Under the pieces are notes generated by a model. The model was not told where the DNA came from, ran no database searches, and saw only the letters and a list, made by a program, of their open reading frames with translations. The translations under genes were made by a program, and so were the position numbers. A stretch of 64,000 bases of DNA, from contig NZ_KI421517.1 in assembly GCF_000473365.1 (NCBI RefSeq), positions 620,001 through 684,000 of the forward strand. The letters are read 5' to 3'. How positions within the stretch are numbered: position 1 is the stretch's first letter; every line of letters starts with the position of its first letter. This document shows positions 1 through 64,000 of this stretch, one piece after another. The stretch is from Adhaeribacter aquaticus DSM 16391. GTDB lineage: Bacteria; Bacteroidota; Bacteroidia; Cytophagales; Hymenobacteraceae.

Positions 1-1
1 A

Positions 2-520
2 GAGTTGATAAGGTTACCTGAAAACCAGGGAAAAACCGATGCCATCCGGCATGGGGTATTAGCGGCTTTAAATGAGAATATTTTATTAATGGATGCTGAT
101 TTACAGTCTATTAATAAAACCGAAGTTGAAAAAGCTATTCAGGCCATAGCACAACATAACCTGGATATGGTAATTCTACGAAGAATTAATGCCCCTTGGT
201 TTGTAAAATTTGACCGCGGCGACACCTTATTATCTGGGGAGCGAATAGTGAAAAAACAAGACCTCATCAAAATTCTAAATGAAGAGGTAAATGGCTACCA
301 GATAGAACTGGCAATTAACCTTTACATGCAACGCCATAAACGCGACGTTCGGTGGATACCCTGGTCAGCTACCAATACCTATAAGGCAGAGAAGCTGGGG
401 TTATTGGAGGGCTACAAACACGAGTTTAAAATGTTTACGGACATTGTGCTATATGCCGGGTTAAAAAACATTATTAAACAAATTACTTTATTTGCTACCA
501 AGGAAGTAGAGGTAGAATAA
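2..520 (+). CDS. Glycosyltransferase family 2, C-terminal part (cut by window start)
   Basis: The reading frame is open to the first base of the window, so the real start lies upstream. The visible 173 residues begin in the GT-A nucleotide-sugar binding fold. LPENQGKTDAIRHG is the usual GT2 segment after the first beta strands, and LLMDADL carries the DxD-like metal-binding acidic pair. The later part (ERIVKKQDL, then NGYQIELAIN) fits the acceptor-side half of small dolichol-phosphate-mannose-synthase-like GT2 enzymes. No membrane segment is obvious in the visible part. It probably transfers a sugar from an NDP or polyprenyl donor in envelope glycan synthesis. Donor and acceptor cannot be told. 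Confidence 0.8.
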   Translation, partial: ELIRLPENQGKTDAIRHGVLAALNENILLMDADLQSINKTEVEKAIQAIAQHNLDMVILRRINAPWFVKFDRGDTLLSGERIVKKQDLIKILNEEVNGYQIELAINLYMQRHKRDVRWIPWSATNTYKAEKLGLLEGYKHEFKMFTDIVLYAGLKNIIKQITLFATKEVEVE

Positions 521-546
521 CCCCAACCTGAAAACGCCTATCTGTA

Positions 547-572
547 AATGGCCCGGCTCTTACCGGGCTATT
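547..572 (+). terminator. Rho-independent terminator after the GT2 gene
   Basis: A 10-bp stem (GGCCCGG core, one G-U pair) with a 6-nt loop is followed by TTACTTTTT. It lies 27 nt past the stop codon of the glycosyltransferase. Confidence 0.75.
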
Positions 573-666
573 TTACTTTTTGCTCATCCTTTATTTATTC
601 TTCCACTTTTAAATCTCTAACTAATAAAAATAAGTATGAGTATGAAAGACTATAAATACAGGAAAT

Positions 667-2184
667 ATGAGCACAACATCTATCTGGAGTAACCGTTCGG
701 AAGAAACTTCCTTTCCAACTTTAACCAATGATATTACAGTGGACGTGGCTATAATTGGCGGTGGCATAACCGGCATTACTGCTGCTTCTATTTTAGCTAA
801 GGCCGGTAAAAGAGTTGCTGTCTTAGAAGCTTGGCAGGTTGCCAAAGGCACTACCGGCTCCTCCACTGGCAATCTATATGCTCCAGTTGGGGAACGGTTG
901 CATACCGTCGAAACAAAGTTTAATCAGGAGGTATTGGAAAAGGTGGCCGCTTCCCGTTCGGCAGCCATAGACTTTATCCAGAAACAGGTACAGGATTACC
1001 AGCTAGATTGTGATTTTGAAAGAGTACCCTGGTTTTTCTTTACTGAACCCGGCGAAAATGACTTGAATGTGGAAGAAGAAAGAAAAGCTGTAAAAAGAGC
1101 AGGCTTACCCATAAGTGAAGAGGTTCCGGCCAATTTTCCTTTTACTACGGACTCTTTTTTTTATGTACCGAACCAGGCCCAGTTTAATCCCCTGCGGTAT
1201 ACTCAATTACTCGCTAAAAAAATTGAAAGCCCTACCTGTCAGATATACGAAAATACGAAAGCCGTAGAATTTAATAACGGCTCTCCTTGCACCGTACGCA
1301 CCGAAAATGGTCATACCGTTACAGCCAACCAAATAATTATGGCTACGCATACGCCAAAAGGCATTTACGGTGTGCACACCACCATGGGGCCTTACCGCGA
1401 GTATGCCATTGCCGCTCGGTTAAAAGAGCCTTATCCAAACCCAGGTATATACTGGAACATGCGCATGATGCAGCACCTTTCTATCCGGACTTATACCGAC
1501 CAAACCGGCACCTATTTATTGATGCTGGGCGAGAAACATAAAGTGGGTCAGAAAGAACATAACGAAGAAAATTACCAAAAGCTAATAGAATACATCCGCA
1601 CCCGCTTTTCCGTTGACTCCATTGCCTTTACCTGGTCGGCCCAGAATTACAAACCTTCGGATAGCTTACCTTTTATTGGGCCAGACGGGAAAAATTCTAA
1701 CATTTACATTGCCACCGGTTTCTCGGCTGACGGCTTAACGTATGGTACACTAGCGGCCATGATTATTGCCGATCAGATCCAGGGCATTGACAATCCGTGG
1801 GGAAAAATTTACGACGCCAACAGGTTTACCCCGGTGGCTTCAGCATTAAAATTTGCGAAAGAAAATATAAATGTGGCTTATGAACTGGCTAAGGATTATT
1901 TAACCGGTGGCGATGCTGATAAATTTAATGAAATTAAGCCAGGCGAAGGCGCAACTGTTGGCGTAGGAACAGGACAAGTAGCAGCTTACCGCGACGAACA
2001 AAACAATTTACATGTAGTTTCAGCAGTTTGCCCACATATGGGCTGTATTGTTCATTTTAACAATACCGAAAAAAGCTGGGACTGCCCTTGCCACGGCAGC
2101 AGGTTTAGCATTGATGGCGAAGTTCTGGAAGGCCCGGCCATTGCAGGGCTAGCGCCAAAGAAAACCAACACCGAAAAAGGATAA
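667..2184 (+). CDS. FAD-dependent oxidoreductase with C-terminal Rieske [2Fe-2S] domain
   Basis: 505 residues. The N-terminus has a DadA/DAO-type FAD-binding Rossmann motif (VAIIGGGITG, about residues 27-36, then VAVLEA). Near the C-terminus is a complete Rieske centre: C455-x-H457 and C473-x-x-H476 as cluster ligands, plus C460 and C475, the usual disulfide pair (CPHMGC ... CPCHGS). The layout resembles the YhfW-type family of DAO proteins fused to a Rieske domain. It is probably a cytosolic oxidase or dehydrogenase acting on an amine or amino acid, with electrons passing between flavin and cluster. The substrate is unknown. It stands alone: terminators flank it on both sides. The start has AGGAAAT just upstream. 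Confidence 0.88.
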   Translation: MSTTSIWSNRSEETSFPTLTNDITVDVAIIGGGITGITAASILAKAGKRVAVLEAWQVAKGTTGSSTGNLYAPVGERLHTVETKFNQEVLEKVAASRSAAIDFIQKQVQDYQLDCDFERVPWFFFTEPGENDLNVEEERKAVKRAGLPISEEVPANFPFTTDSFFYVPNQAQFNPLRYTQLLAKKIESPTCQIYENTKAVEFNNGSPCTVRTENGHTVTANQIIMATHTPKGIYGVHTTMGPYREYAIAARLKEPYPNPGIYWNMRMMQHLSIRTYTDQTGTYLLMLGEKHKVGQKEHNEENYQKLIEYIRTRFSVDSIAFTWSAQNYKPSDSLPFIGPDGKNSNIYIATGFSADGLTYGTLAAMIIADQIQGIDNPWGKIYDANRFTPVASALKFAKENINVAYELAKDYLTGGDADKFNEIKPGEGATVGVGTGQVAAYRDEQNNLHVVSAVCPHMGCIVHFNNTEKSWDCPCHGSRFSIDGEVLEGPAIAGLAPKKTNTEKG

Positions 2185-2222
2185 TTCCTTTTCCTTCCTG
2201 CAGAAACAAAAAGCCTAAATAA

Positions 2223-2267
2223 AACAGCGGCGGAGTTAGAATTTAAAACTCTAACTCCGCCGCTGTT
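2223..2267. terminator. Bidirectional terminator between oxidoreductase gene and rpmB
   Basis: Perfect 18-bp inverted repeat (2223-2240 with 2250-2267), GC-rich in the middle, with a 9-nt loop. It sits between the converging oxidoreductase (+) and rpmB (-) genes and can serve both. Confidence 0.75.
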
Positions 2268-2354
2268 AATACCTTCTTTTTACAAAATTAACCTACTCCC
2301 CTACCAGAAGCTATTAGTAGCTGCTGTTTGAGTTAGCAAAGAAACTAAGGTTAA

Positions 2355-2594
2355 TTAGTAAACGATATAGCCGTCAGCAACTGCTTTTTTCAAAACAGCT
2401 GAAATACCGTTTTTATTGATAGTTCTGATAGCAGATGTAGATACTTTTAAAGTAATCCAAGCATCTTCTTCAGGGATGTAAAATCTTTTCTTTTGCAGGT
2501 TTGGGTAAAACTTACGCTTTGTTTTATTGTTCGCGTGCGAAACATTATTTCCAACCTGAGGTCTTTTTCCAGTTATATCACAAACTCGTGCCAT
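2355..2594 (-). CDS. rpmB: 50S ribosomal protein L28
   Basis: 79 residues, full length for L28. It starts [20 protein letters not shown], the diagnostic L28 N-terminus, and continues with the basic segment [16 protein letters not shown] and the C-terminal [12 protein letters not shown]. It is a structural protein of the large ribosomal subunit. In many Bacteroidota rpmB is followed by rpmG (L33); here only about 170 nt separate it from the converging oxidoreductase and no L33 frame is visible, so it is monocistronic. A textbook Bacteroidota promoter lies upstream (2626-2657). Confidence 0.97.
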
Positions 2595-3036
2595 TATTAT
2601 TTTTTCAGTTTATTCTAAGGGAGTGCAAATGTACGGACTTCAGCTTTAAAATTCAAATGGTCTGCAAATATTTTTTCGTTTCTAGCCTTTGGTTTTCCTG
2701 GTACTGAACCCGTAAGGGCAATGCAAACAGCCATTTTTACAGCAATGACCCCGTTTTAAGTGATATTTTTGTGTAAACACCATAAGCCCTTGTTCATTAA
2801 AATAATAATCACCTGGCTCTAAGGGAGGTATTTGTTTTTTGCTCAAATTACTTTTTTAGCCAAAAATAAAACATAAAAAGGAAAAGAGCACAAAATGTAA
2901 TAAAGCCCTACTTGTGCTGCTCCTTAAACAAAATGGTAAAGACGGCTATATTTTTTATCTCTGTGGCATTAGCTACTTTTGCCGCCTACTTCGTTATACT
3001 GCATATTGCCCGGCAAAGCACTAAAATTATAAGGTT
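2595..3036. other. Intergenic region between rpmB and rocD
   Basis: Apart from the rpmB promoter I see no convincing gene or strong hairpin. A short hydrophobic plus-strand frame (from about 2912) runs out of frame into rocD and is judged spurious. Confidence 0.5.
2626..2657 (-). promoter_or_regulatory. Promoter of rpmB, Bacteroidota type
   Basis: Read on the minus strand: TTTG (2657-2654), a 20-nt spacer, then TACATTTG (2633-2626), matching the TTTG/TAnnTTTG consensus in both boxes and spacing. It predicts a leader of about 25 nt. Confidence 0.75.
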
Positions 3037-4275
3037 ATGGATACACTTACTATATCTACCAGTCAGGAAGCCATGTTCCTCGAAGACAAATATGGGGCTC
3101 ATAATTATCATCCACTCCCTGTTGTATTAGCAAAAGGCGAAGGTATTTTCCTTTGGGATATAGAAGGGAAACGGTACTACGATTTTTTATCCGCTTATAG
3201 CGCCGTAAACCAGGGCCATTGCCACCCCAAAATTATTCAGGCTTTAACAGAACAGGCCCAAGTACTCACCCTAACTTCCCGGGCCTTCTACAACAATAAG
3301 CTGGGAATTTGTGAGCAATACATCTGCGAATATTTTGGTTACGACAAGGTGCTAATGATGAACTCTGGCGCAGAAGCTGTGGAAACAGCCATTAAAATGG
3401 CCCGCAAGTGGGGCTATGAGCAAAAAGGCATACCAAAGCACGAAGCAGAAATAATTGTTGCTGAGCATAACTTTCATGGCCGCACAACCGGCATTGTTTC
3501 TTTTTCTACAGATCCGGACTCTACCGGTGGATTTGGTCCTTATATGCCCGGTTATAAAGTTATTCCCTATAATGATCTGGAAGCGCTGGAAGAAGCTTTG
3601 CAAAACCCACATGTATGTGGTTTTTTAGTGGAGCCTATACAGGGAGAAGCCGGTGTTTTTGTACCCGACGAAGGCTATCTGGCCACTGCCAAAGCGCTGT
3701 GCGAGAAACACCACGTATTGTTAATAGCCGACGAAATACAAACCGGCATAGGCCGCACCGGCAAATTACTGGCTTCGGATTACGAAGAGGTAAAACCCGA
3801 TATTTTAATATTGGGCAAAGCCTTATCTGGTGGCGTATTGCCAGTATCGGCAGCCCTGGCTAATGACGAGATTATGCTTTGCATTAAGCCAGGTCAGCAT
3901 GGGTCCACTTTTGGGGGCAACCCTTTGGCCTGCGCCGTAGCCATGGCCGCATTGGCCGTAATACAAGAAGAAAGCCTTACTGATAATGCGTTTCGTTTGG
4001 GCCATATTTTCCGAGCCCGAATGGAGGCTTTACATAATCAGTTTCCTCATCTAGTTACGTTAGTCCGCGGGAAGGGCTTATTGAATGCTGTAGTAATCAA
4101 ACCCACTCCTGATGGCAAAACAGCCTGGGACCTTTGTGTAGCGTTAAAAGACAATGGCTTGCTGGCCAAACCTACTCATGGCGATATTATTAGATTTGCT
4201 CCGCCTTTGGTTATTACGGAGGAGCAATTAATAGAATGCTGCCTTATTATTGAAAAAACAATTGCCGAATTTTAA
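3037..4275 (+). CDS. rocD: Ornithine--oxo-acid aminotransferase
   Basis: 412 residues, the usual length for ornithine aminotransferase, a class III PLP-dependent transaminase. It converts ornithine and 2-oxoglutarate to glutamate-5-semialdehyde and glutamate. The N-terminal region ([21 protein letters not shown], then [18 protein letters not shown]) is characteristic of OAT rather than acetylornithine aminotransferase. PLP-binding residues are visible: D232 in [12 protein letters not shown] and the Schiff-base lysine K261 in ILGKALSGG. It is a cytosolic enzyme of arginine/proline catabolism. hemB follows 54 nt later, probably with its own promoter. Confidence 0.95.
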
Positions 4276-4302
4276 ATACTGAGTTTTGTTCAGGCAGAAA
4301 GA

Positions 4303-4310
4303 TAACTTTG
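4303..4310 (+). promoter_or_regulatory. Candidate -7 box for hemB
   Basis: TAACTTTG matches TAnnTTTG and lies 19 nt before the hemB start. No TTTG at good spacing upstream. Confidence 0.45.
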
Positions 4311-4329
4311 CCTATTAAATAATTTACAT

Positions 4330-5313
4330 ATGAGCCACTACTTAACACGGCGGCCTCGCCGGAACCGGAAAAATGAAGTAATCAGGGATTTAGTTCAGGA
4401 AAATACCGTGTCGGTAAATGATTTGATATTTCCCATATTTGTAATTGAAGGCGAAAATAAAGCAGTAGAAATAACTTCCATGCCTGGCATTTACCGGTAC
4501 AGTACCGATAAAATGCTGGAGGAAATTGCTGCTTGCCGGGAATTAGGCATTAAAACTTTTGCTCCCTTTCCGGTTATTGATGAAGCTAAAAAAGACCGGT
4601 TTGCCCAGGAAAGCTATAATGCAGAAGGCCTTTTCATAAAGTTTATAGAAGCCGTTAAGAAAAATTTTCCGGATGTAGTTTTAATGACGGATGTAGCGAT
4701 GGACCCTTATAGCTCTGATGGCCACGATGGCCTGGTAGACAACGGTGAAATTCTAAATGACCCTACCCTGGAATTCTTAGGCAAAATGGCTTTAGCCCAG
4801 GCCCGGGCAGGTGCCGATATTATTGGTCCGTCGGACATGATGGATGGCCGCGTTGGCTTCCTGAGAAATTATTTGGATAGTAATGGTTTCCAAAACGTTG
4901 GTATTATGTCCTACACGGCCAAATATGCCAGTGCTTTTTACGGACCATTCCGCGATGCTTTAGACTCAGCCCCTAAGTTTGGCGATAAGAAAACCTACCA
5001 GATGAACCCAGCCAACAGCCGGGAAGCTTTACTGGAAGCAGAACTCGACACCTTGGAGGGAGCTGATTATTTGATGGTTAAGCCAGGGTTACCTTATTTA
5101 GATATTGTAAAACTGTTGCGCGATCATTCTCATTTACCTATTGCAGTTTATAACATCAGTGGAGAATATGCCATGGTTAAAGCAGCTGCCGAAAAAGGCT
5201 GGATAGATGGCGAGCGTGCCAGAAACGAAATTTTGTTAAGCTTTAAACGGGCTGGCGCCGATATAATCCTTACTTATTTTGCAAAGGAATATGCGCAATA
5301 TTTAAAGCGGTAA
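4330..5313 (+). CDS. hemB: Delta-aminolevulinic acid dehydratase (porphobilinogen synthase)
   Basis: 327 residues, full length. It condenses two 5-aminolevulinate molecules to porphobilinogen in heme synthesis. The two active-site lysines are visible: K198 in SYTAKYAS and K251 in YLMVKPGLPYLD. The catalytic-zinc cysteine cluster of the E. coli or yeast type is replaced: in DVAMDPYSSDGHDG the three Cys positions are A123, D125 and D133. This is the Asp-rich, zinc-independent, magnesium-responsive form, as known from Pseudomonas. The N-terminal arm (RRPRRNRKNEVIRDLV) is typical. A strong bidirectional terminator follows. Confidence 0.97.
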   Translation: MSHYLTRRPRRNRKNEVIRDLVQENTVSVNDLIFPIFVIEGENKAVEITSMPGIYRYSTDKMLEEIAACRELGIKTFAPFPVIDEAKKDRFAQESYNAEGLFIKFIEAVKKNFPDVVLMTDVAMDPYSSDGHDGLVDNGEILNDPTLEFLGKMALAQARAGADIIGPSDMMDGRVGFLRNYLDSNGFQNVGIMSYTAKYASAFYGPFRDALDSAPKFGDKKTYQMNPANSREALLEAELDTLEGADYLMVKPGLPYLDIVKLLRDHSHLPIAVYNISGEYAMVKAAAEKGWIDGERARNEILLSFKRAGADIILTYFAKEYAQYLKR

Positions 5314-5390
5314 AATTTATTTTTTTTTGACACCCTATCAAATTTTGGGTTTATTACATTTATTAAAAACTATACCCTGTTTTAATAAAT

Positions 5391-5423
5391 AAAAAGAGTC
5401 AGGAAAACCTCCTGACTCTTTTT
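5391..5423. terminator. Bidirectional terminator, hemB / Asp-box protein
   Basis: Perfect 14-bp stem (5391-5404 with 5410-5423), AAAAAGAGTCAGGA and its complement, 5-nt loop, T-run on both strands. It separates two convergent genes. Confidence 0.85.
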
Positions 5424-5447
5424 ATTTAGAATATCGGCTTATTAAAA

Positions 5448-8345
5448 TTAACGGCGGAGTAACAGCATTTGCTTTGTTATTTGCTGGCTACCTACCTGAA
5501 CATTGTAAATATAAATTCCGTCGGCTAATGCACTTCCATTTCTGCCGTTCCAGGTTACCTCATGCGTACCCGCCTCCTGTTGGGCATTTATCAGGGTGGC
5601 AATTTCTCTTCCGGTTAAATCAAATATTTTTACTGATACCTTCCCTGATTTTACCAAACTGTAAGTAATGGTTGTACTGGCACTAAATGGATTAGGATAG
5701 TTTTGCTTAACCGTAAAAGTCTTTGGTACCTCTACCTCCTCTGGCACTGCCAAAGGTTCTGTATGCCGGTAACTGTAGGCCCCATTCCCATAGGTGCCTA
5801 CGGCAACCATGTTATCTACACTGCGGCTATCAACCATATCTACGGGCACACTACCAATGGTAGCTGCTCCTTCTTTTATCCAAGTTGTTGTATTACCACT
5901 GAAATTAGAGGTAGCATACAAACCAGTACTGGTACCTACAAAATATTTATATTGCCCACCTGGTACAGCTGGCGGCAAAATGTTTATCCACCTTACCGAT
6001 GGCCCATTTCCACCACCATCGGGCTTTTCTTCTAAATTGCCACCAATAGCTGTCCAGGAGCTTCCGCCATTAGTAGTTCTAAACAAGCTCATTACCCCGT
6101 AATTAGAAAAGGCCACAATTACATTCTCGCCATTAGCAGGGTCCACTGCAATGCTGTTTATATAAGCATTAGGGGGGAAATTGGTACCGGTTATTTCGGT
6201 TCGGGCAGGGCTATCTCCAGACAAAGCATCCGTAATTTTATACATCTTACCATCATCCGTACCAAAGTAAAGCAGGTTAGCCGTACTCTTACTTGCCGAT
6301 ATAGCAGAGATGCTTTGGCTGGCGTTTAACACAGAAATTACTTTCCAGTTCGTTGACTTAGGCTCATAATCTGTACCCTTGGTGTTACTGTTTCCGCTTA
6401 CTGGTATTGCTTTTAAATTAGTATTTCGCCATAACGAATCGCCGGCGGGTTGATACATGACAAATTCATTATTCGGATCAATAATATATGGGTTAATAAA
6501 CATGTACCCCTTGGCACCTTTAGGATCCACCCGGGTAGAGCCAACATATTTCCCCTGGCTGCTAAACTCGTGGCGTAGTACATAACCTTCGTATACCGAT
6601 ACAAATACAGATGATGGCTTGATAAATGCAAAACCACCATCACCACTGCCATACTCATACCATTCTGCCTTTGGGTCATACTCGCCAGTGATATGCGTAC
6701 CATTATCCTGCATCCCTCCAATCAAGGTATTATTAGCCTCACTATGGTCAAGGGCAATGGAGTAAAACTGAGTAGTTAAATACCCCCGGTTCAGGTTTTC
6801 CCAGCGCACGGTATCGGTGGCCAGAATATTAGCGGTACGACTTAATCCACCATCATGAGCGGATATATAACGGTTCGCGTTACTTGGGTAAAAGGCCAAC
6901 GCATGCTGATCCGGGTGATGATTCGCGTATTTGGAGACATTATTCTTTCGGCTGTACCCTCCTATCCAACGGGTATTGGCAGAAGAAGCAAAACCATCGG
7001 TAGATAAATATAAATTAGTTCCGCCTATTATTACATGGTTGCTATTATCCGGCTTTACTTCCACCACCATATTATAATTGTTTTGGTGGTTATAGTTCCC
7101 TACTTCACCGCCAAAACCCGGAATATTAACCGAGCGGTTTTCCCAAATACCACCCGCGCCTGCTCCATTTCCGGAACTATAGGTATATTTATATAAGCTG
7201 GTATCAAACTTCCCAGCATTAGGAGTATTGGCCAGAAAATAAACTATATTTTCATTGGAAGGCGCTATATCTAAAACTATCCGCTCATAAACCTGTGGGA
7301 AATTTGCCGGGGTTATATTCGTCCAGGTTACCCCATCAGTAGACCGAAAAATGCCGCGAACAGTAGCCGTTCCGCCATTGTTACTCAACTGGCTCATGGT
7401 AGCATACATGACTCCTGACTGACCAATGGCTATCTCGGTAAAATAACTGTGCTGTCGGTACACGCTCTCAACGTTACTTATAGTGCCTAAAACATTGGCC
7501 CAGGTAGCACCGCCATCAGTTGAGCGCTGAATACCTGCAATAGTAGCCGCGAATACTTCATCCTGCAAAGTATTGGCCGGATTTACAGCAATGCGGTTAA
7601 TCCACTGAAAAACATTATTAAAAGTAGCCGGGCCAGAGGCAGCTGTAGCAGGCAAAATCTTCCAGGAAACTCCACCATCGGTAGATTTAAATATGCCATT
7701 TCCCCGGTAAGCTATACTGCTCCGGTGGAACCCGCCAATGCGTTCGCCGGTACCATAATACCAGGTATTTCTTTTCCCGGTGCGGGTATCCTGTGCTACA
7801 GTAGTTACATTTTGTACCACACTCGGATCTGTTGTTTTAACCCAGGATTGCCCATTATCAGTAGAACGCCACATGCCTCCGGAAACACCACCTGCCAGAA
7901 TTATATTTTCATTGCTAATATCTATCGCCAGAGCCCTGGTTCTTCCACCAATGTTATAGGGCCCACGATGATCCCAATTTTGCACAAAAGCTCGCGCATT
8001 GCGCCCAAATTGATTCATGGAAACCACTTCAGCAATTGGTATAGTGGCGGAAAACGACAGCTCTCGTTGCCGGATATCAACCGGAATTTCATCGGTATAT
8101 GGGTTTCGTAACCGTTTAAATTCCCATTTTGCCCGGGCATCCGGATCATCCGGCGTTCCGACAGAAGCTTTCAACATTTTCCGGTTTTTCCGGATAGCTT
8201 TTGCCGCTTCTTCAATTTCGAGTGTAACATAAGAGCGTTTTGAAATAGGATTGCTTAAGTTAAACCAAAAAATTAAGCCAAAAAGTACAAGCAATATAAT
8301 GCTGATGATACTTATTTTATTTCTAACAGACGAATCTATATTCAT
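5448..8345 (-). CDS. Asp-box (BNR/sortilin-like) repeat protein with T9SS C-terminal sorting domain
   Basis: 965 residues. A hydrophobic N-terminal segment (about residues 12-28) can serve as export signal. The body carries many Asp-box motifs of a beta-propeller (STDNGQSW, STDGGVSW, STDGGATW, TTNGGSSW), as in VPS10/sortilin, sialidase-like and photosystem-stability-factor-like proteins. The last 80 residues are a T9SS type A sorting domain (NYPNPFSASTTITYSL, KIFDLTGREIATL, GIYIYNVQVG, ending KQMLLLRR). It is therefore probably exported to the cell surface or released. I see no clear glycosidase catalytic residues, so binding or a structural role is as likely as hydrolysis. It is flanked by a terminator downstream and a gene-free stretch upstream, so it is probably a single-gene unit. 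Confidence 0.88.
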   Translation of the reverse strand: MNIDSSVRNKISIISIILLVLFGLIFWFNLSNPISKRSYVTLEIEEAAKAIRKNRKMLKASVGTPDDPDARAKWEFKRLRNPYTDEIPVDIRQRELSFSATIPIAEVVSMNQFGRNARAFVQNWDHRGPYNIGGRTRALAIDISNENIILAGGVSGGMWRSTDNGQSWVKTTDPSVVQNVTTVAQDTRTGKRNTWYYGTGERIGGFHRSSIAYRGNGIFKSTDGGVSWKILPATAASGPATFNNVFQWINRIAVNPANTLQDEVFAATIAGIQRSTDGGATWANVLGTISNVESVYRQHSYFTEIAIGQSGVMYATMSQLSNNGGTATVRGIFRSTDGVTWTNITPANFPQVYERIVLDIAPSNENIVYFLANTPNAGKFDTSLYKYTYSSGNGAGAGGIWENRSVNIPGFGGEVGNYNHQNNYNMVVEVKPDNSNHVIIGGTNLYLSTDGFASSANTRWIGGYSRKNNVSKYANHHPDQHALAFYPSNANRYISAHDGGLSRTANILATDTVRWENLNRGYLTTQFYSIALDHSEANNTLIGGMQDNGTHITGEYDPKAEWYEYGSGDGGFAFIKPSSVFVSVYEGYVLRHEFSSQGKYVGSTRVDPKGAKGYMFINPYIIDPNNEFVMYQPAGDSLWRNTNLKAIPVSGNSNTKGTDYEPKSTNWKVISVLNASQSISAISASKSTANLLYFGTDDGKMYKITDALSGDSPARTEITGTNFPPNAYINSIAVDPANGENVIVAFSNYGVMSLFRTTNGGSSWTAIGGNLEEKPDGGGNGPSVRWINILPPAVPGGQYKYFVGTSTGLYATSNFSGNTTTWIKEGAATIGSVPVDMVDSRSVDNMVAVGTYGNGAYSYRHTEPLAVPEEVEVPKTFTVKQNYPNPFSASTTITYSLVKSGKVSVKIFDLTGREIATLINAQQEAGTHEVTWNGRNGSALADGIYIYNVQVGSQQITKQMLLLRR

Positions 8346-8616
8346 GTAAATTATAATCTGATTGCAAAAAACATGCCGCTAAAAATCCATGAGTTTCAGG
8401 GCAAATACACCAGGTAATATCCTGCTAATAATTAACCTTTTTAAAGCAAAATAGTTCAGAAGAACCACCGAATACAACCAGGAAATTTACTATTTATACC
8501 ATTGATTATGAGAAGATAAAGATCTGTTTTGGAGTAGGGAATAAACTAGGAAATCCACAAAGTATTTGAGCTCCTACTCTTGTTTAGGCAGCACAAATTT
8601 TATCTAAAACACTATT

Positions 8617-9123
8617 TTATTTCTTTATATAAGAGGTAACTAAAAAAGCACTTCCGGAGGATGTTCCTTCTGTCATTCTGGAAATATCAGCCTGAAAAAC
8701 ATCCCCTTCTTTTAAACCCGGCAGAGGATTGGTTAATTCCGGAAAAAAATCAGCTGTATGATGCAAGGTAAACGAGAAGTGGGTTTCTACCTTACTTCCT
8801 TCTGCCAGTGTACCAAACCCGGCACCATAACCCAACACCCGCACCACTTGCACCAAGGCTTTACAAGGCGTTTTCCCGCAGGGCGTGGCTTTATTAGTAT
8901 CTAAATCATCTGATATATTTACAATTTTTCCCAAAATCCGGCAGGTGTTTGGTGCCAATTGGCCTCTTTCTTCTCTTTCTTTTCCCGGCGGCAGTGCCAT
9001 GCCCTGATTTATTTCTCTCACTGATCCTGTGGCATTAAGTTCTCCCTTATTATCCTGGTGCTCTTGGGCTGGGGTTTTACAACCTAAGGTCATTATTAGA
9101 AGACTTACTAAAATATGCTTCAT
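8617..9123 (-). CDS. Uncharacterised lipoprotein
   Basis: 168 residues. It begins MKHILVSLLIMTLGC, a short signal peptide with a lipobox ending at C15, so it is probably lipidated. The mature part has two nearby cysteine pairs (ATPCGKTPCKAL) and a C-terminal half rich in beta-prone segments (SKVETHFSFTLHHT, GLKEGDVFQADIS). I do not recognise the family. It lies downstream of the cpn10-like gene on the same strand, but a long hairpin (9181-9246) lies between them, so separate transcription is likely. Confidence 0.6.
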   Translation of the reverse strand: MKHILVSLLIMTLGCKTPAQEHQDNKGELNATGSVREINQGMALPPGKEREERGQLAPNTCRILGKIVNISDDLDTNKATPCGKTPCKALVQVVRVLGYGAGFGTLAEGSKVETHFSFTLHHTADFFPELTNPLPGLKEGDVFQADISRMTEGTSSGSAFLVTSYIKK

Positions 9124-9180
9124 TTCTCCTGAGTTAATAAAAAATAATCTTGTATTAACTGATTCACCAAATCCATTTAA

Positions 9181-9246
9181 TACAATACTAGATCAATAAA
9201 AAAACCGCTCTTTAGGGAGCGGTTTTTTTATTGATCTAGTATTGTA
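9181..9246. terminator. Very long perfect hairpin: terminator core with extended arms
   Basis: A 30-bp perfect inverted repeat (9181-9210 with 9217-9246) around the 6-nt loop TTTAGG. The inner part is a normal bidirectional terminator (AAAAAAACCGCTC with its T-run partner). The outer 17 bp (TACAATACTAGATCAAT) are an AT-rich extension that termination does not need. It begins directly after the stop codon of the GroES-like gene. Confidence 0.85.
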
Positions 9247-9630
9247 TTAGTCAAGATCTTCTTCCCGAATCAGCATTAAAATAGCCGACTGCGGAACAAT
9301 AAAATATTTTTCGCCGTGGTAAACAATTTCAATGGCATCCCGCTGAACGTATATAGCTAAATCGCCATCTTTGGCTTGCAGCGGAATGTAACGGACATCA
9401 TCCTGTTCATCCCGGTTCCAGACTTCATCATCAAAACCATAATCGGCCGGAATAGGATAACCAGGCCCCGTTTTCATGATATACCCTTCCTGAACCTTTT
9501 CTTTTTCCTGAACACCCGGCGGAAGGAACAAGCCGCTTTTAGTTTGCTCCTGGGAGGTCTTCGGTTTTATTAAAACCCGATCTCCAACAATAATAACCTT
9601 TTCTAATTTGTTTGTTTCCAATACACGCAT
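9247..9630 (-). CDS. GroES-like (Cpn10 family) co-chaperonin
   Basis: About 127 residues from the ATG at 9630, longer than canonical GroES (about 95). The N-terminal strand VIIVGDRVLIKPKTSQEQTKSGLFLPPG is the Cpn10 signature, and the C-terminal half (DGDLAIYVQRDAIEIVYHGEKYFIVPQSAILMLI) matches the closing beta strands. Between them is an acidic insert (GFDDEVWNRDEQDD). No groEL is in the window, so this is probably the second, stand-alone Cpn10 paralogue seen in Bacteroidota and not the main GroES. An in-frame TTG at 9654 is less likely as start, because a -7 promoter box (9652-9659) overlaps it. Confidence 0.8.
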   Translation of the reverse strand: MRVLETNKLEKVIIVGDRVLIKPKTSQEQTKSGLFLPPGVQEKEKVQEGYIMKTGPGYPIPADYGFDDEVWNRDEQDDVRYIPLQAKDGDLAIYVQRDAIEIVYHGEKYFIVPQSAILMLIREEDLD

Positions 9631-9651
9631 GCAATTTTCAGAAATTGGCTG

Positions 9652-9659
9652 CAAATATA
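9652..9659 (-). promoter_or_regulatory. Candidate -7 box for the GroES-like gene
   Basis: TATATTTG on the minus strand matches TAnnTTTG and lies 21 nt upstream of the ATG at 9630. It supports that start. Confidence 0.5.
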
Positions 9660-9770
9660 CATAATATCTTTATTTATGATATTATATGGCGAGGGCCTTA
9701 TTTAGGTTAATATTTTACAACTCTTGCTGTATTAACAAAAACAAAACCAAAATGTTATAATTACCCTAGT

Positions 9771-10304
9771 TTACAATGACTTGGCTACCACTTTGAAAAT
9801 TACGTCTATTTTCATTGTTACATCATCTGGCACACTTTCATCAATGGTTGCATTAGCTCTTATTTTAAAGTTTTCCGCATTTATATACTTCATCAAATCC
9901 GGATTAGCCGAATTAAGTTTTAAGGTGTTTCCGACATTAGCTGGTATATCATGCAGGTAAGCCAATTTAGCTTCATTGGTATTATCAGTAGAAATAAAAA
10001 CATCAATATCCTTCAGGAACCCGAAATCTTCAGTAGCAGGATTTTCGATGGTGAGTGTTAAGTCATCGAGGGTAATATTTTTAACTAAATTTGCCCGGGT
10101 ATTATGGTTTTTAAATTCCTGCTCCATGCTAACAGCGGAGGGTACCGGCATTCCGGGTAATTGCCGGCCCGGAATAATAAATTGCTTGGGTACGGTAAAG
10201 GTTTGAGATTCTTTAATCGTGAAGGTAAGCAGTTTATCAATCTCCTTACAGGAGTTAAATACAAACAAAAGGGCAAGCAATAAAAAAGACAAAGTAGATT
10301 TCAT
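9771..10304 (-). CDS. Uncharacterised lipoprotein
   Basis: 177 residues from the ATG at 10304. An ATG ten codons upstream exists, but 10304 gives a clean signal peptide: MKSTLSFLLLALLFVFNSC with a lipobox cysteine. The mature protein looks all-beta, with a segment LTLTIENPATEDFGFLKDIDVFIST that resembles immunoglobulin-like or LEA14-like folds, and a C-terminal strand MKIDVIFKVVAKSL. I do not recognise a named family. It is probably anchored in the outer membrane. It is flanked by a terminator on the upstream side and the cpn10-like gene downstream. Confidence 0.65.
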   Translation of the reverse strand: MKSTLSFLLLALLFVFNSCKEIDKLLTFTIKESQTFTVPKQFIIPGRQLPGMPVPSAVSMEQEFKNHNTRANLVKNITLDDLTLTIENPATEDFGFLKDIDVFISTDNTNEAKLAYLHDIPANVGNTLKLNSANPDLMKYINAENFKIRANATIDESVPDDVTMKIDVIFKVVAKSL

Positions 10305-10474
10305 AATTTTTACATTAGGTACTGGTAAAAGCATTTTACGATATCTTAAGGCTTGAAGATTAAGAACCGGTAAAAGAAGTAAAATACGCTCTTTACTTAC
10401 TTAATGCTTAAAGTAAAGAATTATTATTCAGAAAAATCTAAAAATTAGTCCTCAGAAGTAAAGCGCAGCAAAAA

Positions 10475-10525
10475 GCCCTTCTGGTTCTCTTTCCTGTAAA
10501 AAGGTTTAAAGAGAACCGGAAGGGC
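10475..10525 (-). terminator. Terminator of the S41 protease gene
   Basis: 18-bp stem (10475-10492 with 10508-10525, one G-U pair) with a 15-nt loop. On the minus strand it is followed by TTTTTGC, just after the protease stop codon. Confidence 0.75.
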
Positions 10526-10549
10526 GTGTTATTTAAAAGCTTATGGCGC

Positions 10550-12208
10550 TTATTCCGGCACAGAATGAGCCTGCACATAATTTTTTTCGAGCAGGCCTGC
10601 CCGCCCAAAACTCTGTAAGGCTTGCTTTAGTTCTCTGTCCCGCTCCTGGAAAATGGTATAAAAGCCTTCCGAGCCATAAGCACTTCTGGCAATGTAAGCC
10701 TTAATATGATTTTTAAGCAAGTCTTTAGAGCGCTCAAATTCTTTTTCTTTATAAACTATTTTCAGGCTGCTTGCCTCCTTAATAATACCTTGCAGCATTT
10801 TATCAGATACCAAGAAGGACGTTTTATAATCCTCAAAAGGCATTTTTTCAAACTCTTTACGGTGATCTTGGAAATAATTTACTGCAAATTTCCGAACTAG
10901 ATTTTTGGCAAATAATTGGTTTAAATAATTGGTTACGTCAGAAGTATCGCGGGAAACAAAAACATCAGGCATAATACCACCACCTCCATAAACAATTCTA
11001 CCATTTATAGTTTTATATTTCAAGGAGTCATCAAAACGGATACTATCCTGGTGGAAGAACTCACCTTTTTTATACCGGTTCAAAATATCATTTCCATATT
11101 CTTCTGTTCCTTTTTTATAGGACTTTTGGATGGAACGACCGCTGGGCGTGTAGTACCTTGAAATAGTTAAACGCAACTCAGAACCATCGTTTAAGGAAAT
11201 AGGCATTTGTACTAACCCCTTTCCGAAAGAACGACGACCAACAATTAAAGCCCGATCATTGTCTTGTAAAGCACCAGCTAAAATTTCAGAAGCCGAAGCA
11301 CTGCCTTCATCTATCAAAACTACTAGTTTACCTTCTTCAAACTCTCCTTTTACTTTTGCATAGGTATCAGAGTCATACTTGGTTCCTTTTCCATCAGTAT
11401 ATACAATCTTTTTATTACCCGAAATAAACTCATCAGCTATTTTAGTAGCCCTATCCATATACCCCCCGGGGTTACCCCGTAAATCGAGCACCAGGCGCTG
11501 CATACCCGATTTCTTTAGTTTTGATAAAGCTTCTTTAAATTCAGCATAAGTATTATTGGCAAAACGAGCTATTTTAATATAACCGGTTTGCTTATCCAGC
11601 ATGTAACTTACATCTACCGAGTGAGAGGGTATTTTATGCCGGGTAACCACAAAATTCATTGGTTTGGTTTGGGCTTTACGCAAAATGCTTAATTGCACTT
11701 TGGATCCTTTAGTACCACGTAATTTTTCCAGCACCTTCTGTGTAGTTATACCCACTCCGGCAATATTCTCCCCATTAACTTTTACAATTTTATCGCCGGC
11801 CTGAATTCCCACTGTCTCTGATGGGCCACCACTTAAAGGTGCCACTACATAAACCGTATCCCGGAAAACATTAAACTCTATGCCAATACCATCGAAATTG
11901 CCTTCTAGATAAGAGCGCGCAATACTAATTTCGCTTGCCGGAATATAAGAGGTATGCGGATCAAGTTTCTCCAGCATTTTGGCAATAGCAAAATCTGTTA
12001 ACTCTTCTACATTAACTGTATCTACATAATCGCGGTCAATGTAACTTAAAATATCCCTAAACTTCAGGTAACCTTTAGCAGTTTGTTGCGCATTGTTGGG
12101 GGATGCCTTAAAACTATTAGCGCCAATTAAAACACCAAAAGATAAAGCAAGTGCAATAATAATTGGTAACCTGACCTGGAAGACTGAATTCTTTGGATTG
12201 TTATCCAT
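10550..12208 (-). CDS. S41 family C-terminal processing peptidase (CtpA/Prc type)
   Basis: 552 residues. An N-terminal membrane segment (LPIIIALALSFGVLIGANSF, about residues 14-33) places the enzyme in the periplasm. A PDZ domain follows (GIGIEFNVFRDTVYVVAPLSGGPSETVGIQAGDKIVKVNG), then the S41 core: LVLDLRGNPGGYMDRATKIAD, the serine cluster GSASASEILAGALQD and the lysine in RSFGKGLVQ. The Ser-Lys spacing of 25 residues fits the middle serine of the cluster as nucleophile. It cleaves proteins near their C-termini. A long C-terminal helical region (KEKEFERSKDLLKNHIKAYIARS) is usual in Bacteroidota members. It is followed by its own terminator. Confidence 0.93.
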   Translation of the reverse strand: MDNNPKNSVFQVRLPIIIALALSFGVLIGANSFKASPNNAQQTAKGYLKFRDILSYIDRDYVDTVNVEELTDFAIAKMLEKLDPHTSYIPASEISIARSYLEGNFDGIGIEFNVFRDTVYVVAPLSGGPSETVGIQAGDKIVKVNGENIAGVGITTQKVLEKLRGTKGSKVQLSILRKAQTKPMNFVVTRHKIPSHSVDVSYMLDKQTGYIKIARFANNTYAEFKEALSKLKKSGMQRLVLDLRGNPGGYMDRATKIADEFISGNKKIVYTDGKGTKYDSDTYAKVKGEFEEGKLVVLIDEGSASASEILAGALQDNDRALIVGRRSFGKGLVQMPISLNDGSELRLTISRYYTPSGRSIQKSYKKGTEEYGNDILNRYKKGEFFHQDSIRFDDSLKYKTINGRIVYGGGGIMPDVFVSRDTSDVTNYLNQLFAKNLVRKFAVNYFQDHRKEFEKMPFEDYKTSFLVSDKMLQGIIKEASSLKIVYKEKEFERSKDLLKNHIKAYIARSAYGSEGFYTIFQERDRELKQALQSFGRAGLLEKNYVQAHSVPE

Positions 12209-12731
12209 AAAAATTTAAAAGAGATTTAAGTATAAGTTTAACAGCTAAAACCTGATAATCCTTTTCAAAGTAATTTACAATAAAATAGTTTCATATCCAT
12301 CTTATTTATAAAGGAGTTACAATTTAATCCTAGTTTAGTAAAATACAATTTTTTAAGTAAAGGCTTTTGTGTTTTTTTTAATTATATCAATTATTCAACT
12401 AAATAATCAAAATTGAACTGATTACCTAACCAGTCAAAGTATTTATTATTCTTTTTAAGCCAATTTTAAGCTTTTCCCCAAGGCCGCTTTTCTAATTAAA
12501 TAAGAAAGGCGAAACATTACAAAATACAAATTTTCGCTTATTTGTGTATCCTGCATCATGGCTACAACAAAGCTTTTATTTCATAAAAGAGGAAAGCTTT
12601 TTTACCAAATTCAACTACTTACTGAAATATTCTAAAAAACATAAACCCAAACCTGCTTAGTCCGAAGTATTTTAGAACAATAGAATAAGATTACTTAAAA
12701 CTGAATACCTTTGTCTTTCAATTTTATTTAA
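12209..12731. other. Divergent intergenic region, S41 protease / ruvX
   Basis: 523 nt of AT-rich DNA. I see only the ruvX promoter box (12706-12713), no ORF with coding character and no strong hairpin. Confidence 0.5.
12706..12713 (+). promoter_or_regulatory. Candidate -7 box for ruvX-def
   Basis: TACCTTTG, an exact TAnnTTTG match, 18 nt before the ruvX start. No clear -33 box. Confidence 0.55.
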
Positions 12732-13148
12732 ATGGCGCGAGTATTAGCAATAGATTACGGAAATAAACGGGTGGGTTTAGCTGTTACCGATCCGTTAAAG
12801 CTCATTGCTAATCCTTTGGATACCGTACATGCCAAAGATGTAATTATGTTTCTGAAAAATTATATTCAGAAAGAAGCGGTTGAAGCTTTTGTGGTGGGCA
12901 TGCCTAAAACCTTGGATAACACCCCTACTGATGTTACAAGTGCAGTAGTAGGATTTGTCCGGAAATTAAAAAAAGAAATACCCGAAATACCCGTTTATAC
13001 AGTAGACGAGCGCTTTACTTCCCGGATGGCTTTTCAGGCAATGATTGATGGTGGTGTAAAAAAGAAAGATCGCCAAAACAAAGCTACCGTAGATAAAGTA
13101 AGCGCAACTATTATTTTACAATCTTATTTAGCTCAGCAAAGTTTATGA
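12732..13148 (+). CDS. ruvX: Holliday junction resolvase-like protein RuvX/YqgF
   Basis: 138 residues, standard length. RNase H-like fold with the first acidic residue in LAIDYGNKRVGLAVTDP (D8), the second motif VEAFVVGMPKTLDN and the C-terminal VDERFTSRMA with its active-site acid. Members act on branched nucleic acid or in 5' pre-16S rRNA maturation. def overlaps its stop by 4 nt (ATGA), so the two are translationally coupled. Confidence 0.93.
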   Translation: MARVLAIDYGNKRVGLAVTDPLKLIANPLDTVHAKDVIMFLKNYIQKEAVEAFVVGMPKTLDNTPTDVTSAVVGFVRKLKKEIPEIPVYTVDERFTSRMAFQAMIDGGVKKKDRQNKATVDKVSATIILQSYLAQQSL

Positions 13149-13708
13149 TTTATCCGATTGTTGCTTACGGCGACCCAGTATTAAAAGCAAAGGCGCAGGA
13201 TATTCCACAGGATTTTCCGGATTTGAAAAAACTGGTGGAAAATATGTATGATACCATGTATAACGCCCATGGTGTAGGACTTGCCGCTCCTCAAATAGGC
13301 AAAAGCATCCGTTTATTTGTTATTGACTCGGCTCCTTTTGAGGAAGATGAAGAAAAGAAAGCAACAGCGGTAAAAAAAGCCTTTATTAATCCTCAGATAT
13401 TAAAAGAAGAAGGCGAAGAGTGGGCATTTGAGGAAGGCTGTTTAAGCATTCCGGGCGTTCGGGAAGATGTTTACCGGCCCGCTATTGTTACCATCCGGTA
13501 TTTAGACGAGGAATGGCAGGAACACGAAGATGTTTTTGATGGCCTGGTAGCACGTATTATCCAGCACGAATACGATCATATTGAAGGTATTTTATTTACA
13601 GATCATCTTTCAGGGCTAAAAAAGCGCCTTATTAAAGGTAAATTAACCAAAATCAGTAAAGGGGATGTAGATGCCGATTACCGCATGAAGTTTCCGGTAA
13701 AACGGTGA
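13145..13708 (+). CDS. def: Peptide deformylase
   Basis: 187 residues. It removes the N-formyl group from nascent proteins. All three family motifs are present: GVGLAAPQIG (43-52), EEGCLSIPG with metal ligand C99, and QHEYDHIEG with H141, E142 and H145. An acidic/basic insert (FEEDEEKKATAVKKAF) after the first motif is common in Bacteroidota deformylases. It overlaps ruvX by 4 nt and shares its promoter. A convergent terminator follows. Confidence 0.97.
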   Translation: MIYPIVAYGDPVLKAKAQDIPQDFPDLKKLVENMYDTMYNAHGVGLAAPQIGKSIRLFVIDSAPFEEDEEKKATAVKKAFINPQILKEEGEEWAFEEGCLSIPGVREDVYRPAIVTIRYLDEEWQEHEDVFDGLVARIIQHEYDHIEGILFTDHLSGLKKRLIKGKLTKISKGDVDADYRMKFPVKR

Positions 13709-13733
13709 AAACCGGTAATATAATTACACCTTT

Positions 13734-13764
13734 GAAAAAGCTTGTACTATATACAAGCTTTTTC
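13734..13764. terminator. Bidirectional terminator, def / cyanophycinase
   Basis: Perfect 13-bp stem, GAAAAAGCTTGTA (13734-13746) with 13752-13764, 5-nt loop, T-run on both strands. It overlaps the stop codon of the minus-strand gene. Confidence 0.8.
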
Positions 13765-14566
13765 AGTTTTTAAGCACCGGCTTAATTTCCTTTTCCCGGA
13801 TACAATATTGCTGCCCCTCTACCAATAGATGCATGACCAGGTGTTCTACAGCAATTGGTAAACCATGCTCTACTTCATGTATATTAGAGTATTTTATTTC
13901 AGATCCATCTATTATTGTTACCACACCAATACCAAAGACCTCTACCAGATTTCCTTCCCGAATAATAATACCCGTTTCCTCGCCTAATCCTATGCCAATG
14001 TATTCCGGGTGTTGTGACACCGCAATAGATAATCGCCCAAACCGGCCCCGCTCCGTAAAGTGAGTATCTATGTAAACCTTATGAATAAAAGATAAACCCG
14101 CACTGGTTTTGGTTCTTCCTTTCTCCAGGGCATAAGGACCGTACCCTTCATAAATCATCCTATCGGACATAGCCGCAGAACCGGCACTGGTACCGGCAAT
14201 AATCAAATCGTCGGTACGGTACCGCTCCCGCATGATTTTATGCACTTCAGTTCCTTTCAGAAATTCCAGGATCCGGCGCTGATCGCCACCCGTAAAAAAG
14301 ATTACATCAGCCGCTTTTATTCGTTTTATATAATCTGCCTTATCCGCCTCATTATTCTCATCTATATGCATAAAGCGTACATTAGGCAAGCCAGTTTCTT
14401 CAAAGGCTTCTACATAAGCTTTTCCCGATTCTTCGGGCTCAGGAGCAGCTGTAGTAACTACTTCAATTGCTGATTTTTCATGACAATACTCTGATTCTAT
14501 TAATTTTATTAAACCATCATCACCACCACCACCTAATGCAATAAGGGTACCTTTGGGAGCTTTCAT
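13763..14566 (-). CDS. Cyanophycinase-like peptidase, S51 family
   Basis: 267 residues, the normal size. The class I glutamine-amidotransferase-like fold shows GTLIALGGGGDDGLIK at the N-terminus, FFTGGDQRRILEFL, and the nucleophile elbow IIAGTSAGSAAMSDRM with the catalytic serine. Cyanophycinase hydrolyses the Asp-Arg storage polymer cyanophycin to beta-Asp-Arg dipeptides. No cyanophycin synthetase (cphA) or isoaspartyl dipeptidase is in the window, so the actual substrate could be another beta-linked dipeptide or a taken-up polymer. No signal peptide, so cytosolic. Confidence 0.87.
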   Translation of the reverse strand: MKAPKGTLIALGGGGDDGLIKLIESEYCHEKSAIEVVTTAAPEPEESGKAYVEAFEETGLPNVRFMHIDENNEADKADYIKRIKAADVIFFTGGDQRRILEFLKGTEVHKIMRERYRTDDLIIAGTSAGSAAMSDRMIYEGYGPYALEKGRTKTSAGLSFIHKVYIDTHFTERGRFGRLSIAVSQHPEYIGIGLGEETGIIIREGNLVEVFGIGVVTIIDGSEIKYSNIHEVEHGLPIAVEHLVMHLLVEGQQYCIREKEIKPVLKN

Positions 14567-14923
14567 AGAACTTTCGCTGTGACTTATACTATTAACCGGC
14601 TACTGTTTTCCGGCCAGTTAAAATAATTTTTTTAAATTAATTAATCTTTAACTACGGCAAGACCAGAGCTAAGATAAAAATATGGTATTACGAAAAAGGC
14701 AGGGTTAAAATATTTTATTTCCTAGGGTTATTTCACCGAAAAATACAACCTAAAAAAACAACAAATATTATAAAATTAAAGTATACCTATATATAACACA
14801 GGTAACTAATTATTTAAGCAATAAAGCCACTGGCACACTTATTTTCCGCCAGCAGAATCCTTTTTACGCCTTGCTTTTACTAATTAGATTTCTGGGAATG
14901 TAACTTTAAAATTTTCTTAAACT
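14567..14923. other. Divergent intergenic region, cyanophycinase / small membrane protein
   Basis: 357 nt, strongly AT-rich. I see no gene, hairpin or exact promoter box. Confidence 0.45.
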
Positions 14924-15127
14924 ATGAAAAGAGCCATATTAGTTTTATTCGCCACATTACTCAACATAATTGCTTTTGCTCAGGAAACTGGTGCAGATAT
15001 TAATGTAGATATTAATAAAGGTGGTGGTGGCGGTTCTCCGGTAGCCCCCTGGATGTGGGTTGTTGGTGGTGCTGTTTTTGTTTTATTATTAGTTGCTTTA
15101 TTACGCGGCCGCGGAAGCAGAAGCTAG
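14924..15127 (+). CDS. Small membrane protein with signal peptide and glycine run
   Basis: 67 residues. MKRAILVLFATLLNIIAFAQ is a clean signal peptide with a probable cut after AFAQ. A short linker (ETGADINVDINKGGGGGSP) follows, then one membrane segment (PWMWVVGGAVFVLLLVALL) and a basic end RGRGSRS. So it is a single-span protein with an exposed N-terminus of about 25 residues. The function is unknown. Its own strong terminator 17 nt downstream supports it being a real gene. Confidence 0.7.
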   Translation: MKRAILVLFATLLNIIAFAQETGADINVDINKGGGGGSPVAPWMWVVGGAVFVLLLVALLRGRGSRS

Positions 15128-15144
15128 TTACCCGCTCTCACCCA

Positions 15145-15190
15145 GTACAGAACAAAAAAGCAGCCCTCGGGCTGCTTTTTTGTTCTGTAC
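15145..15190. terminator. Terminator with extended symmetric arms
   Basis: Perfect inverted repeat, 22 bp per arm (15145-15166 with 15169-15190); with a realistic 4-nt loop the stem is 21 bp. The AAAAAAGCAGCC core has a T-run, extended by GTACAGAAC at the base. Confidence 0.85.
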
Positions 15191-15252
15191 CTATTCCAAA
15201 ATCTTATAACATTAAAAAAATATCCTGTAACATATTTCCCCTAACCGTACCA

Positions 15253-15260
15253 TAATTTTG
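15253..15260 (+). promoter_or_regulatory. Candidate -7 box for copA
   Basis: TAATTTTG fits TAnnTTTG and lies 46 nt before the copA start. No copper-responsive operator could be recognised. Confidence 0.4.
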
Positions 15261-15306
15261 TATTGTAAAAAAAGAACAAGTACATAAAATTATAAAAGCT
15301 AAAAGT

Positions 15307-17559
15307 ATGAGTACTACAACCCAACCCGTTGCTACAACCAGCACCACCCGAAATACTTTTCCGGTGAACGGAATGACTTGTGCTGCCTGTGCCGTAAGCG
15401 TGGAGTCGATGTTAAAAGCTCAGCCTGGGGTAGTAGAGGCTAATGTAAGCTATGCCAACCGGTCGGCAGATGTACAATACAACCCGCAGGAAGTAAATGT
15501 AAAAGCACTTCAGAAAGTTATAAAGCAACTAGGATACGAGTTAGTAGCCGATGCTACTATTTCTGCTGAAGATTTAGAAAAAGCCGATGCCGACCAGTAT
15601 GCACAGTTAAAGAAGAAAACCATAGCCGCATTTGTTTTAACACTGCCGGTAGTAATTATAGGCATGTTCTTTCACCATGGGTTTCCGGGAGCTAATCTTA
15701 TTATGCTGGTGCTTACTGGCCTGGTCATATTTTGGTTTGGCAGAAGCTTTTTCATAAGCGCTTTTAAAAAAGCGCGTCATTTAACAGCTAATATGGATAC
15801 GCTGGTGGCCCTAAGTACCGGGGTAGCCTTTATGTTTAGCGCCTTTAATACCGTTTATCCACAGTACTTCTTAAGCCGGGACCTGCAGCCGCAGGTTTAT
15901 TTTGAGTCGGCTGCTGCTATTATTGCTTTTATTTTAACTGGCAAGCTAATGGAAGAGCGAGCCCGCAAAGGGACATCGGCCGCTTTAAAAAAATTAATGG
16001 GCCTGCAGCCCAAAACCGTGCGAATAATGCGTGATACTGGTGAAGAAGAAGAACTACCCATTGAACAGGTGCAGCCTAACGACCAGATTTTAATCAGGCC
16101 CGGAGAAAAAATACCGGTAGATGGCCTGGTACATAAAGGAGAATCGTTCGTGGACGAAAGCATGATTACCGGCGAACCAGTGGCTCAACTTAAAAAAGCA
16201 GGAGCTACCGTATTTGCCGGCACCGTAAACCAAAAGGGCAGTTTTGAATTGTTAGCTCAAAAAACCGGCTCCCAAACCATGCTGGCTCAGATTATAAAAA
16301 CTGTACAACAGGCTCAGGCCAGCAAACCACCGGTACAAAAACTGGTAGACAAAATTGCTGGAATTTTTGTACCCATTGTGATGGCTATTGCTTTGTTAAG
16401 CTTTATTGTGTGGTACTTTTCTGGGGTAGATAACAATGTAACCTATGCCTTACAAGCTTTGATTACCGTTCTGATAATTGCCTGCCCCTGTGCTTTAGGC
16501 TTAGCTACTCCTACCGCTATAATGGTAGCAGTGGGTAAAGGTGCTGAAAAGGGTATTCTTATAAAGGATGCTGAAAGCCTGGAAAAAGCCCGTAAAGCAA
16601 CTGTAGTAGTAATAGACAAAACCGGTACGCTTACCAAAGGACAACCAGAAGCAGAAGAAATTATATGGAATGAACCAGTAATTGAAAAAACAAAAATAGC
16701 TCAGGCCATTCTAAGTATTGAAACCCGTTCTGAGCATCCTTTAGCCGACGCCATTATCCGAAAATTAAAAGCCGATGGCTTCACTCCTGCTTCTGTGACT
16801 AATTTTGAAAGCATTACGGGAAAGGGAGTAAAAGCCGATGTGGACGGAGTAACTTATTTTATTGGCAGCAAACATTTATTGGCGGCTTACAACTTGCCGG
16901 TACCCGAATCTTTACAAACAATAGCCGAACAACAGGCTGCCTTAGCCAAAACTATAATTTTTATTAGCCGGAAAGAACAAGTAGTGGCGCTAATACCGGT
17001 AACAGATCCCATAAAAGAAACCTCGGCGGCAGCCGTACAGGCTTTACAACACCTGCACTTGCAGGTACATTTACTTACCGGCGATAATATACAAACCGCT
17101 CAGGCTATAGCTAAACAAGCTAACATTGCCCAGGTACAGGCGGAAGTATTACCAACCGAAAAGGCGGCTTATGTCCAACAGTTGCAAGCCAAGGGACACG
17201 TAGTAGCCATGGTAGGCGATGGCATAAACGACTCTCCCGCCCTGGCTCAGGCGGATGTAGGAATTGCCATGGGGAAAGGCACCGATATTGCTATGGAATC
17301 AGCGGGAATAACCTTAATGCAGTCAGATTTAAGGTATATTGTTACAGCTATTAAATTATCGCGGGCCACTGTTCGAACCATAAAGCAAAATCTTTTCTGG
17401 GCTTTTATCTATAACCTGATAGGCATTCCAATTGCGGCCGGTATACTTTTTCCGTTCTTTGGATTCCTGCTAAACCCCATGCTGGCCGGAGCCGCCATGG
17501 CGCTAAGTTCCGTATCAGTAGTAACCAACAGCCTTAGATTACGAACAATTACGCTATAG
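15307..17559 (+). CDS. copA: Copper-translocating P1B-type ATPase
   Basis: 750 residues. One N-terminal heavy-metal-associated domain (GMTCAACAVSV, C25 and C28). The membrane metal site CPC is at 393-395 in IACPCALGLATPTA. The phosphorylated aspartate is D437 in VIDKTGTLTKG, and the hinge is MVGDGINDSPALAQADVG. Actuator motif: MITGEPV. The CPC motif and the C-terminal region (YNLIGIPIAAGILFP, then MAGAAMALSSVSVVTNSLRLR-type ending) fit Cu(I) export from the cytosol. It lies 53 nt upstream of a CopZ-like gene, and the two probably form a copper-detoxification operon closed by the terminator at 17907-17945. Confidence 0.95.
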   Translation: MSTTTQPVATTSTTRNTFPVNGMTCAACAVSVESMLKAQPGVVEANVSYANRSADVQYNPQEVNVKALQKVIKQLGYELVADATISAEDLEKADADQYAQLKKKTIAAFVLTLPVVIIGMFFHHGFPGANLIMLVLTGLVIFWFGRSFFISAFKKARHLTANMDTLVALSTGVAFMFSAFNTVYPQYFLSRDLQPQVYFESAAAIIAFILTGKLMEERARKGTSAALKKLMGLQPKTVRIMRDTGEEEELPIEQVQPNDQILIRPGEKIPVDGLVHKGESFVDESMITGEPVAQLKKAGATVFAGTVNQKGSFELLAQKTGSQTMLAQIIKTVQQAQASKPPVQKLVDKIAGIFVPIVMAIALLSFIVWYFSGVDNNVTYALQALITVLIIACPCALGLATPTAIMVAVGKGAEKGILIKDAESLEKARKATVVVIDKTGTLTKGQPEAEEIIWNEPVIEKTKIAQAILSIETRSEHPLADAIIRKLKADGFTPASVTNFESITGKGVKADVDGVTYFIGSKHLLAAYNLPVPESLQTIAEQQAALAKTIIFISRKEQVVALIPVTDPIKETSAAAVQALQHLHLQVHLLTGDNIQTAQAIAKQANIAQVQAEVLPTEKAAYVQQLQAKGHVVAMVGDGINDSPALAQADVGIAMGKGTDIAMESAGITLMQSDLRYIVTAIKLSRATVRTIKQNLFWAFIYNLIGIPIAAGILFPFFGFLLNPMLAGAAMALSSVSVVTNSLRLRTITL

Positions 17560-17612
17560 GCGAAACTTTTTAAATGCAGATTATTTCGTACAACCTTTAA
17601 TTTTTACCTACA

Positions 17613-17849
17613 ATGAAGACTTTAAAATTTAAAACCAACATAAATTGCGGCAGTTGTGTGGCCAACGCCAAACCTTACCTGGACGCAGTAGAAAATGTGC
17701 AAAACTGGGAAGTAGATACAACTAATCCGGAGAAAATATTAACCGTAAAAGGAGAAAATATAAAGGCCGAAGAAGTAGTGGAAACTGTAAAAAAGGCTGG
17801 CTACAAAATCGAAGAAAAAAAAGGTTTGTTAGGCAGCCTGTTCGGGTAA
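17613..17849 (+). CDS. CopZ-like heavy-metal-associated (HMA) domain protein
   Basis: 78 residues, a single ferredoxin-like HMA domain. The metal-binding loop is NINCGSCVANAKPYL with C12 and C15. The usual MT before the first cysteine is replaced by IN, but CxxC is intact. The C-terminus (VKKAGYKIEEKKGLLGSLFG) is typical of Bacteroidota copies. It is probably a cytosolic Cu(I) chaperone delivering to the adjacent CopA. Confidence 0.85.
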   Translation: MKTLKFKTNINCGSCVANAKPYLDAVENVQNWEVDTTNPEKILTVKGENIKAEEVVETVKKAGYKIEEKKGLLGSLFG

Positions 17850-17906
17850 AATTTAATAGTACAAAACCTTACTTAAACCAGTAAAACTCGTTAATAATAC
17901 ATCTTT

Positions 17907-17945
17907 GCCTGTAGCCGGTAAGTTTAACAACTTGCGGCTACAGGC
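17907..17945 (+). terminator. Terminator of copA operon
   Basis: GCCTGTAGCCG (17907-17917) pairs with 17935-17945, with an inner AAGTT/AACTT helix. CTTTTTAT follows. It ends 24 nt before the next start codon. Confidence 0.8.
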
Positions 17946-17969
17946 CTTTTTATAACAACACCTGGCACC

Positions 17970-19304
17970 ATGAAGATAGAACAGTTTGAAGATAAAGGTT
18001 TAGCCCATTTTTCTTATATTGTAATGAGTGCCGGCGAAATTGTTGTTATCGATCCGGCCCGCAATCCGCAGCCTTATTATGAATTTGCCATGCTGCACGA
18101 TGCCCGCATTGTAGCGGTAATAGAAACACACCCCCACGCTGATTTTGTTAGTAGCCACCGGGAAATTGCGCATACCAAAGAGGCCGAAATTTATACAAGT
18201 AAATTAACTAAGGCCAATTACACGCATAATACCTTTGACGACGGCGACTTTTTTCAGGTAGGGCATGTTATTTTACATGCTATTAACACCCCAGGTCACT
18301 CTCCCGATAGTATATGTGTGCTGGTAAAAGACGAGCAAAATAAGGCACTGGCCCTATTCACTGGAGATACCTTATTTGTTGGCGATGTAGGCCGTCCAGA
18401 TTTGCGGGAAAGTGCTGGTTCCATAACGGCTACGGCCAAATCCCTGGCTCAGCACATGTATCAATCTACCCGCCAGAAATTAATGCCATTGCCTGATGAT
18501 GTGCTGATATACCCAACCCACGGAGCCGGCTCGCTGTGCGGTAAGGGCATAGGCGATGCCAAATGGAGCACCCTGGGCGACGAAAAGCAGCACAACAAAG
18601 CACTGCAGCCTATGCCTGAAGATTCCTTTGTAGATTATTTACTGGCAGACCAGCCCTTCGTGCCTGTATATTTTAAGTATAATGTAGAGCTTAATAAAAC
18701 CGGTGCGCCCTTTTATAGAGAAAGTACCTTAGCTGTTCCACGTTTAAAACCTGATTGTATTTTTAGTAAGACTGGTTATTTTATTGATACACGGCCGGCA
18801 GAATTATTTAGGCAAGGGCACCTGGAACATGCCATTAACCTGCAGGATGGCTTAAAGTTTGAAACCTGGCTAGGTAGCATACTGGCCCCCGGAGAAAGAT
18901 TTTATTTAATAGCTCATACCGAAGAAACTCTAGAAACAGTAATTGCCAAAACTGCTAAAATTGGCTATGAAAAATTTATAAAAGGAGCGGTTATTAATCC
19001 TGATAATGCCACAAAAGTCTCTCCCACCTTTGAGGTAGAAACTTTTAAAACTAATCCAGATCAGTTTACCATTGTGGATATCCGGAACAGCTCTGAATCG
19101 AAAGAAAATAAAATATTTCCGCAGAGCCTTAACATTCCCTTATCAGAACTAAGGTTGCGGGCTACAGAGATTCCTACCGATAAACCGGTATTAGTCCACT
19201 GTGCCGGAGGTTATCGCTCCGCTATTGGCGCCAGCATTATTGCCCAGGCTGTACCAAACCAACCCGTTTATGACTTTGGTGAAGAAATAAAAAATTTCAG
19301 CTAG
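17970..19304 (+). CDS. Metallo-beta-lactamase fold hydrolase with two rhodanese domains (persulfide dioxygenase-like)
   Basis: 444 residues. The N-terminal metallo-beta-lactamase domain has ETHPHADFVSSH (the HxHxDH motif reads HPHADF), then TPGHSPDS, FTGDTLFVGDVGRPDL and PTHGAGSLCG. This matches ETHE1/CstB-like persulfide dioxygenases and the related BlhA-type hydrolases, which use one iron bound by His, His and Asp. The first rhodanese domain (about residues 255-340) has no catalytic cysteine. The second ends with an intact loop, VHCAGGYRSA. It probably handles sulfane sulfur (persulfide or thiosulfate) in the cytosol. The short gap after copA-copZ may link it to metal or sulfur stress, but a terminator separates them. 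Confidence 0.85.
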   Translation: MKIEQFEDKGLAHFSYIVMSAGEIVVIDPARNPQPYYEFAMLHDARIVAVIETHPHADFVSSHREIAHTKEAEIYTSKLTKANYTHNTFDDGDFFQVGHVILHAINTPGHSPDSICVLVKDEQNKALALFTGDTLFVGDVGRPDLRESAGSITATAKSLAQHMYQSTRQKLMPLPDDVLIYPTHGAGSLCGKGIGDAKWSTLGDEKQHNKALQPMPEDSFVDYLLADQPFVPVYFKYNVELNKTGAPFYRESTLAVPRLKPDCIFSKTGYFIDTRPAELFRQGHLEHAINLQDGLKFETWLGSILAPGERFYLIAHTEETLETVIAKTAKIGYEKFIKGAVINPDNATKVSPTFEVETFKTNPDQFTIVDIRNSSESKENKIFPQSLNIPLSELRLRATEIPTDKPVLVHCAGGYRSAIGASIIAQAVPNQPVYDFGEEIKNFS

Positions 19305-19307
19305 TAA

Positions 19308-19712
19308 TTAAAATTCGTTTGGTCTGATTTTTCCGCGCGCGGCTTTTTTGTCGGCTTGCATTTTCTTCCCACTTAAACGCTCCTGGCGGGCAGCCTTGGA
19401 CGGCTTGGTAGGCTTCCGGACTTTCTGCCGGGCAAAAGCCTTCTTTAGTAATTCGTAAAATTTTTTAATACAGTTCTCTTTGTTCCCAAGCTGGCTGCGC
19501 TCGGTCTGGCAAATTATTTGCAAATAACCTTCTCCCGTTATATAATTAGCTAGCTTTTCCTGCACTAATATTTTTTCTTCGGGGTTTAAAATTTCAGAGT
19601 TAGCCACATGAAACCGAAGTTCTACCTTTGATGATACTTTGTTTACATTTTGTCCTCCCGGACCACCACTTCGGGAAGTTCTAAACTCGAACTCTTTTGA
19701 AAAATCGTGCAC
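19308..19712 (-). CDS. arfB: Alternative ribosome-rescue factor ArfB (peptidyl-tRNA hydrolase, YaeJ type)
   Basis: 134 residues with a GTG start. It has the release-factor catalytic loop RSGGPGGQNVNKVSSKVEL with GGQ at 19-21 and lacks the codon-recognition domain of RF1/RF2. The C-terminal tail is long and very basic (ARQKVRKPTKPSKAARQERL ... RGKIRPNEF), as needed to enter the empty mRNA channel of a stalled ribosome. It releases the nascent chain from non-stop complexes. It converges tail to tail with the sulfur enzyme, only 3 nt apart, with no terminator visible between them. Confidence 0.93.
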   Translation of the reverse strand: MHDFSKEFEFRTSRSGGPGGQNVNKVSSKVELRFHVANSEILNPEEKILVQEKLANYITGEGYLQIICQTERSQLGNKENCIKKFYELLKKAFARQKVRKPTKPSKAARQERLSGKKMQADKKAARGKIRPNEF

Positions 19713-19813
19713 CGCTAAGTTTTTTATATAATTTGGCTACTTATAAGCATGAACATTAAATACAAATACTAGTTTTGTAGGCACTATTGGCACTGGCACA
19801 TAATACAAAATAC

Positions 19814-20845
19814 ATGCTAAATATTTTTAGGTTTTCTATTTTAATGTGTACGTATTGCATTCTTTTCGTAACATGTAAACCACAAACGAAAGAACCGGTA
19901 ACAACGTCTCCAGTAAAAATGAAAGCCATTATTACCAAAAGAAAACTATTCAGAGAAATTCCTTCTGCCTCAGGCATGGAAGTAGTAGGAGATAAAATCT
20001 ATGTAATTGGGGATGATTCGCCATTACTATATATTCTGAACCAAAAGAATTTAAAAATAGAAAATAAGGTACAGCTTTTTGAATCGGAGTTCTTTGGCAA
20101 TGGCCGCATACCCAAAGCCTTTAAACCAGATTTGGAATGTTTAACTACCTTGAATATTAACGACCGAAACTATCTGGCTGCTTTTGGGTCTGGGGCGGCC
20201 CCTACCCGTGCTCATTGTTACCTTATTCAGTTACCCGAAAAGCCCGGAGACGTTATTCAAATAAAACAATACTCTTTACAAAAACTATACGCTGCACTTC
20301 AAATTAACAAAGACTTGCTAGCAGAAGATTTACTGAACATTGAGGCCGCAGCTTCCACCTCGGGGCAAAAGCTATTTTTACTCCAGCGCTCTATTGCCAC
20401 AGGCCCCAATGTATTGTTATCTTTTGATAAAAATGAGCTCTTCCGGCACCTTACTGATTCTACTTCTACCGTACCTGCTTACCAGGCTTACTACTTTGAA
20501 CTGCCGCACTTATCTGGCCTAAGCGCTCGTTTTTCGGGAGCTTATACGTTTGCTGATAAACTGTTTTTTACGGCCTCCGTTGAAAACACGACAGATGCCA
20601 TTCTGGACGGGCAAATACTGGGAAGCTTTGTTGGAACCATTGATTTAAAAACGCTTAAACCTACTACTAAACCCATGGGTCTGGAAACGGCTTTAATTCT
20701 TAATGAAGAAGGCGAACCGTTTATTGGCAAAGTAGAATCGTTAGCAATTCTTGAAAAAATTGGGGAAAGAACTTACCGCGCAATTGCCATGACAGATAAT
20801 GATAACGGCGCATCTGAATTTTTGGAATTAGAGATTACTTTATAA
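19814..20845 (+). CDS. Uncharacterised lipoprotein, probably beta-propeller-like
   Basis: 343 residues from the ATG at 19814; a start nine codons upstream is possible but gives a poorer signal. MLNIFRFSILMCTYCILFVTC is a signal peptide with a lipobox cysteine. The mature protein has repeated short beta motifs such as SGMEVVGDKIYVIGDDSPLLYIL, LNINDRNYLAAFGSG and YRAIAMTDNDNGASEFLELE, which suggest a propeller resembling esterase-like or DUF6929-type Bacteroidota proteins. The family assignment is from memory and uncertain. It is divergent from arfB with a short spacer. Confidence 0.65.
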   Translation: MLNIFRFSILMCTYCILFVTCKPQTKEPVTTSPVKMKAIITKRKLFREIPSASGMEVVGDKIYVIGDDSPLLYILNQKNLKIENKVQLFESEFFGNGRIPKAFKPDLECLTTLNINDRNYLAAFGSGAAPTRAHCYLIQLPEKPGDVIQIKQYSLQKLYAALQINKDLLAEDLLNIEAAASTSGQKLFLLQRSIATGPNVLLSFDKNELFRHLTDSTSTVPAYQAYYFELPHLSGLSARFSGAYTFADKLFFTASVENTTDAILDGQILGSFVGTIDLKTLKPTTKPMGLETALILNEEGEPFIGKVESLAILEKIGERTYRAIAMTDNDNGASEFLELEITL

Positions 20846-21201
20846 AAGGTATAAATATTAATTAAGGATAACATTCCTGTAATCTTTAGCTAACATGGCT
20901 TGCGTAATATTAATGGCTTTTAATTATGTTGCCATGAGATCCAAAGCCATGTATAGATATAGTGCTTAAAATTTTTCTAACTATTCAATTTCTCTTGGCT
21001 ACCAGCCTTTTCCCGCTTTAATAAATCGTAATTAAACTATTCTTTGATAACAAGGCTGCTCTAAACTATTTGTAATTCTTTTTGAGTAAACTTTATTAGA
21101 CTAAACCGGTTAAACCTTAAAATTAAAAATAGATATAAAGCTGAAATTTTTAATTTTGCTTTTATACTATTTAGCCTCTATAAAGCACCTACCAAAAAGC
21201 T
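20846..21201. other. Intergenic region upstream of PAS protein
   Basis: 356 nt. It holds a candidate -7 box (21151-21158) and an imperfect inverted repeat around 20893-20955 (ACATGGCTT / AAGCCATGT). I see no ORF with coding character. Confidence 0.4.
21151..21158 (+). promoter_or_regulatory. Candidate -7 box for PAS protein
   Basis: TAATTTTG fits TAnnTTTG, 43 nt before the start codon. No -33 box seen. Confidence 0.35.
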
Positions 21202-22461
21202 ATGGATACGCTTAAATTATTTCATTATATCCCGGAAAACCTAATTGCAGTTTCTCCTGATTATAAAATCATTGATGCTACAAATGCCTATCTGAAAGTA
21301 ACCTTAAAAAAAAGGGAAGAAATACAAGGTCGGCATTTCTTATTAGAAGCGTATCCGGACCCAAATTACACTTTTGAGGCCAACCCTGTGCGTCTTTCTT
21401 TTGAGAAGGTGTTACAAACAAAAGCAGTAGACTACATGAATCTGGTTAGCTACCGGATAGCCGTACCAGAATCAGAGGGAGGCGGTTTTTATGATAGCTA
21501 CTGGGAAGCCTCGCATACTCCTGTTCTCGATGATAATGGGAATATTGAATATATTATTCAAAAAACGACCGATGTTACGGAACGGGAATTAGCGAAACAA
21601 GCGCAGAAGGTAAGTGAAGGCAAATTCAAGTTTTTAACCGATGCTGTTCCGCAGTTAATCCATACGGCCGAGCCAAATGGCAGCTGCACCTATGTAAACC
21701 AACGATGGGTAGAATATACCGGTGTTCCCCTTGAAGAACTTTTAGGCCCTAAATGGCAACAGGTTATTCACCCGGATGATATAACGCAAATTTTAAATCG
21801 CCAAAAAGAAGCCATTTATGCTGAAACAGAATTTCAGGCAGAACTGCGAATAAAAAATAAAGACGGCAACTACCGGTGGCACCTGGTTAGAAGTCTCCCT
21901 ATGAAAGATGAGCAAGGCCAGGTAATTATGCGGGTTGGTAGCTCTTATGATATCCACAGCACCAAACAAATGGTGCAGGAACTGCTGGAGGCAAACGAGC
22001 AAATGTCAGCTTTATCGGACCAGGTACAACTGGCCTACCAGAAAGCAGAAGACCAACGCCTAACCCTGGAAAGACTGATTATGCAGGCACCGGCCATTTT
22101 TGCTATTTTAAAAGGCCCTGAACATAGATATGAACTCGTAAACCCACAGTATCAACGACTACTACCAAACCGGGAGCTTATAGGCAGAACAGTAGCCGAG
22201 GCCGTACCGGAAGTTGTAGATCAGGGATTTGTTCAGATTCTGGATAATGTTTTTAAAACCAGGGAGCCTTTTATAGCGAGTGAAATTGGCGTAAAACTAG
22301 ATTGGTACAATACCGGCCAGTTAGAAGAAGCCTTTTTTACTACTACGTATCAGCCTCTGGTAGAAAATAATGAGGTAACCGGAATTATTGCTTTTGGTTA
22401 TGAAGTAACAGAAAAAGTAAAACTAAGACAAGAATTAGACAAACTAAAAAGCGGCAAATAA
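21202..22461 (+). CDS. Triple PAS-domain protein without output domain
   Basis: 419 residues. Three PAS units: about 5-130 (PENLIAVSPDYKIIDATNAYL ... DVTERELAKQ), 140-255 (FLTDAVPQLIHTAEPNGSCTY ... IHPDD ... MRVGSSYDIHSTK) and 290-412 (IMQAPAIFAILKGPEHRYELV ... GYEVTEKVKL). A coiled linker (ELLEANEQMSALSDQVQLAYQKAEDQRLTL) joins the second and third. The protein ends about 10 residues after the last PAS; no HisKA, HATPase, GGDEF or other output follows in any frame. The third PAS resembles one in the large histidine kinase at 42360-45794. It is cytosolic by sequence. It may signal through a partner, and the small CZB-like gene 59 nt downstream is the obvious candidate. Confidence 0.88.
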   Translation: MDTLKLFHYIPENLIAVSPDYKIIDATNAYLKVTLKKREEIQGRHFLLEAYPDPNYTFEANPVRLSFEKVLQTKAVDYMNLVSYRIAVPESEGGGFYDSYWEASHTPVLDDNGNIEYIIQKTTDVTERELAKQAQKVSEGKFKFLTDAVPQLIHTAEPNGSCTYVNQRWVEYTGVPLEELLGPKWQQVIHPDDITQILNRQKEAIYAETEFQAELRIKNKDGNYRWHLVRSLPMKDEQGQVIMRVGSSYDIHSTKQMVQELLEANEQMSALSDQVQLAYQKAEDQRLTLERLIMQAPAIFAILKGPEHRYELVNPQYQRLLPNRELIGRTVAEAVPEVVDQGFVQILDNVFKTREPFIASEIGVKLDWYNTGQLEEAFFTTTYQPLVENNEVTGIIAFGYEVTEKVKLRQELDKLKSGK

Positions 22462-22520
22462 TTTTATTCCACTTACCTCCTAAAGGTTTTACCTTATAAG
22501 TAGCCTTACGACTACACCAG

Positions 22521-22871
22521 ATGAACCAGGCCCAAGTAGATTTTCAACAGTTAAGGATTAAGCACATTCTGTTTAAGTCAAAGGTACGTTCGGTACTTTA
22601 CGGCGGCTCCTATGATGCTGAATTCTTTTCTCCTAATGGCCCAATTAATATTTGGTTCAACGCCATTGGCCTATCCCGGTACCGGAACGAAACAGAAATG
22701 CGGGAACTGATACAGGTGCAGCAGGAATTAAATGCTACTGCCAATCTGCTATTCAATCTTTATAAAAGCGGCAAAATTGAACAAGCCCACGATGGGTTGA
22801 ATAAAATAGATCTTCTTTCCGAAAGATTTACCAAAATTCTTTCCGCTCTGGAAGGAAAATTAGCAGCTTAA
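22521..22871 (+). CDS. Small helical protein, possibly a degenerate CZB domain
   Basis: 116 residues, probably all-helical and cytosolic. By eye it aligns along its length with the chemoreceptor zinc-binding (CZB) domain: a helix with a His (LRIKHILFKSKVRSVLYGG, H15), then a WF-containing turn (NIWFNAIGLSRYR), a long helix (MRELIQVQQELNATANLLFNLYKSG) and a final helix. Where CZB has Cys (CxxGxW) and the HxxxH pair as zinc ligands, this protein appears to have Gly, Gln and Asn, so only the first His remains. This is pattern matching from memory. It probably forms a unit with the PAS protein 59 nt upstream. Confidence 0.5.
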   Translation: MNQAQVDFQQLRIKHILFKSKVRSVLYGGSYDAEFFSPNGPINIWFNAIGLSRYRNETEMRELIQVQQELNATANLLFNLYKSGKIEQAHDGLNKIDLLSERFTKILSALEGKLAA

Positions 22872-23008
22872 GCAAGTATAAAAATTTATCTGGAGCCCTT
22901 CTTAAATACGGAATGACTTCTGGTTATTTAAGCGCCGGGTACAGGAAAACCTTGTAGCTACGATTAAATTTACTAATCCTCCTTTACCAGCTATACCTGT
23001 ATTTCTTA

Positions 23009-23016
23009 TATTTTTG
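23009..23016 (+). promoter_or_regulatory. Candidate -7 box for the glucuronokinase-like gene
   Basis: TATTTTTG fits TAnnTTTG, 24 nt before the start codon. Confidence 0.45.
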
Positions 23017-23040
23017 CTTTTCCAACAGATCTAACGCCGC

Positions 23041-24036
23041 ATGATAATAGAATCCCGGGCCTATGCCAGAGCCGCCATTTTAGGAAACCCTTCAGATGGC
23101 TATTTTGGCAAAACAATATCTTTAATTGTTAAAAATTTTGGCGCTCATATTTTACTTTATCAAACGCCGGAGTTGGTAATTGAGCCACAGAAGCAAGATA
23201 TAAACCAATATAAAAATATTTACCAACTCCGCGACCAGATTAACCTTACCGGCTATCATGGTGGCGTGCCTTTAATAAAAGCAGCTATTAAAAAATTTTG
23301 TGATTACTGCGAAAAAGAACAAATTACCTTACCTAATAAAAACTTCACCATCCGGTACAGTTCTTCCATACCCAGGCAGGTTGGTTTAGCGGGCTCAAGT
23401 GCCATTATTGTAGCTACCATGCGGGCTCTGATGCAGTTTTATGAGGTACAGATTCCGCAGGTATTATTCCCCAGTTTAGCATTATCCGCTGAAATAGATG
23501 AATTAGGCATTAATGCCGGCTTGCAGGATCGCGTTATTCAGGTGTATGAAGGCCTAGTATACATGGATTTTAATAAAGAACACATACAAAAGCACGGCCA
23601 TGGCATTTACGAACCGCTGAACCCGGCGTTGCTGCCAAATTTATACATAGCCTATAAAACCGAGTTAGGAAAAGTGTCGGGCAAAGTACTGAACGATGTC
23701 CGGACCCGCTACGATAAAGGTGACCAATTTGTAATTGATACTTTAAATACCATTGCGGGTTTAGCTGATCAGGGAAAAGAAGCATTATTAAATCAGGATA
23801 TAAAAAACCTGCACGCCCTTATGAATGAAAATTTTGATCAGCGATGTAAAATCATGAACATCAGCCAGAGCAATATGGAGCTTATAAATACGGCCCGAAA
23901 TTGCGGTGCTTCGGCAACCTTCACCGGATCTGGCGGTTCTGTTATAGGTATCTATTACGGAAATGAGATGCTGAACAAATTAGTAGCTGAATTCAAAAAA
24001 ATAAATGCCCGCGTAGTTAAACCAACGCTTGTATAA
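23041..24036 (+). CDS. GHMP kinase, glucuronokinase-like
   Basis: 331 residues. The N-terminus SRAYARAAILGNPSDGYFGK and the ATP loop IPRQVGLAGSSAIIVATMRAL (GHMP motif 2, PxxxGLxGSSA) are very close, as I remember them, to plant glucuronokinase, which phosphorylates D-glucuronate at C1. The C-terminal GHMP motif 3 is GASATFTGSGGSVIGIYYG. The adjacent downstream gene is a GalU-type uridylyltransferase, so the pair could make UDP-glucuronate from free glucuronate. The alternative is another sugar-1-kinase of the same subfamily. No signal peptide, so cytosolic. Confidence 0.82.
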   Translation: MIIESRAYARAAILGNPSDGYFGKTISLIVKNFGAHILLYQTPELVIEPQKQDINQYKNIYQLRDQINLTGYHGGVPLIKAAIKKFCDYCEKEQITLPNKNFTIRYSSSIPRQVGLAGSSAIIVATMRALMQFYEVQIPQVLFPSLALSAEIDELGINAGLQDRVIQVYEGLVYMDFNKEHIQKHGHGIYEPLNPALLPNLYIAYKTELGKVSGKVLNDVRTRYDKGDQFVIDTLNTIAGLADQGKEALLNQDIKNLHALMNENFDQRCKIMNISQSNMELINTARNCGASATFTGSGGSVIGIYYGNEMLNKLVAEFKKINARVVKPTLV

Positions 24037-24123
24037 CGAATATACTTACGTGTAACTGAACGCCGAAAAGCTTGTACTTAAATAAACTAGGGCTAAGCCT
24101 GTTGTGGAAAAAAAAATAAATAT

Positions 24124-25008
24124 ATGATAAAAAAAGCCGTAATACCTGCCGCCGGATTAGGCACCCGCTTTTTACCCGCTACCAAAGCGCAACCAAAAGA
24201 GATGCTTCCTATAATAGACACGCCAACTATTCAGTATGTGGTGCAGGAAGCCGTAGATTCAGGAATTGAAGATATCCTGATAATTACCGGCAAAGGCAAA
24301 CGGGCCATTGAAGACCATTTTGACCGCAACTTTGAATTAGAAGAGCGCCTGCAGGAAAAAGAAGAGGCTATGTACTGGGAGATGCGCAAACTTTCCGAGA
24401 TGGCAAATATTTATTTCATCCGGCAAAAAGAAATTATAGGACTGGGCGACGCCATATATTATGCCCGCCAGCACACCGGAAATGAACCTTTCGCGGTATT
24501 ACTAGGAGATACTATCATGGATTCTGTAATACCAGTTACCCAACAACTAAGTGATATATATGCCCAGTACCACAGCAGTGTGATTGCCGTAGAAACCGTA
24601 CCGGCAGATAAAGTAAATCGTTACGGTATTGTAGGCGGCAAAAGTATAAGTGATTCTATCTTACAGTTAGATCAGTTAATTGAAAAACCTTCGATAGAAA
24701 GTGCTCCTTCTAACCTGGCCATTGCCGGAAGATATATTTTAACGCCCGAAATATTTAAGGCCATTGAAGAAACGCCTAAAGGCAAAAACAACGAACTGCA
24801 GTTAACGGATGCAATGCTTAACCTGCTAAAAACAGAGAATATTTACTCGCATACCATAGAAGGTAAACGTTACGACATTGGCAATAAACTGGACTTCCTT
24901 AAAACTACGGTTGAGTTTGCATTGCGCCGAAAAGAATTTGCAGATCCTTTCTATCAATTTCTGCAGGAAATAGTAGCCTCTCATCAGGCTAATTCAGATA
25001 AAAATTAA
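24124..25008 (+). CDS. galU: GalU-type UTP--sugar-1-phosphate uridylyltransferase
   Basis: 294 residues, normal for bacterial GalU. The nucleotide-binding signature is KKAVIPAAGLGTRFLPATKAQPKEM, followed by VVQEAVDSGIEDILIITGKGK and AVLLGDTIMDS, where the usual GalU LPDD-type region reads LLGDT. The uridine/sugar region is RYGIVGG and QLIEKP, and the C-terminus YDIGNKLDFLKTTVEFAL is typical. It forms UDP-glucose from glucose-1-phosphate and UTP. Lying 87 nt after a glucuronokinase-like gene, it may instead or also use glucuronate-1-phosphate; that is inference. Confidence 0.9.
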   Translation: MIKKAVIPAAGLGTRFLPATKAQPKEMLPIIDTPTIQYVVQEAVDSGIEDILIITGKGKRAIEDHFDRNFELEERLQEKEEAMYWEMRKLSEMANIYFIRQKEIIGLGDAIYYARQHTGNEPFAVLLGDTIMDSVIPVTQQLSDIYAQYHSSVIAVETVPADKVNRYGIVGGKSISDSILQLDQLIEKPSIESAPSNLAIAGRYILTPEIFKAIEETPKGKNNELQLTDAMLNLLKTENIYSHTIEGKRYDIGNKLDFLKTTVEFALRRKEFADPFYQFLQEIVASHQANSDKN

Positions 25009-25018
25009 GGTTATTTAT

Positions 25019-25074
25019 CCTTACTCAGGAGGAAGCACTAATATCATAGTTATTAAGCTTCCTCCTGAATAAGG
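25019..25074. terminator. Bidirectional terminator, galU / MoxR gene
   Basis: 18-bp stem (25019-25036 with 25057-25074, one G-U pair) containing CAGGAGGAAGC, with a 20-nt loop that can pair further. It lies between convergent genes. T-runs are poor, so termination efficiency is uncertain. Confidence 0.6.
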
Positions 25075-25085
25075 CACAACAAATA

Positions 25086-26078
25086 TTAACTAATCGGCAC
25101 TTTACGAAGTATAGCCTCTACAAAGTCCTTGGTTTTAATACCATCGGCTTCTGCTTCATAATTTAGTATAATGCGGTGATTTAAAACATCCGCAGCTACT
25201 TCTTTAATATCTTCTGGTAATACATAATCCCGTTCATCAAAAAAAGCAACCGCTTTCGCACCCAAGTTCAAGGCAATACTGGCTCTGGGCGAGGCGCCAA
25301 ACTGGATGTAATCAGCATACTCTATCAGGTCATAATCTCCTGGTTTGCGGGTAGCAAAAACTAATTCAATAATGTAGCGCTCCAGTGTTTCCGAAATCTG
25401 AACCTGATTAATTTCATCTCGGATAGCGAAAATATCTTCTTTGGTTAAAACAGTATTCACATTATTTACAAAAGACATATTAGCCATCCGGCGCATTACT
25501 TCCAGCTCATCCGCTTTGGTTAAATAGTCCACGTATACCTTCATCATAAAACGATCAACCTGGGCCTCCGGCAAAGGATACGTTCCTTCCTGTTCTACGG
25601 GGTTTTGAGTAGCCAGCACCAGGAATGGCAGATCTAATTTATAAGTAGTTTCGCCAATGGTTACCTGCTTTTCCTGCATAGCTTCCAACAAAGCCGACTG
25701 CACTTTGGCCGGAGAGCGGTTTACTTCATCGGCTAATAACAGATTGGCAAAAATAGGCCCTTTCTTTACCTCAAATGCAGATGAATTCTGATTATATATC
25801 ATGGTGCCTACCAAATCAGAAGGCAATAGATCAGGTGTAAATTGAATCCGCTGAAAGTCAAGATGCAATACCTTAGATAGGGTATTAATGGTTAAAGTTT
25901 TGGCCAGGCCAGGTACCCCCTCCAGCAAAATATGCCCATTGGTAAATAACCCGATTAACAGGCGGTTAACCATGTAATGCTGCCCTACAATTACTTTTCC
26001 AACTTCTGTAAATACCTGTTTTATCTTAAGCTGATGTTGTCGTATCCGGTCTTCGTATGCTACTTCTTCAATTTCCAT
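25086..26078 (-). CDS. MoxR-family AAA+ ATPase
   Basis: 330 residues. Walker A in LLEGVPGLAKTLTIN, Walker B region ANLLLADEVNRSPAKVQSALLEAM, sensor 1 LVLATQNPVEQEGTYPLPEAQVDRFMMK, and the C-terminal lid with GASPRASIALN (sensor 2). MoxR proteins are chaperone-like ATPases that usually sit in an operon with a DUF58 protein and vWA-domain membrane proteins (the BatABC cluster in Bacteroidota). None of these is next to it: galU converges downstream and the upstream neighbour is divergent. It is therefore an orphan copy, or its partners lie elsewhere. Confidence 0.92.
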   Translation of the reverse strand: MEIEEVAYEDRIRQHQLKIKQVFTEVGKVIVGQHYMVNRLLIGLFTNGHILLEGVPGLAKTLTINTLSKVLHLDFQRIQFTPDLLPSDLVGTMIYNQNSSAFEVKKGPIFANLLLADEVNRSPAKVQSALLEAMQEKQVTIGETTYKLDLPFLVLATQNPVEQEGTYPLPEAQVDRFMMKVYVDYLTKADELEVMRRMANMSFVNNVNTVLTKEDIFAIRDEINQVQISETLERYIIELVFATRKPGDYDLIEYADYIQFGASPRASIALNLGAKAVAFFDERDYVLPEDIKEVAADVLNHRIILNYEAEADGIKTKDFVEAILRKVPIS

Positions 26079-26435
26079 AAATGCATATTAATGCTTTTTT
26101 AACACATTACCCAGTAAGGTTATACCTATTTAGCTATAATCCTTACCAGTCCCCCAGCAGGCAATTTACTAACATAGTTCCGGAAAAGCGTATTGAAACA
26201 GATTATAAGTAATATTTCCGCTAAAATCAGGAACGTACCAGATCCATTTATAGTCTTTCCCTTTTACCATATCCTGTAAGCATTAAAGCAGTTTAAGCAT
26301 TAGAATAAACTGCTTTAATGCTCGGAAAACTAGCTTTAACGAGTTTATGATGGGGTTCATCTAAAAGGGCTGATTAACCTTTCTTCTATTACGTATTTAG
26401 CTACATAATCTCTTACTAACGAGATAGTCTATTAT
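26079..26435. other. Divergent intergenic region, MoxR gene / small ORF
   Basis: 357 nt. It contains a strong hairpin (26279-26322) that lacks T-runs, and no other gene-like frame. Confidence 0.5.
26279..26322. repeat. Perfect 17-bp inverted repeat in a divergent intergenic region
   Basis: AGCATTAAAGCAGTTTA (26279-26295) is exactly complementary to 26306-26322, with a 10-nt loop. It has no T-run on either strand and lies upstream of genes on both sides, so it is not a normal terminator. An operator or structured leader is possible. Confidence 0.7.
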
Positions 26436-26654
26436 ATGAGTATGCACAGTGAATTTAGTTTCGATATCAGAGATATTGAGAACTATACCTTAGTTGAAAC
26501 AGAAGAAAAATTATTGTATTTACGTTACCTTATCCGGCGAGAGCAAAAGGATTATAAAATAATAAAATACCAGTACCTATTAGAGCACTTAGAGCAACAC
26601 TTACAACATCTTAAATTTGCCTCAAAAGAAACAGATTCCAATTTAAATTTCTAA
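26436..26654 (+). CDS. Small hypothetical protein
   Basis: 72 residues, charged and probably helical (NYTLVETEEKLLYLRYLIRREQKDYKII, then YLLEHLEQHLQHLKF). The spacing of Leu and His residues suggests a coiled coil. No signal peptide, no membrane segment, no known family. The coding call rests on its amphipathic, non-random composition and its ATG. Confidence 0.45.
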   Translation: MSMHSEFSFDIRDIENYTLVETEEKLLYLRYLIRREQKDYKIIKYQYLLEHLEQHLQHLKFASKETDSNLNF

Positions 26655-26862
26655 AATTATTTGAAGCTACTGATACAAACAATATTTACCACTTTAAAAT
26701 AGGACAAAAACGTTTAATAACTTCTTAATTCAAACATATTATCTATTTATGTTTAATTATTTAAAGAAGATATTATGAAGTTTTAATAAAATATAATCAA
26801 GGGAACTTATCTAATAACAATATAATTATTCAGGCAGTATTAACGATTTAAACTCACTATAT

Positions 26863-27126
26863 ATGCCTAAAATATTACTATTCTCATTTTTAATTCCAAT
26901 TGCTATTTCTGTGTCTTCTTGCTCTGAAAAAGTAGGTGCTTCTGGACTAAAACAAAAATCTTTTGCTAAATTTTACTTTCATAGCAATAACAGAAGTATT
27001 TCCAAGGCTTCTGTTTATAAACGCTATATAGCTCATAACAGAGACTACAAATCTTATCCTACTGCTAAAAAAGGAGCACATAAGGATGCTGCTCCTAATA
27101 AAGAAAGATTAGCTCTTACCAAGTAA
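26863..27126 (+). CDS. Small hypothetical lipoprotein
   Basis: 87 residues. MPKILLFSFLIPIAISVSSC is a signal peptide with a lipobox (SVSSC). The mature part is short and basic (SISKASVYKRYIAHNRDYKSYPTAKKGAHKDAA split over two segments), with many Lys, Arg and Tyr. The family is not recognised. A terminator 90 nt after its stop supports a transcribed unit. Confidence 0.55.
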   Translation: MPKILLFSFLIPIAISVSSCSEKVGASGLKQKSFAKFYFHSNNRSISKASVYKRYIAHNRDYKSYPTAKKGAHKDAAPNKERLALTK

Positions 27127-27216
27127 TTATAATTTGCTTTAGTGGGCACCTGAGGCTCATACTGCTTATTAAAGAGTAAAGAGTTATAAAAGGAATATAT
27201 TAAGTAATAGAAACAA

Positions 27217-27241
27217 AAAAGCCGGTTGATAACCGGCTTTT
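27217..27241. terminator. Bidirectional terminator
   Basis: AAAAGCCGGTT (27217-27227) pairs with 27231-27241, 3-nt loop, T-runs on both strands. It lies between the convergent small lipoprotein and the exported helical protein. Confidence 0.82.
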
Positions 27242-27267
27242 GTTTTATATAGAAACAGCGTAAGCTA

Positions 27268-27642
27268 CTACTTAGCAGCTAACAGGCTCTGAAGCGAATG
27301 GGCAGCAGCATAAGTAGCAAAAGCCTGCTTTTGCACCTCTGTCAGCATTCCTGCTATAGCAGCTTTATAAGCAGCTTCTAGTTGAGCTATTCTTTCCGGC
27401 TGCTGATCGGCTGCTGTGGTTTGTTTTACTTGTTGTACGGCCGCTAAATAAGCGCCTGTTAATTTCTTGATCTGGATATACTCAAACTCATTGAACCGGA
27501 TAGATTCCTGCATCTGCCGAACCTGCACACGGGCGGCCTGCTCGATAGAAACCTGTAACTGATGCTGACCGGTTAAGCTATAGGCAAATCCTGTTACGGT
27601 TACTACTATGGTTAAGGCTAGGGTGATGAGGCTGCTTTTCAT
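27268..27642 (-). CDS. Small exported helical protein, Spy/CpxP-like character
   Basis: 124 residues from the ATG at 27642 (MKSSLITLAL), chosen over an ATG nine codons upstream because it gives a clean signal peptide (cut after GFAYS or nearby) and has AAAGGA just before it. The mature part is helical and rich in Ala and Gln (RVQVRQMQESIRFNEFEYIQ, RIAQLEAAYKAAIAGML, TEVQKQAFATYAAAHS). The TEVQKQAF segment resembles the LTxxQ motif of periplasmic Spy/CpxP-like chaperones. The assignment is tentative. Confidence 0.6.
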   Translation of the reverse strand: MKSSLITLALTIVVTVTGFAYSLTGQHQLQVSIEQAARVQVRQMQESIRFNEFEYIQIKKLTGAYLAAVQQVKQTTAADQQPERIAQLEAAYKAAIAGMLTEVQKQAFATYAAAHSLQSLLAAK

Positions 27643-27891
27643 ATCCTTTTTGTTTTTATGTATACCCAAAGATACGCTACCTAATATAGCCCGTTACTAT
27701 ATTTCGTTTAACCTATACCTTAACCAGACAAACTACCTCCTGCAATCGATAAACCTTTTCCACGCTCCCTTAAACCTTTTAGATAAACCGGCATAAAGTT
27801 TATATAGATAAAAATCAGGAGCAAACTTAAACTGCATGCTTTATCTGGCCAGACATGAAATGGGAAAAAACTAAACCTATCTTCAAGGCAT

Positions 27892-29523
27892 TTATACACC
27901 AGTAGATTTTAAAAACCTGGGTGCTTTTCTGGCTTTAGAAGCTTGTTCATACGCATACGCTAACCCTATTAATTCCGGCTCAGCGTAAGCAGTACCAATA
28001 AAAGATAACCCAATAGGTAATTCCTGCACAAAACCCATGGGTACGGTTATGTGCGGATAACCCGAAATAGCCGACGGAGACGTAAAACCATAACCGGTAC
28101 CGTAGTCACCGTTTACTAAATCAATGCACCAGGAGGGCCCGTAGGTAGGTCCAACAATAGCACTTAAACTATTATCTTTTAATACCGCATCGATAGTGTG
28201 ACGAGAGACTGCCAGATTGTTACTTAAAGCTTTTTGATACTCTTTGCTGCTTAAATCGCCTAAAGCTTCTGAGCTTTCTAAAATCTCCTGCTTAAAAAAA
28301 GGCATCGCCTTAGCTTCATTCTCTTTATTATAAGCAATAAGCTCTTTTAAGCTTTTCACTTTACCTTTTGCGCTACCCAGGTATTTATTTAAACCATCTT
28401 TAAACTCATATTGTAACACTTTGAATTCATTATCTGAAAGAGGGTTTATTTTACTAAGTACATCTACCTCTACAATGGTAGCTCCCTGACTTTTTAACAC
28501 ATCTAAGGCCTGCTGCAAAAGCGCATCCACCCCACTATGACCTTTTAAATAAGCTTTTTCTACGCCAATTCTTTTCTCTTTTAAGGCGGCAACATTTAAA
28601 AACTGAGTGTAATCGGGCTGCACCTTCCCCTCACTTTCTTTTGTGACGGCATCTTCCGGATCGGTACCGGTTAACACACTTAATAAAATGGCCGCATCTT
28701 TAACTGTACGGGCCATAGGGCCAGCGGTATCCTGCGTTTGAGAAATAGGTATAATACCGGAGCGACTTAATAAACCCACCGTAGGTTTTATGCCAACCAA
28801 GCTATTTACCGCCGATGGACAAACAATAGACCCATCAGTTTCGGTGCCAATGGCTACAGCACATAAGTTAGCCGCTACGGCTGTACCCGACCCTGAACTG
28901 GACCCACAGGCCGAACGATCTAGCACAAAGGCATTTTTAGTTTGCCCACCCCTGCTACTCCAGCCACTGGCCGAGTGGGTAGAACGAAAGTTGGCAAATT
29001 CGCTTAGGTTTGTTTTACCTAATAATACTGCTCCTGAAGCCCGAAGTTTTCTTATAATAAAGGCATCTTTAGTGGCTTTGTTACCTTCAAGCGCAATGGA
29101 GCCAGCAGTGGTTAACATTTGATCTGCCGTATCGATATTATCCTTAATTAAAACCGGTATACCGTGCAGTGGCCCTCTTAACTTACCAGCTTTTCGTTCT
29201 TTATCCCTGGCCTCGGCAATTTGTAAAGCATCCGGGTTCACTTCTATTACCGAGCGCAACTGAATACCATTTTTATCTATTGCATCAATGCGCTTTAAAT
29301 ACAGTTCTGTGATAGATCGGGAGGTATACTCGCCACTATTCATTTTCTCCTGTAACTGATCTATGGTTATTTCATTTAATTCAAACTCTTCTACTGAATT
29401 AGCACTTGTATCTGCCTGAAATTCTTTCCCTCCCGGACTAACCTGCTGGCAGGCATTAAAACTAACTGTATAAATGGAAAGGCCAGCTAAAGTAGTGGCT
29501 TTAATAAAATTCCTTCTCTTCAT
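27892..29523 (-). CDS. Amidase-signature family hydrolase, Tat-type lipoprotein
   Basis: 543 residues. The N-terminus MKRRNFIKATTLAGLSIYTV has a twin-arginine motif (RRNFIK) and is followed by a lipobox-like cysteine (SFNACQQ), so it is probably exported folded and may be lipidated. The amidase signature shows the catalytic lysine in PVLIKDNID, the cis-serine region in RSACGSSSGSGTAVAANL and the nucleophile serine after IGTETDGSI. It hydrolyses an amide bond; the substrate (peptide amide, cell-wall fragment or other) cannot be told. It is about 60-70 residues longer than cytosolic GatA-type amidases, mainly through the N-terminal signal region. No gatB/gatC nearby, so not a tRNA amidotransferase. 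Confidence 0.92.
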   Translation of the reverse strand: MKRRNFIKATTLAGLSIYTVSFNACQQVSPGGKEFQADTSANSVEEFELNEITIDQLQEKMNSGEYTSRSITELYLKRIDAIDKNGIQLRSVIEVNPDALQIAEARDKERKAGKLRGPLHGIPVLIKDNIDTADQMLTTAGSIALEGNKATKDAFIIRKLRASGAVLLGKTNLSEFANFRSTHSASGWSSRGGQTKNAFVLDRSACGSSSGSGTAVAANLCAVAIGTETDGSIVCPSAVNSLVGIKPTVGLLSRSGIIPISQTQDTAGPMARTVKDAAILLSVLTGTDPEDAVTKESEGKVQPDYTQFLNVAALKEKRIGVEKAYLKGHSGVDALLQQALDVLKSQGATIVEVDVLSKINPLSDNEFKVLQYEFKDGLNKYLGSAKGKVKSLKELIAYNKENEAKAMPFFKQEILESSEALGDLSSKEYQKALSNNLAVSRHTIDAVLKDNSLSAIVGPTYGPSWCIDLVNGDYGTGYGFTSPSAISGYPHITVPMGFVQELPIGLSFIGTAYAEPELIGLAYAYEQASKARKAPRFLKSTGV

Positions 29524-30135
29524 GAATGGTTGGTATTCGTCACTTTAGTAAAATCATCTGGCCAGGAGCCAGCTTCAAAGCTTAAAATATTAAATAATAA
29601 GGACAAAACCTGTACCTCCTTCTATTTTTACCAGACTAAAACTAAAATGCTCTTCCTAATTTTCTGCTTATTTAAATAAGAATGCGGAAAGAAGTAACCT
29701 AAGTCTAACTGATTCCTTTGACTGTAGGCAAAAGAACCCCTTACCTACAAGAGATTACTCAATTATTTTAAATCCAATCCTTTACCTCTTATTATTACTA
29801 CTTCATCTTTTCTTACCCAAAGCAACTATTAGTCGGACCCTGCTGATTTGTTAACACAATTTATATTGTTAAATAACCGCTAAGCTTCTTCTTTAGATTA
29901 CTCTATTTAAAAACTTTATTGGTTTCTGTTTTACTATAATTAAAAGAATATAAATATGTGATTTTACTATTTAAACAATTTAAAGATTTATACCTGTTTA
30001 ATAAATAAATGTAAAGTTTAAACAAGCTCAGGTATCTTATTTGAAAAATTAAAATATTTATTAGAATGTTGAATTTTATTGCTATTTTTTAATTTATATA
30101 TTGCAAACGGTTTCAGTTTTTTAATTATTGTTTAA
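29524..30135. other. Gene-poor divergent intergenic region
   Basis: 612 nt of very AT-rich DNA upstream of both neighbours. I see no ORF with coding character, hairpin or exact TAnnTTTG box. Confidence 0.45.
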
Positions 30136-30546
30136 GTGAAGGCGTTTTTTTTAGAGGAGTTTGATACAGTTGTAAAATTGTGCTTTTCCATTATTGTAAT
30201 TTGCACTATTTTATTGTTGTATTTAATTTACGATTACGTAAAAAGTGTAAATAGAAGAAAAGATTTAATGCAGGGGAAAAGACGTAAACGCTTTTTCAGG
30301 TTTAGCTACAAACGTGCCAAGACTTCTCCTTCAAAAACTAAGGAATTACCAAATGTACTTGGCCATTCCTCACATATCCTAGCCACCAGTAATCATAATT
30401 TAGAGCATGGCTCATTATCAGAAGGCAACAGGCAAAAACATGAAACTGCAAAACAAGAGAATAATATACAGCTACTAACCTCCAAATATTTAAACGGGTT
30501 TTCCAACTGGTCAGGTTCAGGCCCCAAGGGAATCCGGCTTTCCTAA
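30136..30546 (+). CDS. Hypothetical single-span membrane protein
   Basis: 136 residues with a GTG start. A membrane segment lies at about residues 15-34 (LCFSIIVICTILLLYLIYDY), followed by a strongly basic stretch (RRKDLMQGKRRKRFFRFSYKRAK), so the C-terminal part should be cytosolic. The rest is polar and low in complexity, with many Ser, Asn and His. No family is recognised. The response regulator gene begins 176 nt downstream and may or may not be related. Confidence 0.5.
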   Translation: MKAFFLEEFDTVVKLCFSIIVICTILLLYLIYDYVKSVNRRKDLMQGKRRKRFFRFSYKRAKTSPSKTKELPNVLGHSSHILATSNHNLEHGSLSEGNRQKHETAKQENNIQLLTSKYLNGFSNWSGSGPKGIRLS

Positions 30547-30722
30547 ATCACCCAGTTGGTCAGCCTAAGGAAAAGATTGTAATTGTTAAAGCATTAGGTA
30601 ATAACTGATCTAGAAACGAATTAGAATTCTCCAGACAAAAATAAATTTGATGGGGATTCAGATAATAATATTGTTGATCTAAAACTTTAAACCTGATTAA
30701 TTAAGACGTTAAACTAAAAGCT

Positions 30723-31172
30723 ATGCTAAATAAGGTTTTACTGGTGGATGACGACCGCATTTGCCTCAGACTATTAGAATACTGGTTAATTAACACAAGC
30801 TTTGCCAGGGAGCTAATCCCTTTCACTGATGGAAAACAGGCTTTTGAGTATCTTAAAAGTAATGCAGACGCCCCTATAGAACAGGCTCCAAACCTAATCT
30901 TTCTGGACTTGGATATGCCTGAAATGACCGGATGGGAATTTATAAAAATATTTCCCATACATTTCCCTCACTTGCTAAACCAAACCAAAATTGTTGTTAT
31001 TTCTTCAACAATGGATACAAAGGATATCGAGGATTTCGAGCTAAACCCGTTGGTAATAAAATTCATAATGAAGCCACTAAATAAATCAGGATTAAATGAG
31101 TTAAAAACCAATCCTGAATTAGAAGGTTTCTTCAAAAACAATCATAGTTGTTTTCTTGACACCATTACTTAA
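30723..31172 (+). CDS. Single-domain response regulator (CheY-like)
   Basis: 149 residues, one receiver domain. The acidic pair is in KVLLVDDDR, the phospho-acceptor aspartate in LIFLDLDMPEMTGWEF, the switch Ser/Thr in KIVVISSTMD and the conserved lysine in FIMKPLN. No output domain. In Bacteroidota such regulators are typically paired with multi-PAS histidine kinases; no kinase is adjacent here. The nearest is at 42360, which has its own regulator. A TAAATTTG box (30642-30649) could be its promoter. Confidence 0.88.
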   Translation: MLNKVLLVDDDRICLRLLEYWLINTSFARELIPFTDGKQAFEYLKSNADAPIEQAPNLIFLDLDMPEMTGWEFIKIFPIHFPHLLNQTKIVVISSTMDTKDIEDFELNPLVIKFIMKPLNKSGLNELKTNPELEGFFKNNHSCFLDTIT

Positions 31173-31449
31173 AATCTTAATTCTTTAAGCTTTACTATGG
31201 ATCAAAAGTTTACTGTTTTATCTGCACAACAATGGTAGAAATATTCATTTTTGCATCTTAAATTTTAACAAAGTTACTAGTTCTGCGTTCTCGTTTCTTT
31301 CCGGATATCATGGCATTTTCTTGCTTTAGGGACGAAAAAGGTATAATAACTTTTATTTAAAGAAATGATTACACCTCATTACTACTTCCTCATTTTTCTT
31401 ACCTAAATCAGGAAACCTTCTGACCTGGTGGTAAACTTAAAGTTATCAG

Positions 31450-31602
31450 CTATCCGCCCTGCTGCTGCTGCTGCTGCTGCTTTATTAATTGATCGATTAT
31501 GATTAACGCTTTCAGAATCCCCTCTTCGATTTCTATTCTAAATACCTGTCCACTATCCTTGCTAATATTTATTCTCCCACCTATAATACAACCTTTAGAA
31601 AC
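31450..31602 (-). pseudogene. ORF remnant ending in a polyglutamine tract
   Basis: A minus-strand open frame of 50 codons, bounded upstream by an in-frame TAG, without any ATG, GTG or TTG at its head. The translation looks like real protein: GGRINISKDSGQVFRIEIEE, then GILKALIIIDQLIK, seven Gln and GG-stop. All three frames upstream hit stops, so this may be the 3' end of a decayed gene. The family is not clear; the GGRINI-SGQ-RIEIE pattern faintly recalls the end of a histidine-kinase ATPase domain. Confidence 0.35.
31459..31481. repeat. Trinucleotide microsatellite (CTG/CAG)7
   Basis: Seven perfect CTG units (plus strand) and a partial eighth. In the minus-strand frame they encode Gln. Such a run could vary in length by slippage. 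Confidence 0.85.
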
Positions 31603-31895
31603 CTAGAAACTTAAATTGAGGCAGAAATGGGTAAACCTCCGGAAGCACTATAAAATTAACCGCTGCATTTGATATTAAGGCAAAGGTGCAAATAAGAAGT
31701 TATAGAGGAAATATTGCAGAAAGAAGAAGAAAGGATAAGGTTTATGGGAAATTTGGATAAGCAACCGCAGCCATAGGCAAAAGTTGCTGCTGCCAAAATA
31801 AAGGCAAGGGGAAATAGAACCTTTACTTGTTGTGCTACTCTTCTTATTTACTTGCTATTGATAACTTTAAATGTTGTTGCCAATTGGTTACTGGC

Positions 31896-31943
31896 AAAAT
31901 AAAAAAGCCTTGTAAATTTCCATTTACAAGGCTTTTTTATTTT
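31896..31943. terminator. Terminator of tRNA-Leu
   Basis: Perfect 22-bp stem (31896-31917 with 31922-31943), loop TTCC, core AAAAAAGCCTTGTAAAT, T-run on the minus strand. It lies 8 nt past the 3' end of the tRNA. Confidence 0.88.
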
Positions 31944-31951
31944 AGTAAGAG

Positions 31952-32035
31952 TACCAGGGGCGGGACTTGAACCCGCACATTCTAATGAATACAAGATTTT
32001 AAGTCTTGCGTGTCTACCAGTTTCACCACCCCGGC
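31952..32035 (-). tRNA. tRNA-Leu (UAA)
   Basis: 84 nt. The acceptor stem begins GCCGGGG. The anticodon stem CAAGA/TCTTG encloses the loop CTTAAAA, anticodon TAA, reading UUA/UUG. A long variable arm with an ATTC/GAAT helix marks a class II tRNA. The T arm is GCGGG-TTCAAGT-CCCGC. CCA is not encoded. Confidence 0.95.
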
Positions 32036-32062
32036 ATGAAGGTCTGACCTTCAATGTTTTAG

Positions 32063-32097
32063 ATAAAAAAGACGTTGCTGGGCAACGTCTTTTTTAT
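32063..32097. terminator. Terminator-like hairpin between two tRNA genes
   Basis: Perfect 16-bp stem (32063-32078 with 32082-32097), core GACGTTGC, 3-nt loop, T-run on both strands. It lies 4 nt past tRNA-Gly and 28 nt before tRNA-Leu. Confidence 0.82.
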
Positions 32098-32100
32098 TTG

Positions 32101-32173
32101 AGCGAAAGACGGGGTTCGAACCCGCGACCTCGACCTTGGCAAGGTCGCGCTCTACCAACTGAGCTACTTTCGC
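32101..32173 (-). tRNA. tRNA-Gly (GCC)
   Basis: 73 nt. Acceptor GCGAAAG pairs with CTTTCGC, followed by T73. D arm TAGCTCAGTTGGTAGAGC. Anticodon stem CGACC/GGTCG with loop TTGCCAA, anticodon GCC. T arm CGGGTTCGAACCC. CCA is not encoded. Confidence 0.96.
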
Positions 32174-32214
32174 GTTTTTTTGTTTTTACCAACCCGCTGT
32201 TCGAATTAGTGATG

Positions 32215-32244
32215 CAAAGATACGTACGTTTTTTTATTTGTCAA
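32215..32244 (-). promoter_or_regulatory. Strong promoter of tRNA-Gly
   Basis: On the minus strand TTGACA (32244-32239), a 16-nt spacer, then TATCTTTG (32222-32215). Both boxes are good, and the spacing resembles stable-RNA promoters of Bacteroidota. It lies about 42 nt upstream of the tRNA 5' end. Confidence 0.7.
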
Positions 32245-32421
32245 GCCCTGTTCTAAAAAAAATTACCTTTTTTATGTTCCCTACTGATTATCAGAGGAAT
32301 ATTTTTTCAGTCTTTATAAAGAACCAGACCTATTTTACAACTATTTGTTCCTTACCTGCACTCCAACACTTTTAAAATAAATCATAAGGTTAAATAATTA
32401 AAAAGCAGGTTTAGGCTACTC

Positions 32422-35115
32422 CTAAACCTGCTTTCCTTCGTTGGATAACATTTTTAATTCATTTAACTTAAGCAAAGCTTCTACCGGCGTAATGGTATTG
32501 ATATCTAGTTTATCAAACAGCTCTCTTATTTTTATCATTAACGGGTCGTTCAGCTCAAACATATTTAATTGCAGCTTCTGCTTTGGCATTTGAGAAAGCT
32601 TTTTACCATCGCCTTTGCTTATTTTATCTTTCTCCAGGTGGTGCATAATTTCATTTGCCCTAATAACTACGTCATTAGGCATACCGGCCATTTGCGCTAC
32701 ATGAATACCAAAGCTATGCTCGCTGCCTCCGGGCACCAGTTTGCGCATAAATAAAATTTTATCGCCCGCTTCTTTTACCGACACATTATAATTGCGCACC
32801 CGGGGTAAATCTTCAGCTAATTGGTTTAGCTCGTGATAATGAGTAGCAAATAACGTTTTAGCCCGTGATTTTGGATGATTGTGTAAATGCTCCACAATTG
32901 CCCAGGCAATAGAGATACCATCGTAGGTACTTGTTCCCCGGCCAATTTCGTCCATCAGCACCAGGCTTCGGTCGCTTAAGTTATTCAGAATGCTCGCCGT
33001 TTCGGTCATTTCCACCATAAACGTACTTTCTCCCCGGCTTAAATTATCAGATGCTCCTACCCGGGTAAATATTTTATCAATAATCCCTACTTCGGCTGCC
33101 TCGGCTGGCACGAAGGAGCCAATCTGAGCCATTAATACAATAAGAGCCGTTTGACGTAGTAAAGCAGATTTACCAGCCATGTTTGGCCCGGTAATTACCA
33201 TTACCTGCTGCTCATCCGTATCCAGTAAAATATCATTTGGAATATAGCCTTCGCCAAGAGGCAACTGCCGCTCAATTACCGGATGGCGGCCTTTTTTAAT
33301 ATTTAAAACTTTATTCTCATTAACATCAGGCTTCACGTAATTAAACTGAACAGCTGTGCTGGCAAAAGAGGCCAAACAGTCAATCATACCAATTACTTTG
33401 GCATTTTGCTGAATCTGGGGCACATAATCCGCCAACGACAGCACTAGTTCATTAAATAGTTGCTGTTCAATGCTAAAAATACGATCCTCAGCATTTAGTA
33501 TTTTTTCTTCGTAAGTTTTTAGCTCTTCGGTAATGTAACGCTCCGCATTAACCAAGGTCTGTTTTCTAATCCATTCCTGCGGCACTTTATCTTTATGGGC
33601 ATGCGTTACTTCCAGGTAATAGCCAAACACTTTATTATAAGCTATTTTTAGCGAAGTGATACCTGTATTTTTAGCTTCGCGCTGCTGTAATTGCAATAAA
33701 TAATCTTTGCCCGAAAAAGCAATTTTGCGTAACTCGTCAAGCTCCTCGTGAATACCATTATTAATAATATTACCCAGGTTAGTTAGCATAGGAGCATCGG
33801 GCTTTACTTTAGCTTTTATTTCTTCCCGTAGTTCTTCGCAAGGCGCCAGCTGTCCGGCCAGTTTTTGTAATGCCGGAATATTGCTATAAGCCATTAATTC
33901 TTTTATGGGCAACAAAGCTTCCAGGGCTCGGCTAAGTTGCAGTAATTCTCGGGGATTAATCCGTTTTACAGCTACTTTAGAAATTAATCGTTCCAGGTCA
34001 TTAATTTGCTTCAGGTAATGCACCACATCCTGCAGCAACTCCTGGTTTTTAATCAAGGCTTCCACGGTATCGAGGCGGCGCTGGATCTGGCTTATTTCCT
34101 TTAAAGGCAGCACCACCCATTTTTTCAGCAACCGGGCACCCATGGGCGTTACCGTCTGATCTAAAATCTGGATAAGCGGAATACCTTCCGCTTGCTGCGG
34201 ATAAATCAGTTCCAGGTTGCGGACAGTAAATTTATCGAGCCAAACGTATTTATCTTCCTCCAGCCTGGATATGGCGGCAATGTGCTTAATGTCGTGGTGC
34301 TGGGTTTCGGAAAGGTAATGTAAAATACAACCAGCCGCTATAATGCCTTCACGCAAATTTTCGATTCCAAAACCTTTTAAAGAAGCGGTATTAAAATGGC
34401 GGGTTAAATTTTCATAGGCAAAATCATACCCGAAAACCCATTCATCTAAAGCATAATGACAGTAATCCTGATTAAAATTGGTAAAAAATTCTTCCTTAGC
34501 TCGCTTACAAAAAAGTATTTCTGCCGGATTAAAATTTTGTAAAAGTTTCCGAACATATTCCTGGTTTCCCTGAGCTGTTATAAATTCACCGGTAGATATA
34601 TCCAGAAAAGCAATGCCCGTCTGGTCGCGGCCAATGTGCAGAGCCGCCAGGTAATTATTGGATTTCCTTTCCAGTACCTGATCGTTAAAAGAAACGCCCG
34701 GCGTCACCAATTCCGTAACGCCTCGTTTCACAATCCCTTTCACCATTTTAGGATCTTCCAGTTGGTCGCAGATAGCTACGCGCTGGCCTGCTCTTACCAA
34801 TTTGGGCAAATAAGTATCCAGGGAATGATGCGGAAAACCGGCCAGTGCCACTTCAGAAGCCGTCCCGTTACCGCGTTTAGTAAGCACAATATCTAAAATT
34901 TTAGCTGCTTTAATGGCATCTTCGCCAAAGGTCTCATAAAAATCGCCCACCCGAAAAAGGAGCAAAGCTCCAGGATGCTTGGTTTTTATGGCGTTATATT
35001 GCTTCATGAGCGGGGTTGTAGTGGCTTCCGCTCCTTTCGCATTCTTTTTTTTATCTTCTATCTCCAGAATCTCCGGATCGTTTTCTTTTGATTTCACAAA
35101 TCGTCCCTTTTCCAA
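32422..35115 (-). CDS. mutS: DNA mismatch repair protein MutS
   Basis: 897 residues, full length. The mismatch-binding N-terminal domain has the Phe-x-Glu-type wedge region in [17 protein letters not shown]. The C-terminal ABC-type ATPase has Walker [15 protein letters not shown], signature [12 protein letters not shown], Walker [17 protein letters not shown] and the dimer motif FATHYHEL. It recognises mismatches and recruits MutL. The start is uncertain: the frame opens with TTG at 35115 and has a GTG six codons later; the first ATG is at codon 37, inside the conserved TPLMKQY segment, so it is unlikely. It is divergent from the SpoU-family methyltransferase. Confidence 0.97.
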
Positions 35116-35145
35116 AATATTATAGCAAGATACAGTGTATCTGCC

Positions 35146-35153
35146 TAATTTTG
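35146..35153 (+). promoter_or_regulatory. Candidate -7 box for the SpoU methyltransferase
   Basis: TAATTTTG fits TAnnTTTG, 44 nt before the start codon at 35198. Confidence 0.4.
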
Positions 35154-35197
35154 CTCCCCCAGAACATATTTTTTAAATAGCTTAAACAGGTATAATT

Positions 35198-35728
35198 ATG
35201 CGCAAACTTAAAATGGATGAGTTAAACCGAGTTTCGGTAGAAGAATTTAAAACCTTACCTAAAATTCCGGTCGTGCTGGTATTAGATAATGTGCGCAGCC
35301 TGCATAATGTTGGTTCAGCCTTCCGAACCGGTGATGCTTTTCGGGTTGAAAAAATTTACTTATGCGGCATTACCGGCACTCCGCCCAATAAAGAAATAAA
35401 TAAGACCGCTCTGGGTGCCACCGATTCAGTAGCTTGGGAGCATGTTCCGGACACAGGCGAGCTAGCCCAAAGGTTGAAAGCAGACGGTTATCAAATAATT
35501 GCGCTGGAACAGGCAGAAGGCAGTACCATGTTGCAAGATTTTAAACCGGACCCGGAACAGCAATACGCTTTTGTTTTTGGCAACGAAGTATTTGGAGTAG
35601 CTGAAGAAGTTATGAGTTTAACTGATACGGTAGTAGAAATTCCACAGTTTGGTACTAAACACTCTTTAAATATTTCCGTGACCGTTGGCGTAGTAGTTTG
35701 GGATTATTTAACCAAAGTAGAATTCTAA
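35198..35728 (+). CDS. SpoU/TrmH-family RNA methyltransferase
   Basis: 176 residues, a bare SPOUT catalytic domain without the N-terminal RNA-binding extension of RlmB. Motif 1 is LDNVRSLHNVGSAFRTGDAF with the conserved Asn and Arg, motif 2 is YAFVFGNEVFGVAEEVM, and motif 3 is VEIPQFGTKHSLNISVTVGVVVW, which forms the trefoil knot for S-adenosylmethionine. It 2'-O-methylates tRNA or rRNA; the target nucleotide cannot be told. It is divergent from mutS and ends at a bidirectional terminator shared with terC. Confidence 0.9.
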   Translation: MRKLKMDELNRVSVEEFKTLPKIPVVLVLDNVRSLHNVGSAFRTGDAFRVEKIYLCGITGTPPNKEINKTALGATDSVAWEHVPDTGELAQRLKADGYQIIALEQAEGSTMLQDFKPDPEQQYAFVFGNEVFGVAEEVMSLTDTVVEIPQFGTKHSLNISVTVGVVVWDYLTKVEF

Positions 35729-35753
35729 ACTTTTGCTTAAATTTTACATAAAA

Positions 35754-35795
35754 AACTAAAAAGCCTGCAATTTGTCTGTTGCAGGCTTTTTAGTT
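35754..35795. terminator. Bidirectional terminator, SpoU gene / terC
   Basis: Perfect 17-bp stem (35754-35770 with 35779-35795), core AAAAAGCCTGCAA, 8-nt loop, T-runs both ways, between convergent genes. Confidence 0.87.
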
Positions 35796-35812
35796 ACGCT
35801 TTTAAAAAATAT

Positions 35813-36580
35813 TTATTCTACTATATTATCATCCTTCAACTTAACAGGGGTGCTCGTTCCGCGTATTTTGGAATTTAACATTTCTACGGATAACGAGAAG
35901 AACATAGCAAAATAAATATAGCCTTTTGGCACGTGCAAATGGGTAGCTTCCAATACCAGCATGACCCCAATCATAATTAAAAAGGCTAAAGCTAACATTT
36001 TTATGGTTGGGCGGTTGTTTACAAAATCAGCAATGTATTTAGAGAAGGCCAGCATAATTCCCATAGAAATAACAACCGCAATAATCATGATCAGAACATG
36101 ATCCACGAGACCCACTGCAGTTAAAATAGAGTCAAACGAGAAAACAATATCAACCATAATTATCTGTACTACTACTTTACCCAAGCTCTGAACAACTTTG
36201 GCCGGTCCATCATTACTCATTTCTTCCCCTTCTAACTTATGGTGTATTTCGGTGGTACTTTTAGCAATGAGAAATAAACCACCGGCTAATAAAATTAAAT
36301 CACGACCGGTAACCCCAAAATCTCCTTCTCTAAAAGGTAAATCCAGCACAAAAAGCGGTTCTTTTAAACCTACAATCCAGGAAATGGATAAAAGCAGCAA
36401 TATTCGGAAAATAAGAGCCAGGGTTAAACCAATTTTACGGGCTTTGCCTTGTTCCGAGGCCGGCAACTTGCTGGCTACAATAGAAATGAATATAATATTA
36501 TCAATACCCAATACTATTTCCATAAAGGTTAGGGTTAGCAAGCTAATCCAAGTATCGGCGGTAAGAAAGATATCAAACAT
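35813..36580 (-). CDS. TerC-family integral membrane protein
   Basis: 255 residues, about seven membrane spans. The conserved acidic membrane motifs are visible: LTFMEIVLGIDNIIFISI near the N-terminus and MVDIVFSFDSILTAVGL in the middle. TerC proteins (Alx, MeeF and relatives) are linked to manganese efflux during secretion and to metallating exported enzymes; some were first named for tellurite resistance. No ter operon is present, so metal homeostasis is the better guess. A hydrophilic cytosolic loop (EIHHKLEGEEMSNDGPAKVV) separates the two halves. It lies downstream of yajQ on the same strand, 134 nt apart. Confidence 0.9.
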   Translation of the reverse strand: MFDIFLTADTWISLLTLTFMEIVLGIDNIIFISIVASKLPASEQGKARKIGLTLALIFRILLLLSISWIVGLKEPLFVLDLPFREGDFGVTGRDLILLAGGLFLIAKSTTEIHHKLEGEEMSNDGPAKVVQSLGKVVVQIIMVDIVFSFDSILTAVGLVDHVLIMIIAVVISMGIMLAFSKYIADFVNNRPTIKMLALAFLIMIGVMLVLEATHLHVPKGYIYFAMFFSLSVEMLNSKIRGTSTPVKLKDDNIVE

Positions 36581-36714
36581 AGTTTTATTTTGTGTTTAGC
36601 GTGGTATATTCCGATAAATACTTTACAACCATTAATTTGTTTGGGTTTGCAGGAAATAAATGACCGCAAGCTAAAGAGGCCATAGGTAAAGTATTTTGGA
36701 AGACAAAAAGAACC

Positions 36715-37206
36715 TTAGGATTTCATGTTTACATATTGCAGGGGTAAACCCAGATCAGACCGGCGCAACAAACTAATGACCTCCTGTAGATCATCAATTT
36801 TTTTGCCGGTAACCCGAATTTGATCATCCATAATAGCAGCCTGTACTTTTATTTTGCTGTCTTTTATAAGCTTTATAATTTTTTTAGAAGTTTCTTTATC
36901 TACCCCGGCCTTAACCTTAATATCTTTCTTTATCATGGGTCCGGAAGGAAATTCTTCTTCACTAAAATCCAAAGCAGTAGCATCAATACCTTGTTTTACG
37001 GTTTTACTGATGATGATATCTTCAATATGCTTTACCCGCATAGAGTTTTCGGTAGTAACATGGATAACATTGGATTTCTTGTCTAATTCAATACTTCCTT
37101 TGGTATCCCGGAAATCGTATCGGGTTTGAATTTCCTTTTTTACCGTATTGATGGCGTTTTCCAAGGTTTGAGGATCTACTTTGCTTACAATATCAAAAGA
37201 GGCCAT
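36715..37206 (-). CDS. yajQ: YajQ-family nucleotide-binding protein
   Basis: 163 residues, full length for the YajQ/DUF520 family. It starts MASFDIVSKVDPQTLENAIN, with TRYDFRDTKGSIELDKK and the C-terminal IRVTGKKIDDLQEVISLLR, all family hallmarks. Members bind cyclic di-GMP or nucleotides and some bind tRNA. The exact role here is unknown. A TAACTTTG promoter box lies 58 nt upstream. terC follows on the same strand. Confidence 0.95.
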   Translation of the reverse strand: MASFDIVSKVDPQTLENAINTVKKEIQTRYDFRDTKGSIELDKKSNVIHVTTENSMRVKHIEDIIISKTVKQGIDATALDFSEEEFPSGPMIKKDIKVKAGVDKETSKKIIKLIKDSKIKVQAAIMDDQIRVTGKKIDDLQEVISLLRRSDLGLPLQYVNMKS

Positions 37207-37264
37207 GTTTATCTTTTAAGTTTAAATTAAATTTTTGAATGATTATTACACGTAGCAGGAAAAG

Positions 37265-37272
37265 CAAAGTTA
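37265..37272 (-). promoter_or_regulatory. Candidate -7 box for yajQ
   Basis: TAACTTTG on the minus strand, an exact TAnnTTTG match, 58 nt from the start codon. Confidence 0.45.
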
Positions 37273-37439
37273 GCATTTTAGGTAAACCCTGGTACTTTTC
37301 AGTTGGAATAGATTTGGTGTGCTTTATGGTTCTAAAAACTTGTTTAATTAAAACCCATAAATTTGGATGTAGCTAAAGCCAAATGATAGAATAAGACTAA
37401 TAAAATTTTATACCGATTAAGACCGAGGCGTAACCTCTG

Positions 37440-38036
37440 CTAGTACTTCCAGGCTGTAAAGCTATTTCCGGTTACTGCTATAGCCGAATTTGGGTCTGGT
37501 ACTTCTTCGTTTTCCTGCTTTCCACTCCACACGGCATACACTATTCCTAAAGCCAATACAAACAGAAATGGCAGCAGAATATTCAGGTATAAAAACTTAC
37601 GATGGGTAGTATGCCGGTGCTCACCCACCAGAAAATAGGCTATTAAAAAAACAACGCTTAAAACAAAGATGGGTGTTGTGAGAAAAATCATGAGGGAACT
37701 ACCCCACCATTGCTCAAACAAAAATACCAGGCTTAAACAAGCCATAGCGTTGGCTAAACTGCTAAAAGCACCCAGCAAAGCTAATCGTAGATGAGAAAAA
37801 ATATAAACCAGCGAAAGCCCAATCTGCAAAATCAACAGCAAGGCCATAACTGATAAGGAAAAGACAAACACAACATCTTGTCCTATCAAATGCATGAGTT
37901 TTAAAACTACTCCTAACAAAACGCCCATACCAGTTAGTAATAAGCCAGAAGTAAAAGCGTTAATTATGGCATTTAGATGTGCATTTACAGAACTTCTAAA
38001 ACCGGTATTACCTTTGAGGGCGGCGGCATTTTCCAT
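37440..38036 (-). CDS. Hypothetical multi-span membrane protein
   Basis: 198 residues with about six hydrophobic segments, for example AFTSGLLLTGMGVLLGVVLK, VVFVFSLSVMALLLILQIGL, MIFLTTPIFVLSVVFLIAYF and YLNILLPFLFVLALGIVYAV. A His-rich loop (GEHRHTTHRK) precedes the last span. No transporter motif is recognised. It is divergent from mfd with a 150-nt gap. The family is unknown; I cannot suggest a function. Confidence 0.7.
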   Translation of the reverse strand: MENAAALKGNTGFRSSVNAHLNAIINAFTSGLLLTGMGVLLGVVLKLMHLIGQDVVFVFSLSVMALLLILQIGLSLVYIFSHLRLALLGAFSSLANAMACLSLVFLFEQWWGSSLMIFLTTPIFVLSVVFLIAYFLVGEHRHTTHRKFLYLNILLPFLFVLALGIVYAVWSGKQENEEVPDPNSAIAVTGNSFTAWKY

Positions 38037-38152
38037 AGAATTCTACTTTACAGTATCCCGATTACTTAATATTACGAATTTATTCTGAAAACGATATTCT
38101 GACAGTTAAGGAAACATCAGGCAATACTAAGGAGTAAGAGCACAAAAAGCCG

Positions 38153-38160
38153 TATCTTTG
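38153..38160 (+). promoter_or_regulatory. Candidate -7 box for mfd
   Basis: TATCTTTG, an exact TAnnTTTG match, 29 nt before the TTG start of mfd. Confidence 0.55.
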
Positions 38161-38189
38161 CACTTTCATTAAGTAAAGGAATCAACGCA

Positions 38190-41100
38190 TTGAAAATAAA
38201 AGATTTCCTGGACCTTTACCGCCACGATGCCTTGGTACAAACCATTGCCGAACGGTTAAAGTCTGATCCAATATATCATATTCACCTGAAAGGGTTAGTG
38301 GGCAGTTTGGATGCTGCATTGGCTGCTGCTGTCTCAACCTTGCTGGACGATAGCCATCACCTGTTTATTCTACACGATAAAGAGGAGGCCGCTTACTTTC
38401 ACGCCGATTTGCAGAATATTACAGACGGTGAAAAAGAAGTATTATTGTTTCCTTCGTCTTACAAACGGGCCTACTCTTTTGATGAGACCGAGAACGCTAA
38501 TATTTTAATGCGGGCTGAGGTACTAAACCATTTAAATAATAAAACCGGCAAAGGTTTATTAATAGTAACGTATCCAGAAGCCCTTACCGAAAAGGTAATC
38601 AATAAAAAGTCGCTGGTAGAAAATACGTTTGGTGTAAAAGTAGGCGAGAAGCTTGATACCAACTTTTTAACGGAGGTATTAACTGAGTATGATTTTGAGC
38701 GCACTGAGTTTGTGTATGAAGCCGGCCAATTTGCTATCAGAGGGGGCATTGTAGATATTTTTTCTTACGCAAACGACTTACCTTACCGAATTGAATTATT
38801 CGGCGACGAGATTGAAAGCATCCGGACTTTTAATCCTAATACCCAACTTTCGGTAGAAACTAAAAAACATGTTTCCATTGTACCTAACGTGCAAACCAAG
38901 TTGTTGCAGGAAACCCGGGAGCCTTTTTTACAATTTATCTCGGATAGTACTAAAATCTGGTTTAAAGATGCAAAACAGGCCTTTGATGTTATTGATGAAT
39001 CGTTTGACAAGGCCAATCAGGCCTTTGAGTACCTCATGCTAACCAGTGGCAATACGCAAATTGTTTCCAAGCCAGAAGACCTATTCGAAAGCAGCAAAAC
39101 CTTTAAGAAGCACCTGGATAATTATGTAACGGTAGAGTTTGGCAAGCGCTTCCATTTTAAAGCAAATGAAGTTATTACCTGGCAGGCCAAGCCACAACCT
39201 TCCTTTAATAAAGATTTTCAATTACTGGTAAACAACCTACACGAAAACCAGGGCCAGGATTTAGTCAATATTATTTCGTCGGATTCGCCGCGTCAAATTG
39301 ATCGACTGACCACTATTTTTGACGAACTGGACCACGATGTACGGTTCCAGCACCTGGCTATTTCGGTGCGCGAAGGCTTTGTAGACCATATCCTGAAACT
39401 TGCGCTATACACCGATCACCAATTATTTGAGCGCTATTATAAGTACAAAACCAAGGAGAAGTTTTCTAAAACCAAAGCCTTAACGTTAAAAGAACTACGC
39501 GCCCTCTCTCCCGGCGATTATGTAACGCACGTAGATTACGGTATTGGCCGCTTTGCCGGTTTAGAGAAGGTGGACGTTGGCGGACGGTTGCAGGAAGCCA
39601 TTAGGCTGGTATACCGCGACGACGATTTGCTTTATGTGAGTATTCACGCATTGCATAAAATCAGCAAATATACCGGCAAAGAAGGCACCCCTCCTGCCAT
39701 GAGTAAACTGGGTTCGCCGGAGTGGGAAAACAAGAAGTCGCGGGTTAAGAAAAAAGTTAAAGATATAGCAGAGGAGTTAATAAAGCTCTATGCTAAACGC
39801 AAAACCGCTCCTGGCTACGCTTTTACCCGAGACGGTTTTCTACAGGCCGAGCTAGAGTCGTCGTTTATTTATGAAGACACCCCGGACCAGGGCAAAGCCA
39901 CCGAAGATGTAAAAGCCGATATGGAGCAACCCCACCCGATGGACCGGCTGGTTTGTGGCGACGTGGGCTTTGGGAAAACCGAAGTAGCTATCCGGGCTGC
40001 CTTTAAGGCTGCCTGCGATGGCAAACAGGTAGCGGTTTTAGTACCCACTACTATCCTGGCCATGCAGCACTACAAAACGTTCCGCGACCGCCTGGAAAAA
40101 TTTCCGGTAAATGTGGAGTTTATTAACCGTTTTAAAACCGCCAAAGATATTAAGGAAACCCTTAAACGCGTAGCAGAAGGCAAAACCGATATATTAATAG
40201 GAACTCACCGCATTGCCAGCAAAGACGTAAAATTTAAGGATTTGGGGTTGATGATTATTGATGAAGAGCAGAAGTTTGGGGTAAAGGTAAAAGAACGTTT
40301 GAAAGAAATGCGGGTAAACGTAGACTCTTTAACCTTAACGGCCACCCCTATTCCCCGTACCCTGCATTTCTCATTAATGGGAGCCCGAGATTTGTCGGTT
40401 ATTGCCACTCCCCCGCCTAATCGTCAACCGGTAACTACGGAACTACATGTTTTCGACCAGACTATTATCAGGGATGCTATCATGAATGAGTTGAAACGCG
40501 GTGGCCAGGTATTTTTTGTGCATAACCGGGTTAGCGACATTGAAGAAATGGCGAACCTGATTTTAAAACTGGTACCGGATGCCCGAGTAAGTTATGCTCA
40601 CGGCCAAATGGAAGGCGAGCAACTGGAAAAGCGCATGATGAAATTTGTGGAAGGCGAATACGATGTGCTGGTTTCTACCAATATAATCGAGTCGGGGCTG
40701 GATATTCCGAATGCCAATACCATTATTATAAACCGGGCGCACATGTTTGGCCTCAGCGATTTGCACCAGATGCGGGGTCGGGTGGGTCGTTCCAATAAAA
40801 AAGCTTATTGTATATTATTAACGCCGCCCGTTTCAGGTTTACCTTCGGATGCCCGTAAGCGCTTAAGCACCCTGGAAGAATTCTCTGACTTAGGGGAAGG
40901 CTTTAAAATTGCTATGCGCGATCTGGATATTCGGGGAGCTGGTAATCTATTAGGAGGTGAACAAAGCGGTTTTATTAACGATTTAGGCTTTGAGATGTAC
41001 CACCAAATTCTGGATGATGCCGTGAAAGAACTAAAGGAAACTGAATTCCGCGATTTGTTCCTGGGAACAGAAAAAGACTTGAACCAGTTTTTAGATGTGG

Positions 41101-41555
41101 TGCGCGAATGTACGCTGGAAACCGATATGGAGATATTAATACCAGACACTTACGTAAGCAATATCTCGGAACGGTTAAATCTCTACAGCAAACTAGACCG
41201 GGTAAAAGACCTGGAAAGCCTGGACAAAATTGTCAATAGCATTACCGACCGTTTCGGGCCATTACCACGGGAGGTTGTGCAACTCGTTGACATTGTAAAA
41301 TTGCGCTGGGAGGCGCAAAAATTTGGTTTTGAGAAGTTAACAATTAAAAAAGAAACCATGAAAGGCTACCTGCCTACAGAAAAAAACGAAGCTTATTTCC
41401 AGAGCGAGCAGTTTGGTAAAATATTAAAATACGTGCAACAACACAGCCGTAACAGCCGCCTGAAAGATAGCAAGGATAAATTAATTGTTATATTTGATAA
41501 GGTAAATTCAGTAGATAAAGCAAAAGGAATTTTTACTGATTTGCTAGCCATCTAA
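38190..41555 (+). CDS. mfd: Transcription-repair coupling factor Mfd
   Basis: 1121 residues, full length, TTG start preceded at a good distance by AAAGGA. The N-terminal UvrB-like module (about 1-300) has FAIRGGIVDIFSY. The CarD-like RNA-polymerase interaction domain is at about 430-500 (LRALSPGDYVTHVDYGIGRF). The translocase follows with VCGDVGFGKTEVAIRAAF, MIIDEEQKFG, TATPIPRTLHFSLMGARDLS and GRVGRSNKKAYC, then the TRCF C-terminal domain. It removes stalled RNA polymerase at DNA lesions and recruits UvrA. It is monocistronic and is followed by an unusually long hairpin. Confidence 0.97.
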   Translation: MKIKDFLDLYRHDALVQTIAERLKSDPIYHIHLKGLVGSLDAALAAAVSTLLDDSHHLFILHDKEEAAYFHADLQNITDGEKEVLLFPSSYKRAYSFDETENANILMRAEVLNHLNNKTGKGLLIVTYPEALTEKVINKKSLVENTFGVKVGEKLDTNFLTEVLTEYDFERTEFVYEAGQFAIRGGIVDIFSYANDLPYRIELFGDEIESIRTFNPNTQLSVETKKHVSIVPNVQTKLLQETREPFLQFISDSTKIWFKDAKQAFDVIDESFDKANQAFEYLMLTSGNTQIVSKPEDLFESSKTFKKHLDNYVTVEFGKRFHFKANEVITWQAKPQPSFNKDFQLLVNNLHENQGQDLVNIISSDSPRQIDRLTTIFDELDHDVRFQHLAISVREGFVDHILKLALYTDHQLFERYYKYKTKEKFSKTKALTLKELRALSPGDYVTHVDYGIGRFAGLEKVDVGGRLQEAIRLVYRDDDLLYVSIHALHKISKYTGKEGTPPAMSKLGSPEWENKKSRVKKKVKDIAEELIKLYAKRKTAPGYAFTRDGFLQAELESSFIYEDTPDQGKATEDVKADMEQPHPMDRLVCGDVGFGKTEVAIRAAFKAACDGKQVAVLVPTTILAMQHYKTFRDRLEKFPVNVEFINRFKTAKDIKETLKRVAEGKTDILIGTHRIASKDVKFKDLGLMIIDEEQKFGVKVKERLKEMRVNVDSLTLTATPIPRTLHFSLMGARDLSVIATPPPNRQPVTTELHVFDQTIIRDAIMNELKRGGQVFFVHNRVSDIEEMANLILKLVPDARVSYAHGQMEGEQLEKRMMKFVEGEYDVLVSTNIIESGLDIPNANTIIINRAHMFGLSDLHQMRGRVGRSNKKAYCILLTPPVSGLPSDARKRLSTLEEFSDLGEGFKIAMRDLDIRGAGNLLGGEQSGFINDLGFEMYHQILDDAVKELKETEFRDLFLGTEKDLNQFLDVVRECTLETDMEILIPDTYVSNISERLNLYSKLDRVKDLESLDKIVNSITDRFGPLPREVVQLVDIVKLRWEAQKFGFEKLTIKKETMKGYLPTEKNEAYFQSEQFGKILKYVQQHSRNSRLKDSKDKLIVIFDKVNSVDKAKGIFTDLLAI

Positions 41556-41570
41556 TAATTGTAAACTACT

Positions 41571-41636
41571 AAAATTAAGAGGCCTTTTAAAAAGTATATA
41601 GTAGGTTATATACTTTTTAAAAGGCCTCTTAATTTT
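41571..41636. terminator. Very long perfect hairpin after mfd
   Basis: A 30-bp perfect inverted repeat (41571-41600 with 41607-41636) around the 6-nt loop GTAGGT. It is AT-rich with a central AGGCCT block in each arm. It lies 15 nt after the mfd stop and 25 nt before the stop of the convergent gene. It probably terminates both, but its length and symmetry exceed that need. Confidence 0.8.
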
Positions 41637-41661
41637 GATTACTAAATAAGTTATTTAACTT

Positions 41662-42057
41662 TTAAACAGAGCGTAGCCATTGTGCGGCATGTTCATAATC
41701 ATAAAAGGTTTTCACAAAACCTTCATTGGTGTGATTTAATGTTTTATCAGTAGAAAGTTGGCTAAAAACACTTGGTGAGTAAACCCAGCCAAACCATTTC
41801 ATCCCGGCATCCCGCATGCGCGGAAACCAATCTACCGCCACCCATTCAGAAGCACCTGACCATATACCCTGCACATGGGTGTTATCATTCAGTACCCGGT
41901 CAGAAGAATATTGTTTCAGGGCTTGTAAAATATCCTCACATCCCTCCTTTACTGTTCTTACCGTATTAAAACCTAACCAGTTCGCATAAATCCATTTCCC
42001 TTCTGTATCATAGGAAATTTCTATAAATGGTTTACGAACCAACACTTCAAGTGCCAT
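41662..42057 (-). CDS. Small SpoIIAA/STAS-like hypothetical protein
   Basis: 131 residues, probably a compact alpha/beta protein. Visible segments are the strand FIEISYDTEGKWIYANWLG, a helix GCEDILQALKQYSSDRVLND, then EWVAVDWFPRMRDAGMKWFGWVY and the end FVKTFYDYEHAAQWLRS. The strand-helix layout and the final F-x-D-x-x-x-A-x-x-W-L ending resemble SpoIIAA-like (STAS-fold) Bacteroidota proteins. No phosphorylation serine can be pointed to. It is cytosolic and of unknown function. It converges on mfd. Confidence 0.6.
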   Translation of the reverse strand: MALEVLVRKPFIEISYDTEGKWIYANWLGFNTVRTVKEGCEDILQALKQYSSDRVLNDNTHVQGIWSGASEWVAVDWFPRMRDAGMKWFGWVYSPSVFSQLSTDKTLNHTNEGFVKTFYDYEHAAQWLRSV

Positions 42058-42359
42058 ACGTTTTTGCCCTACTAGATTTTTAATGTATTATAAAGGTTAT
42101 TCATTAAACCCGCTACCTATAGCCAATGCTGCTACTCAATGCTTGTCTTCACTATCTCCTATTCAATTCAACCCCAAAACTCCTGAAGTATGAATTGCAC
42201 GAATAAGTATTACTACGTAGATATTTAAAGAAAGCGTAAATCTGCAAACTTTATTTCTTATTTTCTGTTTTTAAGCATTTTTTTTAAATCCAACCGATAA
42301 AACCTTTACATTTACTTACAAAGCCTATTTCCTGAATTTCAATTACATTCAGTTACCCC
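42058..42359. other. Divergent intergenic region before the PAS kinase
   Basis: 302 nt of AT-rich DNA. I see no gene, strong hairpin or exact promoter box. Confidence 0.45.
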
Positions 42360-45300
42360 ATGATATCGAATCTGCCCGATTCCAGTATTAACTTTAGAGC
42401 AATTTTCAGAGCTTTACCAGGTCTTCTTGTTGCTGTTTCGCCAGAGTTTAAAATACTGGCAGTCAGCAAAAGTTTTGAGCGGGTTAGCGGCACTACTGAG
42501 TCTGACCTTATTGGCACTTGCATGGCAGAATTTTGTGCTAAATTTTTACCCGGCACCGTATCTGACCATCAGCAAAAATGGCAAAACTCTTTAAATTTTC
42601 TTATCCAATACCAGAAGCCACATAATCTGGGAACAGATTGCATTACGGTAGCCATCCCGCATGGCCAAAGTGAAACAAAATACTGGCACACAGTAAATAC
42701 GCCGGTTTTTGATGAGCTAGGGCAACTACTATATATTTTGCATGAAGCGAAAGATATAACCAATGAGTATTTAGCATCTCAGGAAGCTAAACAAAACAAG
42801 GAACGCTTCGAAACCTTATCATTAGCTACCAATGATGCTGTTTGGGACTGGAACCTGGAGACCGATGTTATTACCTGGAACGAAGCCTATAAAACCTTAT
42901 TTGGTTATATTCAAATAGACGCTACCCTTACCTCCTGGTACCACCTCATTCATCCTGAAGACCGGGATAGGGTATCCGCAAGTTTACAAAAAGTTAAAGC
43001 TAACGGTGATAAGTTCTGGTCAGATGAATACCGGTTTTTATGTGCCGACGGTTCCTATTGTTTTATTCTGGACCGGGGCTATTTGCATTACGATCAACAG
43101 GGAAAACCATGCCGCATGATCGGTTCCATGCTGGATATAACCCTGCAGAAGAAGTATGAAAAACAATTACAGGAACAAGCGGATTTCTTTCAGTTTTTAG
43201 CTGATTCCGTTCCTACTTTTATTTGGACGACTAATCCTGATGGCGTTACAGATTACCGGAATAAATATTACCTGGATTACGTAGGCAAAGATAAATCTGC
43301 CACTTTTCATTTCTCAGAACTTCTGCCTCCTGACACCAGGGAGCAAGTTGCAACCCAATGGCGTACTAACCTGATGCTAGGCCAGCCTTTTGAAATGGAA
43401 GTCCATATTAGGGCTAAAAACGGGGAATACCGCTGGACATTAGCCCGGGCCACTCCTAAATATAATACCAATGGAGAAATAATTAAGTGGGTAGGAACGG
43501 CAACCGATATTGATGCCCAGAAAAAACTAAATGAGCATTTAATAGAAAGCACTAAACGTTTTCAGTTCTTATCAGATACTGTTCCCGCCTTTATCTGGAC
43601 CAGCAACCCGGATGGCACCACCGATTATCGGAATAAACATTATTATAACTACATAGGCAAACACCAGGTAAATAATCCTGATTTTGACTGGTCTACAGTT
43701 ATTCATCCGGAAGACCGGGAAGACACAGTTAATAAATGGATTCAATCGGTAAATACCGGGCGGCCTTACGAAATAGAACACCGCATTCATTCTGAAAGTG
43801 GCGAGTTTCGCTGGATTCTTTCCCGGGCCCATGCCATGCGTGATGAAGCTGGTGCCATTGTAAAATGGTTTGGTACATCTATTGATATTCAGGAACAAAA
43901 AGAAGTACAACAGGTAATTCTGGAGCGGGATGCGTATCTGCAACGCATGCTTTCGGATGCACCAATTTTGTTTTTCATGCTCCGGACGGAAAACTTAGTT
44001 TGCGCTTTTACCAACCCTAGCTTTAATAAATTATACAATAACCGGACTTTTATAGGTTTACCGGCCAAAGAGGCCTGGCCAGAACTGGAAGCTCAAGATT
44101 TTATTCACATTATTGAAAATGTATACCATTCAGGCACAGCCTATAAAAGCAATGAGTATCCTTTAAATTATGACCGCTACGGTAATGGGGAAATGGATTC
44201 CGGCTTTTTTAATTTTTCTATTCAACCCCTTTTAAATGAAAAAGGGCAAGTAGAAGGCGTTATGTGCTTTGCGGTAGAAGTTACAGAGCAGGTACTGGCC
44301 AAGCATCAGGCCCAGGCGCTGGCAAACCGCCTCCAGCACGAAAAAGAAAATTTCCGGTTCTTAGCTGAGTCTGTACCCCAACTGGTTTGGTCGGCTCACC
44401 CAGATGGTTCTGTAGATTACTTTAGCCAACAATGGCAGCAATATACAGGCGTAGATCCGTTGCAAAGTCTAGGTTGGGGCTGGGAGGATGCTTTATACCC
44501 GGAAGACTTACCGCTTACCCTGGTAAAATGGAATAATTCGGCCAAAACCGGCGAACCCTACGAAATAGAATACCGGTTGCGCAAATTTGATGGTACTTAC
44601 CGTTGGTTTTTGGGCCGAGGAGTTCCCATGCGCGATCAGTATGGCACTATTGTTAAATGGTTTGGCACCTGTACTGACATTCACGAACAAAAACTTATTC
44701 AGGAAAAACTGGAAGAAAGTACCAACCGTTTCCGCTTCCTGGCCGAAGCTATGCCACAAAAAGTCTGGACCGCCCAAGCTGATGGTTATATAGATTATTT
44801 TAACCAGCATTGGCTAACTTATACAGGCCTATCATTTGAGAACCTAAAAGGCTTTGGCTGGACGAAAGCTTTTCATCCTGAAGACCAGCACTTAACCACC
44901 GTAATCTGGGAAAATGCGCTACAACAAGCTACTGATTTTCAGATGGAACACCGGCTGGTAAATGCCGATGGAACCTACCGGTGGCACTTAAGCCGGGGTA
45001 TTCCCATGAAAAATGATACAGGGGAAGTGGCAATGTGGGTAGGCACCAACACCGATATTCATGAGCAAAAAATAGCCCAGCAAAATTTAATTGCTATCAA
45101 TAATGAGCTTACAAAACGGAATGATGACTTAGACCGGTTTGTTTATACCGCTTCGCACGATTTAAAACTTCCTATTATTAACATGGGAAGCATTTTTGAA
45201 GAGTTAGTCGCCAATTGTGAATTTACAGATCCGGATAATGTGAAACTTATTCAAATGTTTCATAAATCGCTGGAACAGATACATACCACTATTACAGACT

Positions 45301-45794
45301 TATCCGAGATAGCTAAAATCCAGAAGAATATAGATGCCGAAACAGAAGAAATAAATGTACCAGAACTTCTGGAAGAGGTAAAGTTGAGTATTCAGGAAAT
45401 GATTAAAACCGCTGGTGCTACCATTCTAACAGATTTTACAGGCTGTCCTAAAATAAATTTTTCCCGGGCTAATTTGCGGAGCATTTTGTATAACCTGGTG
45501 AGTAATGCCATTAAATATGCCTCACCTGAACGGCTGCCTGTAGTAAAAATCAGTATAACTCCCCAGGATGATTATAACGTATTGAGCGTGCAGGATAACG
45601 GCCTGGGCCTCAATTTAGACCAACATCAAAATAAGCTTTTTCAAATGTTTAAACGCTTCCATAACCATGTACCGGGTACAGGCTTAGGGCTTTATATTAT
45701 AAACCGGATAATGCAAAATAACAACGGGTATGTTCAGGTAGAAAGCAAAGAAAATGAAGGCAGCACTTTCCGGGTTTATTTTAAAATGATTTAA
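42360..45794 (+). CDS. Multi-PAS sensor histidine kinase
   Basis: 1144 residues, cytosolic, no membrane span. About seven PAS/PAC units precede the kinase. Units 3 and 4 are close paralogues (QFLADSVPTFIWTTNPDG and QFLSDTVPAFIWTSNPDG, both then TDYRNK); units 6 and 7 also resemble each other (HPDGSVDYFSQQW, QADGYIDYFNQHW). The HisKA phospho-acceptor is in VYTASHDLKLPIINMGS. The HATPase shows the N box in ILYNLVSNAIKYA, the G1 box in VQDNGLGLNL and the G2 box in GTGLGLYII. The ending VQVESKENEGSTFRVYFKM is normal. A response regulator gene starts 21 nt downstream and is its likely partner. Confidence 0.95.
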   Translation: MISNLPDSSINFRAIFRALPGLLVAVSPEFKILAVSKSFERVSGTTESDLIGTCMAEFCAKFLPGTVSDHQQKWQNSLNFLIQYQKPHNLGTDCITVAIPHGQSETKYWHTVNTPVFDELGQLLYILHEAKDITNEYLASQEAKQNKERFETLSLATNDAVWDWNLETDVITWNEAYKTLFGYIQIDATLTSWYHLIHPEDRDRVSASLQKVKANGDKFWSDEYRFLCADGSYCFILDRGYLHYDQQGKPCRMIGSMLDITLQKKYEKQLQEQADFFQFLADSVPTFIWTTNPDGVTDYRNKYYLDYVGKDKSATFHFSELLPPDTREQVATQWRTNLMLGQPFEMEVHIRAKNGEYRWTLARATPKYNTNGEIIKWVGTATDIDAQKKLNEHLIESTKRFQFLSDTVPAFIWTSNPDGTTDYRNKHYYNYIGKHQVNNPDFDWSTVIHPEDREDTVNKWIQSVNTGRPYEIEHRIHSESGEFRWILSRAHAMRDEAGAIVKWFGTSIDIQEQKEVQQVILERDAYLQRMLSDAPILFFMLRTENLVCAFTNPSFNKLYNNRTFIGLPAKEAWPELEAQDFIHIIENVYHSGTAYKSNEYPLNYDRYGNGEMDSGFFNFSIQPLLNEKGQVEGVMCFAVEVTEQVLAKHQAQALANRLQHEKENFRFLAESVPQLVWSAHPDGSVDYFSQQWQQYTGVDPLQSLGWGWEDALYPEDLPLTLVKWNNSAKTGEPYEIEYRLRKFDGTYRWFLGRGVPMRDQYGTIVKWFGTCTDIHEQKLIQEKLEESTNRFRFLAEAMPQKVWTAQADGYIDYFNQHWLTYTGLSFENLKGFGWTKAFHPEDQHLTTVIWENALQQATDFQMEHRLVNADGTYRWHLSRGIPMKNDTGEVAMWVGTNTDIHEQKIAQQNLIAINNELTKRNDDLDRFVYTASHDLKLPIINMGSIFEELVANCEFTDPDNVKLIQMFHKSLEQIHTTITDLSEIAKIQKNIDAETEEINVPELLEEVKLSIQEMIKTAGATILTDFTGCPKINFSRANLRSILYNLVSNAIKYASPERLPVVKISITPQDDYNVLSVQDNGLGLNLDQHQNKLFQMFKRFHNHVPGTGLGLYIINRIMQNNNGYVQVESKENEGSTFRVYFKMI

Positions 45795-45815
45795 AAAAAT
45801 TACTAGCTTTACCGA

Positions 45816-46247
45816 ATGAGACCTTTAGATCTGATCTTATTAGTGGACGATGATGACACTACCAATTACGTTAATAAACGAACTTTACAACGTACCAATG
45901 CTGCTCACGAAATAAAAGTTTTTACAAACGGAGAACAGGCTTTAACTTACATCAAGAACTCTGTCTGCGGCACCGACGGAACAGCTTTAAACCCTTGCCC
46001 GGACCTGATATTTTTAGACATTAAAATGCCTATTATGGATGGCTTTGAATTTTTGGAAGCTTACAAAACATTAGGTTTAAGTAAAACAGCACCTACTACA
46101 ATCATGATGCTTACTTCTTCGGCCAGTTTTTACGATTTGAAAAAACTGGAAACTTACGAAGAGGTAAAAAGGCATTTTTCCAAACCTCTTGCCGATCATG
46201 ATGTGAAAGAAATAATTAAAGATTATTTTCCTGCCAACGCTGATTAG
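45816..46247 (+). CDS. Single-domain response regulator partner of the PAS kinase
   Basis: 143 residues, one receiver domain. Acidic cluster ILLVDDDDTTNYVNKRTL, phospho-acceptor in LIFLDIKMPIMDGFEFLEAY, switch Thr/Ser in IMMLTSSAS, lysine in HFSKPLADHDV. It lacks an output domain. It is 21 nt downstream of the histidine kinase, so co-transcription and phosphotransfer between the two are likely. The paralogue at 30723 shares the same layout. Confidence 0.93.
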   Translation: MRPLDLILLVDDDDTTNYVNKRTLQRTNAAHEIKVFTNGEQALTYIKNSVCGTDGTALNPCPDLIFLDIKMPIMDGFEFLEAYKTLGLSKTAPTTIMMLTSSASFYDLKKLETYEEVKRHFSKPLADHDVKEIIKDYFPANAD

Positions 46248-46289
46248 CCTTCTGGCCCGCTTCATTTCTGGACCTTTTACAACTTAAAC

Positions 46290-47432
46290 GTGATTCCTGA
46301 CTCGAAACTACCGGCTGTTGGTACCAGTATTTTTACGGTTATGTCACAATTAGCTTCAGAATACGGAGCCATTAATCTTTCGCAGGGGTTTCCGGATTTT
46401 AATTGCCCAACAATTCTGGCCGATTTAGTTAGCCATTATACCAAAGCTGGTTTTAACCAATATGCGCCTATGGCTGGTTTAACTACGCTGCGGGAGCAAA
46501 TCAGCCTTAAAACCCAGCTTCTTTACCAACATACACCCAACCCTGAAACAGAAATTACCATAACCTCCGGCGCTACTGAAGCATTATTTGCGGCTATTGC
46601 AGCCGTAGTAAACCCCGGCGATGAGGTTATTGTAATAGAACCGGCTTACGACTCTTATGTACCGGCTATTGTATTGAATGGCGGTATTCCGGTATTTGTA
46701 CAACTAACCCTTCCGGATTTCTCAATCGACTGGGAAGCGGTAGCAGCCAAAATTACTTCCAAAACGCGCTTACTTATTCTTAATTCCCCGCACAACCCAA
46801 CCGGAGCTGTTTTAACCCGCGAAGATTTAGAAAATCTAGCCCAAATAGCAGACCATACGGGCATGTACATAATTGGGGATGAGGTGTATGAACATATTGT
46901 TTTTGATGGACGTCAGCACCAAAGCCTTTTGCGGCATAAAGCCTTAGCAGCCCGAAGCTTTGTAATATCTTCCTTCGGTAAAACTTATCATGCTACGGGC
47001 TGGAAGGTTGGTTATTGTATTGCTCCCCCGGCACTAACTACCGAGTTTCGAAAAATCCACCAATACTTAACTTTTAGCACCGTTACGCCCATTCAATACG
47101 CCCTTGCCGATTTTTTAGATAATAAAGAACATTACTTAAACTTACCTCACTTCTACCAACAAAAGCGGGACTTATTCTGCCAGTTATTGGCCCGTTCCAA
47201 GTTTACATTGACCCCTTCTCCCGGTACTTATTTTCAATTAGTAAGTTACCAGCATATTACCAATGAACCAGATTTGACGTTTGCTAAACGTTTAACCCGC
47301 GAGTTAGGGGTAGCGGCCATTCCTATTTCGGTTTTTTACCAGAACCGGCAAGACAACAAAATTTTGCGGTTCTGCTTTGCTAAAAATGAAGATACTTTGC
47401 GACTTGCCGCCGATAAATTATGTAACTTGTAA
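46290..47432 (+). CDS. ybdL: PLP-dependent methionine aminotransferase (YbdL type)
   Basis: 380 residues, GTG start. Class I/II aminotransferase fold. The opening SIFTVMSQLASEYGAINLSQGFPDF is the YbdL/kynurenine-aminotransferase-like signature. PLP residues: LNSPHNPTGAVL, YIIGDEVYEHIVFDG and the Schiff-base lysine in VISSFGKTYHATGWKVGY. YbdL-type enzymes prefer methionine or its keto acid KMTB with glutamine as amino donor. The following gene is an omega-amidase that removes the 2-oxoglutaramate formed from glutamine, a known pairing for the last step of methionine salvage. Confidence 0.9.
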   Translation: MIPDSKLPAVGTSIFTVMSQLASEYGAINLSQGFPDFNCPTILADLVSHYTKAGFNQYAPMAGLTTLREQISLKTQLLYQHTPNPETEITITSGATEALFAAIAAVVNPGDEVIVIEPAYDSYVPAIVLNGGIPVFVQLTLPDFSIDWEAVAAKITSKTRLLILNSPHNPTGAVLTREDLENLAQIADHTGMYIIGDEVYEHIVFDGRQHQSLLRHKALAARSFVISSFGKTYHATGWKVGYCIAPPALTTEFRKIHQYLTFSTVTPIQYALADFLDNKEHYLNLPHFYQQKRDLFCQLLARSKFTLTPSPGTYFQLVSYQHITNEPDLTFAKRLTRELGVAAIPISVFYQNRQDNKILRFCFAKNEDTLRLAADKLCNL

Positions 47433-47482
47433 AAAGTTTTTTTACTGGAAAGCTAATCTAAAACCTGAAGGCAAACTTTCTT

Positions 47483-48271
47483 ATGATGCAGGACCTGACC
47501 ATAACGCTCATTCAAACCGCTCTTCGCTGGCATAGCCCCGAGGCCAACCGACACCAACTTGAAGAGCAATTTGAGCGCCTGGGCAGGAACACCGACTTAA
47601 TTATATTACCGGAAATGTTTACGACCGGATTTACCATGGAAGCTCCTAATTTAGCTGAAAGCATGGCTGGTCCTACCATGCAGTGGCTAACTGAGCAGGC
47701 GGCTAAAAATAAAGCTGTTATTACCGGGAGCTTAATTATTCAGGAAAACGGGCAGAATTTTAACCGACTAATCTGGATGCGTCCGGATGGCAGTTATTCT
47801 TACTACGATAAGCGACACTTGTTCCGGATGGCTAATGAACACCATACTTTTGGCGCGGGCACTTCCAGATTAATTGAACAAATAAAAGGTTGGAACATTT
47901 GCCCGCTTATTTGTTATGATCTGCGTTTTCCAATCTGGAGCCGCAACTTAAATAATGCTTATGATTTATTAATTTACATTGCCAGCTGGCCCGACAAACG
48001 CAGTTTGGCCTGGAAAGCTTTATTGCAGGCCCGGGCTATTGAAAATTTAGCTTATGTTGCGGGTGTAAACCGGGTGGGTGTAGATGGCAATGGTATTTAT
48101 TATTCGGGTGGTTCTGTTGTACATGGGCCTTCTGGCGAAATACTCTGGCAACGCGACCACGCCGTAGATATGCACACCATTCGTCTTAGCAAAAGTGCTT
48201 TAGAAAAATATAGGGAAGTTTTCCCAGCTTACCTGGATGCTGATTCTATCCATTTAAATACTAAGGTTTAA
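47483..48271 (+). CDS. yafV: Omega-amidase of the nitrilase family (YafV/Nit2 type)
   Basis: 262 residues. The nitrilase Glu-Lys-Cys triad is visible: E in LIILPEMFTTGFTM, K in SYYDKRHLFRMANEHHTF and C in ICPLICYDLRFPIWSRN. The RFPIWSRN segment after the cysteine is typical of 2-oxoglutaramate amidases. It makes 2-oxoglutarate and ammonia from 2-oxoglutaramate. It lies 50 nt downstream of the methionine aminotransferase on the same strand, which fits a two-gene salvage operon. Its 3' end overlaps the convergent gene by 18 nt. Confidence 0.92.
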   Translation: MMQDLTITLIQTALRWHSPEANRHQLEEQFERLGRNTDLIILPEMFTTGFTMEAPNLAESMAGPTMQWLTEQAAKNKAVITGSLIIQENGQNFNRLIWMRPDGSYSYYDKRHLFRMANEHHTFGAGTSRLIEQIKGWNICPLICYDLRFPIWSRNLNNAYDLLIYIASWPDKRSLAWKALLQARAIENLAYVAGVNRVGVDGNGIYYSGGSVVHGPSGEILWQRDHAVDMHTIRLSKSALEKYREVFPAYLDADSIHLNTKV

Positions 48272-48658
48272 AAACTTCTCCAGTTCCGCTTTTAACGGTT
48301 CTTCAGTTGTTGCCTGTACAAAATTTAAATATTCCCTCGCACCAAAAATTCCAGATAACTGGCGATGTGTTCCTTCCAATAATATTAAGTTAGGTTTACG
48401 TTCCCCAATAATTTCCTCTACCACCCGAAATGCTTTTCCTAAAGCCATGTTGGGGAATGAAGTTCTGAAATACACAACTAGCTGCTCTGATTCTTTGGCC
48501 AATCTAACCACGTAGCTCACCAGAGAATCATCTGATTGCGAGTCGATATCTATAATATCCGTCTGAGGCCAATGTGCTTTTACCCAGTTTAACAACGGTT
48601 GCTGGTACATAAAAGAGGCAGACTCTGCTAATTGAATAAATAAAAAAGCCGTAGCCAT
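48254..48658 (-). CDS. Hypothetical protein coupled to the FG-GAP T9SS gene
   Basis: 134 residues, no signal peptide, probably alpha/beta: ATAFLFIQLAESASFMYQQP, VVRLAKESEQLVVYFRTSF, KPNLILLEGTHRQLSGIFGA, LKAELEKFLNLS. No family is recognised. Its ATG overlaps the stop codon of the upstream FG-GAP protein gene by one base (TAATG), which suggests translational coupling. Its 3' end overlaps yafV. It is probably cytosolic, unlike its exported neighbour. Confidence 0.65.
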   Translation of the reverse strand: MATAFLFIQLAESASFMYQQPLLNWVKAHWPQTDIIDIDSQSDDSLVSYVVRLAKESEQLVVYFRTSFPNMALGKAFRVVEEIIGERKPNLILLEGTHRQLSGIFGAREYLNFVQATTEEPLKAELEKFLNLSI

Positions 48659-50874
48659 TATTTCTGAATAATTAATTTATAACCAATTCGTGTATGCTCC
48701 TGGGTTTCGAGTTGAACGACATAAAGACCAGGTTGTAAGGTATCTGTATTTATTTTCTGAGTTAAAAGATATTGCCCGGTAGCTGGCAATACTAGCTGTC
48801 CTGTTATATTATAAATGCTAACTGTCACCTTTTTTGCACTCTCTACCGTAATTTCATTTGTAGCCGGATTAGGATAAACCACCGACTTTAAGATAGCTTC
48901 TACTGGCTCTTTATTTCCCAAGGCGCCACGAACCTGCTGATTAAACAAATGTAAGCCTCCCCCCTGACTACCAGAAATTATTTCGGGCTTGCGGTCGCCA
49001 TCCAAATCTGCCGCGGCCAAAGTAAGTCCACCGCCAAGTTTGCTAGCCTGGTAGGCATTGCTGCCTGGGTTCATTAATATATCAGAAGCATAAGTAAAGG
49101 TACTACTCGTATTTTGCAGAAAATCACTGTAAATCCGGATCTCACCCGTTTCATCGGCCAATAAAAGTTCCGGATTATTATCCTGGTTTAAATCCATTAT
49201 CAAAGGAAAGACATTACGCCTGTTAAAATCAGCAGCAATATTACCCCACGCTTCATTAGCTAACGTAAAAACTGGATTCGCTGGCGTACCCGTATTCCGG
49301 TAATAGCGGAGGGCGCCACTTTTCTCAGTTGGATAAATATTTGAAGCTAAAATCAAATCCTTATCTCCATCGGCGTCTATGTCATAAAAAGCTGGATTAT
49401 CGCCCACTCCAGTACCGACAGACAGCGTTTTTACAGCGGATAAATCAAATTTAAAAGGAGAACCAGCAGCCCCGGTATTTAACACATACTTTATAGTCCC
49501 GGCCGAACCGGATGTACCTGCTAACACTAAATCTAAAGTACCATCGCTGTTGATATCTGTAAATTGAGGCCTGATATTTCGAATATTCAAGCTGCTTAGA
49601 TTTAAATAGTTAAAGCTTTCACGTTCAAAAACAGCCTTGCTAGCAGTACCTTTATTCCGGAAAAACCAAATAGTTCCCGTTCCGCTACCAACCAGCAAAT
49701 CTAAATCACCGTCGGCATCTACATCTGCCAAGGCTGGTGCCGATTGCTCTCCCACATCCACCATATCTTTCTGCAGGAAATCTGGTCGCTGAAAATTAAA
49801 AGCCGGCACATTAGTATTGCTGGTATTTTTGTAGAACCACCCCGATTGCGAAAAATTTATTTCATCATTGGTGTTGCTTCTAACAAAAGGCGAAACAAAT
49901 AAGTCTGGTTTATTATCAAAATCTACATCTTCGTAGTAAGCCACGGGGTGGTAATTCAGGCTGGCCCTGGTGGTATTGTTAGGAAATGCTACCTGCAAAT
50001 CGGCACTCGTCATAGCTGCCACCGTGGGATTACCACTATTAATAATCCTGGCTAAATCCGGGCAGGCATCGCTGCTTACTAAAATGTCTTTATCCAGATC
50101 TCCATCCAGATCTATAGCGAGTAAGGAAACTCCATCGTTATGGTTTGTGCCAGCTGTTCGGCAATTGCCATTAAACACATATCCATTACAAACATGCTGG
50201 CAACGGCTTACATTGCCCCACTTGCTGGTTTCTAAAGTAAATTTCAAGATTTCGCCGGACAAGTTTTCCTCCATCTGTTGGTTCCGGTAATACTCAATTG
50301 CTGTACTGCCCGAAAAATCGAAAGTCAGAATATCTAAATCACCGTCGTTGTCCATATCTTGCAAGGCCGGTAAATTATCACCACTTACCTGTAGGTTTGC
50401 ATTATTATTAAAGCGGATAAACTCTTTTGCCAATTCAAAAGAAAGGGAACCACCCGCTGTTGTAGTATTCTTATAAACTTTTATTCCCTGGCTGGTTTTA
50501 GTAAAAATATCTTTTAGGCCATCCTGGTTGTAATCGCGCAATAAAACCCAGCTGTTTAAATCAGCCGGAAAAAGCAATTCGAATTGCGACGCATATTGCC
50601 ACTGCCACCCGCTATTATACTCTTTAGCTAAAAAAGTATAAATTTTACTGTGAGTTCGGTCAAAAATAAACAAATCTTCCGTGGCGTCGCCATTAAGATC
50701 TATTTTAGATAAAACAGCACTATTAATGCCACCTGCCCAGGCATTCTTTAATGTATCAGAATCAATAACTATTTTTACATCATTCCGGAATTGAAACGTA
50801 TATTGCTGCTGCGCAACTACTGATTGAAACCAGAAAAGAAAGCTAAAAAGCGCTACGAGTCGCAAGTGTTTCAT
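48658..50874 (-). CDS. FG-GAP/VCBS repeat protein with T9SS sorting domain
   Basis: 738 residues from the ATG at 50874, chosen because MKHLRLVALFSFLFWFQSVVAQ is a clean signal peptide; an upstream in-frame start at 50922 would overlap murF. The body has about eight FG-GAP/VCBS calcium-loop motifs (DLNGDATEDLFIFD, DMDNDGDLDIL, DVDADGDLDLLVG, DINSDGTLDLVLAG, DIDADGDKDLILAS, DLDGDRKPEIISG), which should form an integrin-like beta-propeller. The last 75 residues are a T9SS type A domain (VVYPNPATNEITVES ... VSIYNITGQLV ... LQPGLYVVQLE). It is therefore a surface or secreted protein, possibly an adhesin or carbohydrate binder. It is divergent from murF by 34 nt. Confidence 0.9.
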   Translation of the reverse strand: MKHLRLVALFSFLFWFQSVVAQQQYTFQFRNDVKIVIDSDTLKNAWAGGINSAVLSKIDLNGDATEDLFIFDRTHSKIYTFLAKEYNSGWQWQYASQFELLFPADLNSWVLLRDYNQDGLKDIFTKTSQGIKVYKNTTTAGGSLSFELAKEFIRFNNNANLQVSGDNLPALQDMDNDGDLDILTFDFSGSTAIEYYRNQQMEENLSGEILKFTLETSKWGNVSRCQHVCNGYVFNGNCRTAGTNHNDGVSLLAIDLDGDLDKDILVSSDACPDLARIINSGNPTVAAMTSADLQVAFPNNTTRASLNYHPVAYYEDVDFDNKPDLFVSPFVRSNTNDEINFSQSGWFYKNTSNTNVPAFNFQRPDFLQKDMVDVGEQSAPALADVDADGDLDLLVGSGTGTIWFFRNKGTASKAVFERESFNYLNLSSLNIRNIRPQFTDINSDGTLDLVLAGTSGSAGTIKYVLNTGAAGSPFKFDLSAVKTLSVGTGVGDNPAFYDIDADGDKDLILASNIYPTEKSGALRYYRNTGTPANPVFTLANEAWGNIAADFNRRNVFPLIMDLNQDNNPELLLADETGEIRIYSDFLQNTSSTFTYASDILMNPGSNAYQASKLGGGLTLAAADLDGDRKPEIISGSQGGGLHLFNQQVRGALGNKEPVEAILKSVVYPNPATNEITVESAKKVTVSIYNITGQLVLPATGQYLLTQKINTDTLQPGLYVVQLETQEHTRIGYKLIIQK

Positions 50875-50908
50875 TGGCTTTAAATTTAAAATAAAACTAC
50901 ACCAAATA

Positions 50909-52195
50909 ATGGCTGAAAGCATAGAAGCTCTATATCAAAAATATTTACAGTGCCAGTACGTAAGCACCGACTCCCGGGCGGAACAGAATAATTCGCTGTT
51001 CTTTGCCTTGAACGGTCCTAATTTTAAAGGTGCTCGTTTTGCCGAACAAGCTTTAGCCAAAGGCGCCCTATATGCTGTAATAGACGATGCCACTTACGCC
51101 ACCGACCGTTGTATTGTGGTGGAAGACACACTTCAGGCCTTACAGGATCTGGCCCGCTATCACCGGCAAAAGCTAACTATACCGGTTATAGGCATTACAG
51201 GTAGTAACGGCAAAACTACTACCAAGGAACTAACTAATGCCGTTTTAAGCCAGAAATATAATACCCTTTATACCAAAGGCAATTTAAATAACCACATAGG
51301 TGTGCCCATTACGGTACTTAGCATTAAGCCCGAACACAATATGGCCATTATAGAAATGGGCGCCAACCATTTAAACGAGATTGCTCAGCTCTGTAGTATA
51401 GCCTTGCCTACTCATGGTTTAATTACCAATATTGGCAAAGCCCACTTAGAAGGCTTTGGAAGTTTTGAAGGCGTAGCCCGTGCTAAAAGCGAATTGTATC
51501 TGCACCTGGACAACCACCAAGGACTTGTTTTTATAAACAGTCAAAATGAACATTTAATGCGCATGGCTCGTCGCATTCAGAATAAAGTTATGTATCCGGC
51601 AACTCAAGACTTCTTTCATTGCGAGTTTCTGGAGGCTTCACCTTTTGTTATCTATAAATCAGAAAACGGCGCCACAGTAACCACGCAAATAATAGGAGAA
51701 TATAATTTTGAAAATATTGCGGCGGCTTCCTGTGTAGGAAAATATTTTGAAGTGCCTATTGAAAAAATTAACGAGGCAGTGGCCGGTTATACTCCTTCCA
51801 ATAACCGTTCGCAGGTAGTACAAAAAGGTAGCAACACTATTTTACTGGATGCCTACAATGCTAATCCTTCTTCTATGAGTGCCTCAGTTACAAATTTTGC
51901 AAAAGCTAAAGCCAACAAGAAAGTAGTTATTCTGGGTGATATGTTTGAGCTTGGTCCGGATAGTGTTGAAGAACACGAAAAGTTAGGGCAGTTGGCTGCT
52001 GCATCTGGTTTTGACCAAGTAATTTTATGCGGAAAAGAAATGCAGGCCGCGGCAGCCCAGCATCCCGAATTTATTTATTTCCAGAACCGGGATAAGCTCC
52101 AGGAGTGGCTACAAACCAATCCTATTCAAAACGCTAGTATTTTAGTTAAAGGATCCAGAGGGATGGGGCTGGAAAACCTGGTAGAACTTTTATAA
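50909..52195 (+). CDS. murF: UDP-N-acetylmuramoyl-tripeptide--D-alanyl-D-alanine ligase
   Basis: 428 residues, complete. It adds D-Ala-D-Ala to the UDP-MurNAc tripeptide in peptidoglycan synthesis. The N-terminal substrate domain begins with the MurF-type STDSR segment (QYVSTDSRAEQNNSLFFALNG). The ATP loop is GITGSNGKTTTKELTNAVL. Further Mur motifs: NLNNHIGVPITVLS, AIIEMGANHLNEIAQL, ITNIGKAHLEGFGSFEGVA and LLDAYNANPSSMSAS. It stands apart from the mra/mur cluster. Two hairpins follow. Confidence 0.97.
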   Translation: MAESIEALYQKYLQCQYVSTDSRAEQNNSLFFALNGPNFKGARFAEQALAKGALYAVIDDATYATDRCIVVEDTLQALQDLARYHRQKLTIPVIGITGSNGKTTTKELTNAVLSQKYNTLYTKGNLNNHIGVPITVLSIKPEHNMAIIEMGANHLNEIAQLCSIALPTHGLITNIGKAHLEGFGSFEGVARAKSELYLHLDNHQGLVFINSQNEHLMRMARRIQNKVMYPATQDFFHCEFLEASPFVIYKSENGATVTTQIIGEYNFENIAAASCVGKYFEVPIEKINEAVAGYTPSNNRSQVVQKGSNTILLDAYNANPSSMSASVTNFAKAKANKKVVILGDMFELGPDSVEEHEKLGQLAAASGFDQVILCGKEMQAAAAQHPEFIYFQNRDKLQEWLQTNPIQNASILVKGSRGMGLENLVELL

Positions 52196-52217
52196 GCTTT
52201 AAGTTCAACAAAAAAAC

Positions 52218-52279
52218 ATTATTTTCTGGAAGTAATTAATATTAGAAGCAACTAATATTAATTACTTCCAGAAAATAAT
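52218..52279. repeat. Very long AT-rich perfect hairpin after murF
   Basis: A 28-bp perfect inverted repeat (52218-52245 with 52252-52279) around the 6-nt loop AAGCAA. The arm begins ATTATTTTCTGGAAGTAATT. It has no GC-rich core and no T-run, and a regular terminator follows 16 nt later, so termination is unlikely to be its main role. Confidence 0.85.
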
Positions 52280-52295
52280 ATCCCCGATTTAATTT

Positions 52296-52342
52296 AAAAA
52301 AAAGGTGTCAGCTATATAATTTCAAGTTGGCACCTTTTTTTT
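52296..52342. terminator. Bidirectional terminator, murF / rfbC
   Basis: 15-bp stem (52296-52310 with 52328-52342, one G-U pair), core GGTGTCA, 17-nt loop, eight-T run on the plus strand and an A-run giving T's on the minus strand. Confidence 0.82.
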
Positions 52343-52351
52343 ATACATTAA

Positions 52352-52894
52352 CTAAAAAGGAGAATTAAGCTTGGCCAATGTTGGTAATATTTGATCTTTA
52401 GCAGATACCAATGGATCAGTAATATTCCAGTTTATGCCCAGAGCCGGATCATTCCAGATAATCCCCCCTTCCGAAGCCGGATGATAGTAATTGGTGCACT
52501 TATATAAAAAAGTAGTATTATCTTCCAAGGCTACAAAACCATGCGCAAATCCTTCCGGCACATAAAACATGTTGTTCTGCTCTGTGTTTAACAAACAGGT
52601 TACATGCTGCCCGTAAGTAGGTGAATCTTTCCGAATATCTACTGCTACATCCAAAGCGCTGCCTCTGGAAACTCGGACTAGTTTACCCTGCGCGTAAGGT
52701 GGTTTCTGAAAATGCAGGCCTCGTAATACTCCCTTTTGCGAGAAAGACTCGTTATCCTGAACAAATGTAACGTCTATTCCTGCCTCTGCAAAAACTTTTT
52801 GACTATACGATTCAAAGAAATAACCTCGTGGATCTCCAAATTTGCGGGGTATGATTTCTATAATGCCTTCAATCGGATATCTTTTAAACTCCAT
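52352..52894 (-). CDS. rfbC: dTDP-4-dehydrorhamnose 3,5-epimerase
   Basis: 180 residues, standard length for the RmlC cupin. Motifs: PRKFGDPRGYFFESY, FVQDNESFSQKGVLRGLHFQ, with the catalytic His in RGLHF, KLVRVSRGSALDVAVDIRKDSPTYG and YVPEGFAHGFVALED. It makes dTDP-4-keto-L-rhamnose for rhamnose-containing envelope glycans. The other rml genes are not in the window. It lies 42 nt downstream of a GT4 glycosyltransferase on the same strand, probably the same operon. Confidence 0.96.
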   Translation of the reverse strand: MEFKRYPIEGIIEIIPRKFGDPRGYFFESYSQKVFAEAGIDVTFVQDNESFSQKGVLRGLHFQKPPYAQGKLVRVSRGSALDVAVDIRKDSPTYGQHVTCLLNTEQNNMFYVPEGFAHGFVALEDNTTFLYKCTNYYHPASEGGIIWNDPALGINWNITDPLVSAKDQILPTLAKLNSPF

Positions 52895-52936
52895 TTGGTA
52901 TTGATTTTTTTTCCGGTTGTAAAGCTAAGCATAAAC

Positions 52937-54049
52937 TCATTTAGTTTTTACAGATTGTATAGCCGATAAATATTTACTTATAACAAAACGTTCATCAAAC
53001 TTTTCCACGGCCAATTGCCTGCTGGCCTTACTCATGCGCTCTAAAGCTGCATTGGATAATTCATACATCTCAATCATCTTTTGGGCTAAATCAACGGCAT
53101 TTCGCACTTCGCATAGAAATCCATTATAACCATCTATGACGGTTTCTTTGCAGCCCGGCACATTAGTAGTAATGATAGGCTTACCCATACCCGCTGCTTC
53201 TAACAATGTTTTTGGAGTACCTTCCCGGTAAGAAGGCAACACAATGCAATCTGCTTTGGCAATATGCGCCGCCACATCATCCGAAACGCCTAAATATTCA
53301 ATAGCCCCTTCTTGTACCCATGGTTCAAAAACTGCTCGTTTAATACCTACGTTACCGGATTCATCTATTCCGCCTAATAATTGCACTCGTACATTCGGAT
53401 ATTTCTGCCGGATTATCCGGGCCGCCTCTACATATTCTACTACCCCTTTTTCATATAGCACCCGGGCTATCATCAAAAAGGTGAAATCCGGATTCCGGAT
53501 AAAGACTTCTGCAGGCTTAAATTTATCTGTATCAATACCTGAACCGGGCAAGACATCGGTTATCTTGTTTTTTATTAATTTATTTTCCAGAAAAAGCTGC
53601 CGGTCATCTTCATTCTGAAAAAAAACTTTAGCCGGAAACTGAAAAGCAAATTTGTATAAGGCTAATGCTACCTTCGAAACAAAATTTTTTACAATAAATA
53701 CTGTACCCAGGCCCGACACATTATTAATGGTGGGAATACCGGCTAATTTAGCGGCAATAGTACCATAAATATTAGGCTTAATTGTATACTGCAGAATAAC
53801 ATCCGGCTTTACCTGTCGGTAGACATTGTAAAACTGCTTGGTCAAAAGCAAATCCTGTAGCGGATTAGTCCCTTTATTCTCCATTTCAACCGGCACATAC
53901 TGGCAGCCAGCCGCTATCAACTTGGGAGAATACTCATCTTCGGGAGCAATAGCAATAACTTCATGTCCTAATTTCAAGAAAGCTTTTACCAATCCCATCC
54001 TAAAATTGTAAATGTTCCAGGATTTATTTATTACAATGGCGATGCGCAT
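52937..54049 (-). CDS. Glycosyltransferase family 4
   Basis: 370 residues from the ATG at 54049 (MRIAIVINKSWN). A TTG eight codons upstream overlaps the promoter box and is less likely. GT-B fold: N-terminal VINKSWNIYNFRMGLVKAFLKLGHEV, the linker FLMIARVLYEKGVVEYVEAA, and the donor-site EX7E-type region SYREGTPKTLLEAAGMGKPII. The N-terminal half (YTIKPNIYGTIAAKLAGIP, then NNVSGLGTVF) resembles PglA/WbpX-like transferases that act on undecaprenyl-linked glycans. It is a membrane-associated cytosolic enzyme. It is transcribed with rfbC, so an O-antigen or capsule role is likely. Sugar not determinable. Confidence 0.92.
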   Translation of the reverse strand: MRIAIVINKSWNIYNFRMGLVKAFLKLGHEVIAIAPEDEYSPKLIAAGCQYVPVEMENKGTNPLQDLLLTKQFYNVYRQVKPDVILQYTIKPNIYGTIAAKLAGIPTINNVSGLGTVFIVKNFVSKVALALYKFAFQFPAKVFFQNEDDRQLFLENKLIKNKITDVLPGSGIDTDKFKPAEVFIRNPDFTFLMIARVLYEKGVVEYVEAARIIRQKYPNVRVQLLGGIDESGNVGIKRAVFEPWVQEGAIEYLGVSDDVAAHIAKADCIVLPSYREGTPKTLLEAAGMGKPIITTNVPGCKETVIDGYNGFLCEVRNAVDLAQKMIEMYELSNAALERMSKASRQLAVEKFDERFVISKYLSAIQSVKTK

Positions 54050-54070
54050 AAGAAGCGTTGGTTCCGGAGA

Positions 54071-54078
54071 CAAATATA
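54071..54078 (-). promoter_or_regulatory. Candidate -7 box for the GT4-rfbC unit
   Basis: TATATTTG on the minus strand, 21 nt upstream of the ATG at 54049, the same distance and sequence as at the GroES-like gene. Confidence 0.45.
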
Positions 54079-54291
54079 AGATAGCCGGACAGATATTAAG
54101 TATTTTTAGGGTTTCCCACCTTTACTGTTTTTTACTCTATTTAGATTCAGTTATTTTAATACATCTTTTCTGGTAGGATTAATTACTTTTACCCACGCAT
54201 TCTGCGTATACACTTGACTGGTTCCAGTAAAAGTGGCTGGTAACCATTAATAAAAATTGGTATAGCTGAAATGGCGAAATAAATAAATTAC

Positions 54292-55503
54292 ATGGCAAAA
54301 AAACTTCACGAAACTGCAAAGGAACAAGAGACGGCTATTTTAGTTGCCGTACCAAACAAACTTCAGGCAGAGGAAAAAACAAACGAATATTTAGATGAAT
54401 TAGCTTTTTTAACCGAAACAGTAGGCGCCGTTACTGTAAAGCGGTTCATACAAAAGCTGGATAAACCGGATATCCGGACCTATGTAGGCAAAGGAAAACT
54501 TGAAGAAATAAAGGCTTTTGTAAAAGAGTTTAATATAGATATGGTCATTTTTGATGATGACCTTACGCCTTCCCAGGTTCGAAATCTTGAAGCCGAATTA
54601 GGCGTTAAAATTGTTGATAGGAGCTTACTTATCCTGGATATTTTTGCTATTAGGGCAAAAACAGCACAGGCCCGCACGCAGGTTGAAATGGCCCAGTACC
54701 AATACTTTTTACCTCGGCTTACCAACCTCTGGACCCACTTATCGCGGCAGAAAGGTGGAGTTGGAATGCGTGGTCCTGGTGAAACAGAGATTGAAACTGA
54801 CAGACGGATTGTGCGGGACAAAATTGCGTTGCTTCGAGATAAACTCGAAAAGCTGGATAAGCAAAATTTCCAGCAGCGTAAATCCCGGACTGAAATGGTA
54901 CGCGTAGCCTTGGTAGGTTATACCAACGTAGGCAAATCTACTATAATGAACCTGCTTTCCAAATCAGAAGTATTCGCTGAAAACAAGCTATTTGCTACCG
55001 TGGATGCTACTGTACGAAAGGTAGTCATTGATAACATACCATTTTTGCTTTCTGATACTGTAGGTTTCATCCGGAAACTGCCTACCCGTTTAATTGAAAG
55101 CTTTAAATCTACGCTAGATGAGATCCGAGAAGCTGATTTACTGATTCACGTAGTAGACATTTCGCATCCTTCCTTTGAAGAACACATTGAAGTAGTAAAT
55201 CAAACTCTTAAGGATATAGAATCTGCTGATAAACCGGTAATGCTGGTATTTAATAAAATAGACCAGTACCGGGTACAGGAAGCAGATGAGATGAATGATA
55301 TGGGAGAAGGTGCGGAAAGGCCAACGATAGAAGAACTAAAAACAACCTATATGGCCAAAATGCATGCGCCGGCTATATTTATTTCGGCGGCCGAACGCCT
55401 AAACATTGATACCCTGCGGGAAGAACTCTCCCGTAGAATTGCGGCCGTTCATTTTGTGCGTTATCCTAATAATATTGAGCAGCCATTAGATAATAACCAA
55501 TAA
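54292..55503 (+). CDS. hflX: GTPase HflX
   Basis: 403 residues. The HflX N-terminal domain shows YVGKGKLEEIKAFVKEFNID and FDDDLTPSQVRNLEAELGVKIVDRS. The linker has RGPGETEIETDRRIVRDKI. The G domain has VGYTNVGKSTIMNLL (G1), DTVGFIRKLPTRLIESFKST (G3) and VFNKID (G4). It splits stalled or hibernating ribosomes under stress, mainly heat. It is monocistronic, ended by a terminator. An acidic insert (EADEMNDMGEGAERP) sits between G4 and G5. Confidence 0.96.
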   Translation: MAKKLHETAKEQETAILVAVPNKLQAEEKTNEYLDELAFLTETVGAVTVKRFIQKLDKPDIRTYVGKGKLEEIKAFVKEFNIDMVIFDDDLTPSQVRNLEAELGVKIVDRSLLILDIFAIRAKTAQARTQVEMAQYQYFLPRLTNLWTHLSRQKGGVGMRGPGETEIETDRRIVRDKIALLRDKLEKLDKQNFQQRKSRTEMVRVALVGYTNVGKSTIMNLLSKSEVFAENKLFATVDATVRKVVIDNIPFLLSDTVGFIRKLPTRLIESFKSTLDEIREADLLIHVVDISHPSFEEHIEVVNQTLKDIESADKPVMLVFNKIDQYRVQEADEMNDMGEGAERPTIEELKTTYMAKMHAPAIFISAAERLNIDTLREELSRRIAAVHFVRYPNNIEQPLDNNQ

Positions 55504-55549
55504 TAATGGTTACAAGAACCATTCAAATAAGACTTTAATAAATTAGGTG

Positions 55550-55575
55550 AAGAGTATAAGTCAGCTTATACTCTT
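55550..55575 (+). terminator. Terminator of hflX
   Basis: Perfect 11-bp stem AAGAGTATAAG (55550-55560) with 55565-55575, 4-nt loop, then TTTTATTT. Confidence 0.8.
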
Positions 55576-55696
55576 TTTTATTTCTAGTGTACTGCTATGC
55601 TGCTTAAAGCTAGCAAGCCACTTAATATAGAGAAAGCATCTTTTTAATTAAAAATAAGTAAAAGGCATAAACCCTGTACTAGTTAAACACTAACCT

Positions 55697-56191
55697 ATGA
55701 AAACCTTATTCTTAATGCGTCATGCCAAATCCAGTTGGGATTTTGAAGACCTTAGCGACCACGACCGACCACTAAACAACCGGGGTCGGAAAGATGCGCC
55801 GCTCATGGGCCGGGAACTAGTATCCAGAGAAATAGAAATAGACCTGATTATGTCCAGCTCTGCCGTTAGGGCGCTTACCACCGCAACCCTGGTGGCCAAA
55901 GAATTAGAATATGACGCGGAAAAAATAGCTATTGAGGAAAGCATTTATAAAGCCAACAAGCACGAGCTGCTGGATATTATCAGGAGTATACCTAACCAGT
56001 TTGACAAGGTATTATTACTTGGTCATAATTACTCTATTACCGAAGTGGCCAATTTGATTTCGCCAGAAATAATTGCTGAAATACCAACTGCCGGCGTGGT
56101 GGGCCTTAACTTTACCTGTACTACCTGGCGCGAGATAACTAAAGAAAACAGCACCTTTCTTTTCTTTGATTATCCCAAAAACCATTCTTAA
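55697..56191 (+). CDS. SixA-like histidine phosphatase
   Basis: 164 residues, histidine-phosphatase (phosphoglycerate-mutase-like) fold. The catalytic motif is LFLMRHAKSSWDFEDLSDHDRPL (RHA, as in SixA, instead of RHG), with SSSAVRALTTATLVAKELE and the second histidine in LLLGHNYSITEVA. SixA removes phosphate from histidine phosphotransfer domains; related proteins have other phospho-substrates. It lies 137 nt upstream of ppk1 on the same strand. This neighbourhood is common, and a link to polyphosphate metabolism is possible but unproven. Confidence 0.88.
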   Translation: MKTLFLMRHAKSSWDFEDLSDHDRPLNNRGRKDAPLMGRELVSREIEIDLIMSSSAVRALTTATLVAKELEYDAEKIAIEESIYKANKHELLDIIRSIPNQFDKVLLLGHNYSITEVANLISPEIIAEIPTAGVVGLNFTCTTWREITKENSTFLFFDYPKNHS

Positions 56192-56328
56192 TACAAGTAT
56201 ACAAATAAAACACCACTAGCTGATTGCCTGGTTGGTGATGAAGCATTATTTTTTGAGCTTAAACAGGTATAAAACGCATTAGCAAAAGTAAACTGCTTTT
56301 TCTATGCTTACCTGGCAGATAATCTATT

Positions 56329-58413
56329 ATGGAAAAAGATAAAAAATTTCTAAACCGTGAATTAAGCTGGCTGGCTTTTAACTATAGAGTATTGCAGGAG
56401 GCTAAAGACGCTTCTGTGCCTTTACTGGAACGCATTAAATTCATGGCTATTTTTTCTTCTAATCTGGATGAATATTTTAAGGTACGGGTAGCCACGCTAA
56501 AACGGCTTATTAAACTTAAGAAAAAGACCCGGGAAAAATTAACGGAAGATCCGGCTCAGGAACTGGAACAGGTACTGGAGGAGGTTGCCCGACAGCAGGA
56601 TGAACTCGGAGTAATTTTCCGGACGCAAATTCTGGAAGACCTAAAAAAGCAGCAAATATTTCTGGTAACTGAAAAAGAATTACAGCCTGAACAGGAGGAA
56701 TTTTTAAAAGGTTATTACGAAGAACATATAAAGGACATTCTTGCTCCCGTACTGCTAAACGGCTTAAGTTATTTCTTTTTAAAAGATCAGGTAGAATACT
56801 TGATTATTCGTCTCGTTCAACCACGCCACTCGCATTTAGCGCAAGAGGCATTTGCCTTACTGGAGGTACCGGTAAAAAAACACGGCGGTCGTTTTGTGAA
56901 ACTACCTACGCAAGGCGAAAACCGTTACTTTATGTTTTTGGATGATGTAATCCGTTACTTTTTGCCGCAAGTATTTCCCGATTACATAAGTGCGCAGGCT
57001 TATGCCATAAAAATTTCGCGGGATGCAGAGCTGGATATTGAAGAGGAAGTATCCGGAAATTTAATGGCCAAAATTCAGAAAAGCTTAAAAAAACGAGAAA
57101 CCGGATATCCTGCTCGTTTGCTATTTGATGCAGATACCCCTCATTCTTTATTAAAAATCATTCAGGATAAAACCGGCATAACCTCCGATGAATTAATACC
57201 AGGCAGCAAATACCATAATTTCCGGGATTTTTTTGGTTTTCCTAACTTTAATTTGCCCGATTTAAAATACGAACCGCAACCAACTTTGCCCCATCCGCAA
57301 TTGCGTTTCCATAAAAGTTTGTTAGAGGCTATTCATCACCAGGATTTTTTATTACATTATCCTTACCAGTCCTTTGAGTATGTAATTCGTTTTTTTTCCG
57401 AAGCAGCTGTAGATCCGGCCGTGAAATCTATAAGTGCTACGCTATACCGGGTGGCAGAAAAATCGCAGGTAGCTAAAGCCTTGGTGAAGGCAGCAAAAAA
57501 TGGAAAGATAGTTACGGTGGTAGTAGAATTAAAGGCCCGCTTTGATGAAGAATCTAATATCTATTGGGCTCGCAAATTAGAGAAGGCCGGGGCAACGGTA
57601 ATTTATGGTATTCCGGACCTGAAGGTGCATAGTAAAATAGGTTTAGTAACCCGACAGGAAGGTCAAAAAATGGTAAGTTATGCCTATTTGAGCACCGGCA
57701 ATTTTAATGAAGTTACCTCCTATATATATGCCGATCATGCCATTTTTACCGCTGATACCCGCATTACCAAAGATGTAGAGAAAGTGTTCCAGTTCTTTAC
57801 AGATCGCTTACCTAATAAGCGATTTAAAAACTTATTAGTGGCTCCGTTTAATATGCGGGAAAAATTTACGCAGCTTATAAACGAAGAAATACGAAACGCA
57901 AAAAAAGGCTTACCGGCCTACATGATTTTAAAGATGAATGCCTTACAGGATGAGCGCATGATAATGAAGTTGTACGAAGCCAGCAAAGCCGGCGTACAGG
58001 TAGAACTTATTGTGCGCGGCATCTGCAGCTTAATTCCGGGAATTCCGGGTTTAAGTGATAATATAACGGTACGTAGTGTTATAGATCGGTACCTGGAACA
58101 CGCGCGGGTTTATATTTTCTGTAATAATAATCAGGAACGGCTTTATGTGGCTTCTGCCGATTGGATGACCCGGAACTTAAGCCGCCGGATAGAAGTAGGA
58201 TTTCCGTTGCTAGACCCCAAACTACAACAGGAAGTTAGGGATATGGTAGAGTTTGAAAGAAAGGACAATGTAAAAGCCCGTAACTCCCGCAATATTTATT
58301 TGCGCCGGTCTCAGGAACCTGAGGTAAGATCTCAGTATGCTAAGTACGATTATTTAAAGCAGTTGAACCCCGCGCTCGAAAAGCCATCCGAAAGCGAACC
58401 CAGTAGCAAATAG
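56329..58413 (+). CDS. ppk1: Polyphosphate kinase 1
   Basis: 694 residues, full length. N-terminal domain FLNRELSWLAFNYRVLQEA, head domain, then the two PLD-like catalytic domains. The phosphorylated-histidine region is DLKVHSKIGLVTR, followed by YLSTGNFNEVTSYIYADH and the second catalytic segment ERLYVASADWMTRNLSRRIE. It makes polyphosphate from ATP reversibly and is usually membrane-associated. Preceded by a SixA-like phosphatase gene. Confidence 0.97.
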   Translation: MEKDKKFLNRELSWLAFNYRVLQEAKDASVPLLERIKFMAIFSSNLDEYFKVRVATLKRLIKLKKKTREKLTEDPAQELEQVLEEVARQQDELGVIFRTQILEDLKKQQIFLVTEKELQPEQEEFLKGYYEEHIKDILAPVLLNGLSYFFLKDQVEYLIIRLVQPRHSHLAQEAFALLEVPVKKHGGRFVKLPTQGENRYFMFLDDVIRYFLPQVFPDYISAQAYAIKISRDAELDIEEEVSGNLMAKIQKSLKKRETGYPARLLFDADTPHSLLKIIQDKTGITSDELIPGSKYHNFRDFFGFPNFNLPDLKYEPQPTLPHPQLRFHKSLLEAIHHQDFLLHYPYQSFEYVIRFFSEAAVDPAVKSISATLYRVAEKSQVAKALVKAAKNGKIVTVVVELKARFDEESNIYWARKLEKAGATVIYGIPDLKVHSKIGLVTRQEGQKMVSYAYLSTGNFNEVTSYIYADHAIFTADTRITKDVEKVFQFFTDRLPNKRFKNLLVAPFNMREKFTQLINEEIRNAKKGLPAYMILKMNALQDERMIMKLYEASKAGVQVELIVRGICSLIPGIPGLSDNITVRSVIDRYLEHARVYIFCNNNQERLYVASADWMTRNLSRRIEVGFPLLDPKLQQEVRDMVEFERKDNVKARNSRNIYLRRSQEPEVRSQYAKYDYLKQLNPALEKPSESEPSSK

Positions 58414-58570
58414 GTATTTATAAAACCATAAGTACCTACCTACTTTAAATGAATGGATTAAATATTTAGGCTAAATAACACATGTGTATTGCATGATAAG
58501 GCATAAAATTAAGAGTAACTTATTGCAAAGGAAGAGTTGATAAGATTATTTCAAACTAAATGTTTTTATG

Positions 58571-58578
58571 TACTTTTG
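58571..58578 (+). promoter_or_regulatory. Candidate -7 box for ICMT-like gene
   Basis: TACTTTTG fits TAnnTTTG, 38 nt before the start codon. Confidence 0.4.
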
Positions 58579-58616
58579 ACTTCCTAATACCTACGGGTAA
58601 AGTTGTATTTTAATCC

Positions 58617-59360
58617 ATGCCTTTAAGAGAAGAGTTTGAACAAAATGGCAATTGGCTTTTTGTAAGAAGAAGTTGGTTACCGGTATTGTTATACCCATTT
58701 GCCATTGCTATTATTTATTTTTACCCGGAAACTACCCATCACTATATTTCCAATGACCGCTGGGGCATCTTTTGCTTTCTAGTTTCTTTTTCAGGTCAGG
58801 TAGTCCGGGCTATTACTGTAGGTTTTACTCCCAAAGGAACTTCAGGTCGTAATACCTCACAAGGTCAGGTAGCAGAAACGTTAAACCAAACCGGTATATA
58901 CTCCGTGGTGCGGCACCCGCTTTATTTGGGCAACTTTTTAATGTGGCTGGGGCTCTTTATGTTTATTGGTGTTTGGTGGTTTGTACTAATATGCGCTTTA
59001 GCTTACTGGATTTATTACGAGCGCATCATGTATGCAGAAGAAGAGTTCCTGCGCCGCCACTACTCAGCTGATTACGAAAACTGGGCCAGCCGGACACCCG
59101 CTTTCTTCCCCCGTTTATCTGGTTGGGTACCTTCCAAACTAGATTTCTCTTTCCGAAACGTTTTAAAACGTGAATACAATGGTATGTTTGCTACCGTCGT
59201 ATCTTTTGTTTTGATTAATATTATCAGTAACTTTTTTGTTTTAGAAGAAATTAAAGTTGATGTTTTATGGCAAGCAGTTTTTGTTCTTGGAGCCGTATTA
59301 TTCATAGTTCTCCGTACCCTGAAAAAAAGCACCAGGCTATTAGATATTCCGGGCCGATAA
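58617..59360 (+). CDS. ICMT/PEMT-like membrane methyltransferase
   Basis: 247 residues, about five or six membrane spans. The C-terminal AdoMet-binding signature of the isoprenylcysteine carboxyl methyltransferase superfamily is present: VVRHPLYLGNFLMWLG, then YYERIMYAEEEFLRRHYSADYENW. In bacteria such enzymes methylate lipids or lipid A phosphate (LmtA-like), not proteins. It has two further C-terminal membrane spans (FATVVSFVLINIISNFFVL and VLWQAVFVLGAVLFIVL) beyond the minimal domain. The substrate is unknown. Confidence 0.85.
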   Translation: MPLREEFEQNGNWLFVRRSWLPVLLYPFAIAIIYFYPETTHHYISNDRWGIFCFLVSFSGQVVRAITVGFTPKGTSGRNTSQGQVAETLNQTGIYSVVRHPLYLGNFLMWLGLFMFIGVWWFVLICALAYWIYYERIMYAEEEFLRRHYSADYENWASRTPAFFPRLSGWVPSKLDFSFRNVLKREYNGMFATVVSFVLINIISNFFVLEEIKVDVLWQAVFVLGAVLFIVLRTLKKSTRLLDIPGR

Positions 59361-59391
59361 AACTACCTGTTCTTAAAAAGTATACAGTATA

Positions 59392-59427
59392 AAAAAAGCA
59401 GCCTCATTTTTAAATGGCTGCTTTTTT
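59392..59427. terminator. Bidirectional terminator
   Basis: Perfect 12-bp stem AAAAAAGCAGCC (59392-59403) with 59416-59427, 12-nt loop, T-runs on both strands, between convergent genes. Confidence 0.85.
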
Positions 59428-59446
59428 ATTTACCTGAAGTGGATAT

Positions 59447-60511
59447 TTATTGTTTTAGGAATCTTCTTGGCGGCACCAGGAAAACTTCTACTTTAAATAA
59501 TGGCGAACCTTTTAATCGGTTATCAATTAAGGGTTCTCCTCGTTTAGAAAAAAGGAAGCCGTTGTTGCTTTCTTTATCAAATACATCAAAAGAAAAATTT
59601 ACCCGATAGCCTGCTTCTGCTCCAACCCACAAGAAGTCGTATATTTCCCGCTCCCAGCGCACCCGGCCCCTAACTTCCGACCTACGTAACTCCATCGTTT
59701 CCAAATTAGTAAATTTAGGATCTACCACATTTATGTTATAATTGGCACCATCCACAGAGAGTCCGGCAAACCACAAAGATTTTTCGGAGGCGTTATACCT
59801 GATATCAAACCTGGCCGGCAAAATAGATTCTAAGCCCCATTTTGCATTAAAGGTGCGGTTATATAAAAAGGCAGGATAAATACGGCGGCGCCCAAGTACA
59901 TAACCTAATTGAGCTCCCACGCCATAAGACAGCATCGGGCTTTTCTTCCAGCCATACAAAAACTCTACTGTCGTTTTCAGGTAATCCGGCACTGCTACCT
60001 GGTGCGATTCATAATCCCCGTTCAACTCACCTTTAACCCGGAAAATGAAATAATTTCGCTCATTTATAGGCCGTAATACCACCACTTGGCCGCCAAGGCT
60101 TTTTAAATTTTTATCTTCTATGTTATTATAAAATTTATAAGCCGGAGGCTGCGGGTAGTTAAAATTAAATTCTTCAAAAGAATAATCAAAACCAGCAATT
60201 ATCTTTAAATGTGGATTATTAAGGGCCGGCACATAAAACTTTACATTAAATTTATTATTTCGCCGCACATCTCCCTCCCGGTTGCCTATGCTCGGATCCG
60301 GGGAAGTGGACCTTATGCCAAAAGTTGATTGTCGTTCGTAATTAATAACTACTCCCTTGCTCTTGCCCATCCCCTCTACCGATGGGTTAGCAAATTCTTT
60401 TGGAGATACCGGTAATTCGCTTGGATTAGATGTGTCTTGTGCTTTTACCTGTATCTGAAAAAATGTAAAACTCAACAGCACTCCCCAGTAATAAAGCTTA
60501 TTCATTTTCAT
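59447..60511 (-). CDS. Predicted outer-membrane beta-barrel protein (DUF6268-like)
   Basis: 354 residues from the ATG at 60511 (MKMNKLYYW; an ATG two codons on is equally good). The longer frame to 60571 starts with TTG inside the upstream gene and spoils the signal peptide, so it is rejected. MNKLYYWGVLLSFTFFQIQVKAQ is a signal peptide. The mature part has alternating strands such as NKFNVKFYVPAL, HLKIIAGFDYSFEEF, NYFIFRVKGELNG, MLSYGVGAQLGYVLG and EAGYRVNFSFDVFD. This is typical of an outer-membrane barrel; the DUF6268 name is from memory. It follows the giant phosphatase/barrel gene by 43 nt, probably in one operon. Confidence 0.75.
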   Translation of the reverse strand: MKMNKLYYWGVLLSFTFFQIQVKAQDTSNPSELPVSPKEFANPSVEGMGKSKGVVINYERQSTFGIRSTSPDPSIGNREGDVRRNNKFNVKFYVPALNNPHLKIIAGFDYSFEEFNFNYPQPPAYKFYNNIEDKNLKSLGGQVVVLRPINERNYFIFRVKGELNGDYESHQVAVPDYLKTTVEFLYGWKKSPMLSYGVGAQLGYVLGRRRIYPAFLYNRTFNAKWGLESILPARFDIRYNASEKSLWFAGLSVDGANYNINVVDPKFTNLETMELRRSEVRGRVRWEREIYDFLWVGAEAGYRVNFSFDVFDKESNNGFLFSKRGEPLIDNRLKGSPLFKVEVFLVPPRRFLKQ

Positions 60512-60554
60512 AGTTTTATTTAAACCAATAGCATAGATTTTAATGGAATCCTTT

Positions 60555-63500
60555 TTAGAACAGGAAGCCAAAGGTCACGTTAAAAAGTTTTTCGCTTTCT
60601 CCAACGGTATAAGTACCAGAAATTAGTGCTTGTTTAGCTATATCAAACCAGAGACCTCCACCAACTCCCCGATGTAGTCCCTTGAAGGGATTTCTTGAAG
60701 GATCATCATCTGTGAAAACCCGACCGTGATCTACTAATCCTAACACTCCAAAACTGCCAGGAAACAAATAAATATTGTAGTTAGATAGCTTTACCCGCGC
60801 CTCAAAATTAGCATAAAGGGTACTCCGGCCAGCATACCGCGCGATCCGATAACCTCTTAAATTGGTTGTACCACCCAAAGTATTAGCCTGGTAAAAGCGA
60901 TAGTCACCAAAATTATGAGTTCCTCCTATCCGGCCAGCCCAGGTAAGCTGAAACGGGAAGTGCGGTGTAAGGTAAAACCTTACCTCGGAAGCAAATCGGG
61001 TGAAAGACATATTCTCGCCGCCTAACTGACGACTTACATTAGCTTCATTTAACCACCGTATCCCAATTTTAGGATTTATGATATTATCTACTGCCGATAT
61101 ATTCATAAACATACGGGCGCCCAAGTATTTATTTAAATCAAAAGAGGTTGGCTCCGTTTGGGCTATCAGCTCACGGGCAATGGCTCCTGTCTCATTCCTT
61201 TCCACCTGAAACATGTCGAAACTAGGACCAATACCTACTTTTACAAAATGAAAAACATCATAGTTAAGGGTGGCAGAGGCTATATACCGGGAAAACCGTA
61301 CCCTATAATCTTCAATGCGCGATTCATCTGCATCTCTTCTGTTTCCTTGTCCGAAATAGTTAGCCAATAATTGAGGTCCGTTTCGGCTGGCATGTAATTC
61401 TAAATCCCAATCTTTGATAACATCTGTAAATAACCCGTTATACCTAATATTATAGGCGGAGGTAACAAAGGCATAATTTGCTAAAAAAGTATGTTGGGCC
61501 GCAAAAGGTTCTTTCCGGAATTTATGGGTGCGGTAAACAAACCCACCTCCTATATATAAGCGATCATCTATATTATACTGTAAAGAAATTTTTGGACCTA
61601 CATAAGGAATTTTATGTGCGGTACGCTCATACTTATTAACCTCCGGATAATCATCTGTTTTGTTTTTTGTTTCCGGACCAAAATGAAACACGTTGTTTGA
61701 TTCTGTATCATAAACATAAGTGCGCCGCATCAAACCTTTTACAGAAGAATTATCGACAATACTGTCCCGGTCATTCCCACCAATTATCCTTATCAAGGAA
61801 CCTTTATTTGCATTACCAGTTACATTAAATACATCCTTCCCATCAAGCCCATACAGCCTGATCTCTTTTGTTTCCTTTGGATCAAAGGTGCGCCTATACA
61901 AATGCCTGCCTAGCGTGCCGTCCCGCTTAATATTCCGGACATGCACTTCTGTCAAGCCGCCTTCAAGTCGTTTTATTTCAAAATGTTCTCTTTTATCGCT
62001 ACCAGTAACATCAACTATTTTAGAGAGGAAAGTATGATAGTTTGCCGCTAACTCCGGTAAAAGATCGCGACGAGATTTTAATTTAGCCGCAAGTTCCGGA
62101 GCCGACTGTTTATATACCTCTTCCGGGAGTTCCCGCAAGGCTTCTGCTATTACATTATCAGTAACTTTGGCTTTTATATCCTGAGCAATAGCAACCCATT
62201 GCTCTTTCGTAACACTTGAAAGAAAAGTACGGTCATTTGTTAAAGCCGTTAAATTTAGCCCGATATAATCGTTATAGTCATATCCAAAGTTCTGGAAGTT
62301 TCGCACTGCCCACTTACGGGTGGTTAGATACGGAATCAAACCATCGGCTTTAAAAAAGGCTACGTCCCGGTCCTTCGGTACAGGCTCATAAAATCTGCCT
62401 TCTTCCATTTTCCGTTCTGCCCACCGCCACTGACCTTCGTGCCGGTCCCAGTCGCCTATCAGCATATCAAACAACCGGGCCCGGGCAAAACCTTTTTCAT
62501 CTATTACATTGTCGTTGTCGGCTTGCTTTCTTTCCAGTACTTTTTCAGTACCCACTAAATTACGGGCATACCCTAAACTGGCTACATCCTGATGGTCTTC
62601 GTCTGGATTTTCTTCCAGTGTAGCAACGGTGTTTCCTACCCGTGGCAGATACGGACCTAATAAAGGATCATTAGGTATATAAACTAATTTTGGATTTACG
62701 TGAAAAACCCCGGCTGCTTTAGACAACGTAGGCAATACCAGTGATCCGTAGGGGTGCTGAGCTGAGATTTGGTCTTGTAGAATATCACGGGCAAAAGTTT
62801 CCCGCAGGGGCTCAGGTAACACAGCCTCTGGATTTTTATTTATGGAACGTAAGGAGTATTCCCGCCCTTCTTCATTGCGCAAACGCAGCGAAATAGTTTG
62901 TTTTCCGCCGCCCATTCTATATGGTTGTAATCCGCCTTTTTCAGTAGTTAAATCTAACAGCGGCATTTTTACCGGGGTACTCCAAATAGAGCGGTAATGC
63001 TCTCCCAACAACACCTTTTTTATAGCCCCGGCCTTATAAGCTGGGTTAGCCGCTACGGTAACAGTACTATCGCTGTAATTTGGCCGACCGGCACGTAAAT
63101 TTATCTGAGGTTCCTGGCCTTTGGCTACTACGGCTCTGGCCTCTTTCTTGTACATAAGGGTTTTATAAAACATTTTCCCCTCGCTGCCATCGCCTACCGG
63201 TTCCCAGAATTCTGCCCAAACCTCTCCATTCTGATAATAATTTACTTTTACATATCCTTTAGCTTCGTGGGCAAAAACAGCTTGTCCACCCGCAGCTATA
63301 TGCTGCGTTTTACATCCGGAACCACTTACAATTGTTGGTACATTATCTACTTTAAAATACTGCAAACCGTGCTCATGGCCGGCAGTATAGGCCACATTAG
63401 GGTATTTCCGGAAAACTCCCATTAATCCCTGAATAAAGGCCTGGTATTTAGGATGAGCTACATCCTGACTGATTCCGCCGTATTTGCGGGCAAAAGGATA

Positions 63501-64000
63501 TATGGACCCAATAATGGGCATTGGCAGATACAAATAATCTTTCAGCATGGTTAGCGGAAAGAAATGATCTTTTAAGGTAAAATAGCCACCATGGGTACCG
63601 TTGGTAAATAAGGGATGATGGGCCACAACCATTACATGCTTATCGGCATTACGCCCTATTACATCTTCTAACTGGGTCAGTACTTCCGCCTCATCGGTTA
63701 CATCACAATAGTTATTGGCACCGTAGGGACGCTCCTGGTCTTGTAACCACCATTGCGAATCCAGTACAATTAACACTACGTCATCCTGCAAAATCACCTC
63801 AAATGGTCCCGGACATCCCTGATCAGGCACGTAAAAATTACCTCCGTTTACCACGGTAGAATCCCTTAGGTAAGCTTCCACATAAGCTTCCTGCCTGATT
63901 ACCGCTCTCAGGCCACCCGGAGTACCTTGTGCCCAATCGTGGTTGCCCGGAATCATGTATTTTTCGCCCCTATACCCCTTAAAAATATCCAGTTGGGTAT
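60555..64000 (-). CDS. Metallophosphatase / DRH-motif domain / BamA-like barrel fusion (N-terminus cut by window end)
   Basis: Open to the last base of the window; 1133 residues follow the first internal Met and the real start is outside. Three parts. (1) Calcineurin-like metallophosphatase, with MIPGNHDWAQG, VMVVAHHPLFTNGTHGG and YTAGHEHGLQYF as metal-site motifs. (2) A middle region (about 62,050-62,600) with FDMLIGDWDRHEGQWRW and PVPKDRDVAFF, which resembles the catalytic DRH and metal-binding Asp motifs of Fam20C/HipA/PI-kinase-like folds. (3) A C-terminal BamA/Omp85-like barrel from about 61,600 on (RAYVYR-type strands, YFGQGN, GGTTNLRGYR) ending in Phe (FNVTFGFLF). It is probably an outer-membrane protein with a periplasmic or surface enzyme part. 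The kinase idea is inference. Confidence 0.82.
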   Translation of the reverse strand, partial: TQLDIFKGYRGEKYMIPGNHDWAQGTPGGLRAVIRQEAYVEAYLRDSTVVNGGNFYVPDQGCPGPFEVILQDDVVLIVLDSQWWLQDQERPYGANNYCDVTDEAEVLTQLEDVIGRNADKHVMVVAHHPLFTNGTHGGYFTLKDHFFPLTMLKDYLYLPMPIIGSIYPFARKYGGISQDVAHPKYQAFIQGLMGVFRKYPNVAYTAGHEHGLQYFKVDNVPTIVSGSGCKTQHIAAGGQAVFAHEAKGYVKVNYYQNGEVWAEFWEPVGDGSEGKMFYKTLMYKKEARAVVAKGQEPQINLRAGRPNYSDSTVTVAANPAYKAGAIKKVLLGEHYRSIWSTPVKMPLLDLTTEKGGLQPYRMGGGKQTISLRLRNEEGREYSLRSINKNPEAVLPEPLRETFARDILQDQISAQHPYGSLVLPTLSKAAGVFHVNPKLVYIPNDPLLGPYLPRVGNTVATLEENPDEDHQDVASLGYARNLVGTEKVLERKQADNDNVIDEKGFARARLFDMLIGDWDRHEGQWRWAERKMEEGRFYEPVPKDRDVAFFKADGLIPYLTTRKWAVRNFQNFGYDYNDYIGLNLTALTNDRTFLSSVTKEQWVAIAQDIKAKVTDNVIAEALRELPEEVYKQSAPELAAKLKSRRDLLPELAANYHTFLSKIVDVTGSDKREHFEIKRLEGGLTEVHVRNIKRDGTLGRHLYRRTFDPKETKEIRLYGLDGKDVFNVTGNANKGSLIRIIGGNDRDSIVDNSSVKGLMRRTYVYDTESNNVFHFGPETKNKTDDYPEVNKYERTAHKIPYVGPKISLQYNIDDRLYIGGGFVYRTHKFRKEPFAAQHTFLANYAFVTSAYNIRYNGLFTDVIKDWDLELHASRNGPQLLANYFGQGNRRDADESRIEDYRVRFSRYIASATLNYDVFHFVKVGIGPSFDMFQVERNETGAIARELIAQTEPTSFDLNKYLGARMFMNISAVDNIINPKIGIRWLNEANVSRQLGGENMSFTRFASEVRFYLTPHFPFQLTWAGRIGGTHNFGDYRFYQANTLGGTTNLRGYRIARYAGRSTLYANFEARVKLSNYNIYLFPGSFGVLGLVDHGRVFTDDDPSRNPFKGLHRGVGGGLWFDIAKQALISGTYTVGESEKLFNVTFGFLF

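Follow-up and report, generated by a model that had tools for sequence, protein, structure and literature searches.

What does a protein do in which a metallophosphatase, a region with kinase-like motifs and an outer-membrane barrel are encoded by a single reading frame? The question is raised by a gene at the right-hand end of a 64,000-nucleotide stretch of the Adhaeribacter aquaticus genome (the window).

Module order and the metallophosphatase

The gene is complete in the genome, on the minus strand at window-equivalent positions 60555-64334, and encodes 1259 amino acids from an ATG. The window lacks its first 334 bases, in which a lipobox-like signal peptide is encoded. From the N to the C terminus, this is followed by a TRAP-like metallophosphatase, a kinase-fold domain, an all-beta spacer and a 16-strand Omp85 barrel. 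The original prediction, that one frame joins a metallophosphatase, a middle region and a barrel, is therefore borne out. The parts within the window are as follows.

60555..64000, minus strand: window part of the gene; the open frame exits the right end of the window and continues to 64334
63135..64000, minus strand: TRAP/purple-acid-phosphatase-like metallophosphatase, residues ~48-400 (residues 1-111 are beyond the window)
62022..62963, minus strand: kinase-fold domain (PI4K-II/CotH/CtkA/HipA-like), residues 458-771; from AlphaFold2, Foldseek and VIA-align
61737..62021, minus strand: all-beta spacer domain, residues 772-866; from DSSP on both models and conserved columns
60558..61604, minus strand: 16-strand Omp85 barrel, residues 911-1259, with terminal Phe; from the predicted model and PF01103
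60846..60863, minus strand: NLRGYR; in a 71-row alignment Gly never varies, and Leu and the two Arg hardly do

The motifs noted earlier fall at residues 130-133 (GNHD), 319-322 (GHEH), 627-636 (GDWDRHEGQW), 653-661 (PKDRDVAFF) and 1158-1163 (NLRGYR), and the last residue is Phe. DRH and DRD had been put about 30 residues apart; the actual spacing is 25. The middle region, expected at about 62,000-62,950, nearly coincides with the fold-matched kinase region.

The phosphatase scores 24.8 bits with PF00149 (cut-off 21.5). Its profile finds TRAP/ACP5 in the PDB with E = 2.1e-12, and at E = 0.01 the only solved structures matched are TRAP-type proteins and GAP50. It has the same GDxG, GDNxY, GNHD, HHP and GHxH signature as the purple acid phosphatase TRAP/ACP5, including the metal-ligand Tyr of GDNxY, but is fused to a kinase-fold domain and a barrel; an Fe-M centre and acid phosphatase activity are putative. 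The metal ligands are mostly conserved (n = 117: D55 108, D89 107, Y92 100, N131 102, H132 102, H239 115, H320 113 and H322 105). The site is imperfect in some proteins, with D89N in 9/117, H132K in 8/117 and D55N in 7/117.

Proteins of this general kind have been listed before. Heinz and Lithgow (2014; PMC4104836) called PF00149-Omp85 proteins 'metalloproteases', forming a 'Metallo' subfamily, and proposed that they act at the outer membrane in the quality control of the periplasm. The window protein has the defining combination of PF00149 joined to an Omp85 barrel and, like the subfamily as described in the passages compared, has PF00149 N-terminal to the barrel and no POTRA domains. Those passages call PF00149 a metalloprotease and make no mention of a kinase domain, whereas the window protein has a TRAP-like phosphatase and then a kinase-fold domain. 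We reject the metalloprotease reading and give it practically no credence, because PF00149 stands for calcineurin-like phosphoesterases and the solved structures nearest to this domain belong to TRAP-type proteins. The published reading of the PF00149-Omp85 proteins is corrected accordingly.

The kinase-fold domain

The DRH...DRD region had been likened to the catalytic loop and metal-binding Asp of kinases, with fold comparison and the invariance of these residues proposed as checks. The AlphaFold2 model of the middle region (pLDDT 91.1) has a two-lobed kinase fold by Foldseek and VIA-align. It matches PI4K-II, CotH, CtkA and HipA, kinases of the PI3/4K-like branch, and all 50 of the 50 matches listed are kinase-fold proteins. 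The TM-scores given by Foldseek are low, reaching at most 0.36 by query and 0.54 by target. The fold is shared with these four over ~215-265 residues at 8-16% identity; unlike them, the window protein is an exported one that continues into an outer-membrane barrel. Foldseek also lists the Golgi casein kinase 4kqb at E = 0.012, a weak structural match. FAM20C is a secretory-pathway kinase, i.e. a kinase fold outside the cytoplasm, with a DRH motif; no sequence match with it was seen, and it has neither barrel nor phosphatase.

No family in Pfam or NCBIfam matches the domain significantly. Searches of PDB sequences with the middle region, as a single sequence and as a profile, gave chance-level matches and no kinase, and the kinase assignment therefore rests on the fold comparison. 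In Pfam scans of 45 members, CotH (PF08757; best E = 0.019, 2/45 members) and HipA_C (PF07804; best E = 0.19, 2/45 members) were both below the cut-off, among other chance-level families scoring similarly or better, and Fam20C was not among the best 25 of 29 families. The hhalign probability was 10% for CotH and 1.5% for HipA. Plain membership of either family is rejected on these non-significant Pfam and weak profile-profile scores. In the window genome as a whole, PF08757 matches nothing and HipA_C matches once, on a different contig. Two PDC-M03A candidate defence models of PADLOC (E = 0.0024 and 0.0067) matched part of the kinase region, too weakly to be adopted; the matches were made by the whole protein, with no single stretch passing alone.

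After removal of two copies of the gene under study, and of every ORF whose best domain scored less than 150 bits, 53 rows were kept, and 45 of these made up the first alignment. Locus L111 was excluded from the second. For the third, sequences were filtered by length and eight loci (L065, L066, L102, L111, L115, L116, L122 and L124) were removed by hand, giving 70 rows; the fourth had 29 hand-picked rows. Residue counts refer to 184 non-identical sequences, each aligned over 250 residues or more and scoring 60 bits or more, a set that excludes short or very divergent relatives. The key positions are these.

62835..62837, minus strand: Lys500, candidate nucleotide-binding Lys; 121/121 three-module sequences
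62439..62453, minus strand: Asp628-Trp-Asp630-Arg-His632, catalytic-loop motif; from alignment conservation and hhalign
62364..62372, minus strand: Asp655-Arg-Asp657, metal-binding-Asp motif; both Asp in 121/121 three-module sequences

Candidates for the catalytic-loop Asp, the metal-binding Asp and the N-lobe Lys are thus conserved at suitable places. Asp628, Asp655 and Asp657 are each present in 121/121 three-module proteins and Asp630 in 119/121. Predicted fold and conservation together support the kinase-like reading, in which the domain would be catalytic. With weak scores, hhalign places Asp630 on the loop Asp of HipA and CotH, and Asp655 on the CotH Asp, so that CotH lines up at both the DRH loop and the later Asp, and HipA at the DRH loop only. 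Arg496, likewise 121/121 in three-module proteins, is an alternative to Lys500 for nucleotide binding. We infer that the catalytic Asp is 628 or 630, and the nucleotide binder Arg496 or Lys500.

In classical kinases the position +5 from the catalytic-loop Asp is Asn. Counted from Asp630 it is Gln in 174/184 sequences, another difference from the PI4K-II, CotH, CtkA and HipA kinases. Asp630 itself is replaced in some relatives, by Gly in 2/121 (three-module), by Asn or Glu in 5/41 and by Ser in 5/22. The Gln and the degenerate relatives would fit a pseudokinase or sensor, which would transfer no phosphate but bind a nucleotide, polyphosphate or a phospholipid and control either the phosphatase or the barrel. 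So would the environment, as the periplasm is not known to contain ATP, and the match of the TRAP profile to Plasmodium GAP50, a non-enzymatic TRAP relative. Yet Lys500, Asp628, Asp655 and Asp657 are under tighter constraint than the residues of the phosphatase, and we consider a non-catalytic domain unlikely.

In the open-licence PMC literature searched we found no paper describing the kinase domain or its neighbourhood, which does not prove absence. For a domain without a match in these Pfam and NCBIfam scans, the analysis supplies a fold, candidates for the active-site residues and a genetic connection with polyphosphate metabolism.

Spacer, barrel and membrane location

The all-beta spacer contains a GGxGxD-like stretch. 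By DSSP on both models there is no beta-alpha-alpha-beta-beta unit between the kinase region and the barrel, and so no POTRA domain of the type in BamA and TamA. The barrel scores 25 bits with PF01103 (cut-off 24), and its 16 strands, Omp85 fold and RGY/F-type loop motif place it in the Omp85 superfamily. NLRGYR we take to be the loop-6-type motif of Omp85 barrels.

Enzyme domains N-terminal to an Omp85 barrel that lacks POTRA domains have a precedent in the patatin-Omp85 protein PlpD, whose enzyme domain is attached to an Omp85-type barrel (PMC4104836). The enzyme domains are different, and an all-beta spacer precedes the barrel of the window protein. By analogy, the latter might be a two-in-one secretion device whose barrel displays both enzymes at the cell surface, to act on outside substrates and possibly with environmental ATP. 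Against this, ~850 residues would need to cross, and the lipobox-like signal, found in 51/117 three-module proteins with a simple pattern, would tether the N terminus. We allow surface display a small chance.

The window protein is probably an outer-membrane-anchored extracytoplasmic phospho-enzyme. The module order, the conservation of most active-site residues of both enzymes, the export or membrane signals of most members and the recurrent PPK1/SixA-like/HD-PycTM neighbourhood described below are direct results of the computation. The barrel would anchor the protein in the outer membrane and leave the enzymes facing the periplasm. There a lipid, a glycan or an exported protein of the envelope would be phosphorylated by the kinase module, and the phosphatase would dephosphorylate the same substrate class, placing writer and eraser on one stalk. 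If this is true, reversible phosphorylation may occur outside the cytoplasm, where ATP is unexpected.

Distribution and gene neighbourhood

Homologues of the kinase-fold domain are present in 112/296 sampled Bacteroidota genomes, and the arrangement is therefore not a chance one. The domain occurs in three architectures (phosphatase-kinase-barrel, kinase-barrel and exported kinase alone), and most members of all three have export or membrane signals. Since it is also found without the phosphatase, whose site varies more, we take the core common to all forms to be the kinase module. Three of the genes near that of the window protein are listed here.

59447..60571, minus strand: DUF6268 protein, downstream (PF19783)
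56329..58413, plus strand: PPK1 polyphosphate kinase, recurrent neighbour (TIGR03705, 764 bits)
55697..56191, plus strand: SixA-like histidine phosphatase, recurrent neighbour (PF00300); 53 bits with TIGR00249, under the cut-off of 74.5

Neighbours were compared at 71 barrel-bearing loci, hand-picked from the places with kinase homologues, mostly one or two per genus and up to four (g49). Two are from the window genome; L052, which has no kinase match, was left out. An HD-PycTM gene is close to 44/71 loci and absent from 27/71; for these 27, a copy elsewhere was looked for in 12 genomes. PPK1, its places read from the individual loci, is close to 16/71 (9/23 families) and absent from 55/71, and a SixA-like gene is close to 14/71 (8/23 families). 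None of six query neighbours was found at 20 control regions, hand-picked at round coordinates rather than random, or at 9 standalone-kinase loci; in the latter comparison one HD-PycTM ORF (L168) appeared as a weak 'mid' match. As PPK1 is present in 270/296 sampled genomes anyway, it is informative only where it lies close by. HD-PycTM occurs without the kinase-fold domain in genome G037, and the kinase without HD-PycTM in G286.

These neighbours suggest a link between the activity and the polyphosphate and nucleotide state of the cell. The presence of PPK1 might also mean that the kinase-fold domain performs another transfer, e.g. of AMP or glutamylation, or takes polyphosphate rather than ATP as donor. 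Kinase folds that catalyse such other transfers are known in SelO and SidJ. But PPK1 is a cytoplasmic enzyme, and no sequence feature found here points that way; we think this quite improbable. A bolder proposal, for which we would claim little probability, is an ATP-independent outer-membrane phosphorylation cycle in Bacteroidota. Exported polyphosphate, or another donor that is not ATP, would supply the phosphate with which the kinase module charges a substrate in the envelope. The TRAP-like module of the same polypeptide would reset that substrate, and the linked HD-PycTM, SixA-like and PPK1 genes would, from inside the cell, set the phosphate state or report on it.

A second protein, a putative barrel, had been predicted immediately downstream. 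The protein exists, on the same strand, as the DUF6268 ORF, a neighbour mainly in Hymenobacteraceae, and judged by eye its true start is likely to be an internal ATG at about 60511.

Modules and active sites of the gene

The single open frame predicted at 60555–64000 proved to be real; it lies on the minus strand and continues past the window end. In the A. aquaticus genome (5.17 Mb, 4 contigs) the complete gene occupies 60555–64334 (window numbering carried past its end) and encodes 1259 aa; its product starts with a hydrophobic signal that is accompanied by the lipobox-like sequence VNAC. The proposed metallophosphatase and Omp85-type barrel are both found by Pfam, Metallophos at residues 50–255 (24.8 bits, cut-off 21.5) and Omp85 at 1077–1244 (25 bits, cut-off 24), with no family between them; NCBIfam gives an Omp85 match under its cut-off. 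The middle region (residues 458–771) has a predicted kinase fold, and precedes a spacer:

61737–62021, minus strand: beta-rich spacer containing a GGxGxD-like stretch; conserved across most forms

A profile was built from 29 phosphatase regions, all matching PF00149. Among PDB chains its matches with E of 0.01 or lower are Plasmodium GAP50, which is TRAP-like, and six sequences of TRAP/ACP5 purple acid phosphatase, the strongest at E = 2.1e-12. Each TRAP signature residue is retained in most of 117 sequences (D55 108, D89 107, Y92 100, N131 102, H132 102, H239 115, H240 115, H320 113 and H322 105), ligand losses being D89N in 9, H132K in 8 and D55N in 7.

Active-site conservation in the kinase-fold domain was counted over 184 distinct sequences (121 three-module including that of A. 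aquaticus, 41 kinase-barrel and 22 kinase alone). The original prediction likened the DRH and DRD motifs to a kinase catalytic loop and metal-binding Asp. In the three-module form both aspartates of DRD are invariant (D655 and D657, 121 each), and DRH is nearly so (D630 119, with Gly in 2; R631 119; H632 120). K500 and D628 are present in all 121, and D521 in 120. Several of the 41 kinase-barrel members are degenerate (K500 37, D628 39, D630 36, H632 34, D655 37, D657 35). In the kinase-alone form K500, D628, D655 and D657 are retained in all 22, D630 in 17 (Ser in 5) and H632 in 19. D628 is more conserved than D630, and thus both remain candidates for the catalytic Asp. Position +5 from D630 is Gln in 174 of the 184 sequences; classical kinases have Asn at +5 from the catalytic-loop Asp.

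Exported standalone kinase-like genes occur in adjacent pairs at five loci (L034, L036, L037, L096 and L131, with three copies in L037), in Hymenobacteraceae, the family of A. aquaticus, and Pontibacter. One copy has DWSR instead of DWDR while the other or others are unchanged, reminiscent of FAM20C/FAM20A, a kinase with a pseudokinase partner. Two further three-module copies (L169, L170) both have D630 replaced by Gly, and lie near a PPK1 (polyphosphate kinase) gene whose open frame exceeds that of locus L133 in length.

Distribution and architectures

The middle region is matched in 112 of 296 sampled Bacteroidota genomes and 62 of 140 genera, in three recurring forms: phosphatase-kinase-barrel, kinase-barrel, and kinase alone (~425–590 aa). 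Judged by eye, and setting aside starts lost at contig ends, the listed forms lacking the phosphatase have an N-terminal signal peptide, lipobox or membrane anchor. By simple patterns, 51 of 117 phosphatase-bearing forms are lipobox-like, a further 51 are signal-peptidase-I-like and the other 15 fit neither class; the division is crude, since visible lipoproteins occur among those 15. On an unrooted FastTree of 185 rows, which gave long-branch warnings, the architecture labels require 13 changes against a shuffled mean of 57.7. Well-supported branches force the three-module label to change at least 7 times, and therefore the phosphatase has been repeatedly gained or lost. Relatives of the kinase region occur in five plasmid records, where they are either labelled hypothetical protein or left unannotated. 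At L024 two neighbouring ORFs encode the phosphatase (405 aa) and the kinase (530 aa) separately, and in Pontibacter ramchanderi (L111) the kinase-barrel gene is split or frameshifted into a pair of adjacent ORFs, one of 422 aa and one of 439 aa.

An Omp85 subfamily with PF00149 was listed in 2014, termed metalloprotease, with a proposed role in periplasmic quality control or virulence; the passages covered do not mention a kinase domain (PMC4104836). No other description was found in the open-licence papers searched. On this basis the barrel-phosphoesterase architecture is already known, its chemistry having been misread, and the kinase-fold domain and its gene neighbourhood appear to be undescribed.

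Recurrent gene neighbourhood

Neighbours were compared at 71 barrel-bearing loci. These represent 23 families, a genus usually contributing one or two loci and at most four. A strongly conserved neighbour lies just right of the window:

64736–65923 (window-equivalent; L002:7737–8924): HD-PycTM gene, HD domain plus PycTM (Pycsar effector-type) membrane domain

Its HD domain is under the Pfam cut-off here, and over it in L173.

Table. Neighbours in fetched stretches of ~9.6–19 kb
Neighbour	Barrel-bearing loci	Families	Three-module	Kinase-barrel	Standalone kinase
HD-PycTM	44/71	18/23	30/42	14/29	0/9
PPK1	16/71	9/23	10/42	6/29	0/9
SixA-like (histidine phosphatase)	14/71	8/23	5/42	9/29	0/9

When all neighbouring ORFs were clustered, HD-PycTM was the commonest family (45 loci, counting L052), followed by two clusters of 23 loci that look like antisense artefacts, a GAF protein (18), PPK1 (16) and SixA-like (14). 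None of 20 hand-picked 18-kb control regions from the same genomes matched any of the six neighbour queries. PPK1 is present in 270 of the 296 genomes, so it is informative by closeness only. Genome G166 has two PPK1 matches, and a PPK1 ORF lies close to each of the two three-module genes compared from it, one on C2 and one on C1.

Twelve genomes have the kinase and lack HD-PycTM within the stretch compared; 11 of them nevertheless carry it at E = 1e-37 or better, a line picked after the data were seen, and none was found in G286. In four of the 12 it adjoins a second copy (G219) or lies within ~12 kb (G088, G139, G143). Among 30 kinase-less genomes, taken from the top of lists and not at random, HD-PycTM is found at the 1e-37 level in one (G037), at 1e-30 in three and at 1e-10 in 16, many of the weak matches spanning one half of the query. 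Eight HD-PycTM stretches without the kinase (L274–L281, two from G037) have SixA-like and PPK1 in two, SixA-like alone in one and neither in five.

Possible role and further neighbours

Because both ends of Omp85 barrels are periplasmic, the simplest reading is that the three-module protein would be a periplasm-facing writer-eraser with an outer-membrane anchor. Across the forms, the kinase module is the constant core and the phosphatase is optional. Linkage to HD-PycTM, PPK1 and SixA-like suggests that phosphate or nucleotide state is the input; assignment of donor and substrate is the weakest step.

A DUF2652 gene adjoins the HD-PycTM gene at L002 and guanylate-cyclase/TPR genes recur at 10 other loci, hinting at cyclic-nucleotide signalling. 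Two further neighbours are:

L160:4769–7081 and relatives: GAF-domain protein, ~770–800 aa, a neighbour at 18 loci, 17 of them three-module
59447–60571, minus strand: DUF6268 protein, directly downstream of the three-module gene

The DUF6268 protein is a possible partner of the three-module protein. Its relatives lie nearby in 19 loci, mostly in Hymenobacteraceae and also at L103, L125, L126 and L128.
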